Assembly (NCBI RefSeq): GCF_003651225.1
Contig: NZ_RCDB01000001.1
Coordinates: 310,001-374,000, forward strand
Direction of reading: 5' to 3'
DNA: 64,000 bases
Origin: Microbacterium telephonicum
GTDB lineage: Bacteria; Actinomycetota; Actinomycetes; Actinomycetales; Microbacteriaceae
This document shows, piece after piece, positions 1-64,000 of the stretch. Position 1 is the first letter of the stretch; the number at the start of each line of letters is the position of its first letter. Made by a program: the position numbers and the translations under genes. Under the pieces are notes generated by a model, which had not been told where the DNA came from, did not search any database, and saw only the letters and a list, made by a program, of their open reading frames with translations.

Positions 1-52
1 CACGGCGCAGGGCACCGAGGCACCGACGCGCCGTGCGCGCCGGTCCGCCGCC

Positions 53-1408
53 GTGCCCGCGACCGAGCCGGCAGGCGCCGCCGCGCACCCGGCATCCGAG
101 CCCTCGGCATCCGCCGTTGGCGCCGCGGAGACCGGAACCCTCGCCGACGCGACCGTGCCGACCGTGCGGATGGCGCGCGAGGCGGGCAGGATCGAGCGCT
201 GGCGTGAGGATGCCGGCCGCGTGCTCGGGCCGGCGTGGCGCGTCGCGCGCGACGTCGTCGCGGTGGTGCGCCCCCTCGGCTGGATCGTGCTCGGCCTCGC
301 GGTGTCGCTGTGGATCGTCGCGCTCACCCTCGGGTGGGAGGAGGTGCTCATCGCCGCCGCCGTCGTCACCGCGATCCTCGCCCTCTGCGTTCCGTTCCTG
401 TTCGGCCGCACGACCTACGAGGTGGGACTCGACCTCACGCGCACCCACGTCGTGGTGGGGGAGCGCGCGGTCGGCGCGCTGAACCTCGCCAACCGCACCT
501 CGCGCGCGCTGCTGCCGTCCGAGGTCGTGCTGCCGGTCGGATCCGGGCGCGGCCTGTTCCAGGTGCCCCGCCTCGCTCCGGGCGCCGAGCATGAGGAGCT
601 GTTCGCCATCCCGACCCAGCGCCGCGGCGTGCTGTCGGTGGGGCCGGTGAGCGTGCTGCGCGGCGACCCGCTGGGGCTGTTCGAGCGCACCCACGACCGC
701 CGCCACGCCGTCGACCTCTTCGTGCACCCGCGCACCACGACCCTCGACGGGCTCTCCCTCGGTCACCTGCGCGACCTCGAAGGCCTGCCGGTGCAGCACC
801 TGTCCCGCGACGACGTGTCGTTCCACGCCCTGCGGGAGTACCAGCCGGGCGACGACCTGCGCCACGTGCACTGGAAGTCGACCGCCCGCGTCGGCGCGCT
901 CATGGTGCGCCAGTACGAGGAGACCCGCCGCTCGCACTTCATCGTCGCCCTCTCCACGAGCCCCGACGAGTACCGCACCCCCGACGAGTTCGAGCTGGCC
1001 GTCTCGGTCGCGGGCTCCATCGGCCTGCGCGCCATCCGCGATTCCCGCACCCTCGAGGCGCGCACCCAGCGCGGGGCGCTGCGTGCCCCCACGGCACGCC
1101 GGTTCCTCGACGGCCTGTCGGCCCTGGAGCACTCCCGCTCCCGGGAGGGCGGCATCGCCGCGCTGGCCGGATCGTTGGCCGCCGTCGCCCCGCAGGCGGC
1201 CGTCGCCGTGCTCGTCACCGGCGGCGCCGCGGATGCCGCCGAGCTGCGCGTCGCGTGCGCCCGGCTTCCGTTCGGCGTGCGCGTCGTCGCCGTCGTCGCC
1301 GACGACCGCGTCTCGTCGCCGTCGCTGCGCCGCATCGGCGACGCCGATGTCGTCACCCTCGGCGAGCTCGACCAGCTCCCCTCAGCCGTCCGGAAGGTGC
1401 TGTCGTGA
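53..1408 (+). CDS. DUF58 domain protein (first gene of FHA/kinase/WXG100 operon)
   Basis: Membrane-associated DUF58 protein, a family usually encoded beside a MoxR AAA+ ATPase and a transglutaminase-like protein. After a low-complexity Ala/Pro/Glu-rich N-terminus there are two adjacent membrane segments (about residues 75-120). The family signature YQPGDDLRHVHWKSTAR follows, and the C-terminus is a von Willebrand A-like fold. The frame is open to the left edge of the window. GTG at 53 is the only start codon available inside it, so the true start may lie further left. The stop overlaps the next start by 4 bp (GTGA). A MoxR ATPase just outside the window is expected from family context but cannot be seen. 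The molecular function is not established. Confidence 0.85.
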   Translation: MPATEPAGAAAHPASEPSASAVGAAETGTLADATVPTVRMAREAGRIERWREDAGRVLGPAWRVARDVVAVVRPLGWIVLGLAVSLWIVALTLGWEEVLIAAAVVTAILALCVPFLFGRTTYEVGLDLTRTHVVVGERAVGALNLANRTSRALLPSEVVLPVGSGRGLFQVPRLAPGAEHEELFAIPTQRRGVLSVGPVSVLRGDPLGLFERTHDRRHAVDLFVHPRTTTLDGLSLGHLRDLEGLPVQHLSRDDVSFHALREYQPGDDLRHVHWKSTARVGALMVRQYEETRRSHFIVALSTSPDEYRTPDEFELAVSVAGSIGLRAIRDSRTLEARTQRGALRAPTARRFLDGLSALEHSRSREGGIAALAGSLAAVAPQAAVAVLVTGGAADAAELRVACARLPFGVRVVAVVADDRVSSPSLRRIGDADVVTLGELDQLPSAVRKVLS

Positions 1409-3681
1409 CCGGCCGCGCGCTCCGCCTCGTCGTCCTCGACCTCACCGCCGTCGCGCTGCTCGTCTCGGTCGCCGTCATCGGATTCGGCCCGACCTTCGAC
1501 GGACCGCAGTACCTCGTCGCGGGCTTCGGAGCGCTCGCGCTCGGCCTCGCGATCGCGTGGGCGGGGGCCCGCCTGCGCTGGGGCGTGCTGCCCATCGCGG
1601 GTGTCGTCATCGGCGCCTATTTCGTCTTCGGCGGGGCGTTCGCCCTTCCCCACACGACCCTGCTCGGCGTCGTCCCCACCCTCGAGACCGTCCGCGAGCT
1701 CGCCGTCGGCGCCGTCACGTCGTGGAAACAGCTGCTGACGACGGTGCCGCCGGTCGCCGCCGCCGACGGCCACCTCGTCGTGCCGTTCCTGCTCGTGCTC
1801 GTGGCCACCACGATCGCCGCCTCGCTCGCGCTGCGGGCGCGCCACGCCGCGTGGGCGCTCGTGCCGGCGGCCGCGCTGCTGGCCGGGCAGATCCTCCTCG
1901 GCGTCGCCCAGATCGCCGCCCCCGTCGTGCAGGGCGTCGTCTTCGCCGTCGCCGCCGTCGTGTGGCTCGCGCTGCGCCACGCGTGGGAGAACGACGGCGC
2001 GGCCCTGCGCGTCGAAGGCGGGACGGATGCCGATCCCGTCGCCGTGCGCGGTTCGCGTACCCGTCGCCTCGTCGCCGGCGGCGCCGTGCTCGCGGTCGCG
2101 GCCGGCGTCGGCGTCGCGACGGCGGCGTTCGCCCAGCCGCCCGTGCCTCGCTTCGTCGTGCGCGACTTCATCGTGCCGCCGTTCGACATCCACCAGTACC
2201 CGAGCCCGCTGCAGTCGTTCCGCGCGCTCGTGCGAGACGACGCCGACCAGACCCTGTTCACCGTGGACGGCCTTCCCGAAGAGGCCCGCATCCGCTACGC
2301 GACGATGGACGCCTACACCGGCGTCGTCTACAACGTCGCCGACGACGGGACCGGATCGTCGAGCGCGTTCACGCCGGTGCGCTCGAACATGTCGCCCGAC
2401 GTCGAGGGCGCCACCACCCGTCTGCAGTTCGCCGTCGACGGTCTCGACGGGGTGTGGCTGCCGGATGCCGGTGCGGTGCGCGAGATCGACTTCTCGGGCG
2501 ACCGCGCCGAGGAGCTGCGCCGCTCGGCCCACTACAACGACGCCACCGGCACCGCGGTGGTCACCTCGCGCCTCGCGCCGGGGGACACCTACACGGTCGA
2601 GACCGTGCTGCCCACGATGCCGAGCGACGGCGCGCTGGCCGACGTCGCCTTCGCGCCGGTGAAGCTGCCGAAGCAGGACGGGATCCCCGAGAGCCTCGCC
2701 GACCTCGCCTCGAAGGCCACCGCCGACGCCGAGACCCCCATCCAGCGGGTGCGCGCGCTGGAGAGCTGGCTGCACACGGAGGGCTTCTTCAGCCACGGCC
2801 TCGCCGGTGACGTGCTCTCGCCGTCGGGTCACGGCGCCGCCCGCATCTCCGCGCTGTTCGCGGGTGACCAGATGATCGGCGACGACGAGCAGTACGCGGT
2901 CGCCATGGCGCTGATGGCGAACCAGATCGGCATCCCCGCCCGCGTCGTGATGGGCTGGTATCCGGGCGAGGACGACGAGACCGGCGCCGTGTTCACCGCC
3001 ACCGGCGACAACGTGCACTCGTGGGTCGAGGTCGCGTTCGCCGGCTACGGCTGGCTGCCGTTCGACCCCACTCCCGATGAGGACAACGAGCCCAACGAGC
3101 AGACGACGCAGCCGCGCGCGAACCCGAAGCCGCAGGTGCTGCAGCCGCCGCCGCCCGCGCAGGAGCCCGCCGAGCTGCCACCGGTCATCGCCGACGACCG
3201 CGACCAGGAGGACGAGAAGGAGAACGGGGTCGACTGGCTCGGTCCCGTGCTGCTCTACGGCAGCCTCGGTCTCGGCGTCATCGCGCTCATCCTGGCCCCG
3301 TTCATCGTGATGGGCGTCATCAAGGGCATCCGCCGCACGCGCCGCCGGGGCGCGCCGCGCTCGGCCGACCGCATCTCGGGCGGCTGGGACGAGCTCGTCG
3401 ACTCCGCCGTGGACTTCCGTGCCCCGGTGGTCGCCGGTGCGACACGTGCCGAGAGCGCCGTCGTCGTCGGCGAAGCGTTCGACCAGCCGCGGGTGCAGAC
3501 CCTCGCCGGCCTTGCGGATGCCGAGGTCTACGGGCCTGGCGAGCCCAGCGACGCCGACGTCGAGGCGTTCTGGCGCGAGGTGGACGATATCGTCGGGGAG
3601 ATGAAGGGTTCGACGTCGGTGTGGCGCCGCCTCCGCGCGCGGCTGAGCCTGCGATCGCTGCGTTCCGGGGGAACCCGATGA
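1405..3681 (+). CDS. Membrane-anchored transglutaminase-like protein (TgpA type) with altered catalytic Cys
   Basis: A 758-residue membrane protein with several N-terminal transmembrane segments (about residues 5-210), an extracytoplasmic transglutaminase-core domain (about 440-570), a Pro-rich linker, one more membrane segment (about 611-640) and a cytoplasmic tail. The His and Asp of the usual triad are visible as VHSWVEV (His538) and PFDPTP (Asp554). The residue at the place of the nucleophilic Cys, normally in a G-x-C-E-Q context, is Asp494 in IGDDEQYA. The protein may therefore be a pseudoenzyme or binding protein. GTG at 1405 is chosen because it overlaps the upstream stop in a GTGA. 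The neighbours are the DUF58 and RDD-FHA genes of the same operon. Confidence 0.88.
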   Translation: MTGRALRLVVLDLTAVALLVSVAVIGFGPTFDGPQYLVAGFGALALGLAIAWAGARLRWGVLPIAGVVIGAYFVFGGAFALPHTTLLGVVPTLETVRELAVGAVTSWKQLLTTVPPVAAADGHLVVPFLLVLVATTIAASLALRARHAAWALVPAAALLAGQILLGVAQIAAPVVQGVVFAVAAVVWLALRHAWENDGAALRVEGGTDADPVAVRGSRTRRLVAGGAVLAVAAGVGVATAAFAQPPVPRFVVRDFIVPPFDIHQYPSPLQSFRALVRDDADQTLFTVDGLPEEARIRYATMDAYTGVVYNVADDGTGSSSAFTPVRSNMSPDVEGATTRLQFAVDGLDGVWLPDAGAVREIDFSGDRAEELRRSAHYNDATGTAVVTSRLAPGDTYTVETVLPTMPSDGALADVAFAPVKLPKQDGIPESLADLASKATADAETPIQRVRALESWLHTEGFFSHGLAGDVLSPSGHGAARISALFAGDQMIGDDEQYAVAMALMANQIGIPARVVMGWYPGEDDETGAVFTATGDNVHSWVEVAFAGYGWLPFDPTPDEDNEPNEQTTQPRANPKPQVLQPPPPAQEPAELPPVIADDRDQEDEKENGVDWLGPVLLYGSLGLGVIALILAPFIVMGVIKGIRRTRRRGAPRSADRISGGWDELVDSAVDFRAPVVAGATRAESAVVVGEAFDQPRVQTLAGLADAEVYGPGEPSDADVEAFWREVDDIVGEMKGSTSVWRRLRARLSLRSLRSGGTR

Positions 3682-4865
3682 GCGCCGTCACCGCCACGAC
3701 CGCGGCGCGCCCCGCCGCTCTCGGCCGGCGCGTCGGTGCGTACGTCGTCGACGCGGTCGTCGGGTTCGTCGCGCTGCTGCTCGGCGCGCTCGCCGGCGCC
3801 GGCATCTCCTTCGCGACCCAGGGCGCGTTCCCGCTGCCCGCGGCGGTCGCCGTCGCCTACGCGGTGGCGCTCGCGTGGTTCTTCGTCTACACCGCGATGC
3901 AGGGGGGTGCGGGCTCGATCGGCGCGCGGATGACGGGACTCGCCCTCGTCCGCGCGGACGGCACGCGACTCGGCTTCGGCCGTGCCCTCGGACGCAACGT
4001 GATCTGGGGCCTCGGCGGCGCGATCGTCGTCGGATACTTCAGCCCGCTGTTCGACTCCTCGCCGTGGCGCCGCGGCTGGCACGACAAGGTCGCCGGCGCG
4101 GTCATGACCGACACCGCCGGTCGTGGCGCGCCCACCCCGTTGCCCGGGGCGGCCACCGAGCCCGTCTCTCCCCTCGGGGGCGTCGAGGCGCCGGCATCCG
4201 ACGCGCCCACCGGGTCGTTCTCGCCCGAGCAGGCCGCCGGCCCCGCCTTCCTCCCCGCCGGTCCCATCCTGCCCCCGGCCACCGACCTCGCCCCCGGCGA
4301 TCAGCCGTCGCCGCCGGCCGCGCGACCCACCGCCGGCGTCATCTCGTTCGTCCCCGGCGTCACCTCCGCCGCCGACGTGGCCCCGGGCGCGCCGACGACG
4401 GATGCCGGTCGGCCCACGCCCGTGGTCGCGGCGCCCGTCGCCCCGACGCCCGCGCGCGGCACGGCCGCCCCGGGCGCGGCGCTCGTGGCCGGGACGCCCT
4501 CCGGCGCCGGACTCGAGGACACCCGCATCGCCACCGACGACCGCCCGGTCGCACGTCTGGTCTGGGACGACGGCGCCCGGCAGGCGCTGTACGGCCGCAC
4601 GGTGTTCGGTCGCAACCCGACGCCCGAGACGGGCGCCGCCGTGGCCGCGGTGCGCGACGAGACGCTGTCGCTGTCGAAGACGCATTTCGAGCTGGCGGTG
4701 CGCGGCGGCGCGCTCTGGGTGACCGACCGCCATTCCACCAACGGCGTGGTGCTGCGCCGCGGGACCGCGCGGCAGAGCGCCGAACCGGGCGAGCCGCTGC
4801 GCGTGCACTCGGGCGATGTTCTCGAGTTCGGCGACCGTCACGTGCTGATCGAGATCGCCCCGTGA
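3678..4865 (+). CDS. RDD membrane domain - FHA domain fusion protein
   Basis: A 395-residue protein. Residues about 10-145 form an RDD membrane domain (GRRVGAYVVDAVVGF, then transmembrane segments and a GWHDKVAGAVM end). Residues about 150-295 are a Pro/Ala-rich linker. Residues about 295-390 form an FHA domain with a phosphothreonine-binding loop pattern (LSKTHFEL, DRHSTNG). FHA domains bind phosphothreonine, so this is a likely target or docking site of the kinase encoded at 7110. ATG at 3678 overlaps the preceding stop (ATGA), and the stop overlaps the next GTG by 4 bp. The arrangement implies translational coupling. Confidence 0.88.
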   Translation: MSAVTATTAARPAALGRRVGAYVVDAVVGFVALLLGALAGAGISFATQGAFPLPAAVAVAYAVALAWFFVYTAMQGGAGSIGARMTGLALVRADGTRLGFGRALGRNVIWGLGGAIVVGYFSPLFDSSPWRRGWHDKVAGAVMTDTAGRGAPTPLPGAATEPVSPLGGVEAPASDAPTGSFSPEQAAGPAFLPAGPILPPATDLAPGDQPSPPAARPTAGVISFVPGVTSAADVAPGAPTTDAGRPTPVVAAPVAPTPARGTAAPGAALVAGTPSGAGLEDTRIATDDRPVARLVWDDGARQALYGRTVFGRNPTPETGAAVAAVRDETLSLSKTHFELAVRGGALWVTDRHSTNGVVLRRGTARQSAEPGEPLRVHSGDVLEFGDRHVLIEIAP

Positions 4866-5689
4866 CCGGCGCGCCCATCGTCGTCGCCGTCGGCGCCGCC
4901 AGCCACACAGGACTGCGCCGCCGCGTCAACGAGGACTCGTACCTCGCCGAGGCGCCGCTGTTCCTCGTCGCCGACGGCATGGGCGGCCACGAGGCCGGGG
5001 ATCGGGCCAGCGCCGCCGTCGTCGCCGAGTTCGCCGCCCTTGCGGGCCGCGACAGTCTCGACGTCGACGAGGTGCGCCGGGCGCTGCGCCGCGCCCGCGA
5101 CCGGGTCGCCACGATCGGCGGGGCGGGGCGCGCGGCCGGCACCACACTGTCGGGGGTGGTCGTCGCCGACGTCGACGGCGCCGGGTACTGGCTGACGGTG
5201 AACGTCGGAGATTCCCGCACCTACCGGCTCTCGCGCGGGATGCTCGAGCAGATCAGCGTCGACCATTCGGTCGTGCAGGAACTGGTGGACGCCGGCCTGC
5301 TCGCCGCCGCGGCGGCGGCATCCGACAGTCGCCGCAACGAGATCACGCGCGCGATCGGCGCCGGCAGCGACGGGAAGGCGGACTACTCGCTCGTGCCCGC
5401 CGAGCCCGGCGACCGCATCCTCGTGTGCAGCGACGGACTGTCGGGGGAGCTCTCGGCGGCGCGGCTGCGCGTCGTGCTCGCCGAGGAATCCGACCCGCAG
5501 GCGGCCGCGACCCGCCTCATCCACGAGGCGCTCGTCAGCGGCGGGCGGGACAACATCACGGCCGTCGTGGTCGACGCGCTGCACGTGGCGGGACAGGACG
5601 ACCTGTACGACACGGCGCCCGCCGGGGCGCGGCGCGCGCCCGACGAAGACACCCGGCCGCGCGCCGGGGCAGGGGGGGATCAGCGATGA
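4862..5689 (+). CDS. PP2C-family serine/threonine phosphatase
   Basis: A 275-residue PPM/PP2C phosphatase that removes phosphate from Ser/Thr residues using two metal ions. Visible motifs are RRRVNEDSY near residue 20, DGMGGHEAGD (Asp38), VNVGDSRTYRL, SDGLSG and GGRDNITAVVV. The catalytic core is intact, with only a short charged C-terminal tail and no membrane segment, so it is probably cytoplasmic. It is the natural counterpart of the kinase three genes downstream. Its GTG start at 4862 sits in a 4-bp overlap with the RDD-FHA gene. Confidence 0.92.
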   Translation: MTGAPIVVAVGAASHTGLRRRVNEDSYLAEAPLFLVADGMGGHEAGDRASAAVVAEFAALAGRDSLDVDEVRRALRRARDRVATIGGAGRAAGTTLSGVVVADVDGAGYWLTVNVGDSRTYRLSRGMLEQISVDHSVVQELVDAGLLAAAAAASDSRRNEITRAIGAGSDGKADYSLVPAEPGDRILVCSDGLSGELSAARLRVVLAEESDPQAAATRLIHEALVSGGRDNITAVVVDALHVAGQDDLYDTAPAGARRAPDEDTRPRAGAGGDQR

Positions 5690-7113
5690 CCGAGGTGCGC
5701 TACCGGCCCGCGGCCGAGGCCGGCGCCTGGCGGATCGCCGTGTCGGAGACGGCGCTGGCGGCCCTGTCTCCGACCGTCACCGACCTCGCCGTCGAGACGG
5801 TGTGGCGCCGCGTCGGAGACGGCGGCATCGGCGCGATCATCGAGGCGCTCACCGGCGCGTTCGGCACCTCGCTGTCGGCGATCCCGCCGTTCGCGCTCGC
5901 CGTGCTCGAGGGTGATGCCGTGCGCGTGGCCGTGCGCGGCCCCGTCGAGGTGCTCGTCGAGACGGGCGGCGGGACGGAGCAGATCTCGGGAGCCGGCGTC
6001 GCGACGTGGACCGAGCGACTGGTTCCGGGCGTGCGCACCGTCGGCATCGCGCTCGAGGGCGCCGTCGCCGAACCCGGCGGACTGCCGATCGTGTCGGGCG
6101 TCGTCGCGGCCACCGCCGTCACGCTCACCGTCGGCGGGTCCGCAACTCGCCGCCCCGCCGCCTCGGCTCCCGCCGCGCGATCGGGTGGGTCGGCGCCCGC
6201 AGCGCCTGTGACCGTCCCCGACGCTGCGGGCGAGGTGCCCGTCGCGCCGCCCGTGACCGCCGCGCCCGCCGAGAGGGTGGCGGCGCCCGAGTCCACTCCG
6301 CACCCGGAACCCGAATCCGCGCCGTCACCGGAACCCGTCTCCGAGCCCGTCGAGGTCGCCACGACGGGCGTCGACACCCTGCTGCCGCTCGCGACCGACG
6401 CCGGCGCCGAGCCGGCCGCCGTCGCCGACGAGTACGACCTGCTGTGGGGCGAGACCGTCGCACGCCCGATCTCGGCCGCCGCGAGCATCGCCGAACCCGA
6501 CGACGCGTCGACGGATGCCGGCGCGGGAGCCCCGCCCGAGTCCGACGACGACGCACCCACGACCGCCGTCCCGATCAGCGCCGTCCGGACGGCCACCCCC
6601 ACCGTCCCCCCCGTGCCCTCCGTCCCGCCCGTGCCGCCGCTGCCGGCCCGCATCCCGGTCGCGCAGGGCGACCACGACGGCGAGACGATCGCGGTCGCCG
6701 ATCTCCGTGCCATGCGCGACGCACAGCGCGAACGCTACGAGTCCACCGACGGTGTCCCTCCCCGCCGCCCCGCGCGCGGCCGCATCCGCCTGTCGACCGG
6801 GCAGTCGGTCGAACTCGAGCGGCCCGTCGTCATCGGACGTCGCCCCAAGTCCACGCGCACCTCCGGGGCGGAGCTGCCGACGCTCGTCGCGGTCGACAGC
6901 CCGGAGCAGGACATCTCCCGCAGCCACGTCGAGATCCACGCCGAGGGCGAGCACGTGCTCGTGACCGACCTCGACACGACCAACGGCACCCTGCTCGTGC
7001 GCTCCGGGCAGGAGCCCGTGCGCCTGCACCCGGGCGAGCCCACGATGGTGATCACCGGAGACGTGCTCGACATCGGCGACGGCGTGACGATCCTCTTCGA
7101 GGATCTGCCGTGA
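5686..7113 (+). CDS. FHA domain protein with long disordered linker
   Basis: A 475-residue protein. The N-terminal 160 residues form a compact region of unknown family (MTEVRYRPAAEAGAWRI onward). About 230 residues of Pro/Ala/Glu-rich, presumably disordered linker follow. A C-terminal FHA domain (about 370-470) carries VIGRRPKSTRTSG, ISRSHVEIH and DLDTTNGT, the conserved loops for phosphothreonine recognition. It is probably a cytoplasmic scaffold of the kinase/phosphatase pair. Both its start (ATGA with the phosphatase) and its stop (GTGA with the kinase) are 4-bp overlaps. Confidence 0.85.
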   Translation: MTEVRYRPAAEAGAWRIAVSETALAALSPTVTDLAVETVWRRVGDGGIGAIIEALTGAFGTSLSAIPPFALAVLEGDAVRVAVRGPVEVLVETGGGTEQISGAGVATWTERLVPGVRTVGIALEGAVAEPGGLPIVSGVVAATAVTLTVGGSATRRPAASAPAARSGGSAPAAPVTVPDAAGEVPVAPPVTAAPAERVAAPESTPHPEPESAPSPEPVSEPVEVATTGVDTLLPLATDAGAEPAAVADEYDLLWGETVARPISAAASIAEPDDASTDAGAGAPPESDDDAPTTAVPISAVRTATPTVPPVPSVPPVPPLPARIPVAQGDHDGETIAVADLRAMRDAQRERYESTDGVPPRRPARGRIRLSTGQSVELERPVVIGRRPKSTRTSGAELPTLVAVDSPEQDISRSHVEIHAEGEHVLVTDLDTTNGTLLVRSGQEPVRLHPGEPTMVITGDVLDIGDGVTILFEDLP

Positions 7114-8753
7114 GCGCGAAGCGGCCACCCGCGCCGCCGCCGCAGCTGCCCGGCTTCACGTACGTCGACGTGCTGGGCTCCGGCGGTTTCGCCGACGTCT
7201 ACCTGTTCGAGCAGCATCTGCCGCGCCGCCGCGTGGCCGTGAAGGTCATGCTGCCCGAGCGGATGGCGGGCGGATCGGCCGAGGAGTTCGCCGCCGAGGC
7301 GAACGTCATGGCGCTGCTGTCGACCCACCCGGCGATCGTCACGATCCACCAGGCCGGCGTCTCCGACGACGGCCGGCCGTACCTCGTGATGGAGTACTGC
7401 CCGCGGCCCAACCTGCAGATCCGCTCCCGCGCCGCGGCGTTCTCGGTCGCCGAGGCGCTGCGCGTCGGGGTGCAGGTCGCGGCGGCCGTCGAGACCGCGC
7501 ATCGCGCCGGCATCCTGCACCGCGACATCAAGCCGGCCAACATCCTCGTCACGGAGTACAACCGGCCCGCGCTCACCGACTTCGGCATCGCGACGACGGC
7601 GGATGCCGCGGCCTCGGCGGGTGGCATGTCGATCCCGTGGTCCCCGCCGGAGGCGTTCGGCGACGACCCCGACTCGGGCCGGGCGACCGACGTGTACGCG
7701 CTCAGCGCGACCGTGTTCACGCTGCTCGCGGGCCGGTCGCCGTTCGAGGTGCCGGGCGGCCGCAACGGCGGCGCCGACCTCATCCAGCGCATCGAGCGCG
7801 ACCCGGTGCCCCGCATCGAGCGCGCCGACATGCCCGCGTCGCTGCAGGTGGTGCTGGAGCGGGCGATGTCCAAGCGCCCCGCCGACCGCTACGAGACCGC
7901 GATCGCGTTCGCGCGCGCCCTGCAGCGGGTGCAGATCGAACTCGCGCATTCGGTGACCCCGATCGACATCCTCGACGACGGCACGACGGATGCCGCAGAC
8001 GACGACGCTGACGGTGAGCTCACCCGGGTGCGCGGCATCGTCAGCATCGAGCCGCAGACCTCGCCGGCGGCGGGCCAGACGCGCGAGCGGCAGTCCTCGG
8101 CGCCGGTGTTCGATTCCGTGCCGGTCTTCGAGGACGCCTCCCGCGCCCCCGAGGAGACCATGCTGCGTGGACAGACCGCGCCGCGTCCGGGCGAGGACGC
8201 CGCGACCGTCCGGCGGCCCCGTCCGCTCGATCCCTCAGCGGCCGCGCCCGCGGCAGCACCCTCGGCCCCGCCCGCGGACGCCCCGATCGCTGCGCCCGCC
8301 GCACACCCGGCCGATGCTGCGGCGCCCGCCGCGGCTCCCGCGCGCAGCCGCCGCGGCCTGTGGATCGGGCTCGGCGTGGGCGTGGCCGCCCTGATCGTCG
8401 CCGGCATCGTCGTGGGGGCGAGCCTGCTCGCGCCCACGGCCGACCCTCAGGCCACGCCGAGCCAGTCCCCGCGCCCGCAGAACCCGGTGGCCGGCATCGT
8501 CCCCGCCCCCGCCGACCTCGTCGGCGCGGCCGCCGGAGCCGACGTCACTTTCACGTGGACCAACCCGGATCCGCAGGACGGCGACCGGTACATCTGGTAC
8601 CCGTACACGCTCGACGGCGACGGCTCCGCCGCGCCGGTCGACGAGGCCACCGTGACACTGCCCGCCGACCCGTCCGGGCGCACCTGCATCGCCGTGCAGA
8701 TCGTGCGCGCCGCCGGCGAGAGCGGCCCCGAGACGAAGGCGTGCACCCCGTGA
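7110..8753 (+). CDS. Membrane-anchored serine/threonine protein kinase (Hanks/PknB type)
   Basis: A 547-residue kinase. The N-terminal catalytic domain (about 15-275) has the glycine-rich loop LGSGGFADVYL, catalytic lysine VAVKVM (Lys45), HRDIKPANIL (Asp139), DFG (Asp157) and an APE-like SPPEAF, so it looks active. An acidic, Thr-rich juxtamembrane region is followed by one transmembrane helix (about residues 413-437) and a 100-residue extracytoplasmic domain with an Fn3-like sequence (DVTFTWTNPDPQDGDRYIW). There are no PASTA repeats, so the sensor differs from the cell-wall-sensing PknB. It likely phosphorylates the FHA proteins of this operon. GTG at 7110 overlaps the previous stop. Confidence 0.9.
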   Translation: MSAKRPPAPPPQLPGFTYVDVLGSGGFADVYLFEQHLPRRRVAVKVMLPERMAGGSAEEFAAEANVMALLSTHPAIVTIHQAGVSDDGRPYLVMEYCPRPNLQIRSRAAAFSVAEALRVGVQVAAAVETAHRAGILHRDIKPANILVTEYNRPALTDFGIATTADAAASAGGMSIPWSPPEAFGDDPDSGRATDVYALSATVFTLLAGRSPFEVPGGRNGGADLIQRIERDPVPRIERADMPASLQVVLERAMSKRPADRYETAIAFARALQRVQIELAHSVTPIDILDDGTTDAADDDADGELTRVRGIVSIEPQTSPAAGQTRERQSSAPVFDSVPVFEDASRAPEETMLRGQTAPRPGEDAATVRRPRPLDPSAAAPAAAPSAPPADAPIAAPAAHPADAAAPAAAPARSRRGLWIGLGVGVAALIVAGIVVGASLLAPTADPQATPSQSPRPQNPVAGIVPAPADLVGAAAGADVTFTWTNPDPQDGDRYIWYPYTLDGDGSAAPVDEATVTLPADPSGRTCIAVQIVRAAGESGPETKACTP

Positions 8754-9526
8754 CCGATGTCGACGACACCGTCCCGCCGCCGAGCGCGCCCGACGCCGCG
8801 CCCGCGGGCGAGAGCGTGACGGTCGAGTTCGCGGGCGAGTACGTCACCGTCGCGCCGGGTGCCCGGCTCACGATCGGCCGCGAGGGCGACCTGGCCCTCG
8901 ACGACAACCGCTTCCTGCACCGCCACTTCCTGTCGGTCGAGCAGTCGGCCGGGCTGTGGTGGCTCGTCAACATCGGCGCGCGCATGTCGGCCACCGTCAC
9001 CGACGCCGACGGCCGGGTGCAGGCGCAGTTGGCCCCCGGGGCGCGCCTGCCGATCGTGTTCGGGGTGACCACCGTCGTCTTCAGCGCCGGGCCCACGACC
9101 TACGAGCTGTCGGTGCACGCCGCGCAGCCCGCATTCCGCGACACCCGTGTGCCCCTCGAGGACGGCGGGCTGTCGACGATCGGCGCCGTGCCGCTCACCG
9201 AGAGCCAGAAGCTGCTCATCGTCGCCCTCGCCGAGCCGGTGCTGCGCCGCGACGGCACCGGCATGAGCGAGCTGCCCTCGTCGGCCGCCGCCGCGCAGCG
9301 CCTCGGCTGGACCATCACACGCTTCAACCGCAAGCTCGACAACGTGTGCGACAAGCTCGACCGGCAGGGGGTGCCGGGCCTGCGCGGCGGGGTCTCCTCG
9401 TCGGCGACCAACCGGCGTGTACGCCTGGTCGAGCACGCGATCGCCTCGCGCCTGGTCACCCGCGACGACCTTCCCCTGCTCGAGACCCCCGCCGGCGACG
9501 AGCCGGCATCCGGAGGAGATGAATGA
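8750..9526 (+). CDS. FHA domain fused to a C-terminal helix-turn-helix-like domain
   Basis: A 258-residue protein. Residues about 20-115 form an FHA-like domain (LTIGREGDLALDDNRFLHRHF). The second half, starting at LTESQKLLIVALAEPVL, resembles a winged-helix or sigma/LuxR-like DNA-binding region (SSAAAAQRLGWTITRFNRKL). This assignment is from pattern only. If correct, the protein could link phosphorylation by the neighbouring kinase to transcription. GTG at 8750 overlaps the kinase stop by 4 bp, and its stop overlaps the start of the large ATPase. The in-frame TGA sits just after a GGAGGAGATGA that also serves as ribosome binding site for the next gene. Confidence 0.8.
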   Translation: MTDVDDTVPPPSAPDAAPAGESVTVEFAGEYVTVAPGARLTIGREGDLALDDNRFLHRHFLSVEQSAGLWWLVNIGARMSATVTDADGRVQAQLAPGARLPIVFGVTTVVFSAGPTTYELSVHAAQPAFRDTRVPLEDGGLSTIGAVPLTESQKLLIVALAEPVLRRDGTGMSELPSSAAAAQRLGWTITRFNRKLDNVCDKLDRQGVPGLRGGVSSSATNRRVRLVEHAIASRLVTRDDLPLLETPAGDEPASGGDE

Positions 9527-12500
9527 AGCTGCGTACGACGCTGGTCCGCACGGCCGGTGAGGCGGAGGACGTCGTCATCACCGCGGATGCGGATGCGACC
9601 GTCGGCGACCTCGCCCGCACGCTCGTCGAGGTCGACCCGCGCGGCGCCGGGCGGGTCGACGGCGAGGTCACCCTCGAGGCGTTCGGCACGATCGCGGAAG
9701 GCCCCGGCGAGGTGCTCGACGCCGCCGCCGGCGTCGCCCACGTGCAGCTGGCGGCGGGCTCGGCGGTGCGCGTCGTTCCCGCCGGCTACCAGTCGCGCCG
9801 CAGCGTCGGCGAACTGCACATCGTCTCGGGCCCCGGGGCGGGCGAGACCGTGGCCTTGGACCGGTCCGTGCTGACGATCGGGCGCGATCCGTCGTGCGAC
9901 ATCGTCCTCGACGACCCGCTGGTCTCCAAGCGGCACGCGCGCCTCGAGATCGGGCAAGGCCGCGCCGAGCTCATCGACCTCAACTCGGCCAACGGCATCC
10001 TCGTGGACGGGGCGCCGGTGACCTACCTGACGGCCGCCGACGGGCAGATCGACGCCGTGCTCGGCGAGACGCGCGTGCGCATCGTCGCGTCGGCGCCGGA
10101 TGCCGCCGCGCCCGCGACCTGGCGTCAGATCCCGTTCGTACGCTCGCCGCGCGTCGAGGCCCGGTACCTCGGCGAGGAGCTGCCCGGCACCGACCTTCCC
10201 GCCCCGCCCGCGCCCCAGATGTTCCCGTGGCTCGCGATGATCGCCCCCGTCGTGATGGGCCTCGCGCTGTTCTTCATCATGAAGAGCCCGATGGCGCTCG
10301 TGTTCGTCGCGGCCTCGCCACTGCTCATGCTCGGCACGTGGTTGACGACCCGTTTGCAGTCCAAAGCCCAGCTCGATCGCGACAAGCAGCGCTTCGAGCA
10401 GCAGATCACGCGCCTCGGCGCCCGCCTGGAGCGCGAGCGTGAACTCGAGCGCACCGTGCGCCGTGCCGAGGTTCCCGAGCTCGACCCGATCTGCGCCGAC
10501 GCGCTCGCCGCGGGCCCGCTCGTGTGGACCCGCCGGCCCGAGCACTGGTCGTTCCTGCACCTGCGGCTGGGCGACGGCGTCGCCGACAGCCGCAACACGG
10601 TGGCCGAATCCAGCAAGCGCGACGCCGCGATCCCGTCGTACGTCGACCGCCTCGACGAGACGGTCGAGGCCTTCCGCACCGTCGAGGACGTGCCGATCCT
10701 CGAGTCGCTCGCCGAAGCCGGCGCGCTCGGCATCGCCGGCGACCCGGCGCGCGTCGGCGACCTTGCGCGGGCACTCGTCGCCCAGACCGCGGGGCTGCAC
10801 GCACCGTCCGACGTGCACGTCGCCGCCTTCGTCGGACCCGCCTCCCGGCCGGCGCTGGCCGACCTCAAGTGGCTGCCGCACACGTGGGCGGGGGAGGACC
10901 TGCTCGGCACCGCCGCCGTCGCCGAAAACGCCGCCACCGGCTCCCGGCTGCTCGCCCGTATCGAAGAGCTCGTCGACCAGCGCACCAAGCAGCTGCGGCG
11001 CCTGCGCGCCGTGAAGGCCACGGATGCGGCCACCGCCGCCGGCGCGGAGGTCGGCGAGTCTCGCGGGCGCGCGGAGGAGACGCCGCTGCCCGCCGTCGTC
11101 GTGCTCATCGCCCCCGACGCCGCCGTCGACCTCGGCCGCCTCGTGCAGCTGAGTGAGCGGGCCGCCGGCAGCGGCATCCTGCCGATCTGGCTCGCCACCG
11201 AGCCCACCGCGCTGCCCGCCTCGTGCCGCACGTGGGTCGAGGTGCCCGCCGGAGGCCAGGCGAGCGCCCACTTCGTGCGCCTCGGCACCGTCGTCGCGCC
11301 GCTGCGGGTCGAGGCCCTCGACGCCGCCCGGTTCGGGGTGTTCTGCCGGGCCCTGGCCCGGCTCACCGATGTCGGCGACGTGGCCGTCGACGCCGGCGAC
11401 GTGCCCCGCACGATCCCGCTCGTGCAGCTGCTGGGCTCGGAGATGGCCACGAGCGCCGACGCCGTCATCGACCGCTGGACGCAGAACGCATCGATCCGCT
11501 CCACCCGCTCCGCCGCCGGCTACCAGCCGAAGCTGCGCGCCCTCGTCGGCCAGGGCGCCCAGGGCGCCCTCCACCTCGACCTGCGGCAGCAGGGTCCGCA
11601 CGCCCTCGTCGGCGGCACGACGGGCTCGGGCAAGAGCGAGTTCCTGCAGGCGTGGGTGCTCGGCATGGCCGCGGAGTACAGCCCCGAGCGGGTGACGTTC
11701 CTGTTCGTCGACTACAAGGGCGGCTCGGCCTTCGCCGATTGCGTCAACCTGCCGCACTGCGTGGGCCTGGTCACCGACCTCAGCCCGCACCTCGTGCGCC
11801 GGGCGCTCACGAGCCTGCGCGCCGAGCTGCATCACCGCGAGCACCTGTTCAACCGCAAGAAGGCCAAGGACCTGCTCGAGCTCGAGAAGGCCGCCGACCC
11901 CGAGACGCCTCCCGCCCTCGTGCTCGTGATCGACGAGTTCGCGGCGCTCGCCAAAGAGGTGCCCGAGTTCGTCGACGGCGTCGTCGACATCGCCCAGCGC
12001 GGGCGCTCGCTGGGCATCCACCTCATCATGGCCACGCAGCGTCCCGCGGGCGTCATCAAAGACAACCTGCGCGCGAACACCAATCTGCGCGTAGCGCTGC
12101 GGATGGCCGACGAGACCGACTCCGACGACGTGATCGGCTCGAAGGAGGCGGCCCTGTTCGACCCGGGCCTTCCCGGGCGCGGCATCGCGAAGACCGGGCC
12201 GGGGCGCATGAGCCTGTTCCAGTCCGCCTACGCCGGCGGGTGGAGCCTGCGCGCCGAACCCGAAGCCGCCGTCGAGGTGCGACCGTTCCGGCTGGGCGAC
12301 GCCCCCGCCTGGGAGAAGCCGCAGTCGGATGCCGCGCCCACCGACACCGAAGACCTCGGGCCCAACGACCAGCAGCTGCTCGTCGCCCGGTTCGGCGACG
12401 CCGCCCAGCTCGCCCGCATCGCGCCGCCGCGTCGGCCGTGGCTCGACGAGCTGGCGACGACGTTCGACCAGACCAAGCTGTCGCAGCGCTCCGACGCCCG

Positions 12501-13995
12501 GCTCGTGCTCGGTGTCGTCGACCTGCCCGAGCGTCAGGATCAGGTGCCGTTCTTCTTCGAGCCCGACACCGAGGGGCACCTCGCGATCTTCGGCACCGGC
12601 GGATCCGGCAAGTCGGCGACGCTGCGCACCCTCGCCGTCTCGGCCGGCATCACACCGCGCGGCGGACCCGTGCACGTCTACGGGCTCGACGCCGCCACCG
12701 GAGGTCTGCGGATGCTGGAGCCGCTCCCGCACGTGGGCGCCGTCATCTCCGGCGACGACACCGAGCGCATCGAGCGGCTGTTCGGGACGCTGCGCACCGA
12801 GCTCGACCGGCGCGGCGACCTGTACGCGGCGGCGGGCGCCTCGACGCTCACCGAGTACCGGTCGCTGGCCGGCGCGGGCGCCGAACCGCGCATCCTGCTG
12901 CTCGTCGACGGATTCCCCGCGTTCCGCGCCGCCTTCGAGGGCGTCCCCGGCCGTGCCGAGACGTACCGCGCCTTCCAGCAGGTGCTCACCGACGGTCGCG
13001 GTCTCGGCATCCACGTCGCCCTCACCGCCGACCGCGGGCAGAGCGTGCCGACGTCGCTGCAGGCCATGATCCAGCGCCGCATCGTGCTGCGCATGGCCGA
13101 CGACGACGGGTACGCGCTGCTGGGCATGCCGCGCGACATCCTGTCGCCGGCCTCGCCGCCCGGCCGCGCGATCATCGACGACCACGAGGCGCAGATCGCG
13201 GTCATCGGGGGAACCCCGAGCACGAAGGACCAGTCGTTGGCCGTCGACCGGATGGCCGAGGCCATGCTGCGTCGGGGCACGCCGGCCGCCCCCACCGTCG
13301 AGGCGCTGCCGACCGAGTACACCGTCGCGCAGCTTCCCGCGACGACCGCGCGCGGGGTCGTGATCGGCCTGTCCGACCTCGACCTCGGGCCGTACGGGAT
13401 CGAGCCGTCGGGCACGTTCATCGTCGCCGGATCGCCGGGCGCCGGCCGCAGCAACGCGGCGGCGGCGATCGCGATGCAGACCGTGCGCGCGCAGCCCGGG
13501 ACCCCGGCGTTCTACCTCGGCGACCGCCGCTCGCCGGTGCAGGGCGCGCTCGCGTGGACGCAGACCTCCGAGGGCGGCTCGGCCGCGATGGGCGTGTTCG
13601 CCGCGGCCGAGGCCGCCGCCGACGCCGTGGCCACGGGCGGACCGGTCCCGCTCGTGGTGCTCGAGGGCATCGGCGAGTTCGCCACCTCGATCGTCGAGAT
13701 GAACCTGTCGGCGCTGGTCAAGCGCGCCGGGCGCGGCGAGGTGTTCCTCGTGGTCGTCGGCGAGCTCAGCGAGTGGACCAGCAACTTCGGCCTCCTCGGC
13801 GAGATCAAGGCGGCACGGCGGGGCGTCATCCTGCAGCCCGAGACGATCGACGGCGAGGTCGTGCTCAAGACGCCGTTCCCGCGCCTCGTGCGCGGCGAGC
13901 TGCCGGTGGGTCGCGGCATCCTCGCCCACCGGGGCAAGACCGTCCGCATCCAGTTCCCACTGGTCACCGCGCTCGAGACGGCGGAGGTCTCGTGA
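9523..13995 (+). CDS. EccC/EssC-like FtsK/SpoIIIE secretion ATPase with FHA domain
   Basis: A 1490-residue motor of a type VII-like secretion system. Order: an N-terminal ubiquitin-like-sized region (1-95), an FHA domain (about 100-185: LTIGRDPSCD, SKRHARLEI, LNSANGI), two membrane helices (about 230-275), then three FtsK/SpoIIIE-type ATPase modules. The first P-loop, GGTTGSGKS (697-705), with Walker B LVLVIDEFAAL, is canonical. The second, GTGGSGKS (1024-1031), is also intact. The third, GSPGAGRSN (1303-1311), has Arg in place of the P-loop Lys. Length and FHA-TM-ATPase order fit EssC better than mycobacterial EccC. ATG at 9523 has a strong GGAGGA site and overlaps the upstream stop. Confidence 0.92.
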   Translation: MKLRTTLVRTAGEAEDVVITADADATVGDLARTLVEVDPRGAGRVDGEVTLEAFGTIAEGPGEVLDAAAGVAHVQLAAGSAVRVVPAGYQSRRSVGELHIVSGPGAGETVALDRSVLTIGRDPSCDIVLDDPLVSKRHARLEIGQGRAELIDLNSANGILVDGAPVTYLTAADGQIDAVLGETRVRIVASAPDAAAPATWRQIPFVRSPRVEARYLGEELPGTDLPAPPAPQMFPWLAMIAPVVMGLALFFIMKSPMALVFVAASPLLMLGTWLTTRLQSKAQLDRDKQRFEQQITRLGARLERERELERTVRRAEVPELDPICADALAAGPLVWTRRPEHWSFLHLRLGDGVADSRNTVAESSKRDAAIPSYVDRLDETVEAFRTVEDVPILESLAEAGALGIAGDPARVGDLARALVAQTAGLHAPSDVHVAAFVGPASRPALADLKWLPHTWAGEDLLGTAAVAENAATGSRLLARIEELVDQRTKQLRRLRAVKATDAATAAGAEVGESRGRAEETPLPAVVVLIAPDAAVDLGRLVQLSERAAGSGILPIWLATEPTALPASCRTWVEVPAGGQASAHFVRLGTVVAPLRVEALDAARFGVFCRALARLTDVGDVAVDAGDVPRTIPLVQLLGSEMATSADAVIDRWTQNASIRSTRSAAGYQPKLRALVGQGAQGALHLDLRQQGPHALVGGTTGSGKSEFLQAWVLGMAAEYSPERVTFLFVDYKGGSAFADCVNLPHCVGLVTDLSPHLVRRALTSLRAELHHREHLFNRKKAKDLLELEKAADPETPPALVLVIDEFAALAKEVPEFVDGVVDIAQRGRSLGIHLIMATQRPAGVIKDNLRANTNLRVALRMADETDSDDVIGSKEAALFDPGLPGRGIAKTGPGRMSLFQSAYAGGWSLRAEPEAAVEVRPFRLGDAPAWEKPQSDAAPTDTEDLGPNDQQLLVARFGDAAQLARIAPPRRPWLDELATTFDQTKLSQRSDARLVLGVVDLPERQDQVPFFFEPDTEGHLAIFGTGGSGKSATLRTLAVSAGITPRGGPVHVYGLDAATGGLRMLEPLPHVGAVISGDDTERIERLFGTLRTELDRRGDLYAAAGASTLTEYRSLAGAGAEPRILLLVDGFPAFRAAFEGVPGRAETYRAFQQVLTDGRGLGIHVALTADRGQSVPTSLQAMIQRRIVLRMADDDGYALLGMPRDILSPASPPGRAIIDDHEAQIAVIGGTPSTKDQSLAVDRMAEAMLRRGTPAAPTVEALPTEYTVAQLPATTARGVVIGLSDLDLGPYGIEPSGTFIVAGSPGAGRSNAAAAIAMQTVRAQPGTPAFYLGDRRSPVQGALAWTQTSEGGSAAMGVFAAAEAAADAVATGGPVPLVVLEGIGEFATSIVEMNLSALVKRAGRGEVFLVVVGELSEWTSNFGLLGEIKAARRGVILQPETIDGEVVLKTPFPRLVRGELPVGRGILAHRGKTVRIQFPLVTALETAEVS

Positions 13996-14000
13996 CGGGT

Positions 14001-14100
14001 ATGGGGAGTGCTCCCCATGGGCAGCGGCGCGCGCGTCGCCTATCGTCGAAGCAACACCGAACTTCCCGGCACCACCGCCGGGCCGAATGAAGGGGGCCCC
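14001..14100 (+). promoter_or_regulatory. Leader and probable promoter of the WXG100 gene
   Basis: The 105-nt gap before the WXG100 gene is the only real gap in the secretion locus. It contains a perfect 8-bp hairpin (ATGGGGAG/CTCCCCAT, 14001-14018), a -10-like TATCGT at 14041-14046, a CCCGGC/GCCGGG hairpin at 14065-14082 and a strong ribosome binding site GAAGGGGG just before the ATG. A separate transcript would allow the small secreted protein to be made in excess over the ATPase. The -35 element is not clear. Confidence 0.45.
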
Positions 14101-14397
14101 ATGGCCAATCTGAACGTCACCTACGACCAGATGAACTCGGCTGCGGCGCGTCTGCGCGACGGCCAGAGCGAGCTGGAGGCCAACCTGCAGCGTCTGCGCC
14201 AGCTCGTCGCGCAGCTCGTGCAGGACGGCTTCACGACGACCCGCGCCTCGGGCGCCTTCGACGCGTCGTACACCGAGTTCACCACCGGCGCCACCAAGAC
14301 CGTGCAGGGCATCGAGGGCATGGCCTCGTTCCTCGAGAAGGCCGCCCAGGCGCTGCAGTCCACCGACGAGCAGCTCGCCAGCCAGCTCGGCCAGTAA
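14101..14397 (+). CDS. WXG100-family (EsxA-like) protein
   Basis: A 98-residue helical hairpin protein of WXG100 length, the expected substrate or co-substrate of the preceding ATPase. Helix 1 spans about residues 4-42, the turn is at VQDGFTT, and helix 2 is about 50-95. The Trp of the classical W-x-G turn is absent (the turn is Q-D-G-F). ASGAFDASYTEF matches the conserved second-helix start of actinobacterial family members. There is no signal peptide, as expected. ATG at 14101 is fixed by the strong site GAAGGGGG. A 20-bp terminator hairpin follows directly. Confidence 0.88.
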   Translation: MANLNVTYDQMNSAAARLRDGQSELEANLQRLRQLVAQLVQDGFTTTRASGAFDASYTEFTTGATKTVQGIEGMASFLEKAAQALQSTDEQLASQLGQ

Positions 14398-14412
14398 GGC
14401 CGCTCCGCCAGA

Positions 14413-14460
14413 CGCACCCTGCCGCCCGAGACCGTGTCGTGTCTCGGGCGGCAGGGTGCG
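14413..14460. terminator. Perfect 20-bp stem terminator after the secretion operon
   Basis: The sequence 14413-14432 is the exact reverse complement of 14441-14460 (stem ends CGCACCCTG/CAGGGTGCG) with an 8-nt loop. It lies between the convergent ends of the WXG100 gene and the minus-strand gene ending at 14476. No U-run follows, which is usual for high-GC actinobacteria. It probably works in both directions. Confidence 0.75.
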
Positions 14461-14475
14461 TTACGGCGATGGGGG

Positions 14476-14904
14476 TCAGGGGCGGGCGAGCACCTTCACG
14501 ATGACACCACGGCGGTGCAGCTCGGCGGCGGTGCGGGTCTCCTCGTGCACGTCGCGGCCGAGGGCGTGCTTGTCGGCGACGACGAGCACGTCGCCGGCGG
14601 TGAGCCGCCCGAACAGGCGCGCGAGACGCTCCTCCCAGCTCTCGCCGGTCTCGGGGGCCGGATGCCGGAAGCCCTCGATCGGAACGCCGAACTGCGCGAG
14701 GGCGTCGCGCTGGACGATGACGCTCGGCAGGTCGTCGCGCGCGACGACGAGACCCACGAGGCGGGCCCCAGCGGGGCGGGCGGCCCACCACTGCTCGCTG
14801 GAGACGATGATCGGCACGGCCTCGGTCGTCGTCGGCAGCGCCACCGACTCGGCGTAGTCGGCCGGGGCGCGGCCCTCGGCATCCGTGGTCGTGTTCTCGC
14901 TCAT
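14476..14904 (-). CDS. Small protein resembling a degenerate resolvase N-terminal domain
   Basis: A 142-residue protein, not firmly recognised. Its C-terminal half (RLARLFGRLTAGDVLVVAD, then KHALGRDVHEETRTAAELHR and RGVIVKVL) follows the pattern of the serine-recombinase catalytic domain around the L-x-x-GD-x-LVV-x-x-x-x-LGR segment. There is no DNA-binding C-terminus, and the N-terminal catalytic Ser/Arg region is not evident. It is unlikely to recombine DNA alone. The start ATG at 14904 has a good site (GAAGGAG) 4 nt upstream and a -10-like GAGAAT about 20 nt before it. It stands alone between the secretion operon and the antiporter gene. Confidence 0.7.
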   Translation of the reverse strand: MSENTTTDAEGRAPADYAESVALPTTTEAVPIIVSSEQWWAARPAGARLVGLVVARDDLPSVIVQRDALAQFGVPIEGFRHPAPETGESWEERLARLFGRLTAGDVLVVADKHALGRDVHEETRTAAELHRRGVIVKVLARP

Positions 14905-14958
14905 CGCACTCCTTCGTCGCTCACATTCTCACCGACGCGGATGCCGGACGCGAACCGC

Positions 14959-16701
14959 TCAGTCGTCCTCGTCGTCGACGCGCAGCTGCAGGCTGAGCTG
15001 TTCGGCGTCGAGCCGGGTGAGCGCGTGCCGCAGCGCCGCCGTGGAGTACGACCCCTCGTGGGAGAGCTCATCGAGTCGGGTGCGCATCGCCTCGATGAGC
15101 GCGATGCGCAGGGCGAACATGTCGTCGGCGGTGAACTCGCGCGATTCCGCGGGCGGCTCGGCCATCCGCGCGCCGATCTTGTGCAGCAGCTCCGGGTCGA
15201 ACGCGGTGCCGTCGGGTCGCTGCAGACCGGGGCCGTCGAGCAGAGCCCGGGCGGCGTCGTTGAGTTCGTCGTCGAGGCGCTCCCGCTCGGCCGCCACCGC
15301 GGGGTCGTCGACGACCGCGGGGATGCGCAGCCACTTCACGACGAGCGGCACGGTGAGTCCCTGCAGCAGCAGGCTCGCGAGGGCGACGAAGAAGGCGACG
15401 AGCACGATCAGGTCGCGCAGCGGGGTGTCGTCGGCCCCGATCGTCTGCGCCGCGGCGAGGGTCACGACACCGCGCATCCCCGCCCACACGATGACCGTCC
15501 CCTCCTTCCAGCCGAGGGGTGACCCCTGGTAGTAGTTCAGGTCGTTGAGACCCCGACTCACCCGCGCGCGGAACCCGGTGAGACGCCGCGCGGCCTCGTC
15601 GGGGTCGAGCTGTCCGGCACGCGGACCGCCGCGGCGCCGGGCGTAGTCGCCGGAGGATTCCATCTCGTCGAGGCGCTCGCTGATGGCGACGAGGCGCTCG
15701 CGCCGCGAGCTGCGGGCGCGGCGGGCCAGCAGGGCGACCAGCCCCGACACATACACCGCCCGCACCAGGATGACGACGCCGAGCGCGGCGAGGGCGATCG
15801 TGATCGGATGCCAGAGCCCGCCCGCTTCGGCGCGCGCGTTCGAGACGACGACGTCGCGCAGCTCCAGGCCCATGATCAGGAAGACCGTGCCCTCCAGGAT
15901 GAGCTCGACGGTGCGCCAGTTGAGACGGTCCGAGATGCGCTGCTCGGGGGTGAGCCACCGGGTCGAGCCCTGCCCCGTGACGATGCCGGCGACGACCGCC
16001 GCCACCAGTCCCGACCCGCCGAGGTGCTCGGTCGGCAGGTACGCGATGAACGGGATCGCGAATCCGAGCGCCGTGTTGGCGGCGGGGTCCTTCACCCACC
16101 GCCGCACCCGCAGGAACAGCACGCCCACGACGGCGCCGATCGCGACGGCCGCCAGCACACCCCACGCGAACGCGCCGACCGTGCCCCAGAACGAGAACCC
16201 GGCGGCGGCGGCGACCACCGCGCTGCGCAGCAGCACGAGGGCGGTGGCGTCGTTGAGCAGACTCTCGCCCTCGAGCATCGTCACGACGCGCGGCGAGATG
16301 CGGAGCCTCTTGATGATCGAGGTGGCCACGGCATCCGTGGGGCTGAGGATCGCCCCGAGAGCCACCGCGATCGGGAAGGTGATCCCGGGGATCATCAGCA
16401 CGAACAGGCCGCCGAGCACGAGCGAGCTGACGACCACGAGCAGCACCGCGAGCCCCGCGATCGGCAGGCCGTCGCGGCGGAACTCGACCGCCGGCAGCCG
16501 CACGGCGGCGGCGTACAGCAGCGGCGGGAGGATGCCGACGAGGATGAGGTCGGGCTCGATCTTCACCGGCGGGATGAACAGCGAGACCACCAGGCCCACG
16601 CCGACGAGGATCAGCGGTCCCGCGACGCCGAGGCGTCGGGCGAGCATCGTCGACAGCGTGATGACGGCGATGCCGGCGACGAGGATCGGGATGGCCTCCA
16701 T
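14959..16701 (-). CDS. CPA1-family Na+/H+ antiporter
   Basis: A 580-residue cation/proton antiporter of the NhaP/CPA1 type. It has about twelve hydrophobic segments in residues 1-400, with the ion-site signature ESLLNDATALVLL and the motif GAILSPTDAVATSIIKR. A charged cytoplasmic tail follows (about 420-580). It exchanges Na+ or K+ for H+ across the membrane. The ATG at 16701 lies only 7 nt after the malate dehydrogenase stop on the same strand, so the two are probably co-transcribed. The exact ion cannot be told from sequence. Confidence 0.88.
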   Translation of the reverse strand: MEAIPILVAGIAVITLSTMLARRLGVAGPLILVGVGLVVSLFIPPVKIEPDLILVGILPPLLYAAAVRLPAVEFRRDGLPIAGLAVLLVVVSSLVLGGLFVLMIPGITFPIAVALGAILSPTDAVATSIIKRLRISPRVVTMLEGESLLNDATALVLLRSAVVAAAAGFSFWGTVGAFAWGVLAAVAIGAVVGVLFLRVRRWVKDPAANTALGFAIPFIAYLPTEHLGGSGLVAAVVAGIVTGQGSTRWLTPEQRISDRLNWRTVELILEGTVFLIMGLELRDVVVSNARAEAGGLWHPITIALAALGVVILVRAVYVSGLVALLARRARSSRRERLVAISERLDEMESSGDYARRRGGPRAGQLDPDEAARRLTGFRARVSRGLNDLNYYQGSPLGWKEGTVIVWAGMRGVVTLAAAQTIGADDTPLRDLIVLVAFFVALASLLLQGLTVPLVVKWLRIPAVVDDPAVAAERERLDDELNDAARALLDGPGLQRPDGTAFDPELLHKIGARMAEPPAESREFTADDMFALRIALIEAMRTRLDELSHEGSYSTAALRHALTRLDAEQLSLQLRVDDEDD

Positions 16702-16708
16702 CGCGGCC

Positions 16709-17719
16709 TCAGATCACCCCGAGCTCGCGGACCGCGTCGCGTTCGGCGACGAGTTCCGCGACCGACGCGTCCAGGCGGGCACGGCCGCGCGCATCGAGCG
16801 AGAGGCCGTCGACGACGCGGTAGCCGTCGCCGTCGCTCGTGACCGGGAACGAGCACACCAGACCCTCGGGCACGCCGTACCAGCCCGTCGAGACCACGGC
16901 GGCCGAGGTGCGCCTGCCGTCGGTGCCGAGCTGCTCGTCGCGCACGTGGGAGATCGCGGCGTTCGCGGCCGATGCCGCCGACGACGATCCGCGCACCGAG
17001 ATGATCTCCGCGCCGCGCTGGGCGACCCGCGGGATGAACTCCCCGTCGAGCCACGCGGTCGCCGCGTCGCCGCCGCCGAACCGCTCGGCGAGCAGTTCCG
17101 GCGCGGGGCGTCCGGCGACGGTCGCGTGGGCGACGTCGGGGAACTGCGTGGCCGAGTGGTTGCCCCAGATCGTGACGCCGGCGACCTCGCCGACGGGCGC
17201 GTCGAGCGCGGCGGCCAGCTGCGCGACGGCGCGGTCGTGGTCGAGGCGGGTGAGCGCCGTGAACCGGTCGGCGGGGATGTCGGGCGCGCTCGCCGACGCG
17301 ATCAGGGCGTTCGTGTTGGCGGGGTTCCCGACCGTCAGCACGCGGATGCCGGCGGCGGCGACCTCGTTCAAAGCGGCGCCCTGCGGGCCGAAGATCCCCG
17401 CGTTCGCGGCGAGCAGGTCGGCGCGCTCCATCCCGGCGGTGCGGGGGCGGGCGCCGACCAGCAGGGCGATCTCGGCACCGTCGAACGCGACGCGCGGGTC
17501 GGCGCTGATCTCCACATCCTGCAGCAGCGGGAACGCGCAGTCCTGCAGTTCGAGGGCGGCGCCCTCCGCCGACTTCAGACCCTGCGGGATCTCGAGCAGG
17601 CGCAGCCGCACGGCGCGGTCCGCTCCCAGCATCGCGCCCGCGGCGATGCGGAACAGCAGGGCGTAGCCGATCTGGCCGCCGGCTCCGGTCACGGTCACGG
17701 TCGTCGCGGGGGCGGTCAT
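16709..17719 (-). CDS. mdh: Malate dehydrogenase
   Basis: A 336-residue NAD-dependent malate dehydrogenase, converting malate and oxaloacetate in the TCA cycle. The N-terminal nucleotide-binding glycine motif [14 protein letters not shown] is clear. Arg/Asp catalytic signatures LTRLDHDRA and active-site His in [11 protein letters not shown] follow, and the length matches the actinobacterial form. ATG at 17719 is preferred over GTG 6 nt upstream because a -10 hexamer TAGGCT ends 7 nt before the ATG and there is no Shine-Dalgarno sequence, suggesting a leaderless mRNA. The antiporter gene follows at 7 nt. Confidence 0.93.
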
Positions 17720-17805
17720 GGGCACGAGCCTAGCCGCGGCGCGCCGCGCGCGTCGCGGGGCCGGTACGCTCGCCGCGGCACGAGTGTGACGGTACGGTGA
17801 TCGGC

Positions 17806-18678
17806 ATGACGTTCAACACCGGCGCCGAACTCGGGGGATCGTCGGCGCGTCGCCGCGGCGGACTCGTCGCCGGCGGCGTGGGCGTCGCGGGGCTCGGTGG
17901 ACTCGCCATCCTGTTGTTGAATCTGTTCACCGGGGGCGACATCGGCGGACTCCTCGGCCTCGGCGGCGATCCGTACGCCGGCTCCTCCGGATCCGGGACG
18001 GTCATCGAGGACTGCGAGACCGGCGCCGACGCCAACCGCGACGACGAATGCCGGCTCGTGTTCGGGCAGCGGGTGCTCGACGAGTACTGGGCCGATCACG
18101 TGCAGGGCTATCGCGCTCCGCAGCTGGTCGTCGTCGACGGCTCCACCTCGACGGCGTGCGGCACGGCATCCGAGCAGACCGGACCGTTCTACTGTCCGCC
18201 CGAGGAGACGATCTACGTCGACCCCGACTTCTTCGCGCTGCTGCGCACGCAGTTCGACGCGAGCGCCGGCCCGCTCGCCCAGCTCTATGTGCTCGCGCAC
18301 GAGTACGGCCACCACATCCAGCAGATCACCGGCGTGTTCGACGCGAACCCGCCGAACGGCACGGGGCCGGAGAGCAACGGCGTGCGCACCGAGCTGCAGG
18401 CGGACTGCCTCGCCGGTGCGTGGGTGGCCGATGCCGCCGACGAAGTCGACGCGAACGGCACTCCGTACCTGCAGCCGCCGACGGAGGCACAGGTGCGCGA
18501 CGCGCTCGACGCGGCCGCCGCGGTCGGCGACGACCACATCCAAGCCCAGTCCGGGTACGTGAACCCGGAGAGCTGGACCCACGGGTCCAGCGACCAGCGC
18601 CGGCGGTGGTTCGCCGCCGGCTACCAGAACGGACTGTCCGCGTGCGACACGTTCTCGATCCCGGGGAGCAGCCTGTGA
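17806..18678 (+). CDS. Neutral zinc metallopeptidase (YpfJ/KPN_02809 family)
   Basis: A 290-residue protein with an N-terminal basic stretch (SSARRRGG), one membrane anchor (about 24-46) and a C-terminal putative zinc peptidase domain. The HExxH motif is HEYGHHIQQ (His165, Glu166, His169). [17 protein letters not shown] supplies the downstream metal ligand region typical of the family. Substrate unknown. ATG at 17806 follows a -10-like TACGGT by 7 nt, suggesting leaderless expression. An in-frame GTG at 17797 would overlap that hexamer. The stop overlaps the next gene by 4 bp. Confidence 0.88.
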
Positions 18679-19655
18679 GCACCGGACCCGCCCATCTCGA
18701 CGACATCCTGTATCCGCCGATCGAACCGTACGAGACGGGGTTCCTCGTCGCCGGCGACGGGCAGCGCGTGTACTGGGAGCAGTCCGGCAATCCCGACGGC
18801 AAGCCGGTGGTGTTCCTGCACGGCGGGCCCGGCGCGGGCACCTCGCCGTGGCACCGGCGGTTCTTCGATCCCGAGCGCTACCGCATCGTGCTGCTCGACC
18901 AGCGCGGATGCGGCAAGTCGACGCCGCACGTGAGCGAGCCGGACGCCGACCTCCGCTTCAACACGACGTGGCATCTCGTGGCCGACATCGAACTGCTGCG
19001 CCGCAACCTCGGCATCGAGACCTGGCAGGTGTTCGGCGGCTCGTGGGGGAGCGCGCTGGCGCTCGCCTACGCCGAGACGCATCCCGACGTCGTGAGCGAA
19101 CTCGTGCTGCGCGGCATCTTCACCCTGCGCCGCCATGAGCTGGAGTGGTTCTACGAGGGCGGTGCGGCGGCGATCTTCCCCGACCTGTGGGAGGCCTACC
19201 TCGAGCCGATCCCGGTGCTCGAGCGCTCGCGGCTCATCGAGGCGTACGCCCGCCGCCTCGCCGACCCCGACCCGGCCGTGCACGTCCCCGCCGCCGTCGC
19301 GTGGACGACATGGGAGGCCTCGACGCTCACGCTGCTGCCCGACCCCGACCTCGTCGCGTCGATGGCCGAGCAGCAGGCGGCGGTGGCGTTCGCGCGCATC
19401 GAGAACCACTACTTCCTCGCCGGCGGCTGGTTCCGCGAGGGCCAGCTCATCGAGGACGCCGGTGCGATCCGGCACATCCCGACGGTCATCGTGCAGGGGC
19501 GCTACGACGTGTGCACGCCGATCATGACCGCGTGGGACCTGCACCGCGCTCTGCCCGAGGCCGAGTTCGTCGTCGTGCCGGACGCGTCGCATTCGGCATC
19601 CGAGCCCGGCATCGCCCGCGCCCTCCGCGCCGCCACCGACCGCTTCGCCGGCTGA
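18675..19655 (+). CDS. pip: Prolyl aminopeptidase
   Basis: A 326-residue alpha/beta-hydrolase that removes N-terminal proline from peptides (peptidase family S33). The oxyanion-hole motif HGGPGAG, nucleophile elbow GGSWGS (Ser123), acid RYDVCTP (Asp278) and general base SHSASEPG (His306) form a complete triad. The N-terminal segment ILYPPIEPYETGFL is characteristic of the family. There is no signal peptide, so it is cytoplasmic. GTG at 18675 overlaps the metallopeptidase stop (GTGA), indicating co-translation of the two peptidases. Confidence 0.93.
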   Translation: MSTGPAHLDDILYPPIEPYETGFLVAGDGQRVYWEQSGNPDGKPVVFLHGGPGAGTSPWHRRFFDPERYRIVLLDQRGCGKSTPHVSEPDADLRFNTTWHLVADIELLRRNLGIETWQVFGGSWGSALALAYAETHPDVVSELVLRGIFTLRRHELEWFYEGGAAAIFPDLWEAYLEPIPVLERSRLIEAYARRLADPDPAVHVPAAVAWTTWEASTLTLLPDPDLVASMAEQQAAVAFARIENHYFLAGGWFREGQLIEDAGAIRHIPTVIVQGRYDVCTPIMTAWDLHRALPEAEFVVVPDASHSASEPGIARALRAATDRFAG

Positions 19656-19682
19656 GGCGCGGCGGCTGCAGTCCCGACCCCG

Positions 19683-19756
19683 CGCGAGACACCACAACCG
19701 CCCCGAGAAACCACCTCAGACGCGGTGTCTCGCGACGCGAGTGGTTTCTCACGGGG
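19683..19756. repeat. Two interlocked inverted repeats (A-B-A'-B')
   Basis: CGCGAGACACC (19683-19693) pairs with GGTGTCTCGCG (19724-19734). CCCCGAGAAACCAC (19701-19714) pairs with GTGGTTTCTCACGGGG (19741-19756) apart from a 2-nt bulge. The arms alternate, so the two hairpins exclude each other or form a pseudoknot. The element lies between the prolyl aminopeptidase stop and the helicase promoter. Confidence 0.7.
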
Positions 19757-19765
19757 AGCTCACGG

Positions 19766-19935
19766 TAGACTGAAGGTTCTTGTCGCGCCGGCGTCGCCCG
19801 CGGCATGCGTCGTAGAACGCTTCCCTCGCCGCCCGGACTCCGGATGATCGGCTGACATTCACATACGGCGAACCCGCACGCGCATCCGCGCGCGGGCCAC
19901 CGACAGGGTGCGAATGCGCGCCCAGAAACCCCCAC
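19766..19935 (+). promoter_or_regulatory. Promoter and long 5' leader of the DEAD-box helicase gene
   Basis: A -10 hexamer TAGACT at 19766-19771 would start transcription near 19778 and leave about 158 nt untranslated. The leader holds complementary segments (CCCGC/GCGGG around 19875-19900; GCGCAT and ATGCGC further on) and minimal reading frames (ATG-CGT-CGT-TAG at 19804). Long structured leaders are typical of cold-regulated RNA helicase genes. That regulation here is inference. Confidence 0.5.
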
Positions 19936-21474
19936 ATGTCTGACATCACGTTCCGCACGCTCGGCGTGCCCGCCCCCCTGCTCGACGTGCTCGCCGCCGA
20001 CGGCAAGACCAGCCCGTTCCCGATCCAGGTCGACACGCTCCCCGACACGCTCGCCGGCCGCGACGTGCTCGGCCGCGGCAAGACCGGCTCGGGCAAGACC
20101 CTCGCCTTCTCGATCCCGATGGCCGCGCGCCTCGGCGGCGCACTCGCCGGCGGCAGCCGCCGAGCGGGCCGCATCCTGGGCCTCGTGCTGGCCCCCACGC
20201 GCGAGCTCGCGACCCAGATCGACGCGACCCTCGCACCGCTCGCGGCCGCGTACGGCCTGAAGACCACCACGATCTTCGGCGGCGTCAACCAGAACCGCCA
20301 GGTCGCCGCCCTCAAGGACGGCGTCGACATCGTCGTGGCCTGCCCCGGCCGCCTCGAAGACCTCATGCAGCAGGGCTTCGTGCGCCTGGATGCCGTCGAG
20401 ATCACCGTCATCGACGAGGCCGACCACATGGCCGACCTCGGCTTCCTACCCGTGGTCACCCGCATCCTCGACAAGACGCCCCAGGGCGGCCAGCGTCTGC
20501 TGTTCAGCGCGACCCTCGACCGCGGCGTCGACAAGCTCGTGGACCGGTTCCTGCAGAACGAGGTGCTGCACTCCGTCGACGAGGCGCACTCGCCGGTCGC
20601 CGCGATGACGCACCACGTCTTCCACGTCGAGGGCAACGACGCCAAGAAGGACCTCGTGCGGATGCTGGCCTCGGGCCGCAGCCGCCGCATCCTGTTCACG
20701 CGCACCAAGCACGCGGCCAAGAAGCTCGCCCAGCAGCTGACGGCCGCCGGCATCCCGTCGGTCGACCTGCACGGAAACCTGTCGCAGCCGCAGCGCGACC
20801 GCAACCTCGCCGCGTTCTCGTCGGGGGAGGCGAAGGTGCTCGTGGCGACCGACGTCGCGGCCCGCGGCGTGCACGTCGACGACATCGAGCTGGTCGTGCA
20901 CGTCGACCCGCCCATGGAGCACAAGGCGTACCTGCACCGCTCGGGCCGCACCGCCCGCGCCGGCGCGGAGGGCTCGGTCGTCACGATCGTGCTGCCCGGC
21001 CAGGAGAAGGACGTCAAGGACCTGCTGCGCAAGGCGGCCATCACGGTGACGCCGGTGACGGTGACCGCCGAGTCGCCGCAGGTCGTGGAGCTCGTCGGCG
21101 AGGTCGCCGCCTACGTCACGCCCGCGCCCAAGCCCGTGCAGCAGCGCGGCGGCGGACGCAGCCAGGGCGCCAACGCGCAGCGCAAGCGCGCCGCGCGCGA
21201 GGGCCAGGGCGGTCAGCAGTCGCAGGGCGGCCGCGGTCGCGGCGGTCAGGGCGGGCAGGGCGGTCAGCCCCGCAAGGACCGTTCCGGCCGTCCCGCGGGC
21301 GAGCGCTCGGGTCACCGCACTGCCGGGCACACGGCATCCGCCCCGCGTCAGGCGCAGCCCGCGAAGCAGCAGCCCGCCGGCAACGCCCGTACCGCCGGGC
21401 GTCGCGCGCAGCACGGCGGCGGCCTCACGGTCGGGTCGGTCGTGCGTCAGAACGGCCGTCGCACCGGCCGCTGA
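19936..21474 (+). CDS. DEAD-box ATP-dependent RNA helicase
   Basis: A 512-residue RNA helicase. RecA-like domain 1 carries the Q-motif region, motif I GRGKTGSGKT, PTRELA, DEAD in VIDEADHMADLGF and SAT in FSATLDRG. Domain 2 has RILFTRTKHAAKKLA, VATDVAARGVHVDD and HRSGRTARAG. After about residue 390 comes a Gly/Arg/Gln-rich tail with repeated GGQGGQ and RGGG tracts, an RNA-binding extension common in actinobacterial RhlE/CsdA-like helicases. It likely acts in ribosome assembly or RNA decay. ATG at 19936 has no strong Shine-Dalgarno sequence. A hairpin terminator follows. Confidence 0.92.
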   Translation: MSDITFRTLGVPAPLLDVLAADGKTSPFPIQVDTLPDTLAGRDVLGRGKTGSGKTLAFSIPMAARLGGALAGGSRRAGRILGLVLAPTRELATQIDATLAPLAAAYGLKTTTIFGGVNQNRQVAALKDGVDIVVACPGRLEDLMQQGFVRLDAVEITVIDEADHMADLGFLPVVTRILDKTPQGGQRLLFSATLDRGVDKLVDRFLQNEVLHSVDEAHSPVAAMTHHVFHVEGNDAKKDLVRMLASGRSRRILFTRTKHAAKKLAQQLTAAGIPSVDLHGNLSQPQRDRNLAAFSSGEAKVLVATDVAARGVHVDDIELVVHVDPPMEHKAYLHRSGRTARAGAEGSVVTIVLPGQEKDVKDLLRKAAITVTPVTVTAESPQVVELVGEVAAYVTPAPKPVQQRGGGRSQGANAQRKRAAREGQGGQQSQGGRGRGGQGGQGGQPRKDRSGRPAGERSGHRTAGHTASAPRQAQPAKQQPAGNARTAGRRAQHGGGLTVGSVVRQNGRRTGR

Positions 21475-21482
21475 TCCCGGTG

Positions 21483-21507
21483 CCTGATCGCGGATGCCGC
21501 GGTCAGG
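21483..21507 (+). terminator. Hairpin at the helicase 3' end
   Basis: CCTGATCGCGG (21483-21493) and CCGCGGTCAGG (21497-21507) pair along 11 bp. The one imperfect position is a U-G wobble only in plus-strand RNA, so it is read as a terminator for the helicase gene. It overlaps the last codons of the convergent aldehyde dehydrogenase gene. Confidence 0.5.
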
Positions 21508-23191
21508 CGCGGAACGCCTTCAGCAGCGTCGCCGACATCGCGGCCCAGTCGCCGTCGATGCGGAAGCGGGTGAAGCCCTCCGACACGGCGGCGCCGGTGC
21601 GCGAGGTCACGAACCACGGCGGCTTCGGCAGTGCCGAGAACCGCCCCCGGCCGACCGACCGCGGGAATGGACGGAAGGGCCCCCGCACGACGGTGCGCTC
21701 GACGTCGTCGAGCAGGAACGCGTTGTGCACGACGCCGATCCCGCTCGGGGCGTCGTCGACCGTGCCGCCGGGGAAAGCGCCCCACGTGGCCGTCGGGGTG
21801 AGGAACCCGAACGCGGTCCACGCGTTGACGGCCACCGTGCCGTAGCGCAGGTCGGCGACCGCGCGCTCGAATCCGGCGCCGAGGGCGGCCTGCGTGACCG
21901 GGTCGACGAGCACGTTCGCGCCGAGGGTGCCGACGAGGCGGTCGTTCGCGTGGGCGACGGCGGCGTCGAGGAACGCCTGACCCGTGCCCGGCAGCGCGAC
22001 CACGCCCAGCACGGGCGAGAAGTACTCGGTCGTCTCGAGGTTCCCGGCGTCGGATGCGGCGGGCTCCACGAGCGCGCGGGTGCCGTCGCCGCACCACGCG
22101 GCATCCGGATACGCCTCCCGCGCGGCGGCGAGTTTCGCCTCGCCGCCCGGGTACCAGACCGGTCGGGCGGGCGCGCGGTCGTACGCGGCGCGCAGCTCGG
22201 CGAGGAACTCCGCGCGCCGCGGCCAGTCCTCGCTCAGCAGCACGACCTGCCCCGCGATGCAGTTGTGGCCGCCGTTGTGCAGGCGCATCGTGACGACATG
22301 CTCGGCCTGGAACCGCAAGTCGGCCGCCGTCCAGTCGCCCGGCACGACGATGATGGGCGAGACGCCGCCGAGCTCGGCGGTGATCGGCACGTGGAGGCCG
22401 GGGGTGATGGCGCGGAACGTCGCCTCCGACCCGGTGACGTGCACGTGCGCGACCGACGGATGCTGCGTGAGGTGGGCGCCGACGTCGCCGCCGCCCGTGA
22501 CGATGCGCAGGAATCCGGGCTCGATCAGCGGCGCGAGCGCGCGCCGGAAGACGGGGACGAGGGCATCCTGCGTCGGGTTGACTTTGAGGATCGCGACGCG
22601 ATTGGCCGCCATCAGCTCGTACAGCACGTCGAGGAAAGGGATCGAGCTGACATTCCCCGCGCCGAGCACGAGGCCGATACCACCGGAAGCCGTCGGGGTG
22701 AGCTGGGCGAGGCCGGCCCGGCGCTGGGCGTGCGCGGGCGTGACGCCGGGGGTGAGCCACACCTCGGTCGTGTAGCCCGACAGCAGCAGCGCGTCGGTGG
22801 CGGTCAGCGGCGAGGTGTGCACGGCCGTGCGCCCACCGGGCGCGGCGCTCGTGCGCACACGGGTGAGCGGGCTGCGTCCGGCCGCGAGTGCGTCGAGCGT
22901 GTCGGCGTAGGCGTCGACCGCGACGAGCGCCGCGTACGGCCCCGACAGCCATTCCTCGCCCCGCAGCGGATGCCCCGGCCGCAGCCCCTTCGACGTCGAA
23001 GCGACGTCGGCCCACTCCGCCGCGACGGCCGAGACCGACGCGCGGATGCGGCGCATCAGCGTCGCGCGCTGTGCGAGCGTCAGGGCGGCCCAGGTGCGCG
23101 CGCCGGTGTCGAGGTCGGCGAGGGCGGCATCCAGGTCGTCGCGCACGTCGGCGGGCAGGGCGGTCGTCGAAGGCGGTGATGTCGGGCTCAC
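21503..23191 (-). CDS. Aldehyde dehydrogenase superfamily protein
   Basis: A 562-residue NAD(P)-dependent aldehyde dehydrogenase-like enzyme, longer than the usual 480-500. The catalytic Cys is in GGHNCIAGQ (Cys311) and the general-base Glu in ITAELGG. HVTGSEATF replaces the common FTGS-TxxG motif. The substrate is unknown. The C-terminal 60 residues (FPRSVGRGRFSALPKPPWF) are an unusual extension seen in a divergent actinobacterial branch. GTG at 23191 follows a -10 hexamer TAGGCT by exactly 6 nt, supporting this start and a leaderless mRNA. It converges with the helicase gene. Confidence 0.85.
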   Translation of the reverse strand: MSPTSPPSTTALPADVRDDLDAALADLDTGARTWAALTLAQRATLMRRIRASVSAVAAEWADVASTSKGLRPGHPLRGEEWLSGPYAALVAVDAYADTLDALAAGRSPLTRVRTSAAPGGRTAVHTSPLTATDALLLSGYTTEVWLTPGVTPAHAQRRAGLAQLTPTASGGIGLVLGAGNVSSIPFLDVLYELMAANRVAILKVNPTQDALVPVFRRALAPLIEPGFLRIVTGGGDVGAHLTQHPSVAHVHVTGSEATFRAITPGLHVPITAELGGVSPIIVVPGDWTAADLRFQAEHVVTMRLHNGGHNCIAGQVVLLSEDWPRRAEFLAELRAAYDRAPARPVWYPGGEAKLAAAREAYPDAAWCGDGTRALVEPAASDAGNLETTEYFSPVLGVVALPGTGQAFLDAAVAHANDRLVGTLGANVLVDPVTQAALGAGFERAVADLRYGTVAVNAWTAFGFLTPTATWGAFPGGTVDDAPSGIGVVHNAFLLDDVERTVVRGPFRPFPRSVGRGRFSALPKPPWFVTSRTGAAVSEGFTRFRIDGDWAAMSATLLKAFRA

Positions 23192-23207
23192 GCGCTCAGC
23201 CTAGGTG

Positions 23208-23272
23208 GTGCGTTCGGGAGGAGATCTGCATTCGGGAGGGCGGATGCGGGAGCCGCGTCCTCCCGAACGCAC
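23208..23272. repeat. 15-bp inverted repeat upstream of the aldehyde dehydrogenase gene
   Basis: GTGCGTTCGGGAGGA (23208-23222) is the reverse complement of 23258-23272. A further partial copy (ATCTCCTCCCGGGTGCAC) follows directly. The motif TTCGGGAGG occurs again inside the loop. The left arm abuts the presumed -10 of the minus-strand gene, so it may affect that promoter. Confidence 0.6.
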
Positions 23273-23310
23273 ATCTCCTCCCGGGTGCACGGGGTTCCGG
23301 GTGCGTGCGG

Positions 23311-23501
23311 GCGTTTCGACTCGCTGCTTCTCGCTCAACGACCGGTGCTGCTCCCGGTCGTTGAGCGAGAAGCGCAGCGACGAGTCGAAACGCGCAGGGC
23401 GCCACCTCCGGTCGTTGAGCGAGAAGCGCAGCGACGAGTCGAAACGCGCAGGGCGCCACCTCCGGTCGTTGAGCGAGGAGCGCAGCGACGAGTCGAAACG
23501 C
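23311..23501. repeat. 54-bp tandem repeats (three direct copies, one inverted)
   Basis: The core GGTCGTTGAGCGAG...GAGTCGAAACGC starts at 23356, 23410 and 23464, an exact 54-bp period, including the spacer CAGGGCGCCACCTCC. An inverted copy lies at 23311-23345. Another inverted copy is at 33440-33473 after rhaB. The repeat fills most of the 317-bp gap between the aldehyde dehydrogenase and mycoredoxin-like genes. No gene is seen here: the reading frames through it are 18-residue periodic artefacts. Confidence 0.85.
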
Positions 23502-23508
23502 GGCGCGC

Positions 23509-23772
23509 TCAGATGAGGGCGAGCTCGCGCAGCTTCGCCTCGACGTCGGCGTTCGACGGCTCGACGTGGTGCGTGGCATCCGGGTAGACGACCACGGGGA
23601 TGTTCGTGCGGCCCGAGATCTCGCGCGCGACGTCCGCGGCGGCCGGATCGGCGACGAGGTCGACGTAGGTGTAGGCGATACCGAGGCCGTCGAGCTGCGC
23701 CTTCGTGCGGATGCAGTCGCGGCACCAGTCGGCGCCGAACATCGTGATGGCGGTGGACGTGGGGGAGGTCAT
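23509..23772 (-). CDS. Mycoredoxin-like glutaredoxin-family protein
   Basis: An 87-residue thioredoxin-fold protein. The redox motif is DWCRDC (Cys17, Cys20) right after the first strand (ITMFGADW). The cis-Pro appears in TNIPVVVYPD, and the helix VDLVADPAAAD lies between. This is the glutaredoxin-like mycoredoxin pattern of actinobacteria, which reduces mixed disulfides with mycothiol. That cofactor is inferred from the lineage. ATG at 23772 is the first methionine matching the family start. The stop lies 8 bp from the tandem repeats. The next gene on the same strand is the deacetylase upstream. Confidence 0.85.
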   Translation of the reverse strand: MTSPTSTAITMFGADWCRDCIRTKAQLDGLGIAYTYVDLVADPAAADVAREISGRTNIPVVVYPDATHHVEPSNADVEAKLRELALI

Positions 23773-23816
23773 CCCTCCATTGTCGTCCCGTTTCCGGAGG
23801 TGGAGGTCGCGTCGGC

Positions 23817-24926
23817 TCAGCCGATGAGCTTCTGCAGGTCGGCGACGGTCATGCCGTAGTTGATGCGCACGCAGGGGAGGGCGAGCTTGTCGTGGCCGAT
23901 CGAGACGTATCCCTGCTCGATCGTGCGCCCCAGGAGGAAGCCCGCTTGAGCGACGCCCTGTTTCGTACGGTCGTCGTAGTGGCCGTACGGGTAGGCGACG
24001 ACCTCCTTCACGCCACCGAGCGCGGCCGCGGAGGTCTCGAGGTCGGCGGCGATCTCGTCGGGGGAGAGGTTCACCATCTGCCCCTTGCCGTTCGCGCCGG
24101 CGACGTGCATCGCGTGGGTGTGCGAGCGCGGCAGGATGAACGCGTTCTGGGTGGCGACGCCGTCGCCGGTGATGTCGAAGGAGGTCGCCAGCACCTGCAA
24201 CTGCTCGTTGATCGGCGCCGCCATGGAGAGCCATGTCGGATCGGCGTCGTCGTCGGTGACGATCACGGAGTGGTCGGGCAGGAAGAGGCGACCGTCGATG
24301 AACGCGTCGAGTTCGAGCCAGGTCGGCAGGTAGAACCCGCCGTCCTTGATGTGCTGCATGTGTGCGCGGTAGTCCTCGATGTACGCGTAGTTGCCGCGCA
24401 GCCATCCCGACTCGCCCTCGGGCTTGTCGGTGAACTGGTGGTACATGAGGATCGGGAGGCGGGCGCCTTCGGCCGTGTTCTCGGCGGGCGTCTTCCACGC
24501 CGCGTGCAGCGTGCGCTGTCGGTCGGTGCAGGCGACGAGGTCGGCGCCGTTGACCCGGCCCGGGACCGCGAAAGCGGCGGCATCCGCCGGTGTGTCGTAC
24601 CAGCCGGCGAACACGAACCCGTCGCGCGCCGGGATCGGCAGTGCGGCGTAGAGCGCCCCGGTCGTCTCGAGCACGGGTGCGTCGGCGATGCCGTCGCCCG
24701 TGAAGCTCACGACGCACGCGGCGGCGGGGTCGGGGGCGGACGCCAGCAGCTGCTCGACCGGGCTGAGCGGGGTCGGGGTGGGGCTGGGCGTCGGCGTCTG
24801 CGTCGCGCTCGACGCGGGAGCAGCGGCCACCGGCTCCGGCGCGCAGCCGGTGGTGAGCACCCCCGTCGTGACGGCCGCCAGCGCGACCGCGAACCCCAGC
24901 AGACGACGTCGTGGAACGTGCGTCAT
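23817..24926 (-). CDS. Polysaccharide deacetylase lipoprotein with InlB-type repeat
   Basis: A 369-residue lipoprotein. The signal peptide ends in a lipobox VLTTGC (Cys28) and is followed by a Pro/Thr/Ala-rich spacer. Residues about 75-140 resemble the InlB B-repeat/Listeria-Bacteroides fold (FVFAGWYDTPADAAAF ending LHAAW). The rest is a NodB-type polysaccharide deacetylase domain: MYHQFTDKPEGES, the metal-site region VIVTDDDADPTW, and YPYGHYDDRT. It probably modifies cell-wall or extracellular glycan from the outer face of the membrane. ATG at 24926 gives the expected signal peptide. The substrate cannot be told. Confidence 0.85.
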   Translation of the reverse strand: MTHVPRRRLLGFAVALAAVTTGVLTTGCAPEPVAAAPASSATQTPTPSPTPTPLSPVEQLLASAPDPAAACVVSFTGDGIADAPVLETTGALYAALPIPARDGFVFAGWYDTPADAAAFAVPGRVNGADLVACTDRQRTLHAAWKTPAENTAEGARLPILMYHQFTDKPEGESGWLRGNYAYIEDYRAHMQHIKDGGFYLPTWLELDAFIDGRLFLPDHSVIVTDDDADPTWLSMAAPINEQLQVLATSFDITGDGVATQNAFILPRSHTHAMHVAGANGKGQMVNLSPDEIAADLETSAAALGGVKEVVAYPYGHYDDRTKQGVAQAGFLLGRTIEQGYVSIGHDKLALPCVRINYGMTVADLQKLIG

Positions 24927-25044
24927 CCGTGCATCCTGACACCGCGGAGGCCCCGCGACACGCCGACACGGGAGAAGGGGTGGTGAACCCTGTGAAAACT
25001 CGCGGCCGTGCACAGGTTCCGCGTGCAACGATGGTCGCGGATCT

Positions 25045-26214
25045 GTGCCCCACCGCGTTCCAGGAGTCATCATCGAGCTGTCGATCATCGTCCCGACCTT
25101 CAACGAGGCGCCTAATGTCGCGGAGCTCGTGGCGCGGGTCACGGCGGCCGTCGAGGGGATCGACGCCGAGATCGTGTTCGTCGACGACAGCACCGACGAC
25201 ACCCCCGAGGTGATGCGCGTCGTCGCGGCCGGAGCCGGCATCCCGGTGCGCGTAATCCACCGCGACCAGCCGGTCGGCGGGCTGGGCGGCGCCGTGGTCG
25301 AGGGCTTCCGCGCCGCGGCGTCGGATGTCTGCCTCGTCATGGACGGCGACCTGCAGCATCCGCCCGAGAAGATCCCCGAGATGTTCGAGCGACACCGCGA
25401 GGGGGACGTCGACGTCGTCGTGGCGTCGCGGTATGCCGGCGGCGGCACCTCGACGGGCCTCGCCGACCGCACCCGCGTACTCGTCTCGCGCGCCTCGACC
25501 GCGCTGACGAAGGCGATGTTCCCGGTGCGGCTGCACGATGTCAGCGACCCGATGACCGGGTTCTTCCTGGTCTCGCGCAGTGCCGTCGACCTCGACGGGC
25601 TGCATCCGCGCGGGTTCAAGATCCTGCTCGAGATCCTGGTGCGCAAGCCGTTCCGCATCGCCGAAGTGCCGTTCGACTTCGGCGACCGGCACGCCGGCGA
25701 GTCGAAGGCGTCGTTCCGGCAGGGGATGCACTTCCTCGCCCAGCTCGCCGCGCTGCGCTTCGGCAAGATGTCGCTGTTCGCCGTCATCGGCGGCCTCGGC
25801 GCCGTCGCCAACGTCGTGATCGTCTGGGCGCTGACGCATCTCGGCGTCGACTACGTGGTGGCGGCGATCATCGCGGCCGAGGTGACGATCATCGGCAACT
25901 TCCTGCTGATCGAACGCTTCGTGTTCCAGGACATGCGCGGTGACGCGTCGGGTGTCTGGTCACGGTTCGCGAAGTCGTTCGCGTTCAACAACGCCGAGGC
26001 GGTCATCCGCATCCCGATCGTGGCGCTCATGGTCTCGACGAGCCACATCTCCGCCGTGCTGGCCACCGCGATCACGCTCGTCGTCGCGTTCTTCGTGCGG
26101 TTCGTCTTCCACTCGCTCGTCGTCTACGCACCGAAGAAGCAGGGCACGCCGTCGGCGGCCCGCGAGGTGATCGAGAAGCTCGACGAGCAGGCGATGCAGC
26201 CCGGCGAGCTCTGA
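25045..26214 (+). CDS. Polyprenol-phosphate glycosyltransferase (GT2) fused to GtrA domain
   Basis: A 389-residue protein. Residues about 10-240 are a GT2 domain of the dolichol-phosphate mannose synthase type (LSIIVPTFNEAPNVAELV, VDDSTDDTPEV, VMDGDLQHPPE). Residues about 245-375 are a GtrA domain with four membrane segments (FAVIGGLGAVANVVIVWAL onward, IERFVFQ). It likely loads a hexose onto undecaprenyl phosphate and flips or anchors it for glycan decoration. The start is uncertain. GTG at 25045 gives this length, but an AGGAG at 25062-25066 points to initiation a little downstream, near the conserved strand, at a non-standard codon. Confidence 0.85.
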   Translation: MPHRVPGVIIELSIIVPTFNEAPNVAELVARVTAAVEGIDAEIVFVDDSTDDTPEVMRVVAAGAGIPVRVIHRDQPVGGLGGAVVEGFRAAASDVCLVMDGDLQHPPEKIPEMFERHREGDVDVVVASRYAGGGTSTGLADRTRVLVSRASTALTKAMFPVRLHDVSDPMTGFFLVSRSAVDLDGLHPRGFKILLEILVRKPFRIAEVPFDFGDRHAGESKASFRQGMHFLAQLAALRFGKMSLFAVIGGLGAVANVVIVWALTHLGVDYVVAAIIAAEVTIIGNFLLIERFVFQDMRGDASGVWSRFAKSFAFNNAEAVIRIPIVALMVSTSHISAVLATAITLVVAFFVRFVFHSLVVYAPKKQGTPSAAREVIEKLDEQAMQPGEL

Positions 26215-26215
26215 C

Positions 26216-26432
26216 TCAGCCCTCCGTAGAGGCCGCGCCCGCCCCGCCGCGCGGCGGGATCTCCAGCAGGTGCAGGAAGTCCTCGAACAGGCCCACCATG
26301 TCGACCGCGTCGGGGTCGAGCAACCACTGCAGCTGCAGACCGTCCATCATGGCGGTCACGAGCTGGCCGACGCGCTGCGGGTCGAGGTCGCGGCGCAGCT
26401 CCCCGTCCTGCTGCAGGCGCGAGAACGAGGCT
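26216..26432 (-). pseudogene. C-terminal remnant of a TetR-family regulator
   Basis: About 70 codons, from SFSRLQQDGELRRDLDPQR on, match the ligand-binding C-terminus of TetR/BetI-like regulators (LVTAMMDGLQLQWLLDP, then FEDFLHLLEIPP). No helix-turn-helix is encoded upstream: the frame runs into sequence antisense to the yigZ gene. The fragment ends at a normal stop (26216) right after the GT2-GtrA gene. It reads as the tail of a gene whose first two thirds were deleted. Confidence 0.75.
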
Positions 26433-26503
26433 CGGCGACGTCGCCAAGGCGAACGCGCTGGAGGTCTGACCCGGCCGGTGGGCGCGCTTCGTAGGCTGGA
26501 GGC

Positions 26504-27148
26504 ATGCGCGCCCACCCCGACACGATCGCGGCGCGCACCGACCACGAGCTCGTCGTCAAGAAGTCGCGGTTCCTCACGCGCGCCGAGCCCGTCGCCTCGG
26601 TCGCGGAGGCCGAGGCCGTCATCGCCGTCGCCCGCCGCGAGCACTGGGACGCCCGTCACCACTGCACCGCGATGGTGACGGGCCTGCTCGGCGACCAGGC
26701 GCGCTCATCGGATGACGGCGAGCCCTCGGGCACGGCCGGGATGCCGATGCTCGAGGTGCTGCGCCGCCGCGGCCTCACGGATGTCGTCGTGGTCGTGACC
26801 CGCTACTTCGGCGGGGTCAAACTCGGCGCGGGCGGACTCGTGCGCGCGTACTCGACGGCGGTGTCGGAGTGCCTCGACGGCGCCGCGCTCGTGCATCGGC
26901 GCGCGCTGACGCAGGTGGTCGTCGAGGTGTCCCACGCGGATGCCGGGCGCGCCGACAACGTGCTCCGTGACTGGGCGGGGCGTCACGGCGCGACCTGGGG
27001 TGAGCCGGCCTACGGGGTGCGAGCGGCGCTGGAGCTGTGGGTGCCGGAGGAGGAGCTCGCACGGCTCGACGCCGACGTGGCCGCGGCATCGGCAGGAGCC
27101 TGGTCGGCTCGTCGGGGTGGAGAGCGCGTCGTCGACGTGCCGGCGTGA
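26504..27148 (+). CDS. yigZ: YigZ/IMPACT family protein
   Basis: A 214-residue YigZ protein. The N-terminal Impact domain shows KKSRFLTRAEPVASVAEA, the signature SDDGEPSGTAGMPMLEVL, and VVVTRYFGGVKLGAGGLVRAY. A shorter C-terminal DUF1949-like domain follows. The family is linked to translation and stress response, but its biochemical activity is unsettled. ATG at 26504 lies exactly 6 nt after a -10 hexamer TAGGCT (26492-26497), so the mRNA is probably leaderless. It is next to the TetR remnant and runs convergent with the LacI gene. Confidence 0.9.
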   Translation: MRAHPDTIAARTDHELVVKKSRFLTRAEPVASVAEAEAVIAVARREHWDARHHCTAMVTGLLGDQARSSDDGEPSGTAGMPMLEVLRRRGLTDVVVVVTRYFGGVKLGAGGLVRAYSTAVSECLDGAALVHRRALTQVVVEVSHADAGRADNVLRDWAGRHGATWGEPAYGVRAALELWVPEEELARLDADVAAASAGAWSARRGGERVVDVPA

Positions 27149-27160
27149 GCGCCGGGCTCC

Positions 27161-28162
27161 TCAGCTACCCGCGGTCGAGGCGCGCACGACGAGCTCGGGC
27201 GTGAACTCGACGTGCTCCGCGGGAGCGCCGGCATCCATCGCGAGCAGCAGGTCGACGGCGGTCGCGCCGATCGCGGCAGCGGGCTGGCGGATCGAGGTGA
27301 GCGGCACGACCGCGGCGGCGGCGAAGTCGATGTCGTCGTAGCCGATGAGCGCGATGTCGTCGGGCACGCGCGCGTCGCCGGTCATCACGAGGCTCTGCAG
27401 GATGCCGAGGGCGACGAGGTCGTTCGCCGCAAACACGGCCCGCGGACGCTGCGCCCGCGGCCGCGCCAACAAGCGGCGACCGACGGCGCGCCCCGCCTCG
27501 ACGGTGAGCGCGTCGGTCGGCAGGTGCTCGAGTTCGGCTCCCGGCTGCGCGTCGACCGCGTGTTGCGCACCACGACGGCGGTCGGCGACCTGGCGCAGCG
27601 TGAGCGGTCCGCCGGCGAACGCGAGCCGCCGGTGCCCGAGGGCCAGCAGATGCGCCGCGGCGACGCGTCCGCCCTCGACGTCGTCGACGGCGACCGACGA
27701 GAGCTGCGGATCGTCGGAGGTGCGGTCCACGAGCACCGCGGGGATGCCGTGATCACGCAGCCGGGCGAGCCGGTCGGTCGTGTCGCCGGTGGGGGTGACG
27801 AGCATGCCGCGCACCCGCTGCTGCTCGAACAGATCGAGGTGCGCGGCCTCGCGTTCGGGTTGCTCGTCGCTGCCGGCGACCAGGATGCTGAGCCCCTCGG
27901 TCGCCGCGCGCTGCTCGGCGCCGCGGGCGACATCCGTGAAGAACGGGTTGCGCAGGTCGAGAACGACGAGGCCGATCGCCCGGCTGCGTCCGGCTCGCAG
28001 CTGACGGGCGGCGTCGTTGCGCACGAACCCCAGCTCGGCGATGGCGGCCTGCACGCGTTCGACCGTGGCGGCCGACACCTTGTCGGGTCGGTTGAGCACG
28101 TTCGAGACCGTGCCCACCGAGACGCCCGCGTGCTGGGCGACGTCCTTGACGCTCACGGCCAC
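27161..28162 (-). CDS. LacI-family repressor of the L-rhamnose operon
   Basis: A 333-residue LacI/GalR regulator. The N-terminal HTH is VSVKDVAQHAGVSVGTVSNVL, followed by the hinge helix AARQLRAGRS and a periplasmic-binding-protein-like effector domain (LVVLDLRNPFFTDVA, DDIALIGYDDIDFA). GTG at 28162 is chosen because AGGAG lies 6 nt upstream. A second in-frame GTG is 6 nt downstream. It is divergent from the rhamnose genes. Two LacI-type operators lie in the shared region immediately after the -10 of the rha promoter, so it most likely represses that operon until rhamnose or a derivative binds. Confidence 0.9.
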   Translation of the reverse strand: MAVSVKDVAQHAGVSVGTVSNVLNRPDKVSAATVERVQAAIAELGFVRNDAARQLRAGRSRAIGLVVLDLRNPFFTDVARGAEQRAATEGLSILVAGSDEQPEREAAHLDLFEQQRVRGMLVTPTGDTTDRLARLRDHGIPAVLVDRTSDDPQLSSVAVDDVEGGRVAAAHLLALGHRRLAFAGGPLTLRQVADRRRGAQHAVDAQPGAELEHLPTDALTVEAGRAVGRRLLARPRAQRPRAVFAANDLVALGILQSLVMTGDARVPDDIALIGYDDIDFAAAAVVPLTSIRQPAAAIGATAVDLLLAMDAGAPAEHVEFTPELVVRASTAGS

Positions 28163-28196
28163 CGACTGCTCCTGATCTGGCTCGATGCCACCGCGC

Positions 28197-28251
28197 TTGA
28201 CGCGGGCGCATCGCCAGACTACGGTATTAATCGATTCATTGAATCGTTTCA
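28197..28251 (+). promoter_or_regulatory. rha operon promoter with tandem LacI operators
   Basis: A -35 TTGACG (28197-28202) and -10 TACGGT (28220-28225) are separated by 17 bp. Directly downstream are TTAATCGATTCA (28227-28238) and TGAATCGTTTCA (28240-28251), two LacI-type palindromes centred on CG and spaced 13 bp centre to centre. They cover the expected start point near 28232, so a bound repressor would block initiation. Confidence 0.75.
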
Positions 28252-28292
28252 TGTTCTGTTCGCATCCCACCCACAACGGAGTGATCGGTCCC

Positions 28293-28655
28293 ATGCGCGT
28301 CGCCTTCCAGCTGCAGGTCGTCCCCGAGCTGCTCGACGAGTACGTCGCCCGCCACAGCCCCGTCTGGCCCGAGATGCTCGCCGAGATCGCCGCCTCCGGC
28401 CGACGCAACTACTCGCTGTTCCTCGGCGACGGCGGGCGCCTGTTCGGCTACTACGAGACCGACGACGACGCGGCGGCCCAGGCCTACCTCGCGGCATCCG
28501 AGGTCGCGGAACGCTGGGAGGCCGAGATGGGGCGCTTCTTCGTCGACCTCGGCGGCCGCCCCGACCAGGCCGCGACCCCGCTCACCGAGATCTTCCACCT
28601 GCACGACCAGCTGGCGGCGACCGCCGCCACCGACACCGAAAGCACCGCATCATGA
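28293..28655 (+). CDS. rhaM: L-rhamnose mutarotase
   Basis: A 120-residue RhaM/RhaU family protein that interconverts alpha and beta anomers of L-rhamnose. Family positions visible are MRVAFQLQVVPELLDEYVARH, VWPEML with the conserved His/Trp environment, GRRNYSLFL, and FGYYETDD. The length is slightly above the usual 104. ATG at 28293 is about 60 nt downstream of the presumed transcription start. The last codons overlap the isomerase start by 4 bp (ATGA). It is first in the rhamnose operon. Confidence 0.92.
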   Translation: MRVAFQLQVVPELLDEYVARHSPVWPEMLAEIAASGRRNYSLFLGDGGRLFGYYETDDDAAAQAYLAASEVAERWEAEMGRFFVDLGGRPDQAATPLTEIFHLHDQLAATAATDTESTAS

Positions 28656-29818
28656 CGACGCTGTCCCCTGAGACCCTGTCCGCCCTGGAGTTGCAGGGGA
28701 TCGAGTTGCCGTCGTGGGCGTTCGGCAATTCGGGGACGCGGTTTCGGGTGTGGTCGACGGCGGGGACGCCGCGGGATGTGTTCGAGAAGGTCGCGGATGC
28801 GGCGAAGGTCAACGAGTTCACGGCACTGGCCCCGTCGGTGGCGTTGCACATCCCGTGGGACAAGACCGACGATTACGCGGCGTTGCGCGGGTATGCGGAG
28901 GGTCTGGGGGTGAAGCTCGGGACGATCAACTCGAACACGTTCCAGGACGAGGACTACAAGTTCGGTGCGCTCACGCATCATGATGACCGGATCCGTCGGA
29001 AGGCGATCGATCATCACCTGGAGTGCATCGACATCATGGATGCGACGGGGTCGCGGGATCTGAAGATCTGGCTCGCGGAGGGGTCGAACTATCCGGGTCA
29101 GATGGACATGCGTGCCCGGCAGGACCGGTTGGCGGACTCGTTGCAGCAGATCTACGCCCGCCTGGGCGACGATCAGCGCCTGGTGCTCGAGTACAAGTTC
29201 TTCGAGCCGTCGTTCTATCACACCGACGTCCCGGACTGGGGGACCAGTTACGCGCAGGTCGCCGCGCTGGGGGAGAAGGCGCTGGTGTGTCTGGACACGG
29301 GGCATCACGCGCCGGGGACGAACATCGAGTTCATCGTGATGCAGCTGCTGCGCCTCGGCAAGCTCGGGTCGTTCGATTTCAATTCCCGTTTCTACGCGGA
29401 CGATGACCTGATCGTGGGGGCGGCCGACCCGTTCCAGCTGTTCCGCATCCTCGTCGAGGTGGTGCGCGGGGGCGGGCTGAACAACCCGGATGTCGCGTTC
29501 ATGCTCGACCAGTGCCACAACGTCGAGGACAAGATCCCGGGGCAGATCCGTTCGGTGTTGAACGTGCAGGAGATGACCGCCCGCGCGCTGCTCCTGGACC
29601 GTGACGCGTTGGATGCCGCGCAGGCTGCGAACGACGTGCTCGGCGCGCAGGCGGTGTTCATGGACGCGTTCTCCACCGACGTGCGCCCCGCCCTCGCCGA
29701 ATGGCGGCGCTCCCGCGGGCTGCCCGCCGACCCGATGGCCGCGTACGCCGCATCCGGCTACCAGCAGCACATCGCCGCCACCCGCACCGGCGGCACCCAA
29801 GCCGGCTGGGGCGCCTGA
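28652..29818 (+). CDS. rhaI: L-rhamnose isomerase
   Basis: A 388-residue TIM-barrel isomerase converting L-rhamnose to L-rhamnulose (RhaI type, found outside enterobacteria). Metal-site segments include EYKFFEPSFYHTDVPDW, LDTGHHAPGTN and SFDFNSRFYADDDL. ATG at 28652 overlaps rhaM by 4 bp. Codon use is mixed: from about 28680 to 29600 Leu TTG and Gly GGG are frequent, while the last 200 bp return to the GCC/CTC/GGC style of neighbouring genes. This may reflect recombination with a foreign copy. Confidence 0.93.
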   Translation: MTTLSPETLSALELQGIELPSWAFGNSGTRFRVWSTAGTPRDVFEKVADAAKVNEFTALAPSVALHIPWDKTDDYAALRGYAEGLGVKLGTINSNTFQDEDYKFGALTHHDDRIRRKAIDHHLECIDIMDATGSRDLKIWLAEGSNYPGQMDMRARQDRLADSLQQIYARLGDDQRLVLEYKFFEPSFYHTDVPDWGTSYAQVAALGEKALVCLDTGHHAPGTNIEFIVMQLLRLGKLGSFDFNSRFYADDDLIVGAADPFQLFRILVEVVRGGGLNNPDVAFMLDQCHNVEDKIPGQIRSVLNVQEMTARALLLDRDALDAAQAANDVLGAQAVFMDAFSTDVRPALAEWRRSRGLPADPMAAYAASGYQQHIAATRTGGTQAGWGA

Positions 29819-29861
29819 CCCGCGCATCCGCACCCAGACACACACGAGGAACGAAGAACCG

Positions 29862-31898
29862 ATGACCAACCCGACCGCCGCCGAACTGATCGCGCGCAGC
29901 AACCGCCTGGGCGCCGACCCGAAGAACACGAACTACGCCGGCGGCAACACTTCCGCCAAGGGCACCGACACCGACCCGGTGACCGGCGAGCCCGTCGAGC
30001 TGCTGTGGGTGAAGGGCTCCGGCGGCGACCTCGGCACGCTGAAGCCCGAGGGCCTCGCCGTGCTGCGGCTCGACCGCATGCGCGCGCTCGTCGACGTGTA
30101 TCCCGGCGTCGACCGCGAGGACGAGATGGTCGCCGCGTTCGACTACTGCCTGCACGGCAAGGGCGGGGCGGCCCCGTCGATCGACACCGCCATGCACGGC
30201 CTGGTGGATGCGGCTCACGTCGACCACCTGCACCCCGACAGCGGCATCGCGATCGCCACCTCCGCCGATGGGCCCGAGCTGACGCAGCGCATCTTCGGTG
30301 ACAAGGTCGTGTGGGTGCCGTGGCGTCGCCCGGGGTTCCAGCTGGGGCTCGACATCGCCGAGATCAAGGCGCAGAACCCGCAGGCGATCGGCACGATCCT
30401 CGGCGGGCACGGCATCACGGCGTGGGGCGAGACGAGCGAGGAGGCCGAACACAACTCCACCACCATCATCGACACGGCTGCCGAATACATCGAGGAACAC
30501 GGCAAAGCCGACCCGTTCGGAGGAGTTCGGGACGGCTTCGAGGCGCTGCCCGATGCCGAGCGGCACGCCCGCGCGGCCGCTCTGGCCCCCACCATCCGGG
30601 GCCTCGCGTCGACGGACAAGCCGATGGTCGGCCACTACACCGACGCCGACATCGTTCTGGAGTTCCTGGCGTCCGAGAAGGCGCCCGCCCTCGCCGCCCT
30701 CGGCACGAGCTGCCCCGACCACTTCCTGCGCACGAAGGTGAAGCCGCTGATCCTCGACCTGCCGGCATCCGCGTCGGTCGACGAGCAGATCGCGCGGCTG
30801 CACGAGCTGCATCAGGCATACCGCGCCGACTATCAGGCCTACTACGACGCACACGCCGACGCCTCGAGCCCCGCCATCCGCGGCGCCGACCCGCTCATCG
30901 TGCTCGTCCCCGGCGTCGGGATGTTCAGCTACGGCGCGAACAAGCAGACCGCGCGGGTCGCGGGGGAGTTCTACGTCAACGCGATCAACGTCATGCGCGG
31001 CGCGGAGGCGCTGTCGACCTACACACCCATCTCGGATGCCGAGAAGTTCCGCATCGAGTACTGGGCGCTCGAAGAGGCGAAGCTGCAGCGCATGCCGAAG
31101 CCCAAGACGCACCAGGGACGCATCGCGTTCGTCACCGGCGCCGCTTCCGGCATCGGCAAGGCCATCGCGACGCGCCTCGCCGCCGAGGGCGCGTGCGTCG
31201 TCGTCGCCGACCTCGATGCCTCGAAGGCGCAGGCCGCCGCGGCCGAGCTCGGCAACACGGATGTCGCGATCGGCGTCGCCGCGAACGTCGCCGACGCCGC
31301 GGGCGTGCAGGCCGCGATCGACGCGACGCTGCTCGCGTTCGGCGGCATCGACCTCGTCGTCAACAACGCGGGGCTCTCGCTCAGCAAACCGCTGCTGGAG
31401 ACCACCGAGAAGGACTGGGACCTGCAGCACGACGTCATGGCGAAGGGGTCGTTCCTGGTGTCGAAGGCGGCGGCGAAGGCTCTGATCGAGCAGAAGCTGG
31501 GCGGGGACGTCATCTACATCTCGTCGAAGAACTCCGTCTTCGCCGGCCCCAACAACATCGCGTACTCGGCGACGAAGGCCGACCAGGCCCACCAGGTGCG
31601 GCTGCTCGCGGTCGAGCTCGGTGAGCACGGCGTCCGCGTCAACGGCATCAACCCCGACGGCGTGGTGCGCGGCTCGGGCATCTTCGCCGCCGGCTGGGGT
31701 GCCAACCGCGCCGCGACCTACGGCGTCAAGGAAGAGGACCTCGGCCAGTACTACGCCAACCGCACGATCCTCAAGCGCGAGGTCGTGCCCGAGAACGTCG
31801 CCGACGCCGTGTACGTGCTCACCGGACCCGAGCTGAGCCGCACGACGGGTCTGCACATCCCGGTCGACTCCGGCGTCGCGGCGGCGTTCCTGCGATGA
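29862..31898 (+). CDS. Bifunctional rhamnulose-1-phosphate aldolase / lactaldehyde dehydrogenase
   Basis: A 678-residue fusion. The N-terminal class II aldolase domain (about 1-400) has the zinc ligand region HVDHLHPDSG and a second His in GGHGITAWG. It splits L-rhamnulose-1-phosphate into dihydroxyacetone phosphate and L-lactaldehyde. The C-terminal short-chain dehydrogenase (about 418-678) has TGAASGIG (425-432), NNAG and a Y-x-x-x-K (YSATK), and probably oxidises the lactaldehyde to lactate. This is the RhaD-type fusion known from Bacillus and actinobacteria. ATG at 29862 is 43 nt after rhaI. A strong hairpin separates it from rhaB. Confidence 0.93.
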   Translation: MTNPTAAELIARSNRLGADPKNTNYAGGNTSAKGTDTDPVTGEPVELLWVKGSGGDLGTLKPEGLAVLRLDRMRALVDVYPGVDREDEMVAAFDYCLHGKGGAAPSIDTAMHGLVDAAHVDHLHPDSGIAIATSADGPELTQRIFGDKVVWVPWRRPGFQLGLDIAEIKAQNPQAIGTILGGHGITAWGETSEEAEHNSTTIIDTAAEYIEEHGKADPFGGVRDGFEALPDAERHARAAALAPTIRGLASTDKPMVGHYTDADIVLEFLASEKAPALAALGTSCPDHFLRTKVKPLILDLPASASVDEQIARLHELHQAYRADYQAYYDAHADASSPAIRGADPLIVLVPGVGMFSYGANKQTARVAGEFYVNAINVMRGAEALSTYTPISDAEKFRIEYWALEEAKLQRMPKPKTHQGRIAFVTGAASGIGKAIATRLAAEGACVVVADLDASKAQAAAAELGNTDVAIGVAANVADAAGVQAAIDATLLAFGGIDLVVNNAGLSLSKPLLETTEKDWDLQHDVMAKGSFLVSKAAAKALIEQKLGGDVIYISSKNSVFAGPNNIAYSATKADQAHQVRLLAVELGEHGVRVNGINPDGVVRGSGIFAAGWGANRAATYGVKEEDLGQYYANRTILKREVVPENVADAVYVLTGPELSRTTGLHIPVDSGVAAAFLR

Positions 31899-31910
31899 GC
31901 CACGGCAGTT

Positions 31911-31972
31911 CGCGAGGGGTCGCGACACGCCGAGGGCCGGCGGGGCGAGACCGCGTGTCGCGACCCCTCGCG
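31911..31972 (+). terminator. 20-bp perfect hairpin between aldolase and kinase genes
   Basis: Positions 31911-31930 are the exact reverse complement of 31953-31972 (ends CGCGAGGGG/CCCCTCGCG) with a 22-nt loop. It lies inside the rhamnose operon, 12 nt after the aldolase stop, and ends just before the kinase start. It may partly terminate transcription or stabilise the upstream mRNA, lowering kinase output. Confidence 0.65.
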
Positions 31973-31989
31973 GGATGCGGGAGCAGCCG

Positions 31990-33414
31990 GTGAGCGGCGG
32001 CACCGTCGCGGCCGTCGACCTCGGGGCGACGAGCGGGCGCGTCATCGTCGGACGCGTCGGCGCCGACGTGCTCGAGACGACGCCGGTGGCGCGGTTCGCG
32101 AACGACCCGGTGCGCGTCGGCGACGGTCTGCACTGGGACATCCTGTCGCTGTACCGCGCCGCCCTCGGCGGCTTGCGCGAGGCCGTCCTGGCCCACCCCG
32201 ACATCGCGAGCATCGGCATCGACTCGTGGGCCGTCGACTACGCGCTGCTGCGCGGCGGGCGGATGCTGGGCGACCCGTTCCACTACCGCGACGAGCGCAC
32301 GGCGCACGGCGTCGCCGCCGTGCACGCGCGGATGCGGCACGCGGAGCTGTTCGAGCGCAACGGGCTGCAGTTCCTCCCGTTCAACACGCTGTACCAGCTC
32401 GCCGCCGAAGACCGGGCACTGCTCGATGTCGCCGACACGGCGCTGCTCGTACCCGACCTCATCGCGTCGTGGCTCACCGGGCAGAACCGCGCCGAGCTGA
32501 CCAACGCGTCCACAACGGGGCTGCTGCGGGTGCTCGACGGCACCTGGGACGACGCCCTCATCGCGGCGCTCGGCCTGCCGCGAGGGCTCTTCCCCGAGCT
32601 CATCGCCCCCGGCGACCGGCTCGGGGCGCTGCGCCCCGACGTCGCCGCCGCGCTCGGCGCCCGCAGCGACCTCGGCGTCACCGCCGTCGGCTCGCACGAC
32701 ACCGCCTCGGCCGTCGTCGCCGTGCCGATGCGCGCGGATGCCGCCGCCTACATATCGTGCGGCACGTGGGGGCTCGTGGGCGTCGAAGTCGACCGACTCG
32801 TGCTCACATCGGAGGCACTGCACGCGAACTTCACGAACGAGGGCGGCGTCGACGGGCGCGTGCGGCTGCTCCACAACGTCATGGGGCTGTGGGTGCTGAG
32901 CGAGGCCGTGCGCGGGTGGGAGCGCGGCGGCCACGCCGTCGACCTCCCGACGCTGCTCGATTCCGCCGCGGAGGTGCCGGCATCCGCGGTGCCCGTGTTC
33001 GACGTCAACGACCCCCGCTTCCTGCCGCCCGGCGACATGCCGGCCCGCATCGACGCCTGGTGCGCCGAGCACGACCTCGCCCCGCCCCGCACCCGCGCCG
33101 AGTACACGCGCTCGATCGTCGAGTCGCTCGCGCAGGCCTTCGCGGATGCCGTCCGTGAGGCGGCCCGCATCGGCCGCGTCGACGTGCGCACGATCCACAT
33201 CGTCGGGGGAGGGGCGCTCAACGAGCTGCTCTGCCAGCGCACCGCCGACCGCGCCGGGATGCCGGTGCTCGCCGGCCCGGTCGAGGCGACGGCGCTCGGC
33301 AACGTGCTCGTCCAGGGCCGCGCCGCCGGGTTCGTGTCCGGCTCGCTCGAGGCGCTGCGCGACCTCGTCGCCCGCACCCATCCGCCGCGCCGGTACGAGC
33401 CGACGGCGGGCTGA
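31990..33414 (+). CDS. rhaB: Rhamnulokinase
   Basis: A 474-residue FGGY-family kinase that phosphorylates L-rhamnulose. The ATPase-fold phosphate-1 motif is VAAVDLGATSGRVIVG. GIDSWAVDYALL and SHDTASAVVAVP follow, with phosphate-2 SCGTWGLVG and adenosine motif IHIVGGGALNELLC. GTG at 31990 is preferred over ATG at 31975, since the latter lies next to the 3' arm of the hairpin and a GGGAG sits 6 nt before the GTG. It completes the pathway rhaM-rhaI-rhaB-aldolase. No rhamnose transporter is in the window. Confidence 0.92.
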   Translation: MSGGTVAAVDLGATSGRVIVGRVGADVLETTPVARFANDPVRVGDGLHWDILSLYRAALGGLREAVLAHPDIASIGIDSWAVDYALLRGGRMLGDPFHYRDERTAHGVAAVHARMRHAELFERNGLQFLPFNTLYQLAAEDRALLDVADTALLVPDLIASWLTGQNRAELTNASTTGLLRVLDGTWDDALIAALGLPRGLFPELIAPGDRLGALRPDVAAALGARSDLGVTAVGSHDTASAVVAVPMRADAAAYISCGTWGLVGVEVDRLVLTSEALHANFTNEGGVDGRVRLLHNVMGLWVLSEAVRGWERGGHAVDLPTLLDSAAEVPASAVPVFDVNDPRFLPPGDMPARIDAWCAEHDLAPPRTRAEYTRSIVESLAQAFADAVREAARIGRVDVRTIHIVGGGALNELLCQRTADRAGMPVLAGPVEATALGNVLVQGRAAGFVSGSLEALRDLVARTHPPRRYEPTAG

Positions 33415-33439
33415 CCGGGCGCCCCGGGCACGGCTCGGG

Positions 33440-33473
33440 GCGTTTCGACTCGCTTCGCTCGCTCAACGACCGG
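33440..33473. repeat. Dispersed copy of the GTCGTTGAGCGAG repeat
   Basis: GCGTTTCGACTCG...CTCAACGACCGG matches the inverted copy at 23311-23345 with small internal differences. It begins 26 bp after the rhaB stop, in the space before the tRNA terminator. The inner CGAGCGAAGCG gives it hairpin potential. Confidence 0.75.
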
Positions 33474-33501
33474 GGGCGCTTGCTCGACGCCGGAGGGCGC
33501 C

Positions 33502-33547
33502 GGGGAAAAGCAAAACCCCCGCCATGTAGAAGCTAGGCGAGGGTTTC
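33502..33547 (-). terminator. Rho-independent terminator of the tRNA operon
   Basis: On the minus strand AAACCCTCGCC pairs with GGCGGGGGTTT (one U-G wobble), and TTTTGCTTTT follows. It is the only terminator in the window with a true U-rich tail, and it sits just past tRNA-Phe. Confidence 0.85.
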
Positions 33548-33573
33548 TGGGACCGTTGTAACGACGGTCCGTG

Positions 33574-33646
33574 TGGCTCCGACGGGCGTCGATCCCGTGA
33601 CCTCACGATTTTCAGTCGTGCGCTCTACCAACTGAGCTACAGAGCC
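33574..33646 (-). tRNA. tRNA-Phe (GAA)
   Basis: A 73-nt cloverleaf read on the minus strand. Acceptor GGCTCTG pairs with CGGAGCC. The D-arm is GCTCAGTTGGTAGAGC, the anticodon loop ACTGAAAAT with GAA, and the T-arm ACGGGATCGACGCCCGT. CCA is not encoded. It is last of the three tRNAs, followed by a small GGACCGT/ACGGTCC hairpin (33550-33570) and the terminator. Confidence 0.95.
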
Positions 33647-33711
33647 GCATGGCGCGAAGGCCATGCCCTAAACGAAGAGCCCTCTGAAAACAAAGGGCTC
33701 GTCGCTCGGAG

Positions 33712-33785
33712 CGACCCTGACGGGACTTGAACCCGCGACCTCCGCCGTGACAGGGCGGCACGCTAACCAACTGCGCTACAGGGCC
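33712..33785 (-). tRNA. tRNA-Asp (GTC)
   Basis: A 74-nt cloverleaf on the minus strand. Acceptor GGCCCTG pairs with CAGGGTC, the anticodon loop is CCTGTCACG with GTC, and the T-arm is GCGGGTTCAAGTCCCGT. The linker to tRNA-Phe contains a GAGCCCT/AGGGCTC hairpin near 33676-33700, a likely processing structure. Confidence 0.95.
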
Positions 33786-33813
33786 ATGCTTGTTTAGTTG
33801 TATCTGGTGCGAG

Positions 33814-33886
33814 TGACCCCAACGGGATTCGAACCCGTGCTACCGCCGTGAAAGGGCGGCGTCCTAGGCCGCTAAACGATGGGGCC
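33814..33886 (-). tRNA. tRNA-Glu (TTC)
   Basis: A 73-nt cloverleaf on the minus strand. Acceptor GGCCCCA pairs with TGGGGTC, the anticodon loop is CCTTTCACG with TTC, and the T-arm is CACGGGTTCGAATCCCGTG. It is first in the Glu-Asp-Phe order that is common in actinobacteria. The promoter would lie in the 200 bp to its right, where I see no clear -35/-10 pair on the minus strand. Confidence 0.95.
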
Positions 33887-34090
33887 GAGCGAACCCGGGG
33901 GCTCACGCTTACCGAGGGTCAAGCATACGTGGTTCTGCACCGAATGCGAAATCGAGGGCGCGCCGCCGGGCCGAACGCCCGCCGCGGGAGGAGGATGGCC
34001 GCCGGGCGGTGTCGGAATCGGCCCCTGGGAAAACGCTGATCATGTTGTTAGTGTGAAAGAAGTGAAGTCCGCGAACGGAAGGCCCCCCGC

Positions 34091-35491
34091 GTGCGCAAGG
34101 ACCTGCTCACCCCGGTAGACGACTGCGGCTGCGCCCCCACACCAGCCGAGATGCAGGAGTTCTCCCGGGGCCGGCTGCTCTCCCGCCGAGGCGCGATCGC
34201 CCTCGGCGCGTTCGGCGTGGCCGCCGGCGGCTTCCTGATCGCGCAGCCCGCCTGGGCCGCCCTCCCCGGCTACCCGTCGTGGGACGACGTGCAGCGCGCC
34301 AAGAACAACGAGTCGGCCAAGAACGCCGAGATCGGCCGCATCCAGAACCTCATCCAGCAGATGCAGGCCGATGTCGCGGCCAAGCAGGCGCTCGCCGAGC
34401 AGCTCGCCGGCGAATACGCGCAGGCCCAGCTCGACTTCGAGGCCGCCGCCGAGCGCGCCGAGCAGCTGCAGCAGCAGGCCGACGCCGAATCGGCGAAGGC
34501 GGATGCCGCTTCGCAGAAGCTCGGCAAGCTCGCCGCGCAGCAGTACCGCAACGGCGGCGACGACGCGGCCCTCGACCTGTTCTTCTCCGGGTCGGCGGCC
34601 TCCGCCGACGACCTGCTGGCGCGACTGGGCACGATGGACCAGCTCGTCGTCGCCAACCGCAGCGTCTACACCGAGGCCGTCGCCGCCCGCGACAACGCGA
34701 AGAACCTCAGCAACCAGGCGCAGGTGGCGCGCGACGAGCGCGACCGGCTGCAGCGCGAGGCCGAGGCGAAGATGGTCAAGGCGCAGGATGCCGCGACCGC
34801 CGCCCAGGCCGCGCTCGACAACCAGACCGCGAACCTCGCGACCCTCCAGGCGCAGCTCGCCGCCCTCCAGGACACGACCGCCAAGACGGTCGCCGCCTAT
34901 CAGGCGGGCGTCGAGGAGGAGCGTCGCCGCGAGGAGGAGCGCAAGCGCCGGGAACGCGAAGAGGCCGCGCGACGCGCCGCCGAGGCGGCGGCAGCGGCTG
35001 CGGCGGCCGCAGCGGCCGCCGGCAACGGTGGCGGAGGCAGCAGCAGCGGCGGCGACGCCGGGCAGGTGAAGCCCTCCGGCTGGGTGCGGCCCGGCTACGG
35101 CGGCATCTCGTCGTGGTTCGGCACGCGCGGCACGATCTGCGGCAACGGCTACTGCACCACCTCGGGTCACCGCGGCATCGACTTCGCCGGCGGATGCGGA
35201 TCGCCCATCTTCGCGGCCAACTCCGGGCGCGTGATCTGGGCGGGCTACCTCGACTCGTGGGGAAACTACATCAAGATCGACCACGGCGGCGGGCTCGTCA
35301 CCGCCTACGCCCACATCCGCAGCGGCGGCTACGCGGTCGGCTACGGCGCGAACGTCGGCGCCGGGCAGACGATCGCCTACGTCGGCTCGACGGGTGCGTC
35401 CACCGGCTGCCACCTGCACTTCGAGGTGTGGCAGAACGGCGTGCGCATCGACCCGGCGCCGTTCCTGCGCGCCCGCGGCATCTCGGTCTGA
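34091..35491 (+). CDS. Secreted M23-family cell-wall peptidase with coiled coil
   Basis: A 466-residue exported protein. The signal region SRRGAIALGAFGVAAGG has a twin-arginine-like motif and ends near AQPAWA (about residue 56). A long coiled coil follows (about 75-280, rich in Gln/Glu/Ala). A charged Arg/Glu and Ala stretch and a Gly/Ser linker lead to a C-terminal LytM/M23 domain (about 335-460) with zinc ligands in HRGIDFAGG and HLHFEVW. The coiled-coil plus LytM order resembles EnvC/RipA-type division hydrolases or their activators. GTG at 34091 is the first in-frame start of the signal region; GGAAGG lies 11 nt upstream. Confidence 0.88.
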   Translation: MRKDLLTPVDDCGCAPTPAEMQEFSRGRLLSRRGAIALGAFGVAAGGFLIAQPAWAALPGYPSWDDVQRAKNNESAKNAEIGRIQNLIQQMQADVAAKQALAEQLAGEYAQAQLDFEAAAERAEQLQQQADAESAKADAASQKLGKLAAQQYRNGGDDAALDLFFSGSAASADDLLARLGTMDQLVVANRSVYTEAVAARDNAKNLSNQAQVARDERDRLQREAEAKMVKAQDAATAAQAALDNQTANLATLQAQLAALQDTTAKTVAAYQAGVEEERRREEERKRREREEAARRAAEAAAAAAAAAAAAGNGGGGSSSGGDAGQVKPSGWVRPGYGGISSWFGTRGTICGNGYCTTSGHRGIDFAGGCGSPIFAANSGRVIWAGYLDSWGNYIKIDHGGGLVTAYAHIRSGGYAVGYGANVGAGQTIAYVGSTGASTGCHLHFEVWQNGVRIDPAPFLRARGISV

Positions 35492-35511
35492 GCCGCGACC
35501 CCTGCAACGAC

Positions 35512-35543
35512 GAAGGTCCGGATGCCGTGGCATCCGGACCTTC
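35512..35543. terminator. Bidirectional terminator hairpin
   Basis: GAAGGTCCGGATGCC (35512-35526) and GGCATCCGGACCTTC (35529-35543) form a perfect 15-bp inverted repeat between the convergent M23 peptidase and pyrophosphatase genes. Confidence 0.8.
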
Positions 35544-35564
35544 TCAGTCTCGGGGGAGCGACGC

Positions 35565-36098
35565 TCAGAGCGTGTTGGGCGCTTCGCCCTCACCCTGCGT
35601 GGCGGTCTCGCCGTCGTGCTCCTGGAAGCGCACGAACGCCTCGGACACCAGGCGCTCGGCCTCGGCGGCATCCGCCCACTCGTCGACCTTGACCCACTTG
35701 CCGGGCTCGAGGTCCTTGTAGTGCTCGAAGAAGTGGTTGATCTCGTTCTTGGTCCACTCGTCGACGTCGCCGACGTCCTGGATGTGGCCCCAGCGCGGGT
35801 CCTTGGCGAGCACCGCGACGACCTTGTCGTCGCCGCCGGCCTCGTCGGTCATCTTCAGCACGCCGACCGGGCGCACCTTGGCGAGGATGCCGGGGGCGAG
35901 GTCGTGGTCGAGCAGCACGAGCACGTCGAGCGGGTCGCCGTCCTCGCCGAGCGTGTTCTCGAAGAAGCCGTAGTTCGCGGGGTAGCCCATCGGCGTGTAG
36001 AGGATCCGGTCGAGGAACACGCGGCCGGTGCCGTGGTCGACCTCGTACTTGATCTTGCTGTTGCGCGGGATCTCGATGACGGCGTCGTACGCGCCCAT
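35565..36098 (-). CDS. ppa: Inorganic pyrophosphatase (family I)
   Basis: A 177-residue soluble pyrophosphatase that hydrolyses PPi to two phosphates and drives biosynthesis. The metal-binding signature [10 protein letters not shown] is present. [30 protein letters not shown] and [13 protein letters not shown] are further family positions. A short acidic Glu/Gly/Thr tail ends the protein. ATG at 36098 has a strong site AGAAGGAGCACC and a -10 TAGGCT about 45 nt further upstream, so this mRNA has a leader. It is divergent from tilS. Confidence 0.95.
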
Positions 36099-36162
36099 GC
36101 TGGTGCTCCTTCTGAAAGCTGCGGGAATTCCGCCGACCAGCCTAGTCGCGGGCGGCCGTCCA

Positions 36163-36249
36163 CAACTCCGGAGATTCCGCGCCATCACCCCGAGGTGCCC
36201 GCACCACGCCGCGGGGCGGCCCGCCCGGCCGCCCGGATCTCCGGAGTTG
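36163..36249. repeat. Inverted repeat between ppa and tilS
   Basis: CAACTCCGGAGA (36163-36174) is the exact reverse complement of 36238-36249. With flanks, about 18 positions match. Each arm is itself palindromic at CTCCGGAG. It lies in the divergent promoter region. It could be a paired protein-binding site or a dispersed repeat. Confidence 0.6.
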
Positions 36250-36279
36250 CGGACGCGGCGACGTCGGTACCGTGGGCGT

Positions 36280-37266
36280 ATGCCGCACCGCCCGAGCCTG
36301 GACCCCGCCGTCGCCGAGATCCGCCGCGCCGTGCGCGCCGCGCTCGAGGACGTCGACGGCCCCGTGCTCGTCGGGCTCTCCGGGGGTGCCGACTCCCTCG
36401 CCCTCGCCGCCGCCGTCGCCTTCGAGGCGCCGAAGGCCGGGGTCCCGGCCACCGCGGTCGTCGTCGACCACGGCCTGCAGGAGGGGTCGGATGCCGTCGC
36501 CTCCCGAGCCGCCGAGGTGGCGCAGCGGCTGGGGCTCCTCGCCCGCGTCGTGCGCGTCGAGGTCGGCACCGAGGGAGGCCCGGAGGCCGCGGCCCGCGAC
36601 GCCCGCCGCGCCGCGCTCAGCGCCGCCGCCCGTGAGGCCGGCGCCACCGCCGTGCTGCTGGCCCACACCCTCGACGACCAGGCCGAGACGGTGCTGGCGG
36701 GCCTCGCCCGCGGCTCTGGTGCGCTGAGCCTGGCGGGCATGGCGCCCGACCGCGAGGACGGCGGGCTCCGGTGGCTGCGTCCCCTGCTCGGGGTGCGCCG
36801 TGCCGCGACGCGCGCCGCCTGCACCGCGCAGGACCTGCCGCCGTGGGACGACCCGCACAACCTCGACCGCCGGTTCCTGCGGGTGCGCGTGCGGCAGGAC
36901 GTCATGCCGCTGCTGGAGACCGAGATCGGCCCGGGCGTCGCCGAGGCGCTCGCCCGCACCGCCGAGCAGCTGCGGGAGGATGCCGAGGCTTTCGCCGAGA
37001 TGATCGAGGAGACGATCGAAGACATCGTCGAGCACGCCGAGGCCGGCATCTCGGTGTCGGCGCCGGCGCTCGCCGCGAACCCCGCGGCCCTGCGCCACCG
37101 CATCATCCGACACGTGGTCGCGAGCGAGTTCGGTGTCTCACTGACCCGGCCGCAGACCCTCGAGGTCGCCCGCCTCGCCGTCGACTGGCGCGGTCAGGGG
37201 CCGATCGACCTGCCGGGATGCAGCGCCCGCCGCACCGGCACGCGCATCGTCTTCACCGCCGGCTGA
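36280..37266 (+). CDS. tilS: tRNA(Ile)-lysidine synthase
   Basis: A 328-residue N-type ATP pyrophosphatase that modifies C34 of tRNA-Ile(CAU) to lysidine. The P-loop is [14 protein letters not shown] near residue 35. [12 protein letters not shown] and the following LRPLLGVRR mark the catalytic domain. It is shorter than the E. coli enzyme (no C-terminal TilS_C domain), as usual in actinobacteria. ATG at 36280 lies 6 nt after a -10-like TACCGT (36268-36273), pointing to a leaderless mRNA. The hpt gene follows on the same strand. Confidence 0.93.
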
Positions 37267-37308
37267 GTTCTCCCGGCATCCACCCGGGACGCGCGCCGCG
37301 CTCCCGCC

Positions 37309-37314
37309 TAGACT
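37309..37314 (+). promoter_or_regulatory. -10 element of leaderless hpt
   Basis: TAGACT is followed by exactly 6 nt and then the hpt ATG, so transcription would begin at or next to the A of the start codon. No ribosome binding site is present. Confidence 0.55.
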
Positions 37315-37320
37315 CGTCCC

Positions 37321-37872
<552 letters not shown>

Positions 37873-37964
37873 CGGCATCCGCGTACCGGGGCCGACCGGC
37901 GGCGGTACGCCTGCAACGAACGCACAGTCGGGGCACAGTCCGCGCGCGATAGCCTGTGCGGACC

Positions 37965-39974
<2,010 letters not shown>

Positions 39975-39983
39975 GCTCGGGAC

Positions 39984-40583
39984 GTGGCCATCGATCGTGA
40001 CCGCGTCGCCGCCGCCGTACGCGAGCTGCTCGAGGCGATCGGGGAGGATCCCGACCGTCCGGGGCTGAAGACCACGCCGACGCGGGTGGCCGACCTGTAC
40101 GCCGAGTTCTTCGCCGGCGTCGGGCAGGATGCCGCCGCACCGCTCGCGCACACCATCTCGGTGACGCGGGGGCCTGCGCCCGAGACGCTGCCCTCCGGGG
40201 CGGTCATGCTGCGCGACATCCGCTTCCGGTCGGTGTGCGAGCACCACCTGCTGCCGTTCGCGGGACGCGCGCACATCGCGTATCTGCCGGGCGAGGAGGT
40301 CGTGGGCCTGGGCGCCCTGCCGCGCGTCGTCGACGTGCTCGCCGCACGCCCGCAGGTGCAGGAGCGACTCGGCGAGCAGATCGCCGACATGATCGCGGGC
40401 TCCCTCGACACCCGGGGCGTGCTCGTCGTGCTCGACGCCGCGCACCAGTGCGTCACGATGCGCGGCGGCCGTCAGCCCGACACCTCGACGGTGACCATCG
40501 CCGCCCGCGGCGCGCTCGCCGAGCCCGCCGGCCGCGCCGAGATCATCGCCCTCCTCACGAGCGCCCACGGCGGTGCCGCATGA
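39984..40583 (+). CDS. folE: GTP cyclohydrolase I
   Basis: A 199-residue FolE, forming dihydroneopterin triphosphate from GTP, the first step of folate synthesis. Zinc and catalytic residues are in RFRSVCEHHLLPFAGRAHIAY and the later AAHQCVTMRG. The length and the C-terminal strand are complete. GTG at 39984 is taken as the start because it aligns with family N-termini and follows TAGGCT by 6 nt. The stop overlaps folP by 4 bp. Confidence 0.95.
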   Translation: MAIDRDRVAAAVRELLEAIGEDPDRPGLKTTPTRVADLYAEFFAGVGQDAAAPLAHTISVTRGPAPETLPSGAVMLRDIRFRSVCEHHLLPFAGRAHIAYLPGEEVVGLGALPRVVDVLAARPQVQERLGEQIADMIAGSLDTRGVLVVLDAAHQCVTMRGGRQPDTSTVTIAARGALAEPAGRAEIIALLTSAHGGAA

Positions 40584-41464
40584 CCCTGATCATGGGGATC
40601 GTCAACGTCACCCCCGACTCGTTCAGCGACGGCGGGCGCTTCCTCGACGCGGATGCCGGGGCCGCGCACGGGCGGGCGCTGCGCGCGTCCGGCGCGCAGC
40701 TGCTCGACGTCGGCGGCGAGTCCACGCGTCCCGGCGCCGCGCGCGTCGACCCCGCCCTCGAGCGCGACCGCGTGCTGCCCGTGATCGCCGCGCTCGCCGG
40801 GGACGGCGCCGTGGTCAGCGTCGACACCATGAACGCGGACACCGCGGTCGCTGCCGTCGCCGCGGGAGCGCGCGTCGTCAACGACGTCTCCGGGGGCCTC
40901 GCCGACCCCGAGATGCTCGTCGCCGTCGCCCAGACCGACGCCGATGTCGTGCTGCAGCACTGGCGCGGGCACTCCGCCGACATGTACGCGCACGCGTCAT
41001 ACGGCGACCTGCGCGACGAGCTGGTCCGCGAGCTCGACGGGCGGATCGCCGCGGCCGTCGCCGCCGGCATCGCCCCGGAGCGCATCGTCGTGGACCCGGG
41101 CATCGGCTTCGGCAAGCGCGGCGCCCAGAACTGGCAGGCGCTGCGCGCGCTCGACGCCGTCGCCGCGCTCGGCCACCGGATGCTGGTCGGCACGAGCCGC
41201 AAGCGGTTCCTGGCCGAGACCCTCGCCACCGCGGACGCGGCCGTCGGTTCCGCACTGCCCTCCGGCGTCGCCGCCGCGGACGCGGCCGTCGTGTCCGAAC
41301 AGCGCCGTGACCTCGCGACGGCCGTGACGAGTGTGCTGGCCGCGCAGGCCGGCGCCTGGGCCGTGCGCGTGCACGACGTCGCCGCGACGCGCGACGCGCT
41401 CCGCATTCTCGCGGCGTGGGACGGCGCGGACCGGCCCGCCCCGGAAGGAGCGACCACGCGATGA
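40580..41464 (+). CDS. folP: Dihydropteroate synthase
   Basis: A 294-residue TIM-barrel enzyme joining p-aminobenzoate to dihydropterin pyrophosphate, the sulfonamide target. Family signatures are MGIVNVTPDSFSDGGRF at the N-terminus, DVGGESTRPGA, VSVDTMNADTA, DPGIGFGKRG and LVGTSRKRFL. ATG at 40580 overlaps folE by 4 bp. The stop overlaps folB by 4 bp. GGAAGGAG lies just before the folB start. Confidence 0.96.
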   Translation: MTLIMGIVNVTPDSFSDGGRFLDADAGAAHGRALRASGAQLLDVGGESTRPGAARVDPALERDRVLPVIAALAGDGAVVSVDTMNADTAVAAVAAGARVVNDVSGGLADPEMLVAVAQTDADVVLQHWRGHSADMYAHASYGDLRDELVRELDGRIAAAVAAGIAPERIVVDPGIGFGKRGAQNWQALRALDAVAALGHRMLVGTSRKRFLAETLATADAAVGSALPSGVAAADAAVVSEQRRDLATAVTSVLAAQAGAWAVRVHDVAATRDALRILAAWDGADRPAPEGATTR

Positions 41465-41832
41465 CCGACCTCATCACGATCACCGGCATCCGCGCGGTCG
41501 GATATCACGGCGTCTACGACCACGAACGGCGCGACGGGCAGGAGTTCGTCGCCGACCTCGTGCTCGAGCTCGACCTCTCCCGCGCGGCCGACACCGACGA
41601 CGTCGCCGACACCGTGCACTACGGCGAGGTCGCCGAGAGGGTGGCCGCGATCCTCAGTGGCGAGCCCGTGAACCTGCTCGAGCGCCTCGCCGCCCGCATC
41701 GCCGACGCGGTGCTGACCGAGTGCCCCCTCGTGCGGGCCGTGACCGTGACGGTGCACAAGCCGCAGGCGCCGATCCCGGTGCCGTTCGGCGACGTGAGCG
41801 TCGCCGTGCGCCGCGAACGGAGCCGCGCATGA
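41461..41832 (+). CDS. folB: Dihydroneopterin aldolase
   Basis: A 123-residue enzyme cleaving dihydroneopterin to hydroxymethyl-dihydropterin. GIRAVGYHGVYDHERRDGQEF contains the conserved Tyr and Glu, and VTVHKPQAPIPVPFGDV contains the conserved Lys. It is part of the folE-P-B-K chain with 4-bp overlaps on both sides, so strict co-translation is likely. Confidence 0.95.
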   Translation: MTDLITITGIRAVGYHGVYDHERRDGQEFVADLVLELDLSRAADTDDVADTVHYGEVAERVAAILSGEPVNLLERLAARIADAVLTECPLVRAVTVTVHKPQAPIPVPFGDVSVAVRRERSRA

Positions 41833-42374
41833 ACCGGCGGCTCGCGCAGGGGATCGACGAGGTCGCGCGCGCCCCCGAGCGCGAGAGCGCATCCGTCGTC
41901 GTCGCCCTCGGCGCGAATCTCGGCGACCGCGCCGAGGCGATCCGCGCCGCCCTCGCCGAGCTCGACCGGCTGCCGCTGACCCGCGTCACCGCGGCGGCGG
42001 AGCCGATCGAGACGGTCGCCGTCACCCTCGCCGGGCCGGATGCCGACGCGCCGGCGTACCTGAACACCGTCGCGCTGCTGCAGACGCGGCTCGCGCCGTC
42101 GGTGCTGCTGGACTACCTGCACGCCGTCGAGGCCCGCCACGGCCGGGTGCGCCGCGAGCGCTGGGGCGACCGCACGCTCGACCTCGACCTCATCGCGTAC
42201 GGCGACGTGCGCTCCGACGATCCCGCGCTGCTGCTCCCGCATCCGCGTGCCGCGGAGCGCGTTTTCGTGCTCGACCCGTGGGTGCGGATCGACCCGGATG
42301 CGGTGCTGCCGGGCGTCGGACGCGTCGCCGACCTGCGCGCCGCCCTCGAGGACGCCCCCGGAGGGACCCCGTGA
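41829..42374 (+). CDS. folK: HPPK (hydroxymethyl-dihydropterin pyrophosphokinase)
   Basis: A 181-residue FolK. After a short N-terminal extension (MNRRLAQGIDEVARAPERES) comes the typical core VVALGANLGDRAEAIRAAL. ETVAVTLAGPDADAPAYLNTV follows, then the signature WGDRTLDLDLIAYG and LLLPHPRAAERVFVL. It transfers pyrophosphate from ATP to hydroxymethyl-dihydropterin, just before the FolP step. ATG at 41829 overlaps folB by 4 bp. Confidence 0.95.
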   Translation: MNRRLAQGIDEVARAPERESASVVVALGANLGDRAEAIRAALAELDRLPLTRVTAAAEPIETVAVTLAGPDADAPAYLNTVALLQTRLAPSVLLDYLHAVEARHGRVRRERWGDRTLDLDLIAYGDVRSDDPALLLPHPRAAERVFVLDPWVRIDPDAVLPGVGRVADLRAALEDAPGGTP

Positions 42375-42859
42375 AGCGCACCGGTGCCGGCGTGATCGTC
42401 GGCTCGGCGATCGCCGGGCTGCTGATCGGCTTCGTCGTCGACCAGCTGCTCACCTCCAACGCCCGGCCCACCTTCACTCCCTCGCTCGCCCTGCCGGTGC
42501 TGCTGGTCATCCTCGCCGTCGGGATCGTGCTGCTCGCCCTGCCCATCCGCCGCGCCACCCGGGGCGGCTCCCGCCCCGTCGACCCGTTCCGGGCCGTGCG
42601 CGTGGTCATGCTCGCCAAGGCCGCCAGCATCGTCGGCGCCGTCGTCGCCGGGATCGGCGGCGGACTTCTGTCGTTCCTCCTCACCCGACCGGTCGCCCCC
42701 TCGTTAGGCTCGACGGGAGCGGTGATCGCCGCGCTCGTCGCCGGCGCGGTGCTGACCGCCGCGAGCCTCTACGCCGAGCACCTGTGCACCATTCGGAAGG
42801 ACGACGATGACGACCAGCCCGGACCCGAAGAGCCCGGACTCGGCTACTCCCACGACTGA
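42371..42859 (+). CDS. DUF3180 membrane protein
   Basis: A 162-residue protein with four hydrophobic segments (about 5-27, 38-58, 78-100, 110-130) and an acidic tail DDDDDQPGPEEPG. It matches DUF3180, an actinobacterial family regularly found after folK, of unknown function. GTG at 42371 overlaps folK by 4 bp. Its last 53 bp overlap the next gene in another frame, an unusually long overlap for this cluster. Confidence 0.85.
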   Translation: MKRTGAGVIVGSAIAGLLIGFVVDQLLTSNARPTFTPSLALPVLLVILAVGIVLLALPIRRATRGGSRPVDPFRAVRVVMLAKAASIVGAVVAGIGGGLLSFLLTRPVAPSLGSTGAVIAALVAGAVLTAASLYAEHLCTIRKDDDDDQPGPEEPGLGYSHD

Positions 42860-43499
42860 GCCGGCTGTGGCCGAGGAGGTCGCGGCCGCGGATGTCCCCG
42901 CTCGGGCCGCCACCGATGTCCCCGTATCCGCGGCGGAACCCGCACCCGCCGATCGGAGTCCGGCTCCCGACGCGGTGCTCGACGACGGCACATTCCCGCG
43001 CCTCGTCGAACCACGCAGCGAGAACCGGCTCGCGCTCGACGGCGCGTGGCACCAGGTGGCCCCGCAGTACGTCACCGTGCAGTTCATCTCCACCGGCGCG
43101 GTGCTGCTGATCGCGGTCGCCGCCGCCCTCGTCGCCGCGCTCGTCTGGCACCTGCTCTGGGTGTGGATCCCGGCGGGCATCCTCGCCGTGATCCTCGTCT
43201 GGACCCTCGCGATCCTGCCGCGGCAGGCCCGCTCCATCGGCTACCGCCTGCGCCGCGACGACCTCGTCTTCCGGCGCGGCATCCTGTGGCAGCGGGTCGT
43301 CGCCGTGCCGTACGGACGGATGCAGCTCGTCGACATCACGCACGGCCCCCTCGACCGCGGCTTCGGCATCGCCCAGCTCAAGCTCGTCACCGCGGCCGCC
43401 GCGACCGGTGTCACGATCCCGGGTCTGAAGCAGGCCGCCGCCGAGCAGCTGCGCGACACCCTCATCGACGTCGCGGAGTCGCGGCGCACCGGACTGTGA
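42807..43499 (+). CDS. Bacterial PH-domain (YdbS-like) membrane protein
   Basis: A 230-residue protein. About 65 disordered, acidic/Pro-rich residues precede two membrane helices (about 98-135). A bPH2 domain (about 145-225) follows, with RLRRDDLVFRRGILWQRVVAVP and GRMQLVDITHGPLDRGFGI. Family members pair with a larger multi-PH protein, encoded here 10 bp downstream. Function unproven; YdbS/YdbT are linked to envelope stress in Bacillus. The ATG at 42807 lies inside the DUF3180 gene after GAAGGACGACG. Confidence 0.87.
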   Translation: MTTSPDPKSPDSATPTTEPAVAEEVAAADVPARAATDVPVSAAEPAPADRSPAPDAVLDDGTFPRLVEPRSENRLALDGAWHQVAPQYVTVQFISTGAVLLIAVAAALVAALVWHLLWVWIPAGILAVILVWTLAILPRQARSIGYRLRRDDLVFRRGILWQRVVAVPYGRMQLVDITHGPLDRGFGIAQLKLVTAAAATGVTIPGLKQAAAEQLRDTLIDVAESRRTGL

Positions 43500-43509
43500 C
43501 GGCCGGCCG

Positions 43510-45156
43510 ATGAGTCTCCCGCCCCCGAACCCGGACGAGCGCGTGTCCGCGCCGGCGCCCGAGCCGGCCGCCGCCGATCCCGCCGCGCCGGCCCCCGTAC
43601 CGCCCGCGCTCGTGCGCTCTCCGCTGAGCGACGGCGAATGGCACCGCCTGCATCCGCTCACCCCGCTGCTGCGCGGCGGGCTGTTCCTCATCGTCGTGAT
43701 CGGCATCGTCGTCGCCAACTTCCGCGACCGGCTCATCGAGGGACTGTTCCCCTGGATGCTGCCGAGCGACTGGGACGAGTACGCGGCCGAGAGCGACCCC
43801 GTCGACTACGTGCTCTCGCACGACCTGCTGCTGATCGCGCTGCTCGCCGTGGCGGGCGTGCTCATCGTGCTGCTCGTGCTGTTCTGGCTGTCGTGGCGCG
43901 TGCACACGTTCCGCATCACGGGTGACGACGTCGAGGTGCGCAGCGGCGTGCTGTTCCGCACCCACCGTCGCGCGCCGCTGGACCGTGTGCAGGGCGTCAA
44001 CCTCACCCGCCCGATGGTCGCGCGCCTGCTCGGCGCCGCGAAGCTCGAGGTCGTCGGCGCCGGACTCGACGCGAACGTCAAGCTCGAGTACCTCTCGACC
44101 GCCAACGCCGAGGCGGTGCGCGCCGACATCCTGCGCCTCGCCTCCGGTCGGCAGCTGGGCGAGGCGGCGGCTGCGCGTGCGGCGCCCGGATCGCGCACGC
44201 AGGCGGCCGTCGCCACCCTCGGCGCGGGTCTTCACGGGCTCATCGACGGGGCCGAGGCCCCCGTCGCCGAGCCGGACTCCGTCGTCCACATCCCCACCGG
44301 GCGCGTCATCGCCGCGCAGCTGCTGTCGGGGTCGACGCTCTGGCTGCTGTTGCTCGTCGGCTTCCTCGTCGCGGGGTCCATCTACGGAACGCCGTGGGTG
44401 CTGTTCTCGATCGTCCCGACGATCATCGGTTTCGGCACCTACTGGTTCCGGCAGATCACGAAGGCGCTGCGCTACGCGATCGCGCCGACGCCCGCCGGCA
44501 TCCGCGTCACGTTCGGCCTGTTCACGACGATCACCGAGACGCTGCCACCGGGCCGCATCCACGCCGTCGAGGTGTCGCAACCGCTGCTGTGGCGCGGGCT
44601 CGGATGGTGGCGCATCCGCGTGAACCGTCTCTCCGGACGATCGGCGACGGATGCCGCGACCGAGCAGTTCTCCGACGTGCTCCCTGTCGGCACCCAGGCC
44701 GACGCCGAGCGCGTGCTGCGCCTCGTGCTGCCCGGACTCCCGGCCGCCGAGCTCGACGCCCTATTCCCGCAGGGCGTGCTCGGCCCCACCGGCTCGGACG
44801 GCTACGAGACGACTCCGCGGCGCGGGCGCTGGCTGCGTCCGCTGTCGTGGCGGCGCAACGGCTTCCGCGTGACATCCGACGCGCTGCTGCTGCGCTCGGG
44901 CGTGCTGCGCCGCGCCCTCGTCCTGCTGCCGCTGGCGAGGCTGCAGTCCGTGCGGATCAGCCAGGGACCGATCGACCGCGCGCTCGACGTCGCGAACCTC
45001 ACCGGCCACACCGTGCTCGGGCAGGTGTCGGGCACGCTCGGCATCCTCGACCGCACCGCCGCGCAGCAGGCGTGGGCGCAGGTCGCCGCCGGGGCCGTCG
45101 CCGCCGCCGCGACCGACCGATCGCACCGTTGGGACGCGGCGGAGGAGCCGTCATGA
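43510..45156 (+). CDS. Multi-PH-domain (YdbT-like) membrane protein
   Basis: A 548-residue partner of the preceding PH protein. An N-terminal Pro/Ala-rich stretch and two helices (about 55-75, 100-120) lead to a first bPH2 domain (TFRITGDDVEVRSGVLFRTHR). A second helix pair (about 275-315) and a second PH domain (AIAPTPAGIRVTFGLFTT) follow. A third PH domain is at the end (FRVTSDALLLRSGVLRRAL). The repeating unit, two helices followed by a PH fold, is clear. The stop overlaps the next gene by 4 bp. Confidence 0.87.
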   Translation: MSLPPPNPDERVSAPAPEPAAADPAAPAPVPPALVRSPLSDGEWHRLHPLTPLLRGGLFLIVVIGIVVANFRDRLIEGLFPWMLPSDWDEYAAESDPVDYVLSHDLLLIALLAVAGVLIVLLVLFWLSWRVHTFRITGDDVEVRSGVLFRTHRRAPLDRVQGVNLTRPMVARLLGAAKLEVVGAGLDANVKLEYLSTANAEAVRADILRLASGRQLGEAAAARAAPGSRTQAAVATLGAGLHGLIDGAEAPVAEPDSVVHIPTGRVIAAQLLSGSTLWLLLLVGFLVAGSIYGTPWVLFSIVPTIIGFGTYWFRQITKALRYAIAPTPAGIRVTFGLFTTITETLPPGRIHAVEVSQPLLWRGLGWWRIRVNRLSGRSATDAATEQFSDVLPVGTQADAERVLRLVLPGLPAAELDALFPQGVLGPTGSDGYETTPRRGRWLRPLSWRRNGFRVTSDALLLRSGVLRRALVLLPLARLQSVRISQGPIDRALDVANLTGHTVLGQVSGTLGILDRTAAQQAWAQVAAGAVAAAATDRSHRWDAAEEPS

Positions 45157-45857
45157 TCCGCAGTGGGCGCCTGGGCGTCGGCGTCATCGGCGCCGGGCGC
45201 GTCGGGCCGGTGATCGCGGCCGCGCTCGGCGGTGCGGGCCACGCCCTCACCGGCGTCACCGCCGGCAGCGACCCCGACCGCGTCGAGGCCGTGCTGCCGG
45301 GTGTGCCGGTGCTCGACGCCGACGAGGTCGTCCGTCGCAGCGAGCTCGTCATCCTCGCCGTCCCCCACGGAGAGCTGCCGGGGCTGGTGGCCGGGCTCGC
45401 CGACCTCGGTGCGTGGCAGGCCGGTCAGCTCGTGCTGCACACCGACCCCGCCCACGGCATCGGTGTGCTCGCCCCGGCCGCGCGACAGGGTGCCATCCCG
45501 CTCGCCGTGCACCCGGCGATCACGTTCACCGGCACCTCGATCGATCTGCGGCAGCTCGCCGGCGCGTACGCGGCCGTCACCGCCCCCGGCGCGGTGCTGC
45601 CCATCGCCCAGGCGCTCGCCGTCGAGCTCGGCTGCGAGCCGATCGTCGTCGCCGAGGACGACCGCGCCGCGTACGGGGAGGCGGTCGCGACGGCGACGGA
45701 GTTCTCCGCCTCGATCGTGCGGCAGGCCGCGCGGCTGCTCGAGGATGCCGGCGTTCCGGCGCCGGGCCGCTTCCTCGCGCCGCTCGTGCACTCGACCCTC
45801 GAGCGGGCCCTCGTCGAGGCGGGGCAGGGCGCGCCCGACGACGACGATCTGCCGTGA
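45153..45857 (+). CDS. Rossmann-like / DUF2520 oxidoreductase-like protein
   Basis: A 234-residue protein. The N-terminal nucleotide-binding fold is VGVIGAGRVGPVIAAALGGAG. VILAVPHGELPGLV and HPAITFTGT lead into a helical DUF2520 domain (ATATEFSASIVRQAARLL). The family is ketopantoate-reductase-like and is usually encoded directly before panC. Here the next gene is a SUMF1-type protein instead. Substrate unknown. ATG at 45153 overlaps the PH gene by 4 bp, with GGAGGAG upstream. Confidence 0.85.
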   Translation: MIRSGRLGVGVIGAGRVGPVIAAALGGAGHALTGVTAGSDPDRVEAVLPGVPVLDADEVVRRSELVILAVPHGELPGLVAGLADLGAWQAGQLVLHTDPAHGIGVLAPAARQGAIPLAVHPAITFTGTSIDLRQLAGAYAAVTAPGAVLPIAQALAVELGCEPIVVAEDDRAAYGEAVATATEFSASIVRQAARLLEDAGVPAPGRFLAPLVHSTLERALVEAGQGAPDDDDLP

Positions 45858-46597
45858 CCGACGTCGAACTCGCCGCGCTGCCCGCCGGCAGCGTCGTGCT
45901 GCACGACGCCCGCCGCCGCATGCGCCGCACCGTTCACCTCGAGCCGTTCGAGCTCGGGGTCTACCCGGTCACCGAAGAGCTGCTCGCCGAACTGCTCGGC
46001 GTCGCCGCGTCGCATCCCCGGCGCCCCGCCGTCGACGTGTCGTGGCAGCGCGCGGTGCGGCTGTGCAACGCGCTGTCGGAGTGGGAGGGACTCGACCCCG
46101 CCTACCGCGTCGACGGCGAGGAGGTGACCTGGCACGTGGACGCCGACGGCTACCGGCTCCCGACCGAAGCGGAGTGGGAGTACGCGTGCCGCGCCGGGTC
46201 GACCGGCGCCCACTACGGCCCGCTCGCGGAGGTCGCCTGGACCGCGGCCGACGGCGTGCGCACGCCGCAGGACGTCGGCGGACGGCATCCGAACCTCTTC
46301 GGCCTCTTCGACACCCTCGGCAACGTCTGGGAGTGGTGCTGGGACCTGCTCGACCCGCTGCGGTACGGCGACTACCGCGTCTTCCGCGGCGGCGGCTTCG
46401 CCGACGACGCGTGGAGCGTGCGGGCCGGCACGCGCCGCGGCGGCGGTCCGCGCATGCACCACGACGACGTCGGGCTGCGGGTCGCGCGCGGCGGGTTCGA
46501 CGCCCGCGACGCCGCCCAGGGTTGGTCGCTCGCCGCCGACCGCGCCCGCGCCCTCGACGACGCCCCGCTCCCACCCGGCTGGACCCCCCTGCGCTGA
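45854..46597 (+). CDS. SUMF1/formylglycine-generating-enzyme-fold protein
   Basis: A 247-residue protein with the FGE-sulfatase fold: YRLPTEAEWEYACRAGSTG, GLFDTLGNVWEWCWD, VFRGGGFADDAWSVRAGTR and DDVGLRVAR. The two active-site cysteines of true formylglycine-generating enzymes should fall near RAGTRRGGGPRM and are absent, so that activity is unlikely. It could be an EgtB-like or binding derivative. GTG at 45854 overlaps the DUF2520 gene by 4 bp, putting it last in the folate/PH operon, where panC is common in relatives. Confidence 0.85.
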   Translation: MTDVELAALPAGSVVLHDARRRMRRTVHLEPFELGVYPVTEELLAELLGVAASHPRRPAVDVSWQRAVRLCNALSEWEGLDPAYRVDGEEVTWHVDADGYRLPTEAEWEYACRAGSTGAHYGPLAEVAWTAADGVRTPQDVGGRHPNLFGLFDTLGNVWEWCWDLLDPLRYGDYRVFRGGGFADDAWSVRAGTRRGGGPRMHHDDVGLRVARGGFDARDAAQGWSLAADRARALDDAPLPPGWTPLR

Positions 46598-46611
46598 GCC
46601 GCGCGTCGGGT

Positions 46612-46670
46612 CGTTCCTGTCGCGAATGGTCGGCATCCGCGGCGGAAACCCGCCGTTCGTGACGGGAACG
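46612..46670 (+). terminator. 18-bp hairpin after the folate/PH operon
   Basis: Arms 46612-46629 (CGTTCCTGTCGCGAATGG) and 46653-46670 (CCGTTCGTGACGGGAACG) pair along 18 positions. The three imperfect pairs are U-G wobbles only in plus-strand RNA. It follows the SUMF1-type gene by 14 nt. Confidence 0.65.
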
Positions 46671-46712
46671 CCGGGGTCTGCGCCGCCCGGCGGGCGTGCA
46701 GGCGCGGCTCGG

Positions 46713-46718
46713 TAGAAT
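46713..46718 (+). promoter_or_regulatory. -10 element of lysS
   Basis: TAGAAT, close to the sigma-A consensus, lies 29 nt before the lysS ATG, with a CCGAGGAG ribosome site between (46731-46738). The -35 region is not recognisable. Confidence 0.5.
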
Positions 46719-46747
46719 CGGGGGTCGACCCCGAGGAGCCTCCCACC

Positions 46748-48283
46748 ATGACCGACGCGCCCGTCACCGCGCCCGCCTCCGAGGCATCCGCCTCCGAGCT
46801 CGAGGACGTCTTCGAGCAGAAGGCCGTCCGGCTCGCCAAGCGCGAGCGCCTGCTCGCCGAGCGCGTCGACGCCGCCGGCGGCGCCTACCCCGTGCGCGTG
46901 CCCGTCACCGACACGATCCCCGCCCTGCGTGCGCGGTACGCCGACCTCGAAGCCGGCGCCGAGACCGGGGTGACGGCATCCGTCGCGGGTCGGATCGTGT
47001 TCAGCCGCAACACCGGCAAGCTCTGCTTCGCCGCGCTGCAGGCCGGCGACGGCAGCCGCATCCAGGCGATGGTGTCGCTCGCCGAGGTGGGCGAGGAGTC
47101 GCTGCAGGCGTGGAAGGAGCTCGTCGACCTCGGCGACCACGTCTCGGTGACCGGTCAGGTCATCTCCAGCCGCCGGGGCGAGCTGTCGATCATGGTCACC
47201 GACTGGGCGATCGCCGCGAAGGCGCTGCTGCCCCTGCCGAACCTGCACTCCGAGCTGAGCGAGGAGTCGCGGGTGCGCTCGCGCTTCCTCGACCTCATCG
47301 TGCGCGACACGGCGCGCGAGACGGTCGTGGCGCGCGCGAAGGTCAACGCCTCGCTGCGCGCGACGTTCGCGGCGCACGACTTCCTCGAGGTCGAGACGCC
47401 CATGCTGCAGGTGCAGCACGGCGGCGCCGCCGCCCGTCCGTTCGTGACGAACTCCAACGCGTTCGACACCGACCTCTACCTGCGCATCGCGCCCGAGCTG
47501 TTCCTCAAGCGCGCCGTCGTCGGCGGCATCGACCGGGTGTTCGAGATCAACCGCAACTTCCGCAACGAGGGCGCCGACTCCACGCACAGCCCCGAGTTCG
47601 CGATGCTCGAGGCCTACCAGGCCTACTCCGACTACCACGGCATCGCCGACCTCACCCAGGAACTCATCCAGCAGGCGGCGGTCGCCGTCGCCGGATCGAC
47701 GACTGTGACATGGGCCGACGGCACCGTGTACGAGCTGGGCGGCGACTGGGATCGCATCTCGATGTACGACTCCCTCTCGGATGCGGCCGGCCGGGAGATC
47801 ACGCCGGCCACCGGTCTGGAGGAGCTGAAGGCGCTCGCCGCCGAGGCCGGGGTCGAGGTGCCCGAGAAGATCGCGACGCACGGCAAGCTCGTCGAAGAGC
47901 TGTGGGAGCACTTCGTCAAGGGCGGCCTCGAGCGTCCGACGTTCGTCATGGACTTCCCGCTCGACACGTCGCCGCTCGTCCGCGAGCACCGCACGATCCC
48001 GGGGGTCGTGGAGAAGTGGGACCTGTATGTGCGCGGCTTCGAGCTGGCCACCGGCTACTCCGAGCTCGTCGATCCCGTCATCCAGCGCGAGCGCTTCGTC
48101 GAGCAGGCGGCCCTGGCCGCGCGCGGTGACGACGAGGCCATGCGCGTCGACGAGGAGTTCCTCCGCGCGCTCGAGCACGGCATGCCCCCGACGGGCGGCA
48201 TGGGCATGGGCATCGACCGGCTCATGATGGCCATCACGGGCCTCGGCATCCGCGAGACGATCCTCTTCCCGCTGGTCAAGTAG
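46748..48283 (+). CDS. lysS: Lysyl-tRNA synthetase (class II)
   Basis: A 511-residue aminoacyl-tRNA synthetase. The N-terminal OB-fold is about 65-165 ([19 protein letters not shown]). The class II core follows, with motif 1 [20 protein letters not shown], motif 2 [11 protein letters not shown] and motif 3 [12 protein letters not shown]. Complete at both ends. The N-terminal charged helix ([16 protein letters not shown]) is typical of bacterial LysRS. It stands as its own transcript after the folate/PH operon. Confidence 0.95.
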
Positions 48284-48289
48284 TCTTCC

Positions 48290-48330
48290 TCCCCATGTGC
48301 GGCTTCGGGTGACCGCACCCGCGCTGGGGA
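48290..48330 (+). terminator. Terminator-like hairpin after lysS
   Basis: TCCCCA (48290-48295) pairs with TGGGGA (48325-48330). Inside, GTGCGG (48297-48302) pairs with CCGCAC (48313-48318). It starts 6 nt after the lysS stop. Confidence 0.5.
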
Positions 48331-48374
48331 GATCGGCCGTCCCACGCGGATGCCGGAGCCGCCACGGTCGGGGC

Positions 48375-49517
48375 ATGACCACCATCGTGAAGGCCGCCGG
48401 CGCGGCCGACTTCCTCGCCCTCGTCCCGCATCTGCTCGGCTACACCGCGGTCCGCAGCGTCGTGCTCGTGCCGATGCAGGCGGGACGCAGCCTCGGCGCG
48501 ATGCGCCTCGATCTGCCCGCGGACGACACCCCCACGGTGGACGCGTTCGCCTCGACGGCGCTGGGGCTGCTCTGCCGCATCCCCGGCGCCGACGCGTTCC
48601 TCGCCGTCGTCTACACCGACGCGTCGTTCGGGTCGGCGCCGCCCGGCCGCGAGGTCGCGTCCGCCCTCAGGCGGCAGGCGTCGTCGACCGGGCTGGCGCT
48701 GGTCGACACGCTCGTCGTCGCCGCCGACGGGTGGGGGTCGCTGGACGATGCCGCACTCCCGCCCGGCGGCCGGCCGCTCTCCGAGATCGTCACCCGACAC
48801 ACCGACGCCCTCCCCGAGACCGCGCGCGACTGCGCGGGCGACCAGGGCAGCGGCGCCGTCCTGCCGACGCATTCGGCGGCGGATCGCCGTCGGGTCGGCG
48901 CCGCGCTGCGGTCGCTGCGCACGTCGCTCGAGCTGCTGTGCGGCATCCCGGGCGGGCCGCGCGCCGAGCGCGTCGACCCCGCCGCGCTCGAGGCGGCGTG
49001 CGAGCTCGACGACCTGCCGCGCCTGTTCGAGCGCGCGCTCGCGTGGGACCCCGAAGACCTCGCGCCCATGGACGTCGCCCTGCTGGGCTGGTGCCTGTCA
49101 CGCCCGTCGCTGCGGGACATCGCCCTGGTGCAGTGGGCCGGCGACATCGTCGACGGTGAGGACGCGATGACCGCGCAGCACCGGTGGGAGGAGGGCGAGG
49201 ACTACCCGCCCGACCTCGCCGCCGTGATGTGGGGCGAGGGCGACCGGCCGGATGCGGCAAGGCTCGAGCGCGCGCTCGCCCTCGGCCGTCAGGTCGCCGC
49301 CCTCGTCTCCCGACGCCAACGGCCCGGTCCGCTGGCCGTGTGCGCCTGGCTGTCGTGGGCGCTGGGGCGCTCGACCCACGCCGAACGGTACGCGCAGCTC
49401 GGCCAGGAGATCGATCCCGAGCACGGGCTGTGCGACATCGTCCGCTCGTTCGTCGCCGCGGGGCATCTCCCCGACTGGGTCTTCCGGCGCCGGCCCGGCA
49501 TCCCGGTGCGCACCTGA
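48375..49517 (+). CDS. DUF4192 family protein
   Basis: A 380-residue soluble protein matching DUF4192, an actinobacterial family of unknown function. The N-terminus IVKAAGAADFLALVPHLLGY, VVLVPMQAG and VYTDASFG are the family-typical segments. The C-terminal third is helical with tetratricopeptide-like spacing (LGRSTHAERYAQLGQEIDPEHG). No signal peptide or membrane helix. ATG at 48375 has no Shine-Dalgarno sequence; a CACGGT lies 6 nt before it, as at other leaderless genes here. Confidence 0.85.
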   Translation: MTTIVKAAGAADFLALVPHLLGYTAVRSVVLVPMQAGRSLGAMRLDLPADDTPTVDAFASTALGLLCRIPGADAFLAVVYTDASFGSAPPGREVASALRRQASSTGLALVDTLVVAADGWGSLDDAALPPGGRPLSEIVTRHTDALPETARDCAGDQGSGAVLPTHSAADRRRVGAALRSLRTSLELLCGIPGGPRAERVDPAALEAACELDDLPRLFERALAWDPEDLAPMDVALLGWCLSRPSLRDIALVQWAGDIVDGEDAMTAQHRWEEGEDYPPDLAAVMWGEGDRPDAARLERALALGRQVAALVSRRQRPGPLAVCAWLSWALGRSTHAERYAQLGQEIDPEHGLCDIVRSFVAAGHLPDWVFRRRPGIPVRT

Positions 49518-49564
49518 GCGATGTCACCGGTCGGCGGCCCTCCGCGGCCACGTACGATGGAGGC

Positions 49565-49756
49565 ATGGACTCGTACTGGACCGCCGTCGTCTGGTCGCTC
49601 CTGCCCACCGTCGTCGTGCTCGGGCTGTTCGTCTACGTGCTGCGCTCGATCCTGCGCATGGACCGCAGCGAGCGCCGCGTCTACGCGAAGATCGAGGCCG
49701 AGGAGCGCGCCAAGCGCGGTCTGCCGCCGGTCTCGGGTGACGCTGCCGGGCGCTGA
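49565..49756 (+). CDS. Small single-pass membrane protein
   Basis: A 63-residue protein with one transmembrane helix (about residues 7-28, WSLLPTVVVLGLFVYVLRSIL) and a charged cytoplasmic tail (RMDRSERRVYAKIEAEERAKR). Not assigned to a named family. The ATG at 49565 is exactly 6 nt after a -10 TACGAT, so probably leaderless. The stop lies 43 nt before the cardiolipin synthase start. A role linked to that enzyme is possible but unproven. Confidence 0.75.
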   Translation: MDSYWTAVVWSLLPTVVVLGLFVYVLRSILRMDRSERRVYAKIEAEERAKRGLPPVSGDAAGR

Positions 49757-49799
49757 CCCCCTCGCCCGCTACGCTGGGGCGGAACTGACGGGGGTAGGC

Positions 49800-51284
49800 G
49801 TGGACGCGACGGTGGAGGAGCCGGGCTGGCTGCTGGAGATCGTCGCGTGGTGGCCCGTCGCGGTGCTCGTCACCGACATCATCATCCGCATCCTCGCGAT
49901 CATCTTCGTGCCGCGCAACCGCCGCCCCACGGCGGCGATGGCGTGGCTGCTGGCGATCTACTTCATCCCGTTCATCGGGGTGCTGCTGTTCCTGCTCATC
50001 GGCAACCCGCGCCTGCCGCGCAAGCGCCGCAAGAAGCAGAACCAGATCAACGACTACATCCGCACCACCAGCCACGGCCTCGACTTCGGCACCCTGCGCC
50101 CCAACGCGCCGGCCTGGTTCACCTCGATCGTGCGCCTGAACCGCAACCTCGGTGCCATGCCGATCGCCGGCGACAACGGTGCGACGCTGATCTCCGACTA
50201 CGAGCAGAGCATCGCCGCGATGGCCGCCGAGATCCGCAAGGCCGAGCAGTACGTCCACGTCGAGTTCTACATCCTGCAGTCCGACAAGACGACCGACGAC
50301 TTCTTCCGCGCCCTCGAGGAGGTCGCCGCACGCGGTGTCGTGGTGCGTGTGCTGCTGGACCACTGGGCCAACCGCGGCAAGCCGTTCTACCGCAAGACGA
50401 AGAAGCGACTGCAGGCGATGGGGGCGCAGTGGCATCTGATGCTTCCGGTGCAGCCTCTGCGCGGGAAGTACCAGCGCCCCGACCTGCGAAACCACCGCAA
50501 GCTCCTCGTCGTCGACGGTGTCGTCGCCTTCACCGGATCGCAGAACGTCACCGACTCCACCTACAACCTCAAGAAGAACATCAAGCGCGGCCTGCACTGG
50601 GTCGACATGATGGCGCGGCTCGACGGCCCGATCGTGGCCTCGGTCAACGCCGTCTTCCTCAGCGACTGGTACGCCGAGACCAACGAGGTCGTCGAGGGGA
50701 TCGAACTGTTCGAGCTGGGCGCCGGCACCGGCGATCTCGACTGCCAGATCGTCCCGTCCGGGCCGGGGTTCGAGTTCCAGAACAACCTCAAGCTGTTCAT
50801 GGCGCTGCTGTTCGCCGCGCAGCGCAAGATCAACATCGTCAGCCCCTACTTCGTCCCCGACGAAGCGCTGCTCACGGCGATCCAGACCGCGTGTCAGCGC
50901 GGCATCGAGGTCGAGCTGTTCGTCTCCGAAGAGGGCGATCAGGCGATGGTCTACCACGCGCAGCGCAGCTACTACGAGGCGCTGCTGCGCGCGGGTGTGC
51001 GCATCTGGCTGTACGAGAAGCCCTTCATCCTGCACTCGAAGTCGATGTCCATCGACGACGAGACCGCCGTGATCGGCTCGAGCAACATGGACATGCGCTC
51101 GTTCGGTCTCAACCTCGAGATCACGCTGCTCGTGCGCGGTGAGGAGTTCGTGCGGCAGCTGCGCGCCGTCGAAGACGAGTACCGCTCCCGGTCTCGCGAA
51201 CTCACCCTCGACGAGTGGATGCGGCAGCCGCTGCGTTCCACCGTGCTCGACAACCTGGCGCGCCTCACCTCCGCCCTCCAGTAG
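49800..51284 (+). CDS. cls: Cardiolipin synthase
   Basis: A 494-residue phospholipase-D superfamily enzyme that condenses phosphatidylglycerol into cardiolipin. Two N-terminal membrane helices (about 12-32, 42-65) are followed by HKD motif 1 HRKLLVVDG (His232) with GSQN, and HKD motif 2 HSKSMSIDD (His412) with GSSNMDMRS. Both catalytic motifs are intact. GTG at 49800 fits the usual short N-terminus. A -10-like TACGCT lies about 25 nt upstream. It follows the small membrane protein gene. Confidence 0.93.
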   Translation: MDATVEEPGWLLEIVAWWPVAVLVTDIIIRILAIIFVPRNRRPTAAMAWLLAIYFIPFIGVLLFLLIGNPRLPRKRRKKQNQINDYIRTTSHGLDFGTLRPNAPAWFTSIVRLNRNLGAMPIAGDNGATLISDYEQSIAAMAAEIRKAEQYVHVEFYILQSDKTTDDFFRALEEVAARGVVVRVLLDHWANRGKPFYRKTKKRLQAMGAQWHLMLPVQPLRGKYQRPDLRNHRKLLVVDGVVAFTGSQNVTDSTYNLKKNIKRGLHWVDMMARLDGPIVASVNAVFLSDWYAETNEVVEGIELFELGAGTGDLDCQIVPSGPGFEFQNNLKLFMALLFAAQRKINIVSPYFVPDEALLTAIQTACQRGIEVELFVSEEGDQAMVYHAQRSYYEALLRAGVRIWLYEKPFILHSKSMSIDDETAVIGSSNMDMRSFGLNLEITLLVRGEEFVRQLRAVEDEYRSRSRELTLDEWMRQPLRSTVLDNLARLTSALQ

Positions 51285-51334
51285 CCAGGGGGTTTCCCGG
51301 CTGCGGGCGACGGCGGATGCGGGAGAATCGGCAC

Positions 51335-52054
51335 ATGACCGTGTCGCGCTTCGTCTCCCTCACCGTCCTCGCCGTCGCCGGCGCGCTCGCCTTCGCGGGA
51401 TGCGCGGCCTCGACCCCGACGCCCGCCGCGACGGGCTCGGCCGGTGGGTCGGCATCCGCGCTGCCGAACCCCGGGACCGACCTCGAGATCGACGCGGCCT
51501 GGCTCGGCGGCACCGCGATCGCGCTCGTGACCACCGGTTCGTCCACGTGCGTGCCGACGGCGACCGACGTCGCCGTGCAGGCCGACGGCAGTCTCGCCGT
51601 CACGCTCGCCGACCCCGAGGCGGCCGCGTGCACGCGCGACCTGGTGCCGCGCGCGACATACGTGGCGCTGCCGGAGGGCGTCGACCCGACGCGTGAACTC
51701 GACATCGTCGTCACGTACAACGGCGCCGTCGACGACACCGACCTCGACGGCTTCACGGGTGCCGCGGCGGCCGAGTTCACGGCATCCGCCGGCTGGGTCG
51801 ACGATGACCTGTTCGCGCTCGTGACCTACGGCTCGTCGTCGTGCGCGCCCGTCGTGGAGAAGGTCGACGTCGCCGGCGCCGGTGTGACCGTGACCTTCGC
51901 GACCCCCGCCGCCGACCAGGTCTGCACCATGGACATGGCCCCGCGCGTGACCCTCGTCACGGCGCCCGGCGCCGAGGATGACAACGCGACCGTGACCCTC
52001 ACCGGCGGTGGCGCCGAGTTCTCGACGCCCGTGACGATCCCGATCGCCGACTGA
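51335..52054 (+). CDS. Lipoprotein with two homologous domains
   Basis: A 239-residue exported lipoprotein. The signal peptide ends in the lipobox AFAGC (Cys23), then a short Thr/Pro/Ala spacer. Two related beta-rich segments follow: residues about 45-135 (IALVTTGSSTCVPTATDV, VPRATYVALP) and about 145-235 (FALVTYGSSSCAPVVEKV, APRVTLVTAP). Each holds a pair of cysteines that could form a disulfide. No family recognised. ATG at 51335 is 6 nt after GAGAAT, suggesting a leaderless mRNA. Confidence 0.82.
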   Translation: MTVSRFVSLTVLAVAGALAFAGCAASTPTPAATGSAGGSASALPNPGTDLEIDAAWLGGTAIALVTTGSSTCVPTATDVAVQADGSLAVTLADPEAAACTRDLVPRATYVALPEGVDPTRELDIVVTYNGAVDDTDLDGFTGAAAAEFTASAGWVDDDLFALVTYGSSSCAPVVEKVDVAGAGVTVTFATPAADQVCTMDMAPRVTLVTAPGAEDDNATVTLTGGGAEFSTPVTIPIAD

Positions 52055-52073
52055 CGGGGGCTCGCAGCCCGCG

Positions 52074-52382
52074 CTCGCCAGTCAGCTCTGGTGGCTTTGC
52101 CGGCGGGCAGGTCGCCATACGTGACTGGTGAGCTGGGTGCTGACCCCGCGACGGCGCGCGCTCACCAGTCAGTTTCGGCGACGTGTCGGTGCGGAAGGTC
52201 GCCACAACCGACTGGTGAGGTCGGCGGCCGCGCCCCGCGCTCGCCAGGCACTTTTGGCGGCTTGCCGGTGTGGGAGGTCGCCACACGTGGCTGGTGAGGC
52301 GCGGCGCTGGGCGTACGTTCTCGCTCCACCGTCAACTTCGGTGACCTGACGGTGCGGTGAGCCGCCCCAATTGACGGGCGAG
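52074..52382. repeat. Left array: four 59-bp palindromic units
   Basis: Units at 52074-52132, 52161-52219, 52240-52298 and 52324-52382 are each exactly 59 bp, with spacers of 28, 20 and 25 bp. Ends are CTCACCAGTCAG and GACTGGTGAG, or variants. In the second unit the arms extend to 22 bp (19 matching) around a 15-nt loop. A shared inner word is AGGTCGCCA. The fourth unit is the most diverged. The following 124 bp (52383-52506) hold no further unit. Confidence 0.9.
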
Positions 52383-52506
52383 GCGCGGAACCGGTTCCGG
52401 TGCGCCCAGGAGGATGTTCCTCCCCAGGCCGGCACGTGGGGGCGACTGTCCACGGATGCGGGAGGCGCGACGCCGCGTGGTCCGTGATCTGGGCACGCTG
52501 TCGGGC

Positions 52507-53535
52507 ATGACCGCCGCCGAGCTTCCCGCGTCCCTGGGTTCCGTGTTCACCGTCGCGGATGCGGCCGCCGCCGGTGTGGCGCGCTCGCGCCTTCGCGCCC
52601 GAGACCTCCGCACGCCGTATCGCGGGGTGCGGATCACGGGTGGGCATCCGCTCTTCGCCCCCGCCGGCGATCCCGACCACGAGGCGCGCCGCGCGGCGAT
52701 GCTCGCACGCGCGGCCGCGCTGCGCGGGGTGATGACCGAGACGCAGTTCTTCACCCACGCCGCCGCCGCGGTCATCTGGGGCTTCCCGCTGCCGGCGTGG
52801 CTGCTCGCCGACGCCCGTCCTCTCGACGTCGGCGTGTTCGCGCCGCTGCGGCATCCGCGTCGTCTCGGGGTAGCGGGCCATCAGGTGCTGCCGGGCCACG
52901 CACATGTGACACGCCATCCCGTCAGCGGCGTGCAGGTGACGACCCCCGCATCGACATGGGTGATGCTCGGCGCACACCTCGGAGTTTGGGACCTGGTCGC
53001 CGCCGGGGATTTCGTCGTGCGAGAGCCGATGTTCGGCGGTGACGACGGCTCGCTCGCGACGATCGCGCAGCTCGAATGCCTGGCCGGCGCCGGTCGCCGC
53101 GTCGGCGTGAAACGGTTGCGCGAGGCGCTGCCCCTCATCCGCACACGCAGCGCCTCGGCCACCGAGACGCGTTGCCGACTGGTGCTGACCGGCGCAGGAC
53201 TGCCCGAACCGCAGCTCAATCACGAGCTTCGCGACCCGTCCGGGATGCTGCTCGCCGTGCTCGACCTCGCGTATCCCGAGCGCCGCGTCGCCGTCGAGTA
53301 CGAGGGCGCACACCACCTGCTCGACTCCGTGCAATGGAGCAAGGACATCACCCGCTACGAGATGCTCGCCGCGCTCGGGTGGACCGTCATCCGGGTCACG
53401 AGCGCGCAGCTGCACGGCGACGCCGCCGGAGTGGTCGCGCGGGTGCGCCGCGCCCTCGCCGCCCGCCCGGATGCTGCTTCGCCCGTCACTTTCGGCGACG
53501 TGCGCCGCCCGCGCGTCACCACGACTGACTGGTGA
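52507..53535 (+). CDS. Vsr/DUF559-type endonuclease-like protein with AbiEi-like N-terminus
   Basis: A 342-residue protein. The N-terminus (SVFTVADAAAAGVARSRLRARDL, PYRGVRI) resembles the winged-helix start of AbiEi-type antitoxins. The middle is of unknown fold. The C-terminal 100 residues carry a very-short-patch-repair/DUF559 nuclease core (LDLAYPERRVAVEYEGAHH, DITRYEMLAALGWTVIRVT). The last 19 codons, ending TTTDW-stop, are formed by a 59-bp palindromic unit. Four units lie on each side counting that one. ATG at 52507 matches the conserved start; an in-frame ATG at 52414 would add 31 residues. Substrate and role unknown. Confidence 0.8.
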   Translation: MTAAELPASLGSVFTVADAAAAGVARSRLRARDLRTPYRGVRITGGHPLFAPAGDPDHEARRAAMLARAAALRGVMTETQFFTHAAAAVIWGFPLPAWLLADARPLDVGVFAPLRHPRRLGVAGHQVLPGHAHVTRHPVSGVQVTTPASTWVMLGAHLGVWDLVAAGDFVVREPMFGGDDGSLATIAQLECLAGAGRRVGVKRLREALPLIRTRSASATETRCRLVLTGAGLPEPQLNHELRDPSGMLLAVLDLAYPERRVAVEYEGAHHLLDSVQWSKDITRYEMLAALGWTVIRVTSAQLHGDAAGVVARVRRALAARPDAASPVTFGDVRRPRVTTTDW

Positions 53536-53790
53536 GCGGAGACGCGCCGCGGGCGCGCGCCTTCGCTCACCAGTCAGTTGTGGCGGCGACGAAGGGCCTG
53601 GGGTCGCCCGTTCTGACCGGTGAGCGTCGTGGGGCCAGGCCCGGTGCTTCGGCAGCCAGAATTGGTGGCCTGGAGCGCCCGAGCGTCGCCGCAACCGACT
53701 GGTGAGCGGCGAGGCGCCGCGGGGGAGGGCCTTCGGCAGGCAGTTCTGGTGATGGCGAGGGGCGTGAGGTCGCCGGAACTGACTGGTGAG
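53478..53790. repeat. Right array: four 59-bp palindromic units
   Basis: Units at 53478-53536 (inside the endonuclease gene end), 53566-53624, 53648-53706 and 53732-53790, again each exactly 59 bp, with spacers of 29, 23 and 25 bp. The right ends, GACTGGTGAG, are best conserved. Left ends vary (CTCACCAG, TTCGCCCG, TTCGGCAG). All eight units in both arrays have the same orientation. No gene lies between 53536 and 53908. Confidence 0.9.
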
Positions 53791-53847
53791 CGAAGGCGGC
53801 GCGGAGGCCGCAGGCGGGCGGGTGGATGCGGGAGGTGTAAATAATTC

Positions 53848-53897
53848 TTGACATCGGGCGCCGGGCGGGCGTAGCGTCGTGTCAAAGATTTCTGACA
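53848..53897 (+). promoter_or_regulatory. Promoter and operator of the membrane protein/XRE module
   Basis: A consensus -35 TTGACA (53848-53853) and -10 TAGCGT (53872-53877) are separated by 18 bp. TGTCAAAGATTTCTGACA (53880-53897) is an inverted repeat across the start point and shares TGACA with the -35. It is a candidate autoregulatory site for the XRE protein encoded two genes on. Confidence 0.65.
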
Positions 53898-53908
53898 CGG
53901 GGTGGGTC

Positions 53909-54340
53909 ATGGGGTACGCGGAACGCAACGTCTGGTCGGGTCTGGTGGCGAGCGCCGTGGGGGTCGCGGTGTACGTCGCGATCGTCGCGCCGCAGCTGTC
54001 CACCACGCCGGTCGACGACATCGCCTGGCAGTGGCCGCTGCTGTGGTCGCTCGTCGGGGCGATCGCCGGGGCCATCGTGCTCAGCGTCCTGTGGGGCATC
54101 GCGGCCGGGATGCGCGACCCGCACGAGCGCGCGCAGACCGACGTGCGCGACGTCGACATCGAGCGGATGGGGAGCCGCGTGGGCTACGCGTTCACGGCGA
54201 TCGGCGGCGTCGGCGCCCTCGTGCTGTCGATGCTCGAAGCGCACTGGTTCTGGATCGGCAACGCGCTGTTCGTCGGCTTCTTCCTGTCGGCGTTCGTCGG
54301 CGGGGTCGCTCAGCTGATCGCCTACCGGCGGGGGCTGTGA
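53909..54340 (+). CDS. Four-helix membrane protein of an XRE-regulated pair
   Basis: A 143-residue protein with four predicted membrane helices (about 8-28, 42-66, 95-112, 117-136) and a charged loop DPHERAQTDVRDVDIERMG between helices 2 and 3. This is the layout of small membrane proteins (DUF2178-like) commonly paired with YozG-type HTH regulators. ATG at 53909 is preferred; an in-frame GTG at 53879 would lie upstream of the expected transcription start. The stop overlaps the next ATG by one base (TGATG). Confidence 0.82.
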   Translation: MGYAERNVWSGLVASAVGVAVYVAIVAPQLSTTPVDDIAWQWPLLWSLVGAIAGAIVLSVLWGIAAGMRDPHERAQTDVRDVDIERMGSRVGYAFTAIGGVGALVLSMLEAHWFWIGNALFVGFFLSAFVGGVAQLIAYRRGL

Positions 54341-54579
54341 TGGTGCGGCCGCCGACGCGGGTCGTGAACCGGCTGCGCGAGCTGCGCGACGCGCACGGAC
54401 TCACGCAGGCCGAGGTCGCGGGCCGGGTCGGGGTCACCCGGCAGACGCTCATCGCGATCGAGCAGGGCAAGTACTCGCCGACGCTCGAGCTCGCCTTCCA
54501 GCTCGCCCACGTGCTGGGCGTGCCGTTGGAGGAGGCGTTCCGCTACGACGCCCCCGCACCGGACGGAGCGGCGTCGTGA
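54340..54579 (+). CDS. XRE-family transcriptional regulator
   Basis: A 79-residue single-domain HTH protein of the Cro/YozG type: NRLRELRDAHGLTQAEVAGR, VGVTRQTLIAIEQGKYSPTLELA, and a short tail VPLEEAFRYDAP. It likely represses its own operon through the palindrome at 53880-53897. Coupled to the membrane protein by a TGATG junction and to the following oxidoreductase by a GTGA overlap, so the three genes form one unit. Confidence 0.9.
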   Translation: MVRPPTRVVNRLRELRDAHGLTQAEVAGRVGVTRQTLIAIEQGKYSPTLELAFQLAHVLGVPLEEAFRYDAPAPDGAAS

Positions 54580-55595
54580 TCCCCGCCACCATGCCGGTGT
54601 GGGCGCAGCACCGTTACGGCGGCCCCGAGGTCGTGGCGCTCGAGCAGGTGCCGGTGCCGAATCCCGGTCCCGGCGAGGTGCTCGTGGAGGTGGCGGCGTC
54701 GTCGCTCAACTCCGCCGACGCGCGACTGCTCCGCGGCGACCCCGCCCTCATCCGCCTCGCGTTCGGCCTGCGCGGGCCGTCGCCGGTGCGGGGGCGCGAC
54801 GTCGCCGGCGTCGTCGTCGCGGTCGGCCCGGGCGCCGGCCCGGGAGCGGGCGCCGGCGCCGGCGCCTCCCCGCACGCCGTCGGCGATCGGGTCGCGGGTG
54901 AGCTGCCGGGCGGCGGACTCGGCGCCTACGTCGTCGGTGCGGCGTCCGCCCTGGCGGCGGTGCCGGCATCCGTGCCGCTCGAGGTCGCCGCGACCGTGCC
55001 GCTGGCGGGCGGCACCGCATGGCAGGCGCTGGATGCCGGACGCGTCGTGCACGGCTCGCGCGTGCTCGTGGTGGGCGCCGGCGGCGGGGTCGGCACGTTC
55101 ACCGTCGCGCTCGCCGCGCACCGCGGCGCCCGGGTGCACGCGATCGGCGGTGCCCGCTCGCTCGAGGTGCTGCGGGGCCTCGGGGCCGAGGAGGTCGCCG
55201 ACCATCGGTCCGTCGACCTGCGCACCTGGGCGCCGGACGCCTTCGACGCGGTCGTCGACGTGGTCGGCACGACGCCGCTGCGCACGCTCCGCCGGCTCGT
55301 GCGGCCGGGCGGCCTCGTCGTGGGCGTCGGGGGAGGGACCGACCGCGTGATCGGACCGCTCGGCCGCATGCTCGCCGGGGCGGTGCAGTCCGTCGGATCG
55401 ACGCGGCGCTTCCGTCCTCTCGCTGCGCGCACGGATGCCGCTCTCACGGCGCGGCTGCTCGCGCTCGTCGCCGATGGGCTGACGCCGCCGCCGATCGAAC
55501 GCACCTGGCCGTTCGACGAAGCCCGCGCGGCGCTCGCCCACATCGACGCCGGCCACACCGTCGGCAAGATCATCGTGACGGGCGCCGTCTGGTAG
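54576..55595 (+). CDS. Zinc-independent MDR-family NAD(P)H oxidoreductase
   Basis: A 339-residue medium-chain dehydrogenase/reductase of the quinone-oxidoreductase type. The GroES-like N-terminus is VEVAASSLNSADARLLRGDP. SPVRGRDVAGVVVAVG follows, then a low-complexity Gly/Ala insert (GPGAGPGAGAGAGASP). The Rossmann motif is VLVVGAGGGVGTFTVALA. The zinc-binding cysteines of alcohol dehydrogenases are absent. Substrate unknown. GTG at 54576 overlaps the XRE stop by 4 bp, with GGAG upstream. Confidence 0.87.
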   Translation: MIPATMPVWAQHRYGGPEVVALEQVPVPNPGPGEVLVEVAASSLNSADARLLRGDPALIRLAFGLRGPSPVRGRDVAGVVVAVGPGAGPGAGAGAGASPHAVGDRVAGELPGGGLGAYVVGAASALAAVPASVPLEVAATVPLAGGTAWQALDAGRVVHGSRVLVVGAGGGVGTFTVALAAHRGARVHAIGGARSLEVLRGLGAEEVADHRSVDLRTWAPDAFDAVVDVVGTTPLRTLRRLVRPGGLVVGVGGGTDRVIGPLGRMLAGAVQSVGSTRRFRPLAARTDAALTARLLALVADGLTPPPIERTWPFDEARAALAHIDAGHTVGKIIVTGAVW

Positions 55596-55620
55596 CTTCC
55601 CCCTCGGATGCCCGCGCCTG

Positions 55621-55632
55621 TGCAACGTTGTA
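55621..55632. promoter_or_regulatory. LacI operator before the arabinose regulator gene
   Basis: TGCAACGTTGTA is a near-perfect copy of the operator TACAACGTTGTA found before the binding-protein gene. It overlaps a -10-like TAGAGT (55631-55636), so the regulator probably limits its own synthesis. Confidence 0.7.
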
Positions 55633-55658
55633 GAGTGGGCGCTTCGAAGGGAAGAAGC

Positions 55659-56708
55659 ATGGCTGCGACGCTGCACGACGTGGCCCGCCTGGCGGGCGTG
55701 TCGATCAAGACGGTGTCGAACGTCATCAACGACTACCCGCACATCCGGCCCGCGACCCGCGACAAGGTGCAGCAGGCCATCGCGGAGCTCGGCTACACCC
55801 CCAACCTCACGGCCCGGAACCTCCGTTCGGGCCGCACCGGCGTCATCGCCCTCGCCGTGCCCGACCTCGGCCTCGCCTACTTCGCCGAGCTCGCCGCGGG
55901 GGTCATCGCGGCCGCCGAGGCGGCGGGGCTCGCCGTCACGATCGAGCAGACCGGCGGCGACCGCGACCGCGAGCTCGAACTGCTGCGCAGCCCTCGCCGG
56001 CAGACCACCGACGGCCTCATCTTCAGCGCCCTCGGGATGGGCCAGGAGGATGCCGACGCCCTGCGCGTGCCGTACCCGCTGGTACTGCTCGGCGAGCGGA
56101 TCTTCGACGGGCCGGTCGACCATGTCACGATGCGCAACGTCGAGGCGGCCCGGGCGGCCACCGAGTACCTGCTCGGCCTCGGGCGGCGGCGCATCGCGGT
56201 CGTCGGTGCCCACGAGGGCGAGGTGATCGGCTCGGCGGGGCTGCGCCTGACCGGCTACCGCGAGGCGCTGGCGGCGCACGACGTCGCCTACGACGAGGAC
56301 ATCATCGGATACACGACCCTGTGGCATCGCGCGAACGGCGCGCGTAGCATGCGCGACCTGCTCGAGCGCGGCGTCGAGTTCGATGCGGTGTTCGGCCTCA
56401 ACGACACGCTCGCCCTCGGCGCGATGCGCGTGCTGCAGGAGGCCGGCATCCGCGTGCCCGACGATGTCGCCGTCGTCGGCTTCGACGCCCTCGACGAGGC
56501 GGAGTACTCCATCCCGTCGCTCACGACGGTCGACCCGGGCCGTGACTGGATCGCCCGCACCGCGGTCGACACGCTGCGCGCCCGCATCGCCGGCACAGCC
56601 CCCGAGGCGGTGGCGCTGCACCTCGCCGACTACCGCATCGCGGTGCGCGAGTCAGCCCCCGAGCCCGCCTCCGGCTCCGCCCCCGAATCGGCGGCGACGC
56701 CCGCCTGA
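55659..56708 (+). CDS. LacI-family repressor of the arabino-oligosaccharide operon
   Basis: A 349-residue LacI regulator. The HTH is TLHDVARLAGVSIKTVSNVI, followed by hinge ARNLRSGRTG and the sugar-binding domain (LAVPDLGLAYFAELAAGV, DDVAVVGFDALDEAEYS). ATG at 55659 has GAAGGGAAG upstream. The gene is in the same direction as, and 159 bp before, the ABC transporter genes. The operator word TACAACGTTGTA occurs in both promoter regions. Effector inferred to be arabinose or an arabino-oligosaccharide from the linked hydrolases. Confidence 0.9.
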   Translation: MAATLHDVARLAGVSIKTVSNVINDYPHIRPATRDKVQQAIAELGYTPNLTARNLRSGRTGVIALAVPDLGLAYFAELAAGVIAAAEAAGLAVTIEQTGGDRDRELELLRSPRRQTTDGLIFSALGMGQEDADALRVPYPLVLLGERIFDGPVDHVTMRNVEAARAATEYLLGLGRRRIAVVGAHEGEVIGSAGLRLTGYREALAAHDVAYDEDIIGYTTLWHRANGARSMRDLLERGVEFDAVFGLNDTLALGAMRVLQEAGIRVPDDVAVVGFDALDEAEYSIPSLTTVDPGRDWIARTAVDTLRARIAGTAPEAVALHLADYRIAVRESAPEPASGSAPESAATPA

Positions 56709-56729
56709 CCCGCATCCGCCGACCCCTCT

Positions 56730-56788
56730 TGACATCGCCGCCGTGCATGCGGCATCATCTCTACAACGTTTACTTTACAACGTTGTAG
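56730..56788 (+). promoter_or_regulatory. Promoter with tandem LacI operators for the arabinoside operon
   Basis: A -35 TTGACA (56730-56735) and a -10-like CATCAT (56754-56759) are 18 bp apart. Two operators follow: TACAACGTTTAC (56763-56774) and the perfect palindrome TACAACGTTGTA (56777-56788), 14 bp centre to centre. Together they cover the start point. Confidence 0.75.
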
Positions 56789-56867
56789 AACGGCTCGACG
56801 GAGAGCGATCTCCGTGGGGCACGCCAACTCCATCTGGCCTCACCACCCACGAGAGAAAGCACAGCCA

Positions 56868-58214
56868 ATGAAGTCGAAGATCCTGGCAGGGGTCGGCATC
56901 GCCGCCGTCGCCGCCGCCGCTCTCACCGGATGCTCGTCGTCCTCGGGCGGCGGATCCGCCGCCGACACGTCCTGCACGAACACGATCGTCAAGAAAGACG
57001 CGACCCAGGTGAGCGTCTGGGCCTGGTACCCGGCGTTCGAAGACGTCGTCGACGAATTCAACAACACCCACGACGACGTGCAGATCTGCTGGACGAACGC
57101 CGGACAGGGCAACGACGAGTACACGAAGTTCTCCACCGCCATCGAGTCCGGCTCCGGCGCCCCCGACGTCATCATGCTCGAAGCCGAAGTGCTCTCGAGC
57201 TTCTCCATCCGCGACGCCCTCGTCGACCTGTCCGAGTACGGCGCCGCCGATGTGAAGGACGACTACACCGAGGGTGCGTGGAAGGACGTCTCGTCGGGCG
57301 ACGCGGTCTACGCGATCCCGGTCGACGGCGGCCCCATGGGCATGCTCTACCGCAAGGACATCCTCGACCAGTACGGCATCGCCGCCCCCACGACGTGGGA
57401 CGAGTTCGCCGCCGCCGCCCAGCAGCTGAAGGATGCCGGCGCCCCCGGCGTGCTCGCCAACTTCCCGCCGAACGGCCGCGCGTTCACGCAGGCGCTGTTC
57501 GCGCAGGCCGGCTCCGTGCCGTTCACCTACGACAGCGCGAACCCGACCGACATCGGCATCGACGTCGACGACTCCGGCTCCAAGGACGTGCTCTCCTACT
57601 GGGAGGACCTCGCGAGCAAGGGCCTCGTGAACGTCGACGAGGCCTTCACCGCCGACTACAACACCAAGCTCGTCGACGGCACCTACGCGATCTACGTCGC
57701 CGCCGCGTGGGGTCCCGGCTACCTGCAGGGCCTCGAGGGCTCGCAGGAGGGCGCCCAGTGGCAGGCCGCTCCCATCCCGCAGTGGGACACCGCGAACCCC
57801 GTCCAGGTCAACTGGGGCGGATCGACCTTCGCGGTGACCTCGCAGGCCAAGGACAAGGAAGCCGCGGCGACCGTGGCCAAGGAGGTCTTCGGCACCGAGG
57901 AGGCGTGGAAGATCGGCATCGAGAAGGCCGCGCTGTTCCCGCTGTGGAAGCCGATCCTCGAGTCGGACTACTTCCGCGACCTGGAGTACCCGTTCTTCGG
58001 CGGGCAGCAGATCAACAAGGACGTGTTCCTCGACGCCGCCGCCGGCTACAAGGGCTTCACGTTCAGCCCGTTCCAGAACTACGCCTACGACCAGCTGCAG
58101 CAGGAGGTCACCGCGGTCGTCGTCGACGGGAGCAAGGACTCCTCGAGCGCGCTCGACGACCTGCAGGCCACGCTCGAGAAGTACGCGACCGAGCAGGGCT
58201 TCACGCTCCAGTGA
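56868..58214 (+). CDS. ABC transporter sugar-binding lipoprotein
   Basis: A 448-residue extracellular solute-binding protein of the CUT1 sugar class. The signal peptide has lipobox ALTGC (Cys22) and a Ser/Gly linker. Family segments are TQVSVWAWYPAFEDVVDEFN, NDEYTKFSTAIESGSGAPDV, VYAIPVDGGPMGMLYRKDIL and TWDEFAAAAQQL. It likely captures arabino-oligosaccharides. ATG at 56868 is preceded by GAGAGAAAG and an 80-nt leader carrying the operators. A strong hairpin separates it from the permease genes. Confidence 0.92.
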   Translation: MKSKILAGVGIAAVAAAALTGCSSSSGGGSAADTSCTNTIVKKDATQVSVWAWYPAFEDVVDEFNNTHDDVQICWTNAGQGNDEYTKFSTAIESGSGAPDVIMLEAEVLSSFSIRDALVDLSEYGAADVKDDYTEGAWKDVSSGDAVYAIPVDGGPMGMLYRKDILDQYGIAAPTTWDEFAAAAQQLKDAGAPGVLANFPPNGRAFTQALFAQAGSVPFTYDSANPTDIGIDVDDSGSKDVLSYWEDLASKGLVNVDEAFTADYNTKLVDGTYAIYVAAAWGPGYLQGLEGSQEGAQWQAAPIPQWDTANPVQVNWGGSTFAVTSQAKDKEAAATVAKEVFGTEEAWKIGIEKAALFPLWKPILESDYFRDLEYPFFGGQQINKDVFLDAAAGYKGFTFSPFQNYAYDQLQQEVTAVVVDGSKDSSSALDDLQATLEKYATEQGFTLQ

Positions 58215-58218
58215 TCCC

Positions 58219-58250
58219 GTGGCGGGCCGGCCGCGAAGCCGGCCCGCCAC
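58219..58250 (+). terminator. Hairpin between binding protein and permease genes
   Basis: GTGGCGGGCCGGC (58219-58231) and GCCGGCCCGCCAC (58238-58250) form a perfect 13-bp stem with a 6-nt loop (CGCGAA). Such stems after binding-protein genes usually stabilise the 5' message and reduce read-through, giving excess binding protein. Confidence 0.75.
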
Positions 58251-58283
58251 CCATTCCCTCCACCACCCACACCGAGGAGAACC

Positions 58284-59216
58284 ATGACCTCGTCCGTCAT
58301 CGCGACACCCGGAGCAGTAGGCACCCGGCGACGCGCGAGCGGCATCGTCCGCCGTCAGCGGGTGGGCTGGCTGTTCGTCACGCCGTTCCTCGTGATCTTC
58401 GCCGCCTTCCTGATCTTCCCCCTCATCTACGCGTTCGGGATGAGCCTGTTCAGTTCGACCCTCGCGACCGGCACCAAGTTCGTCGGCCTCGCCAACTATC
58501 TGAAGGCGTTCACCGACCCGCTCTTCCTCGGCGGGCTCGGCCGGGTCGCCCTCTACGCGATCGTCATGATCCCGGCGCAGCTGATCGTCGCCCTGGTCGC
58601 GGCGCTGCTGCTGGACAACCTCGCCACGTGGCTCTCCAAGGTGTCGCGACTGCTGATCTTCGCGCCCTACGCGATCCCGGTCGTCGTCGGCTCGCTCATG
58701 TGGAGCTTCCTCTACAGCCCGCGGTTCGGGCCGGCCGGCACGATCTTCGAGGTGTTCGGCATGGAAGCGCCGAACTTCCTGTCCTCGGACAACATCTTCT
58801 TCAGCCTCGTCAACGTCGTCACCTGGCAGTGGGCGGGCTACTACATGATCGTCATCTACGCGGCGCTGCGCTCGATCGACCCCGCCATCTACGAGGCGGC
58901 CCGCATCGATGGCGCGAACGGCTGGCAGATCGCCTCCCGCATCAAGGTGCCGATGATCTCGTCGTCGATGGTCATGGTGATCACCTTCGCCCTCATCGGC
59001 ACGCTGCAGTTCTTCACGGAGCCGACCGTGCTGCGCTCGGTGGCATCCGGCGCCCTCCCCGCCGACTACACGCCGAACATGTACGCGTTCGCGCTCGCGT
59101 TCAGCTACAGCCAGTTCAACTACGCGTCGACGATCGCGTTCTCGCTCGCGATCGTCGTGTTCATCGGATCGTTCGGGTTCCTGTTCCTGACCCGCAAGCA
59201 GAACGGACTGAAGTGA
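58284..59216 (+). CDS. ABC transporter permease (MalF/LacF-like)
   Basis: A 310-residue CUT1 permease with six membrane segments, the first at about 33-55 (GWLFVTPFLVIFAAFLIFPLIY). The EAA loop EAARIDGANGWQIASRIKVPMI contacts the ATPase. No ATPase gene is in the operon, so a shared MsiK-type ATPase elsewhere is expected. ATG at 58284 has GAGGAG 7 nt upstream. The stop overlaps the second permease start (TGATG). Confidence 0.92.
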   Translation: MTSSVIATPGAVGTRRRASGIVRRQRVGWLFVTPFLVIFAAFLIFPLIYAFGMSLFSSTLATGTKFVGLANYLKAFTDPLFLGGLGRVALYAIVMIPAQLIVALVAALLLDNLATWLSKVSRLLIFAPYAIPVVVGSLMWSFLYSPRFGPAGTIFEVFGMEAPNFLSSDNIFFSLVNVVTWQWAGYYMIVIYAALRSIDPAIYEAARIDGANGWQIASRIKVPMISSSMVMVITFALIGTLQFFTEPTVLRSVASGALPADYTPNMYAFALAFSYSQFNYASTIAFSLAIVVFIGSFGFLFLTRKQNGLK

Positions 59217-60175
59217 TGGCCCTCCCCACCGCAGAGGCGCTGCCGACGAGCGCCGTCGTGCAGCCGCGCACCGGCCGCACCCGTCTCACCCGCAACGAGC
59301 GCCGCGAGCGCACCCGCAATCGCCTCGCCGCCCAGGGCGGGCGCCGCATCGGGTCGCACGTGCTGCTGCTGATCATGGCGATCTACTTCGTCATCCCGAT
59401 CTGGTGGCTGTTCGTCGCCGCGACGAAGTCGACCGGCAGCCTGTTCTCCAGCCCCGCGTTCTGGTTCGACGACCCCGCCGCGTTCTTCACGAACGTCGCC
59501 GGCCTGTTCGAGCACCAGAACGGCATCTACTGGACGTGGCTCGGCAACTCGTTCGTGTACTCGTTCGTTTCCGGCACCGGTGCCACGATCGTCGCGGTGC
59601 TCGCCGGCTACGGCTTCGCGAAGTACTCCTTCAAGGGGCGGGGGGTCGTGTTCGGCATGATCCTCGGCTCGGTGATGGTGCCGCTGACGGCCCTGGTGAT
59701 CCCGCAGTTCATGCTTCTCAGCCAGTACGGCCTCATCAACACCGGCTGGGCCGTCATCCTCCCGTCGCTGCTGAACCCGTTCGGCGTCTACCTCATGCGT
59801 GTGTACACGCAGGACTCCGTGCCCGACGAGCTGCTCGAGGCTTCGCGCATCGACGGCGCGGGCGAGTGGCGCACGTTCACCACGATCGTGCTGCCGCTGC
59901 TGCGCCCCGCGATCGTGACCGTGCTGCTGCTGTCGATCGTCGGCACGTGGAACAACTTCTTCCTGCCGCTCGCGATGCTCACCAACCCCGAGACGCTGCC
60001 GGTCACGGTCGGCCTCAACCGGTGGCTGACCCTGTCCAACGCCGGTGCCGGCGGCGAGCAGGTGTGGAACCTCATCACCTCGGGCGCGTTCATCTCGGTG
60101 CTCCCGCTGCTGCTGTCGTTCCTGCTCCTGCAGCGTTACTGGCAGGGCGGTCTGACGCTCGGCAGCGTCAAGTAG
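59216..60175 (+). CDS. ABC transporter permease (MalG/LacG-like)
   Basis: A 319-residue CUT1 permease. An N-terminal Arg/Thr-rich cytoplasmic stretch (about 1-50) precedes six membrane segments (first about 53-75, VLLLIMAIYFVIPIWWLFVA). The EAA loop is LEASRIDGAGEWRTFTTIVLPLL. It forms a heterodimer with the preceding permease. ATG at 59216 overlaps the upstream stop by one base. The GH43 gene begins 9 nt after its stop. Confidence 0.92.
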   Translation: MALPTAEALPTSAVVQPRTGRTRLTRNERRERTRNRLAAQGGRRIGSHVLLLIMAIYFVIPIWWLFVAATKSTGSLFSSPAFWFDDPAAFFTNVAGLFEHQNGIYWTWLGNSFVYSFVSGTGATIVAVLAGYGFAKYSFKGRGVVFGMILGSVMVPLTALVIPQFMLLSQYGLINTGWAVILPSLLNPFGVYLMRVYTQDSVPDELLEASRIDGAGEWRTFTTIVLPLLRPAIVTVLLLSIVGTWNNFFLPLAMLTNPETLPVTVGLNRWLTLSNAGAGGEQVWNLITSGAFISVLPLLLSFLLLQRYWQGGLTLGSVK

Positions 60176-60184
60176 GGGCCGGCG

Positions 60185-61330
60185 ATGACACCCTCCGACG
60201 GCACCGCTGTGCCCGCCGCCGGTCGCACCGACTTCGCCGGCTACCTGTTCGCCCATTTCGTCGGCGAGGATGCGCCCGATGCCGAGCAGCTGTACCTCGC
60301 CGTGAGTGAGGGCGACTCCCTCACCGAGTGGAGCGTGCTCGCCGCCGGCGAGCCGGTGCTGCGCTCCGACGTCGGCACCGGGGCCTTGCGCGACCCGTTC
60401 GTGCTGCGGCTGGAAGGCGACGCCGGCTTCGTGCTGCTGGCCACCGACCTGCAGGTCTACGGCACGGGGCACTTCCGCGACGCGCAGGAGCGGGGCAGCA
60501 CCGCCCTGCTCGTGTGGCACTCCGCCGACCTCGTCACCTGGACCGGCCCCGCCCGCATCGAGGTCGTCGACCCGGCCGTCGCCGGCAACGCGTGGGCGCC
60601 GGAGGCGCACTGGGTCGCCGAGCTCGGGCGCTACGCCGTCTACTGGGCGTCCAACCTCTACCCCGCGGATGCCGCCCCCCGCGATGTGCGCGATTCGTAC
60701 AACCGCATGATGATCGCCACCACGGCGGACTTCGCGACCTTCACGCAGCCCGAGGTGTGGATCGACGTGCGCCGCGGTGCGGGCTACGGCACGATCGATT
60801 CGGCCGTCGTCAAGCGCGGGGAGTGGTACCACCGGTTCACGAAGGACGAGCGTCCCGACCTGATGCAGGTGTTCCACGAGCGCTCGCGCGACCTCCTGCT
60901 CCCCACGCACGCGTCGATCGGATCGGCGTGGGAACTCGTCGGCGAGCAGCTCGGATCCGAGCACCTGACCCACGCCGAAGGCCCGATCGTGGTCCCGTCG
61001 ATCTCGGACGACCGGTGGTACCTGCTGCTGGACTGGCCGCCGTACGGCGGCGGCACCGGCTACGTGCTGTTCGAGACCGACGACCTCGACGCCGGCCGGT
61101 GGGAGCGGGTCGAACCCGCCCTCCCGCCGCGGTTCCGCCACGGCGCCGTCATCCCGATCACCGCCGACGAGGACCGGCGGCTGCGCGCCGCGTTCGCGCC
61201 GGCCGTCTCGCCGCACGCGCGCACCGCGGCGGCCCTCGTGCCCGAGTTCCGCTACGACGCAGCCCCGAACGACGCAGCACCTTCACCCGACATCACCGCA
61301 TACGACACCGAACAGAGAGCATCGTCATGA
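60185..61330 (+). CDS. Glycoside hydrolase family 43-type protein
   Basis: A 381-residue five-bladed beta-propeller glycosidase, most likely an arabinofuranosidase or beta-xylosidase. Typical blade motifs are GYLFAHFVGEDAPDAEQLYLAVS, GALRDPFVLRL, GNAWAPEAHWVAELGRYAVYW and HLTHAEGPIVV, covering the three acidic catalytic positions. No signal peptide, so it cleaves imported oligosaccharides in the cytoplasm. The stop overlaps the GH51 start by 4 bp. Subfamily and exact linkage cannot be told from sequence. Confidence 0.87.
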   Translation: MTPSDGTAVPAAGRTDFAGYLFAHFVGEDAPDAEQLYLAVSEGDSLTEWSVLAAGEPVLRSDVGTGALRDPFVLRLEGDAGFVLLATDLQVYGTGHFRDAQERGSTALLVWHSADLVTWTGPARIEVVDPAVAGNAWAPEAHWVAELGRYAVYWASNLYPADAAPRDVRDSYNRMMIATTADFATFTQPEVWIDVRRGAGYGTIDSAVVKRGEWYHRFTKDERPDLMQVFHERSRDLLLPTHASIGSAWELVGEQLGSEHLTHAEGPIVVPSISDDRWYLLLDWPPYGGGTGYVLFETDDLDAGRWERVEPALPPRFRHGAVIPITADEDRRLRAAFAPAVSPHARTAAALVPEFRYDAAPNDAAPSPDITAYDTEQRASS

Positions 61331-62838
61331 CGTCCGCACGCCTCACCATCGACCCCCACTTCACGATCGGACCGGTCCGGCGCAAACTCTTCGGCGGCTT
61401 CGTCGAGCATCTCGGACGGCACGTCTACGACGGCATCCACGAGCCCACCCATGAGACGGCGGATGCCGAAGGCTTCCGCACCGACGTCATCGACCTCGTC
61501 AAGGAGCTCGGCGTCGACACGATCCGCTACCCCGGCGGCAACTTCGTCTCGGGGTTCCGCTGGGAGGACTCGGTCGGGCCGGTCGCCGAGCGACCGCGCC
61601 GCCTCGACTTGGCGTGGCACTCGACCGAGACCAACCAGGTCGGCCTGCACGAGTTCTCGTCGTGGCTCGAGAAGGTCGGCAGCGACCTCATGATGGCCGT
61701 GAACCTCGGCACCCGCGGCACGCTCGAGGCGATCGACCTGCTCGAGTACTCCAACATCCGCGGCGGCACGGCGCTGTCGGAGCGCCGCATCGCCAACGGG
61801 CGCACCGAACCGTTCGACATCCGCATGTGGTGCCTGGGCAACGAGATGGACGGACCCTGGCAGCTCGGCCACCGCTCGGCCGACGATTACGGCAAGATCG
61901 CCTCGCAGGCCGCGAAGGGGATGCGTCAGCTCGATCCCGACATCCAGCTGGTCGTCTGCGGCTCCTCCAGCGCCCACATGCCGACGTTCGGCGAGTGGGA
62001 GCGCGTCGTGCTCACCCACACCTATGACGACGTCGACCTCATCTCGTGCCACGCCTACTACGAGGAGCGCGGCGGCGACCTGGGCAGCTTCCTCGCCTCG
62101 GCCGTCGACATGGACGCGTTCATCGAGACGGTCGTCGCCACCGCCGACCACGTCGGGGCGGTGCGCGGCTCGACCAAGCGCATCGACATCTCGTTCGACG
62201 AGTGGAACGTCTGGTACATCGAGCGCTTCCACGGCGTCGACAAGATCTCGGGGATCGACAATTGGCCGGTGGCCCCCCGCCTGCTCGAGGACGTCTACTC
62301 GGTCGCCGACGCGGTCGTCTTCGGCAACCTGATGATCTCGCTCATCAAGCACGCCGACCGGGTGGCATCCGCGTCGCTCGCGCAGCTCGTCAACGTCATC
62401 GCGCCGATCATGACCGAGCCCGGCGGCCCGGCGTGGCGCCAGACGACGTTCTTCCCGTTCTCGATCACCTCGCGCCTGGCACAGGGCACCGCCCTGCAGC
62501 TCAAGCTCGACGCGCCGACCTACACGACCGCCGCGTACGGCGAGGTGCCCCTCGTCGACGCCGTCGCGACGCACGACGCCGAGACCGGGCGCAGCGCGGT
62601 GTTCCTGGTGAACCGGTCGACGACCGAGCCGGTGACGCTCACGATCGACATCGCCGCGCTCGGCGACGTCGCGATCGCCGAGACGCACACCCTCAGCGAC
62701 GACGACGTCTACGCGAAGAACACCCTCGACGACCGCGAGCGCGTCGCGCCGAAGCCGAACGCGTCGGCGGCGATCGCCGGCGGCGAGCTCACCGTGACGC
62801 TGCCGCCGGTGTCGTGGACGGCGATCGCGCTCGCGTGA
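61327..62838 (+). CDS. Alpha-L-arabinofuranosidase (GH51)
   Basis: A 503-residue GH51 enzyme releasing L-arabinose from arabino-oligosaccharides. A (beta/alpha)8 barrel (KLFGGFVEHLGRHVYDGI, TIRYPGGNFVSGFRWED) carries the acid/base Glu173 in LGNEMDGPW and nucleophile Glu292 in FDEWNVWY. The C-terminal beta-sandwich is complete (VSWTAIALA end). It is cytoplasmic, as there is no signal. ATG at 61327 overlaps the GH43 gene. No arabinose isomerase, kinase or epimerase gene follows within the window. Confidence 0.94.
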   Translation: MTSARLTIDPHFTIGPVRRKLFGGFVEHLGRHVYDGIHEPTHETADAEGFRTDVIDLVKELGVDTIRYPGGNFVSGFRWEDSVGPVAERPRRLDLAWHSTETNQVGLHEFSSWLEKVGSDLMMAVNLGTRGTLEAIDLLEYSNIRGGTALSERRIANGRTEPFDIRMWCLGNEMDGPWQLGHRSADDYGKIASQAAKGMRQLDPDIQLVVCGSSSAHMPTFGEWERVVLTHTYDDVDLISCHAYYEERGGDLGSFLASAVDMDAFIETVVATADHVGAVRGSTKRIDISFDEWNVWYIERFHGVDKISGIDNWPVAPRLLEDVYSVADAVVFGNLMISLIKHADRVASASLAQLVNVIAPIMTEPGGPAWRQTTFFPFSITSRLAQGTALQLKLDAPTYTTAAYGEVPLVDAVATHDAETGRSAVFLVNRSTTEPVTLTIDIAALGDVAIAETHTLSDDDVYAKNTLDDRERVAPKPNASAAIAGGELTVTLPPVSWTAIALA

Positions 62839-62892
62839 GCGCACCGCGTCGGTGCCGCCCGTGCGGCGGGGGGCGCGTGATGGGATGAGGGC

Positions 62893-64000
62893 ATGACCGA
62901 CGTCGGGACGAACTGGGCCGGGAACATCCGCTACGCCGCCGCGCGCCTGAGCGAGCCGAGCACGCTCGACGAGCTCGCCGAGGTGATCGGCTCGGCTCCG
63001 CGGGTGCGGATGCTGGGCAGCCGGCACAGCTTCACCGACATCGCCGACACCGACGGCGTGCTCGTCTCCCTCGCAGCCCTCGCCGCCGAGGCGCCGACCG
63101 TCGCGGCCGACCGCCGCACCGTGCGGGTGGCGGCCGGCATCCGCTACGGCGATCTCGTGCCGTTCCTGGAGCGCGAGCGGCTCGCCCTCGCCAACCTGGC
63201 GTCGCTGCCGCACATCTCCGTCGTCGGCGCCGTGCAGACCGGCACGCACGGGTCGGGCGACCGCATCGGCAGCCTCGCGACGCAGGTCGTCGCGGTCGAG
63301 CTGATCACCGGGGCGGGGGAGCGGATGCGGTCCCGGCGCGGGGACGCCGACTTCGACGGCGTCGTCGTCGGGCTCGGGGCGCTGGGCGCCGTGACGCACC
63401 TCGACCTCGACGTCGAACCCGCTTACGAGGTGCGCCAGCACGTCTTCGACGGCGGCCGGTGGGACGCCGTGCTCGGCGACCTCGACGCCGTCACCGCCGC
63501 CGGCGACAGCGTCAGCATGTTCACGACGTGGGCGGATGCGGACGCCCTCGATCAGGTGTGGGTGAAGTCGCGCACCGGGCGCGAGGCGCCCGACCTCCAC
63601 CGGATCGGAGCGCGGCCGGCAGGCGAGCGCCGGCATCCGATCCCCGGCGTCGATCCCGAGCCGTGCACCGGCCAGTTCGGCGTGCCCGGCCCCTGGTTCG
63701 ACCGGCTGCCGCACTTCCGGCTCGCCTTCACGCCCTCGGTCGGCGTGGAGCTGCAGTCCGAGTACCTCGTCGCCCGCGGCGACGCGGTGCAGGCGATCGA
63801 GGCGCTCCGCCGGCTGGCGCCGCGCATCGCCCCGCTGCTGCACGTGTGCGAGGTGCGCACGATGGCCGCCGACGGCCTCTGGCTCTCGCCCGCGTCGGGG
63901 CGCGACACCGTCGGCCTGCACTTCACCTGGCGACCCGACGAGCCCGCCGTGCGCGCACTGCTGCCGGCGATCGAGGCAGCCCTGCCCGAGAGCGCGCGAG
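62893..64000 (+). CDS. FAD-linked alditol/xylitol oxidase, partial at window end
   Basis: At least 369 residues, open at the right edge. The N-terminus MTDVGTNWAGNIRYAAARL and VRMLGSRHSFTDIADTDG match alditol oxidases of the vanillyl-alcohol-oxidase group. The His in RHSF is the usual covalent FAD anchor. THGSGDRIGSL and GALGAVTHLDLDVEP belong to the PCMH FAD-binding domain. The ALO-type substrate domain follows and is cut off. It oxidises the terminal hydroxyl of a polyol and releases peroxide. ATG at 62893 lies 6 nt after TGGGAT. Its position next to the arabinoside genes may be functional or chance. Confidence 0.85.
   Translation, partial: MTDVGTNWAGNIRYAAARLSEPSTLDELAEVIGSAPRVRMLGSRHSFTDIADTDGVLVSLAALAAEAPTVAADRRTVRVAAGIRYGDLVPFLERERLALANLASLPHISVVGAVQTGTHGSGDRIGSLATQVVAVELITGAGERMRSRRGDADFDGVVVGLGALGAVTHLDLDVEPAYEVRQHVFDGGRWDAVLGDLDAVTAAGDSVSMFTTWADADALDQVWVKSRTGREAPDLHRIGARPAGERRHPIPGVDPEPCTGQFGVPGPWFDRLPHFRLAFTPSVGVELQSEYLVARGDAVQAIEALRRLAPRIAPLLHVCEVRTMAADGLWLSPASGRDTVGLHFTWRPDEPAVRALLPAIEAALPESAR

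Follow-up and report, generated by a model that had tools for sequence, protein, structure and literature searches.

Multiple palindromes gathered around a lone nuclease gene recall REP elements and their RAYT transposases, and a locus in the actinobacterium Microbacterium telephonicum raises the question whether an enzyme of another kind could occupy the RAYT-like role. RAYTs are Y1 (HUH) tyrosine transposases related to IS200/IS605 that cleave their palindrome in single-stranded form, and REP palindromes bear a GTAG tag at one end. The window analysed here, a stretch of 64,000 nucleotides, harbors a gene for a protein with a predicted Vsr/DUF559-type nuclease fold and an AbiEi-like N-terminus, surrounded by eight short palindromic units. 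With a probability of about one half, gene and units form a single REP/RAYT-like two-part element with an unrelated enzyme. The features of the locus are as follows.

52074..52132, + strand: palindromic unit 1 (59 bp), 19 bp past the stop codon of the upstream lipoprotein-like gene
52161..52219, + strand: palindromic unit 2, with the best arms (19/22)
52240..52298, + strand: palindromic unit 3
52324..52382, + strand: palindromic unit 4
52507..53535, + strand: nuclease gene, predicted to encode an AbiEi-like N-terminal module (model residues 1-212) and a Vsr/EDxHD endonuclease fold (215-322)
53478..53536, + strand: palindromic unit 5, overlapping the 3' end of the nuclease gene and providing its stop codon
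53566..53624, + strand: palindromic unit 6
53648..53706, + strand: palindromic unit 7
53732..53790, + strand: palindromic unit 8

The original prediction described eight imperfect palindromes of exactly 59 bp, and each of them indeed ends 58 positions after its start. Unit 2 has 22-bp arms, complementary at 19/22 positions, around a 15-nt loop, and the predicted spacing of 20-29 bp is borne out by gaps of 28, 20 and 25 bp in the upstream group and 29, 23 and 25 bp in the downstream group. A single orientation is likewise found, with the forward score exceeding the reverse score in 8/8 units, though the units are near-symmetric. The arrangement of four units on each side of the gene holds with one correction: unit 5 overlaps the gene, encoding its final 19 codons, the first of them partially, together with the TGA, and the protein tail that it encodes is largely missing from the nine aligned homologues. 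The eight units share 20 invariant columns and have the ends CTC or TTC / GAG, which vary by flavour. A leave-one-out profile scan of both strands of the window scored six units at 33-48 and the best match elsewhere at 11.5; the units at 52324 and 53648 were scanned one base off register and align after a 1-base shift. Rfam returned two matches in 51500-54500, both sub-threshold.

The coding sequence probably spans 52507-53535 (342 aa). This start is preferred because many homologues have an ATG aligned there; an alternative longer start at 52414 would give 373 aa. Searched against Pfam at E up to 10, the protein matched MTES_1575, DUF559, AbiEi_4 and, weakly, two other families; the AbiEi_4 match had 17.6 bits, under its cut-off of 25, and no Y1 transposase was listed. 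A structure model derived from 60 sequences (mean pLDDT 92.5, pTM 0.88) agrees with the predicted combination of domains. Using VIA-align, model residues 1-212 resemble AbiEi (6y8q; Z 10.2, 179 aligned, rmsd 6.6), the N-terminal fold also resembles 1zel (Z 7.9), and residues ~215-322 resemble I-Bth0305I (Z 12.3), 3hrl (Z 11.7) and Vsr (Z 10.5). The fold assignment is based on these Z-scores and a weak profile match to 3hrl (E 0.0033), profile matches to PDB sequences being weak in general; Foldseek on the model gave nothing below E 0.001 and ranked mitoribosomal proteins first. The VIA-align listing for the model contained no tyrosine transposase, which by itself is no proof of absence. S217, E220, R224, E264, H270 and D280 are identical in 60/60 aligned sequences, and position 253 is D or E; we take the conserved acidic and histidine residues to be catalytic, constituting a putative active site. 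A DUF1814 nucleotidyltransferase toxin was absent among the five scanned window neighbours (the lipoprotein-like gene, a 153-aa ORF, HTH_3, PLD and a dehydrogenase); neighbour scans at other loci covered four cases.

The notion that this gene family might usually occur without palindromes is contradicted by its homologous loci, 48/74 of which have matching palindromes on both sides, compared with 2/144 same-sized windows elsewhere in those loci (Fisher test) and 25/728 mispaired flanks. This paired test asks for an upstream and a downstream palindrome with arms agreeing to within 2 of 18 bases. The loci are the best 80 of 275 relatives from a contig scan with ten members, minus six without full flanks, a sample that leans to close relatives; the 80 come from Microbacterium, Curtobacterium, Leucobacter, Frigoribacterium, Occultella, Arthrobacter and others. 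Palindromes called de novo occur at 1.56/kb within 500 bp of the gene (129 in 82.8 kb) and at 0.21/kb beyond 1 kb (81 in 377.8 kb). Family members that share 53% and 43% identity with the window protein occur on two contigs labelled Planococcus and Stenotrophomonas maltophilia (loci L195 and L244), records that are possibly mislabelled or contaminated.

The association is not universal. The paired test fails at 26/74 loci, some of which have one-sided palindromes, and 88/99 genomes of the genus have no match to the unit model of the window, and both observations count against a two-part element. The 11/99 genomes that match include the own genome; among the ten others, units are clear in G062, G098 and G019, and weak or doubtful in seven (G015, G022, G044, G051, G052, G067 and G094). 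G062, G019 and G098 each have a DUF559 homologue bordered by units of 59 bp whose arms differ from those of the window (CCGCAGTC, C[AC]GCAGTC and CAGCAGTC, respectively; in G098 palindromes were found on one side only), and these loci adjoin a PLD-type gene or sit one gene away from it, as in the window. A family member is present at the PLD-gene locus in these three genomes and in G130, G261, G082 and G051, and no match was found in five fetched loci (L124, L125, L126, L129 and L131); L127 stops short of that place. No shared palindrome pair was found at the own paralogue L002, and no palindromes were found at locus L298.

The palindromes differ from locus to locus in step with the protein. 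Across 46 loci, arm similarity tracks protein identity to a degree reached in 0/2000 permutations, or in 0/1000 by another measure, and the correlation among pairs below 60% protein identity is reached in 1/2000. Above 60% identity, the arms of 22/23 pairs match with a local score of at least 10. L203 and L246 passed the paired test and were excluded before the Mantel tests, as their repeats resemble GC-rich chance. Of the Curtobacterium paralogue loci fetched, 13/14 have palindromes; their arms are, for example, GAGCGGGCG, GCGGTCAC, GAACTGCCG or CCGAGGTTCC, not GAGCAGAA. The GAGCAGAA-type orthologue is carried by 22 of 60 Curtobacterium genomes (E<=2.2e-96; next match 1.3e-65), and the other 38 carry paralogues only; in G419 the orthologue is split. 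Exact-armed GAGCAGAA palindromes, 1-32 per genome, are found in 20/22 genomes with the orthologue. The concern that units might be widespread in relatives lacking the gene proved partly justified: 9/38 genomes without the orthologue have such palindromes (up to 21 copies), and 29/38 have none (20/22 vs 9/38, nominal Fisher p 4e-7, the genomes being related). The orphan palindromes in these nine genomes speak against a two-part element. In G418 and G424, which have the orthologue and no GAGCAGAA copies, the orthologue is diverged (65% and 54% identical), with one changed palindrome beside each.

Copies of the resident flavour are dispersed in the genomes that hold the gene: 21, 16, 50, 19, 19 and 31 in six Curtobacterium genomes, against 0 in six others, and for further flavours 35, 24 and 2 copies in three genomes of Microbacterium, against 0 in another seven. 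Genomes with other flavours thus had no copies. Reversed-pattern controls gave 0 for the Curtobacterium flavour, GAGCAGAA and three-Microbacterium copy counts. The own genome contains a second independent system of gene and palindromes. Its flavour, GTGTCACGCGAA, is found at 70 arm sites (<=1 mismatch) vs 5 for the control, and four exact sites surround the own paralogue L003 (C3:195857-196789), the protein of this second system being 36-38% identical. Some dispersed GTGTCACGCGAA sites lie in arrays spaced 64 bp, and this flavour is spread over C1-C4, vs the window unit, which is concentrated on C1. As several systems with different arms share genomes, a bystander role of the gene is unlikely.

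The unit of the window is not confined to the nuclease gene either, as a search away from the gene revealed. A covariance model of the eight units found at least 54 distinct unit places in the own genome (3.12 Mb) at E <= 0.1, 8 in the window and 46 elsewhere, with one partial match dropped; the count is a lower bound because 150 of 3926 first-look candidates were scored. Exactly 59 bp is the length at 47/54 places, which form 23 clusters of one to eight units, and a simple arm pattern gives 42 matches vs 2 for its reversed form. Contig C1, a third of the genome, carries 17/23 clusters (binomial 6.5e-5); a domain-restricted site was dropped as a general property, since the Curtobacterium copies listed run along contigs. 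In 20 stretches around clusters, a profile located 41 units in 17 stretches, none well inside a called gene, the gene calls there being crude. Separately, two units at 5019-5152 of locus L185 in G019 lie within a crudely called long gene, against the extragenic pattern. Among gaps of at least 30 bp, 18/19 of those bearing units are convergent or codirectional and 1/19 is divergent, vs 19/62 divergent among gaps without units (nominal p 0.03), and in 18/26 cases the facing stop codon is 7-23 bp away from the unit edge.

The architecture of the dispersed copies points to what might be recognised. In 49 own units, positions 1-24 and 36-59 carry most of the information and the middle is close to random, and the units of two other Microbacterium genomes (G438 and G374) also have conserved half-sites and a random spacer; as the units were found by profile or pattern, this conservation is inflated, most at the ends. 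In these three Microbacterium genomes the arms are symmetrically conserved and covariation is not significant, and for this reason recognition as two half-sites in double-stranded DNA is, on sequence grounds, more likely than recognition as a hairpin. The inner arms do covary in three Curtobacterium genomes (149/160, 175/190 and 163/190 pairs; 0/5000 shuffles each), where copies are related and the covarying pairs are not independent events. Given this discrepancy between genera, a hairpin was rejected as the common denominator of the units.

This covariation, and the closeness to stop codons, would be expected if the units were ordinary transcription terminators whose likeness stems from common descent or gene conversion, the gene being a bystander; other Curtobacterium genomes also have terminator-like hairpins at the same place, as judged by eye. 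Such an origin is nevertheless highly improbable, as the arms follow the paralogue and not the host, several flavours share a genome with each beside its own gene, a terminator needs neither a fixed length nor conserved half-sites, and covariation fails to reach significance in the Microbacterium genomes.

The spacing of the half-sites has a published parallel. According to the available part of PMC7319586, the operator of Rv2827c, an AbiEi-type antitoxin, is built of paired 23-bp repeats separated by 13 bp (59 bp in total), the repeats of AbiEi itself are 3 bp apart, and neither AbiEi nor Rv2827c bound the repeats of the other. The layout of the 49 own units equals this 23-13-23 layout, a comparison made from sequence alone. 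This geometry would also suit an autoregulatory operator cluster around the gene only, with the dispersed copies as recombination debris. That is very unlikely, however, since the units are found on the downstream side of the gene as well, and exact-armed copies occur by the dozen across chromosomes.

Comparison with relatives points to turnover. In the nearest relative examined, G130, DNA identity at the window locus is 84.7% and ends at 52055, just past the stop codon and 18 bp before unit 1; the same locus (L205/L123) there carries a different family member with different 59-bp palindromes. The DUF559 proteins of the two are 49% identical, vs 92% for the PLD proteins and 76% for the lipoprotein-like proteins. 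This suggests that the whole cassette was replaced or has evolved very rapidly. For the gene itself, rapid evolution is evident relative to the PLD gene only, because the lipoprotein-like neighbour is about equally diverged in four relatives (G062, G019, G051 and G261; 46-56% vs 50-52% for the DUF559 protein). No clean example of an empty site was found in the relatives. When positions were predicted in G130, 1/15 own C1 stretches could be mapped, with homology beginning at the unit end and the other side being non-homologous. For one Curtobacterium palindrome site, 30 loci were fetched from 66 genomes and 21 inspected by eye: 7 have the palindrome or a loop-less form, 3 an altered form and 11 a different terminator-like hairpin. 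Because the palindrome-less genomes carry a different hairpin of this kind, insertion is no likelier than replacement or slow divergence, and the sequences at this site show turnover rather than insertion. Hosts may keep altered palindromes as hairpins, perhaps as terminators, as the site suggests. Altered palindromes at an orthologous site were seen in L321 (G393), L322 (G401) and L323/L324 (G368 and G436), one with both arms changed symmetrically and one with the loop deleted. Near-identical G374 units on two contigs were rejected as evidence of copying, as both lie at contig ends.

The units could instead be static: the protein would then be a host regulator or chromosome organiser that binds dozens of units and leaves them in place, with a part in nucleoid structure, as a transcription roadblock or in termination. 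Conserved half-sites with random spacers in dispersed copies are expected under per-copy selection for binding, and the differing spacers fit long-standing selection of this sort at least as well as the recent copying that a two-part element would entail. The location of units downstream of genes is consistent with static sites as well, and some Curtobacterium genomes share same-spacer palindromes, presumably at the same places. On the other hand, G130 gives 3 weak matches to the unit model of the window (E<=0.1) despite its closeness, most Curtobacterium genomes without the orthologue are free of exact-armed palindromes, the scarcity of divergent gaps contradicts a promoter regulon, and a nuclease domain with invariant residues would be unnecessary for such a role. 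Static sites are considered unlikely.

A further possibility is self-recognition or addiction, in which the units titrate or restrain a nuclease that damages invading or own DNA, and are kept because their loss is costly. AbiEi modules are parts of toxin-antitoxin systems that autoregulate on inverted repeats, as stated in the available part of PMC7319586, the AbiEi-like module is fused here to a predicted nuclease fold, and conservation across the copies is strong at the recognition positions. Restraint by dosage is difficult to reconcile with orphan units, or with G384, G390, G414 and G428, which have the gene and only 1-2 exact-armed copies, and PADLOC gave no convincing match for three family members (best E 0.0058). 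This possibility appears quite unlikely.

A two-part element thus remains the preferred reading. The Vsr/DUF559 and AbiEi protein in a RAYT-like role, as originally envisaged, is supported by the flanking association and its generality, the co-divergence of arms and protein, the dispersal of resident flavours, the half-site architecture, the predicted fold and the invariant residues of the putative active site, all computed here. We infer that the protein binds the units, cuts DNA and causes the units to spread. The units are taken as recognition sites, and the protein as the cause of their spread or upkeep, because the hallmarks of RAYTs, as given in the available part of PMC2817692, largely recur; these are abundant palindromes that flank the gene, coevolve with it and form arrays beside it, a diverging gene and closeness to stop codons. 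Among the roles proposed earlier for the units, which were mobilisation substrates, binding sites or a selfish cluster, that of binding site is inferentially the best supported, and the units are probably recognition sites of the protein. By analogy, it is hypothesised that the protein mobilises the units, spreading or maintaining them as RAYTs do for REPs.

In mechanistic terms, the AbiEi-like module would recognise the 59-bp unit as ~23-bp inverted half-sites held at a fixed distance in double-stranded DNA, and the Vsr/EDxHD domain would cut or nick DNA at or near recognised units. Repair might then copy a unit into new positions or retain it there, chiefly a short way past stop codons, where a unit may be least harmful or act as a terminator. 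The arrays flanking the gene would mark the source locus, and the dispersed units would be its non-autonomous offspring. The fuller proposition is that, convergently with REP/RAYT, a fusion of an AbiEi repressor with a homing-endonuclease fold writes operator-like palindromes just downstream of genes across actinobacterial genomes, with specificity and sites changing together, sometimes with several independent systems per genome, and with hosts perhaps reusing sites as terminators; this has somewhat less than an even chance of being correct. If true, there would be a second, unrelated pairing of enzyme and palindrome beside RAYT/REP, and the spreading of small palindromes downstream of genes would have evolved more than once. 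The pairing occurs in many flavours and in several actinobacterial genera, it provides a hypothesis of function for a family of "DUF559" proteins, and its many natural pairs of protein and site make recognition and co-divergence directly testable. A literature search judged by titles and the beginnings of abstracts found no description of palindromes with this gene family.

Several known systems resemble parts of the locus. Two candidates were dropped: integron attC sites (59-base elements), which share the length and the position after genes, as the arrays here have ordinary neighbours and a partner other than an integrase; and the RNA repeats of type III toxin-antitoxin systems, as units also lie downstream and are dispersed. 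The C-terminal fold is predicted to be like those of the EDxHD homing endonuclease I-Bth0305I and of Vsr, with conserved acidic and histidine residues. Unlike in homing of the I-Bth0305I type, no intron or intein was noticed, cognate palindromes flank the gene, and it is the repeats that multiply, not the gene. The modelled N-terminal fold is like the AbiEi and Rv2827c antitoxin-repressors, and the layout of the paired inverted repeats is like that described for the Rv2827c promoter (PMC7319586, available part). Unlike in AbiE type IV toxin-antitoxin systems, there is no nucleotidyltransferase partner among the scanned neighbours, and unlike in AbiEi and Rv2827c, a nuclease fold is attached to the module, which faces dozens of sites instead of one promoter.

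In the comparison with REP/RAYT, the differences lie in the parts. The enzyme has an AbiEi module and a Vsr/EDxHD fold, with no Y1/HUH transposase domain found, and the units are ~59 bp of two half-sites and a random spacer, with CTC or TTC / GAG at their ends and no GTAG tag. The hosts are actinobacteria, unlike those of the RAYTs of the 2010 paper, which reports them from gammaproteobacteria only (PMC2817692, available part). The similarities lie in the organisation. As reported for REPtrons in the same part of PMC2817692, the gene is bordered by palindromes that are extragenic and dispersed in the genome, arrays lie near the gene, the flavour is gene-specific, gene presence correlates with copy number, the gene diverges faster than some of its neighbours, and a palindrome lies close to or right after its stop codon. 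Palindromes are also found without the enzyme, as are REP repeats (PMC3733652, available part). No known family tested holds both halves, enzyme and palindromes; by genomic logic alone, the pair falls under the REPtron idea, with the gene delimited by palindromes over-represented in the genome and with enzyme and palindromes coevolving.
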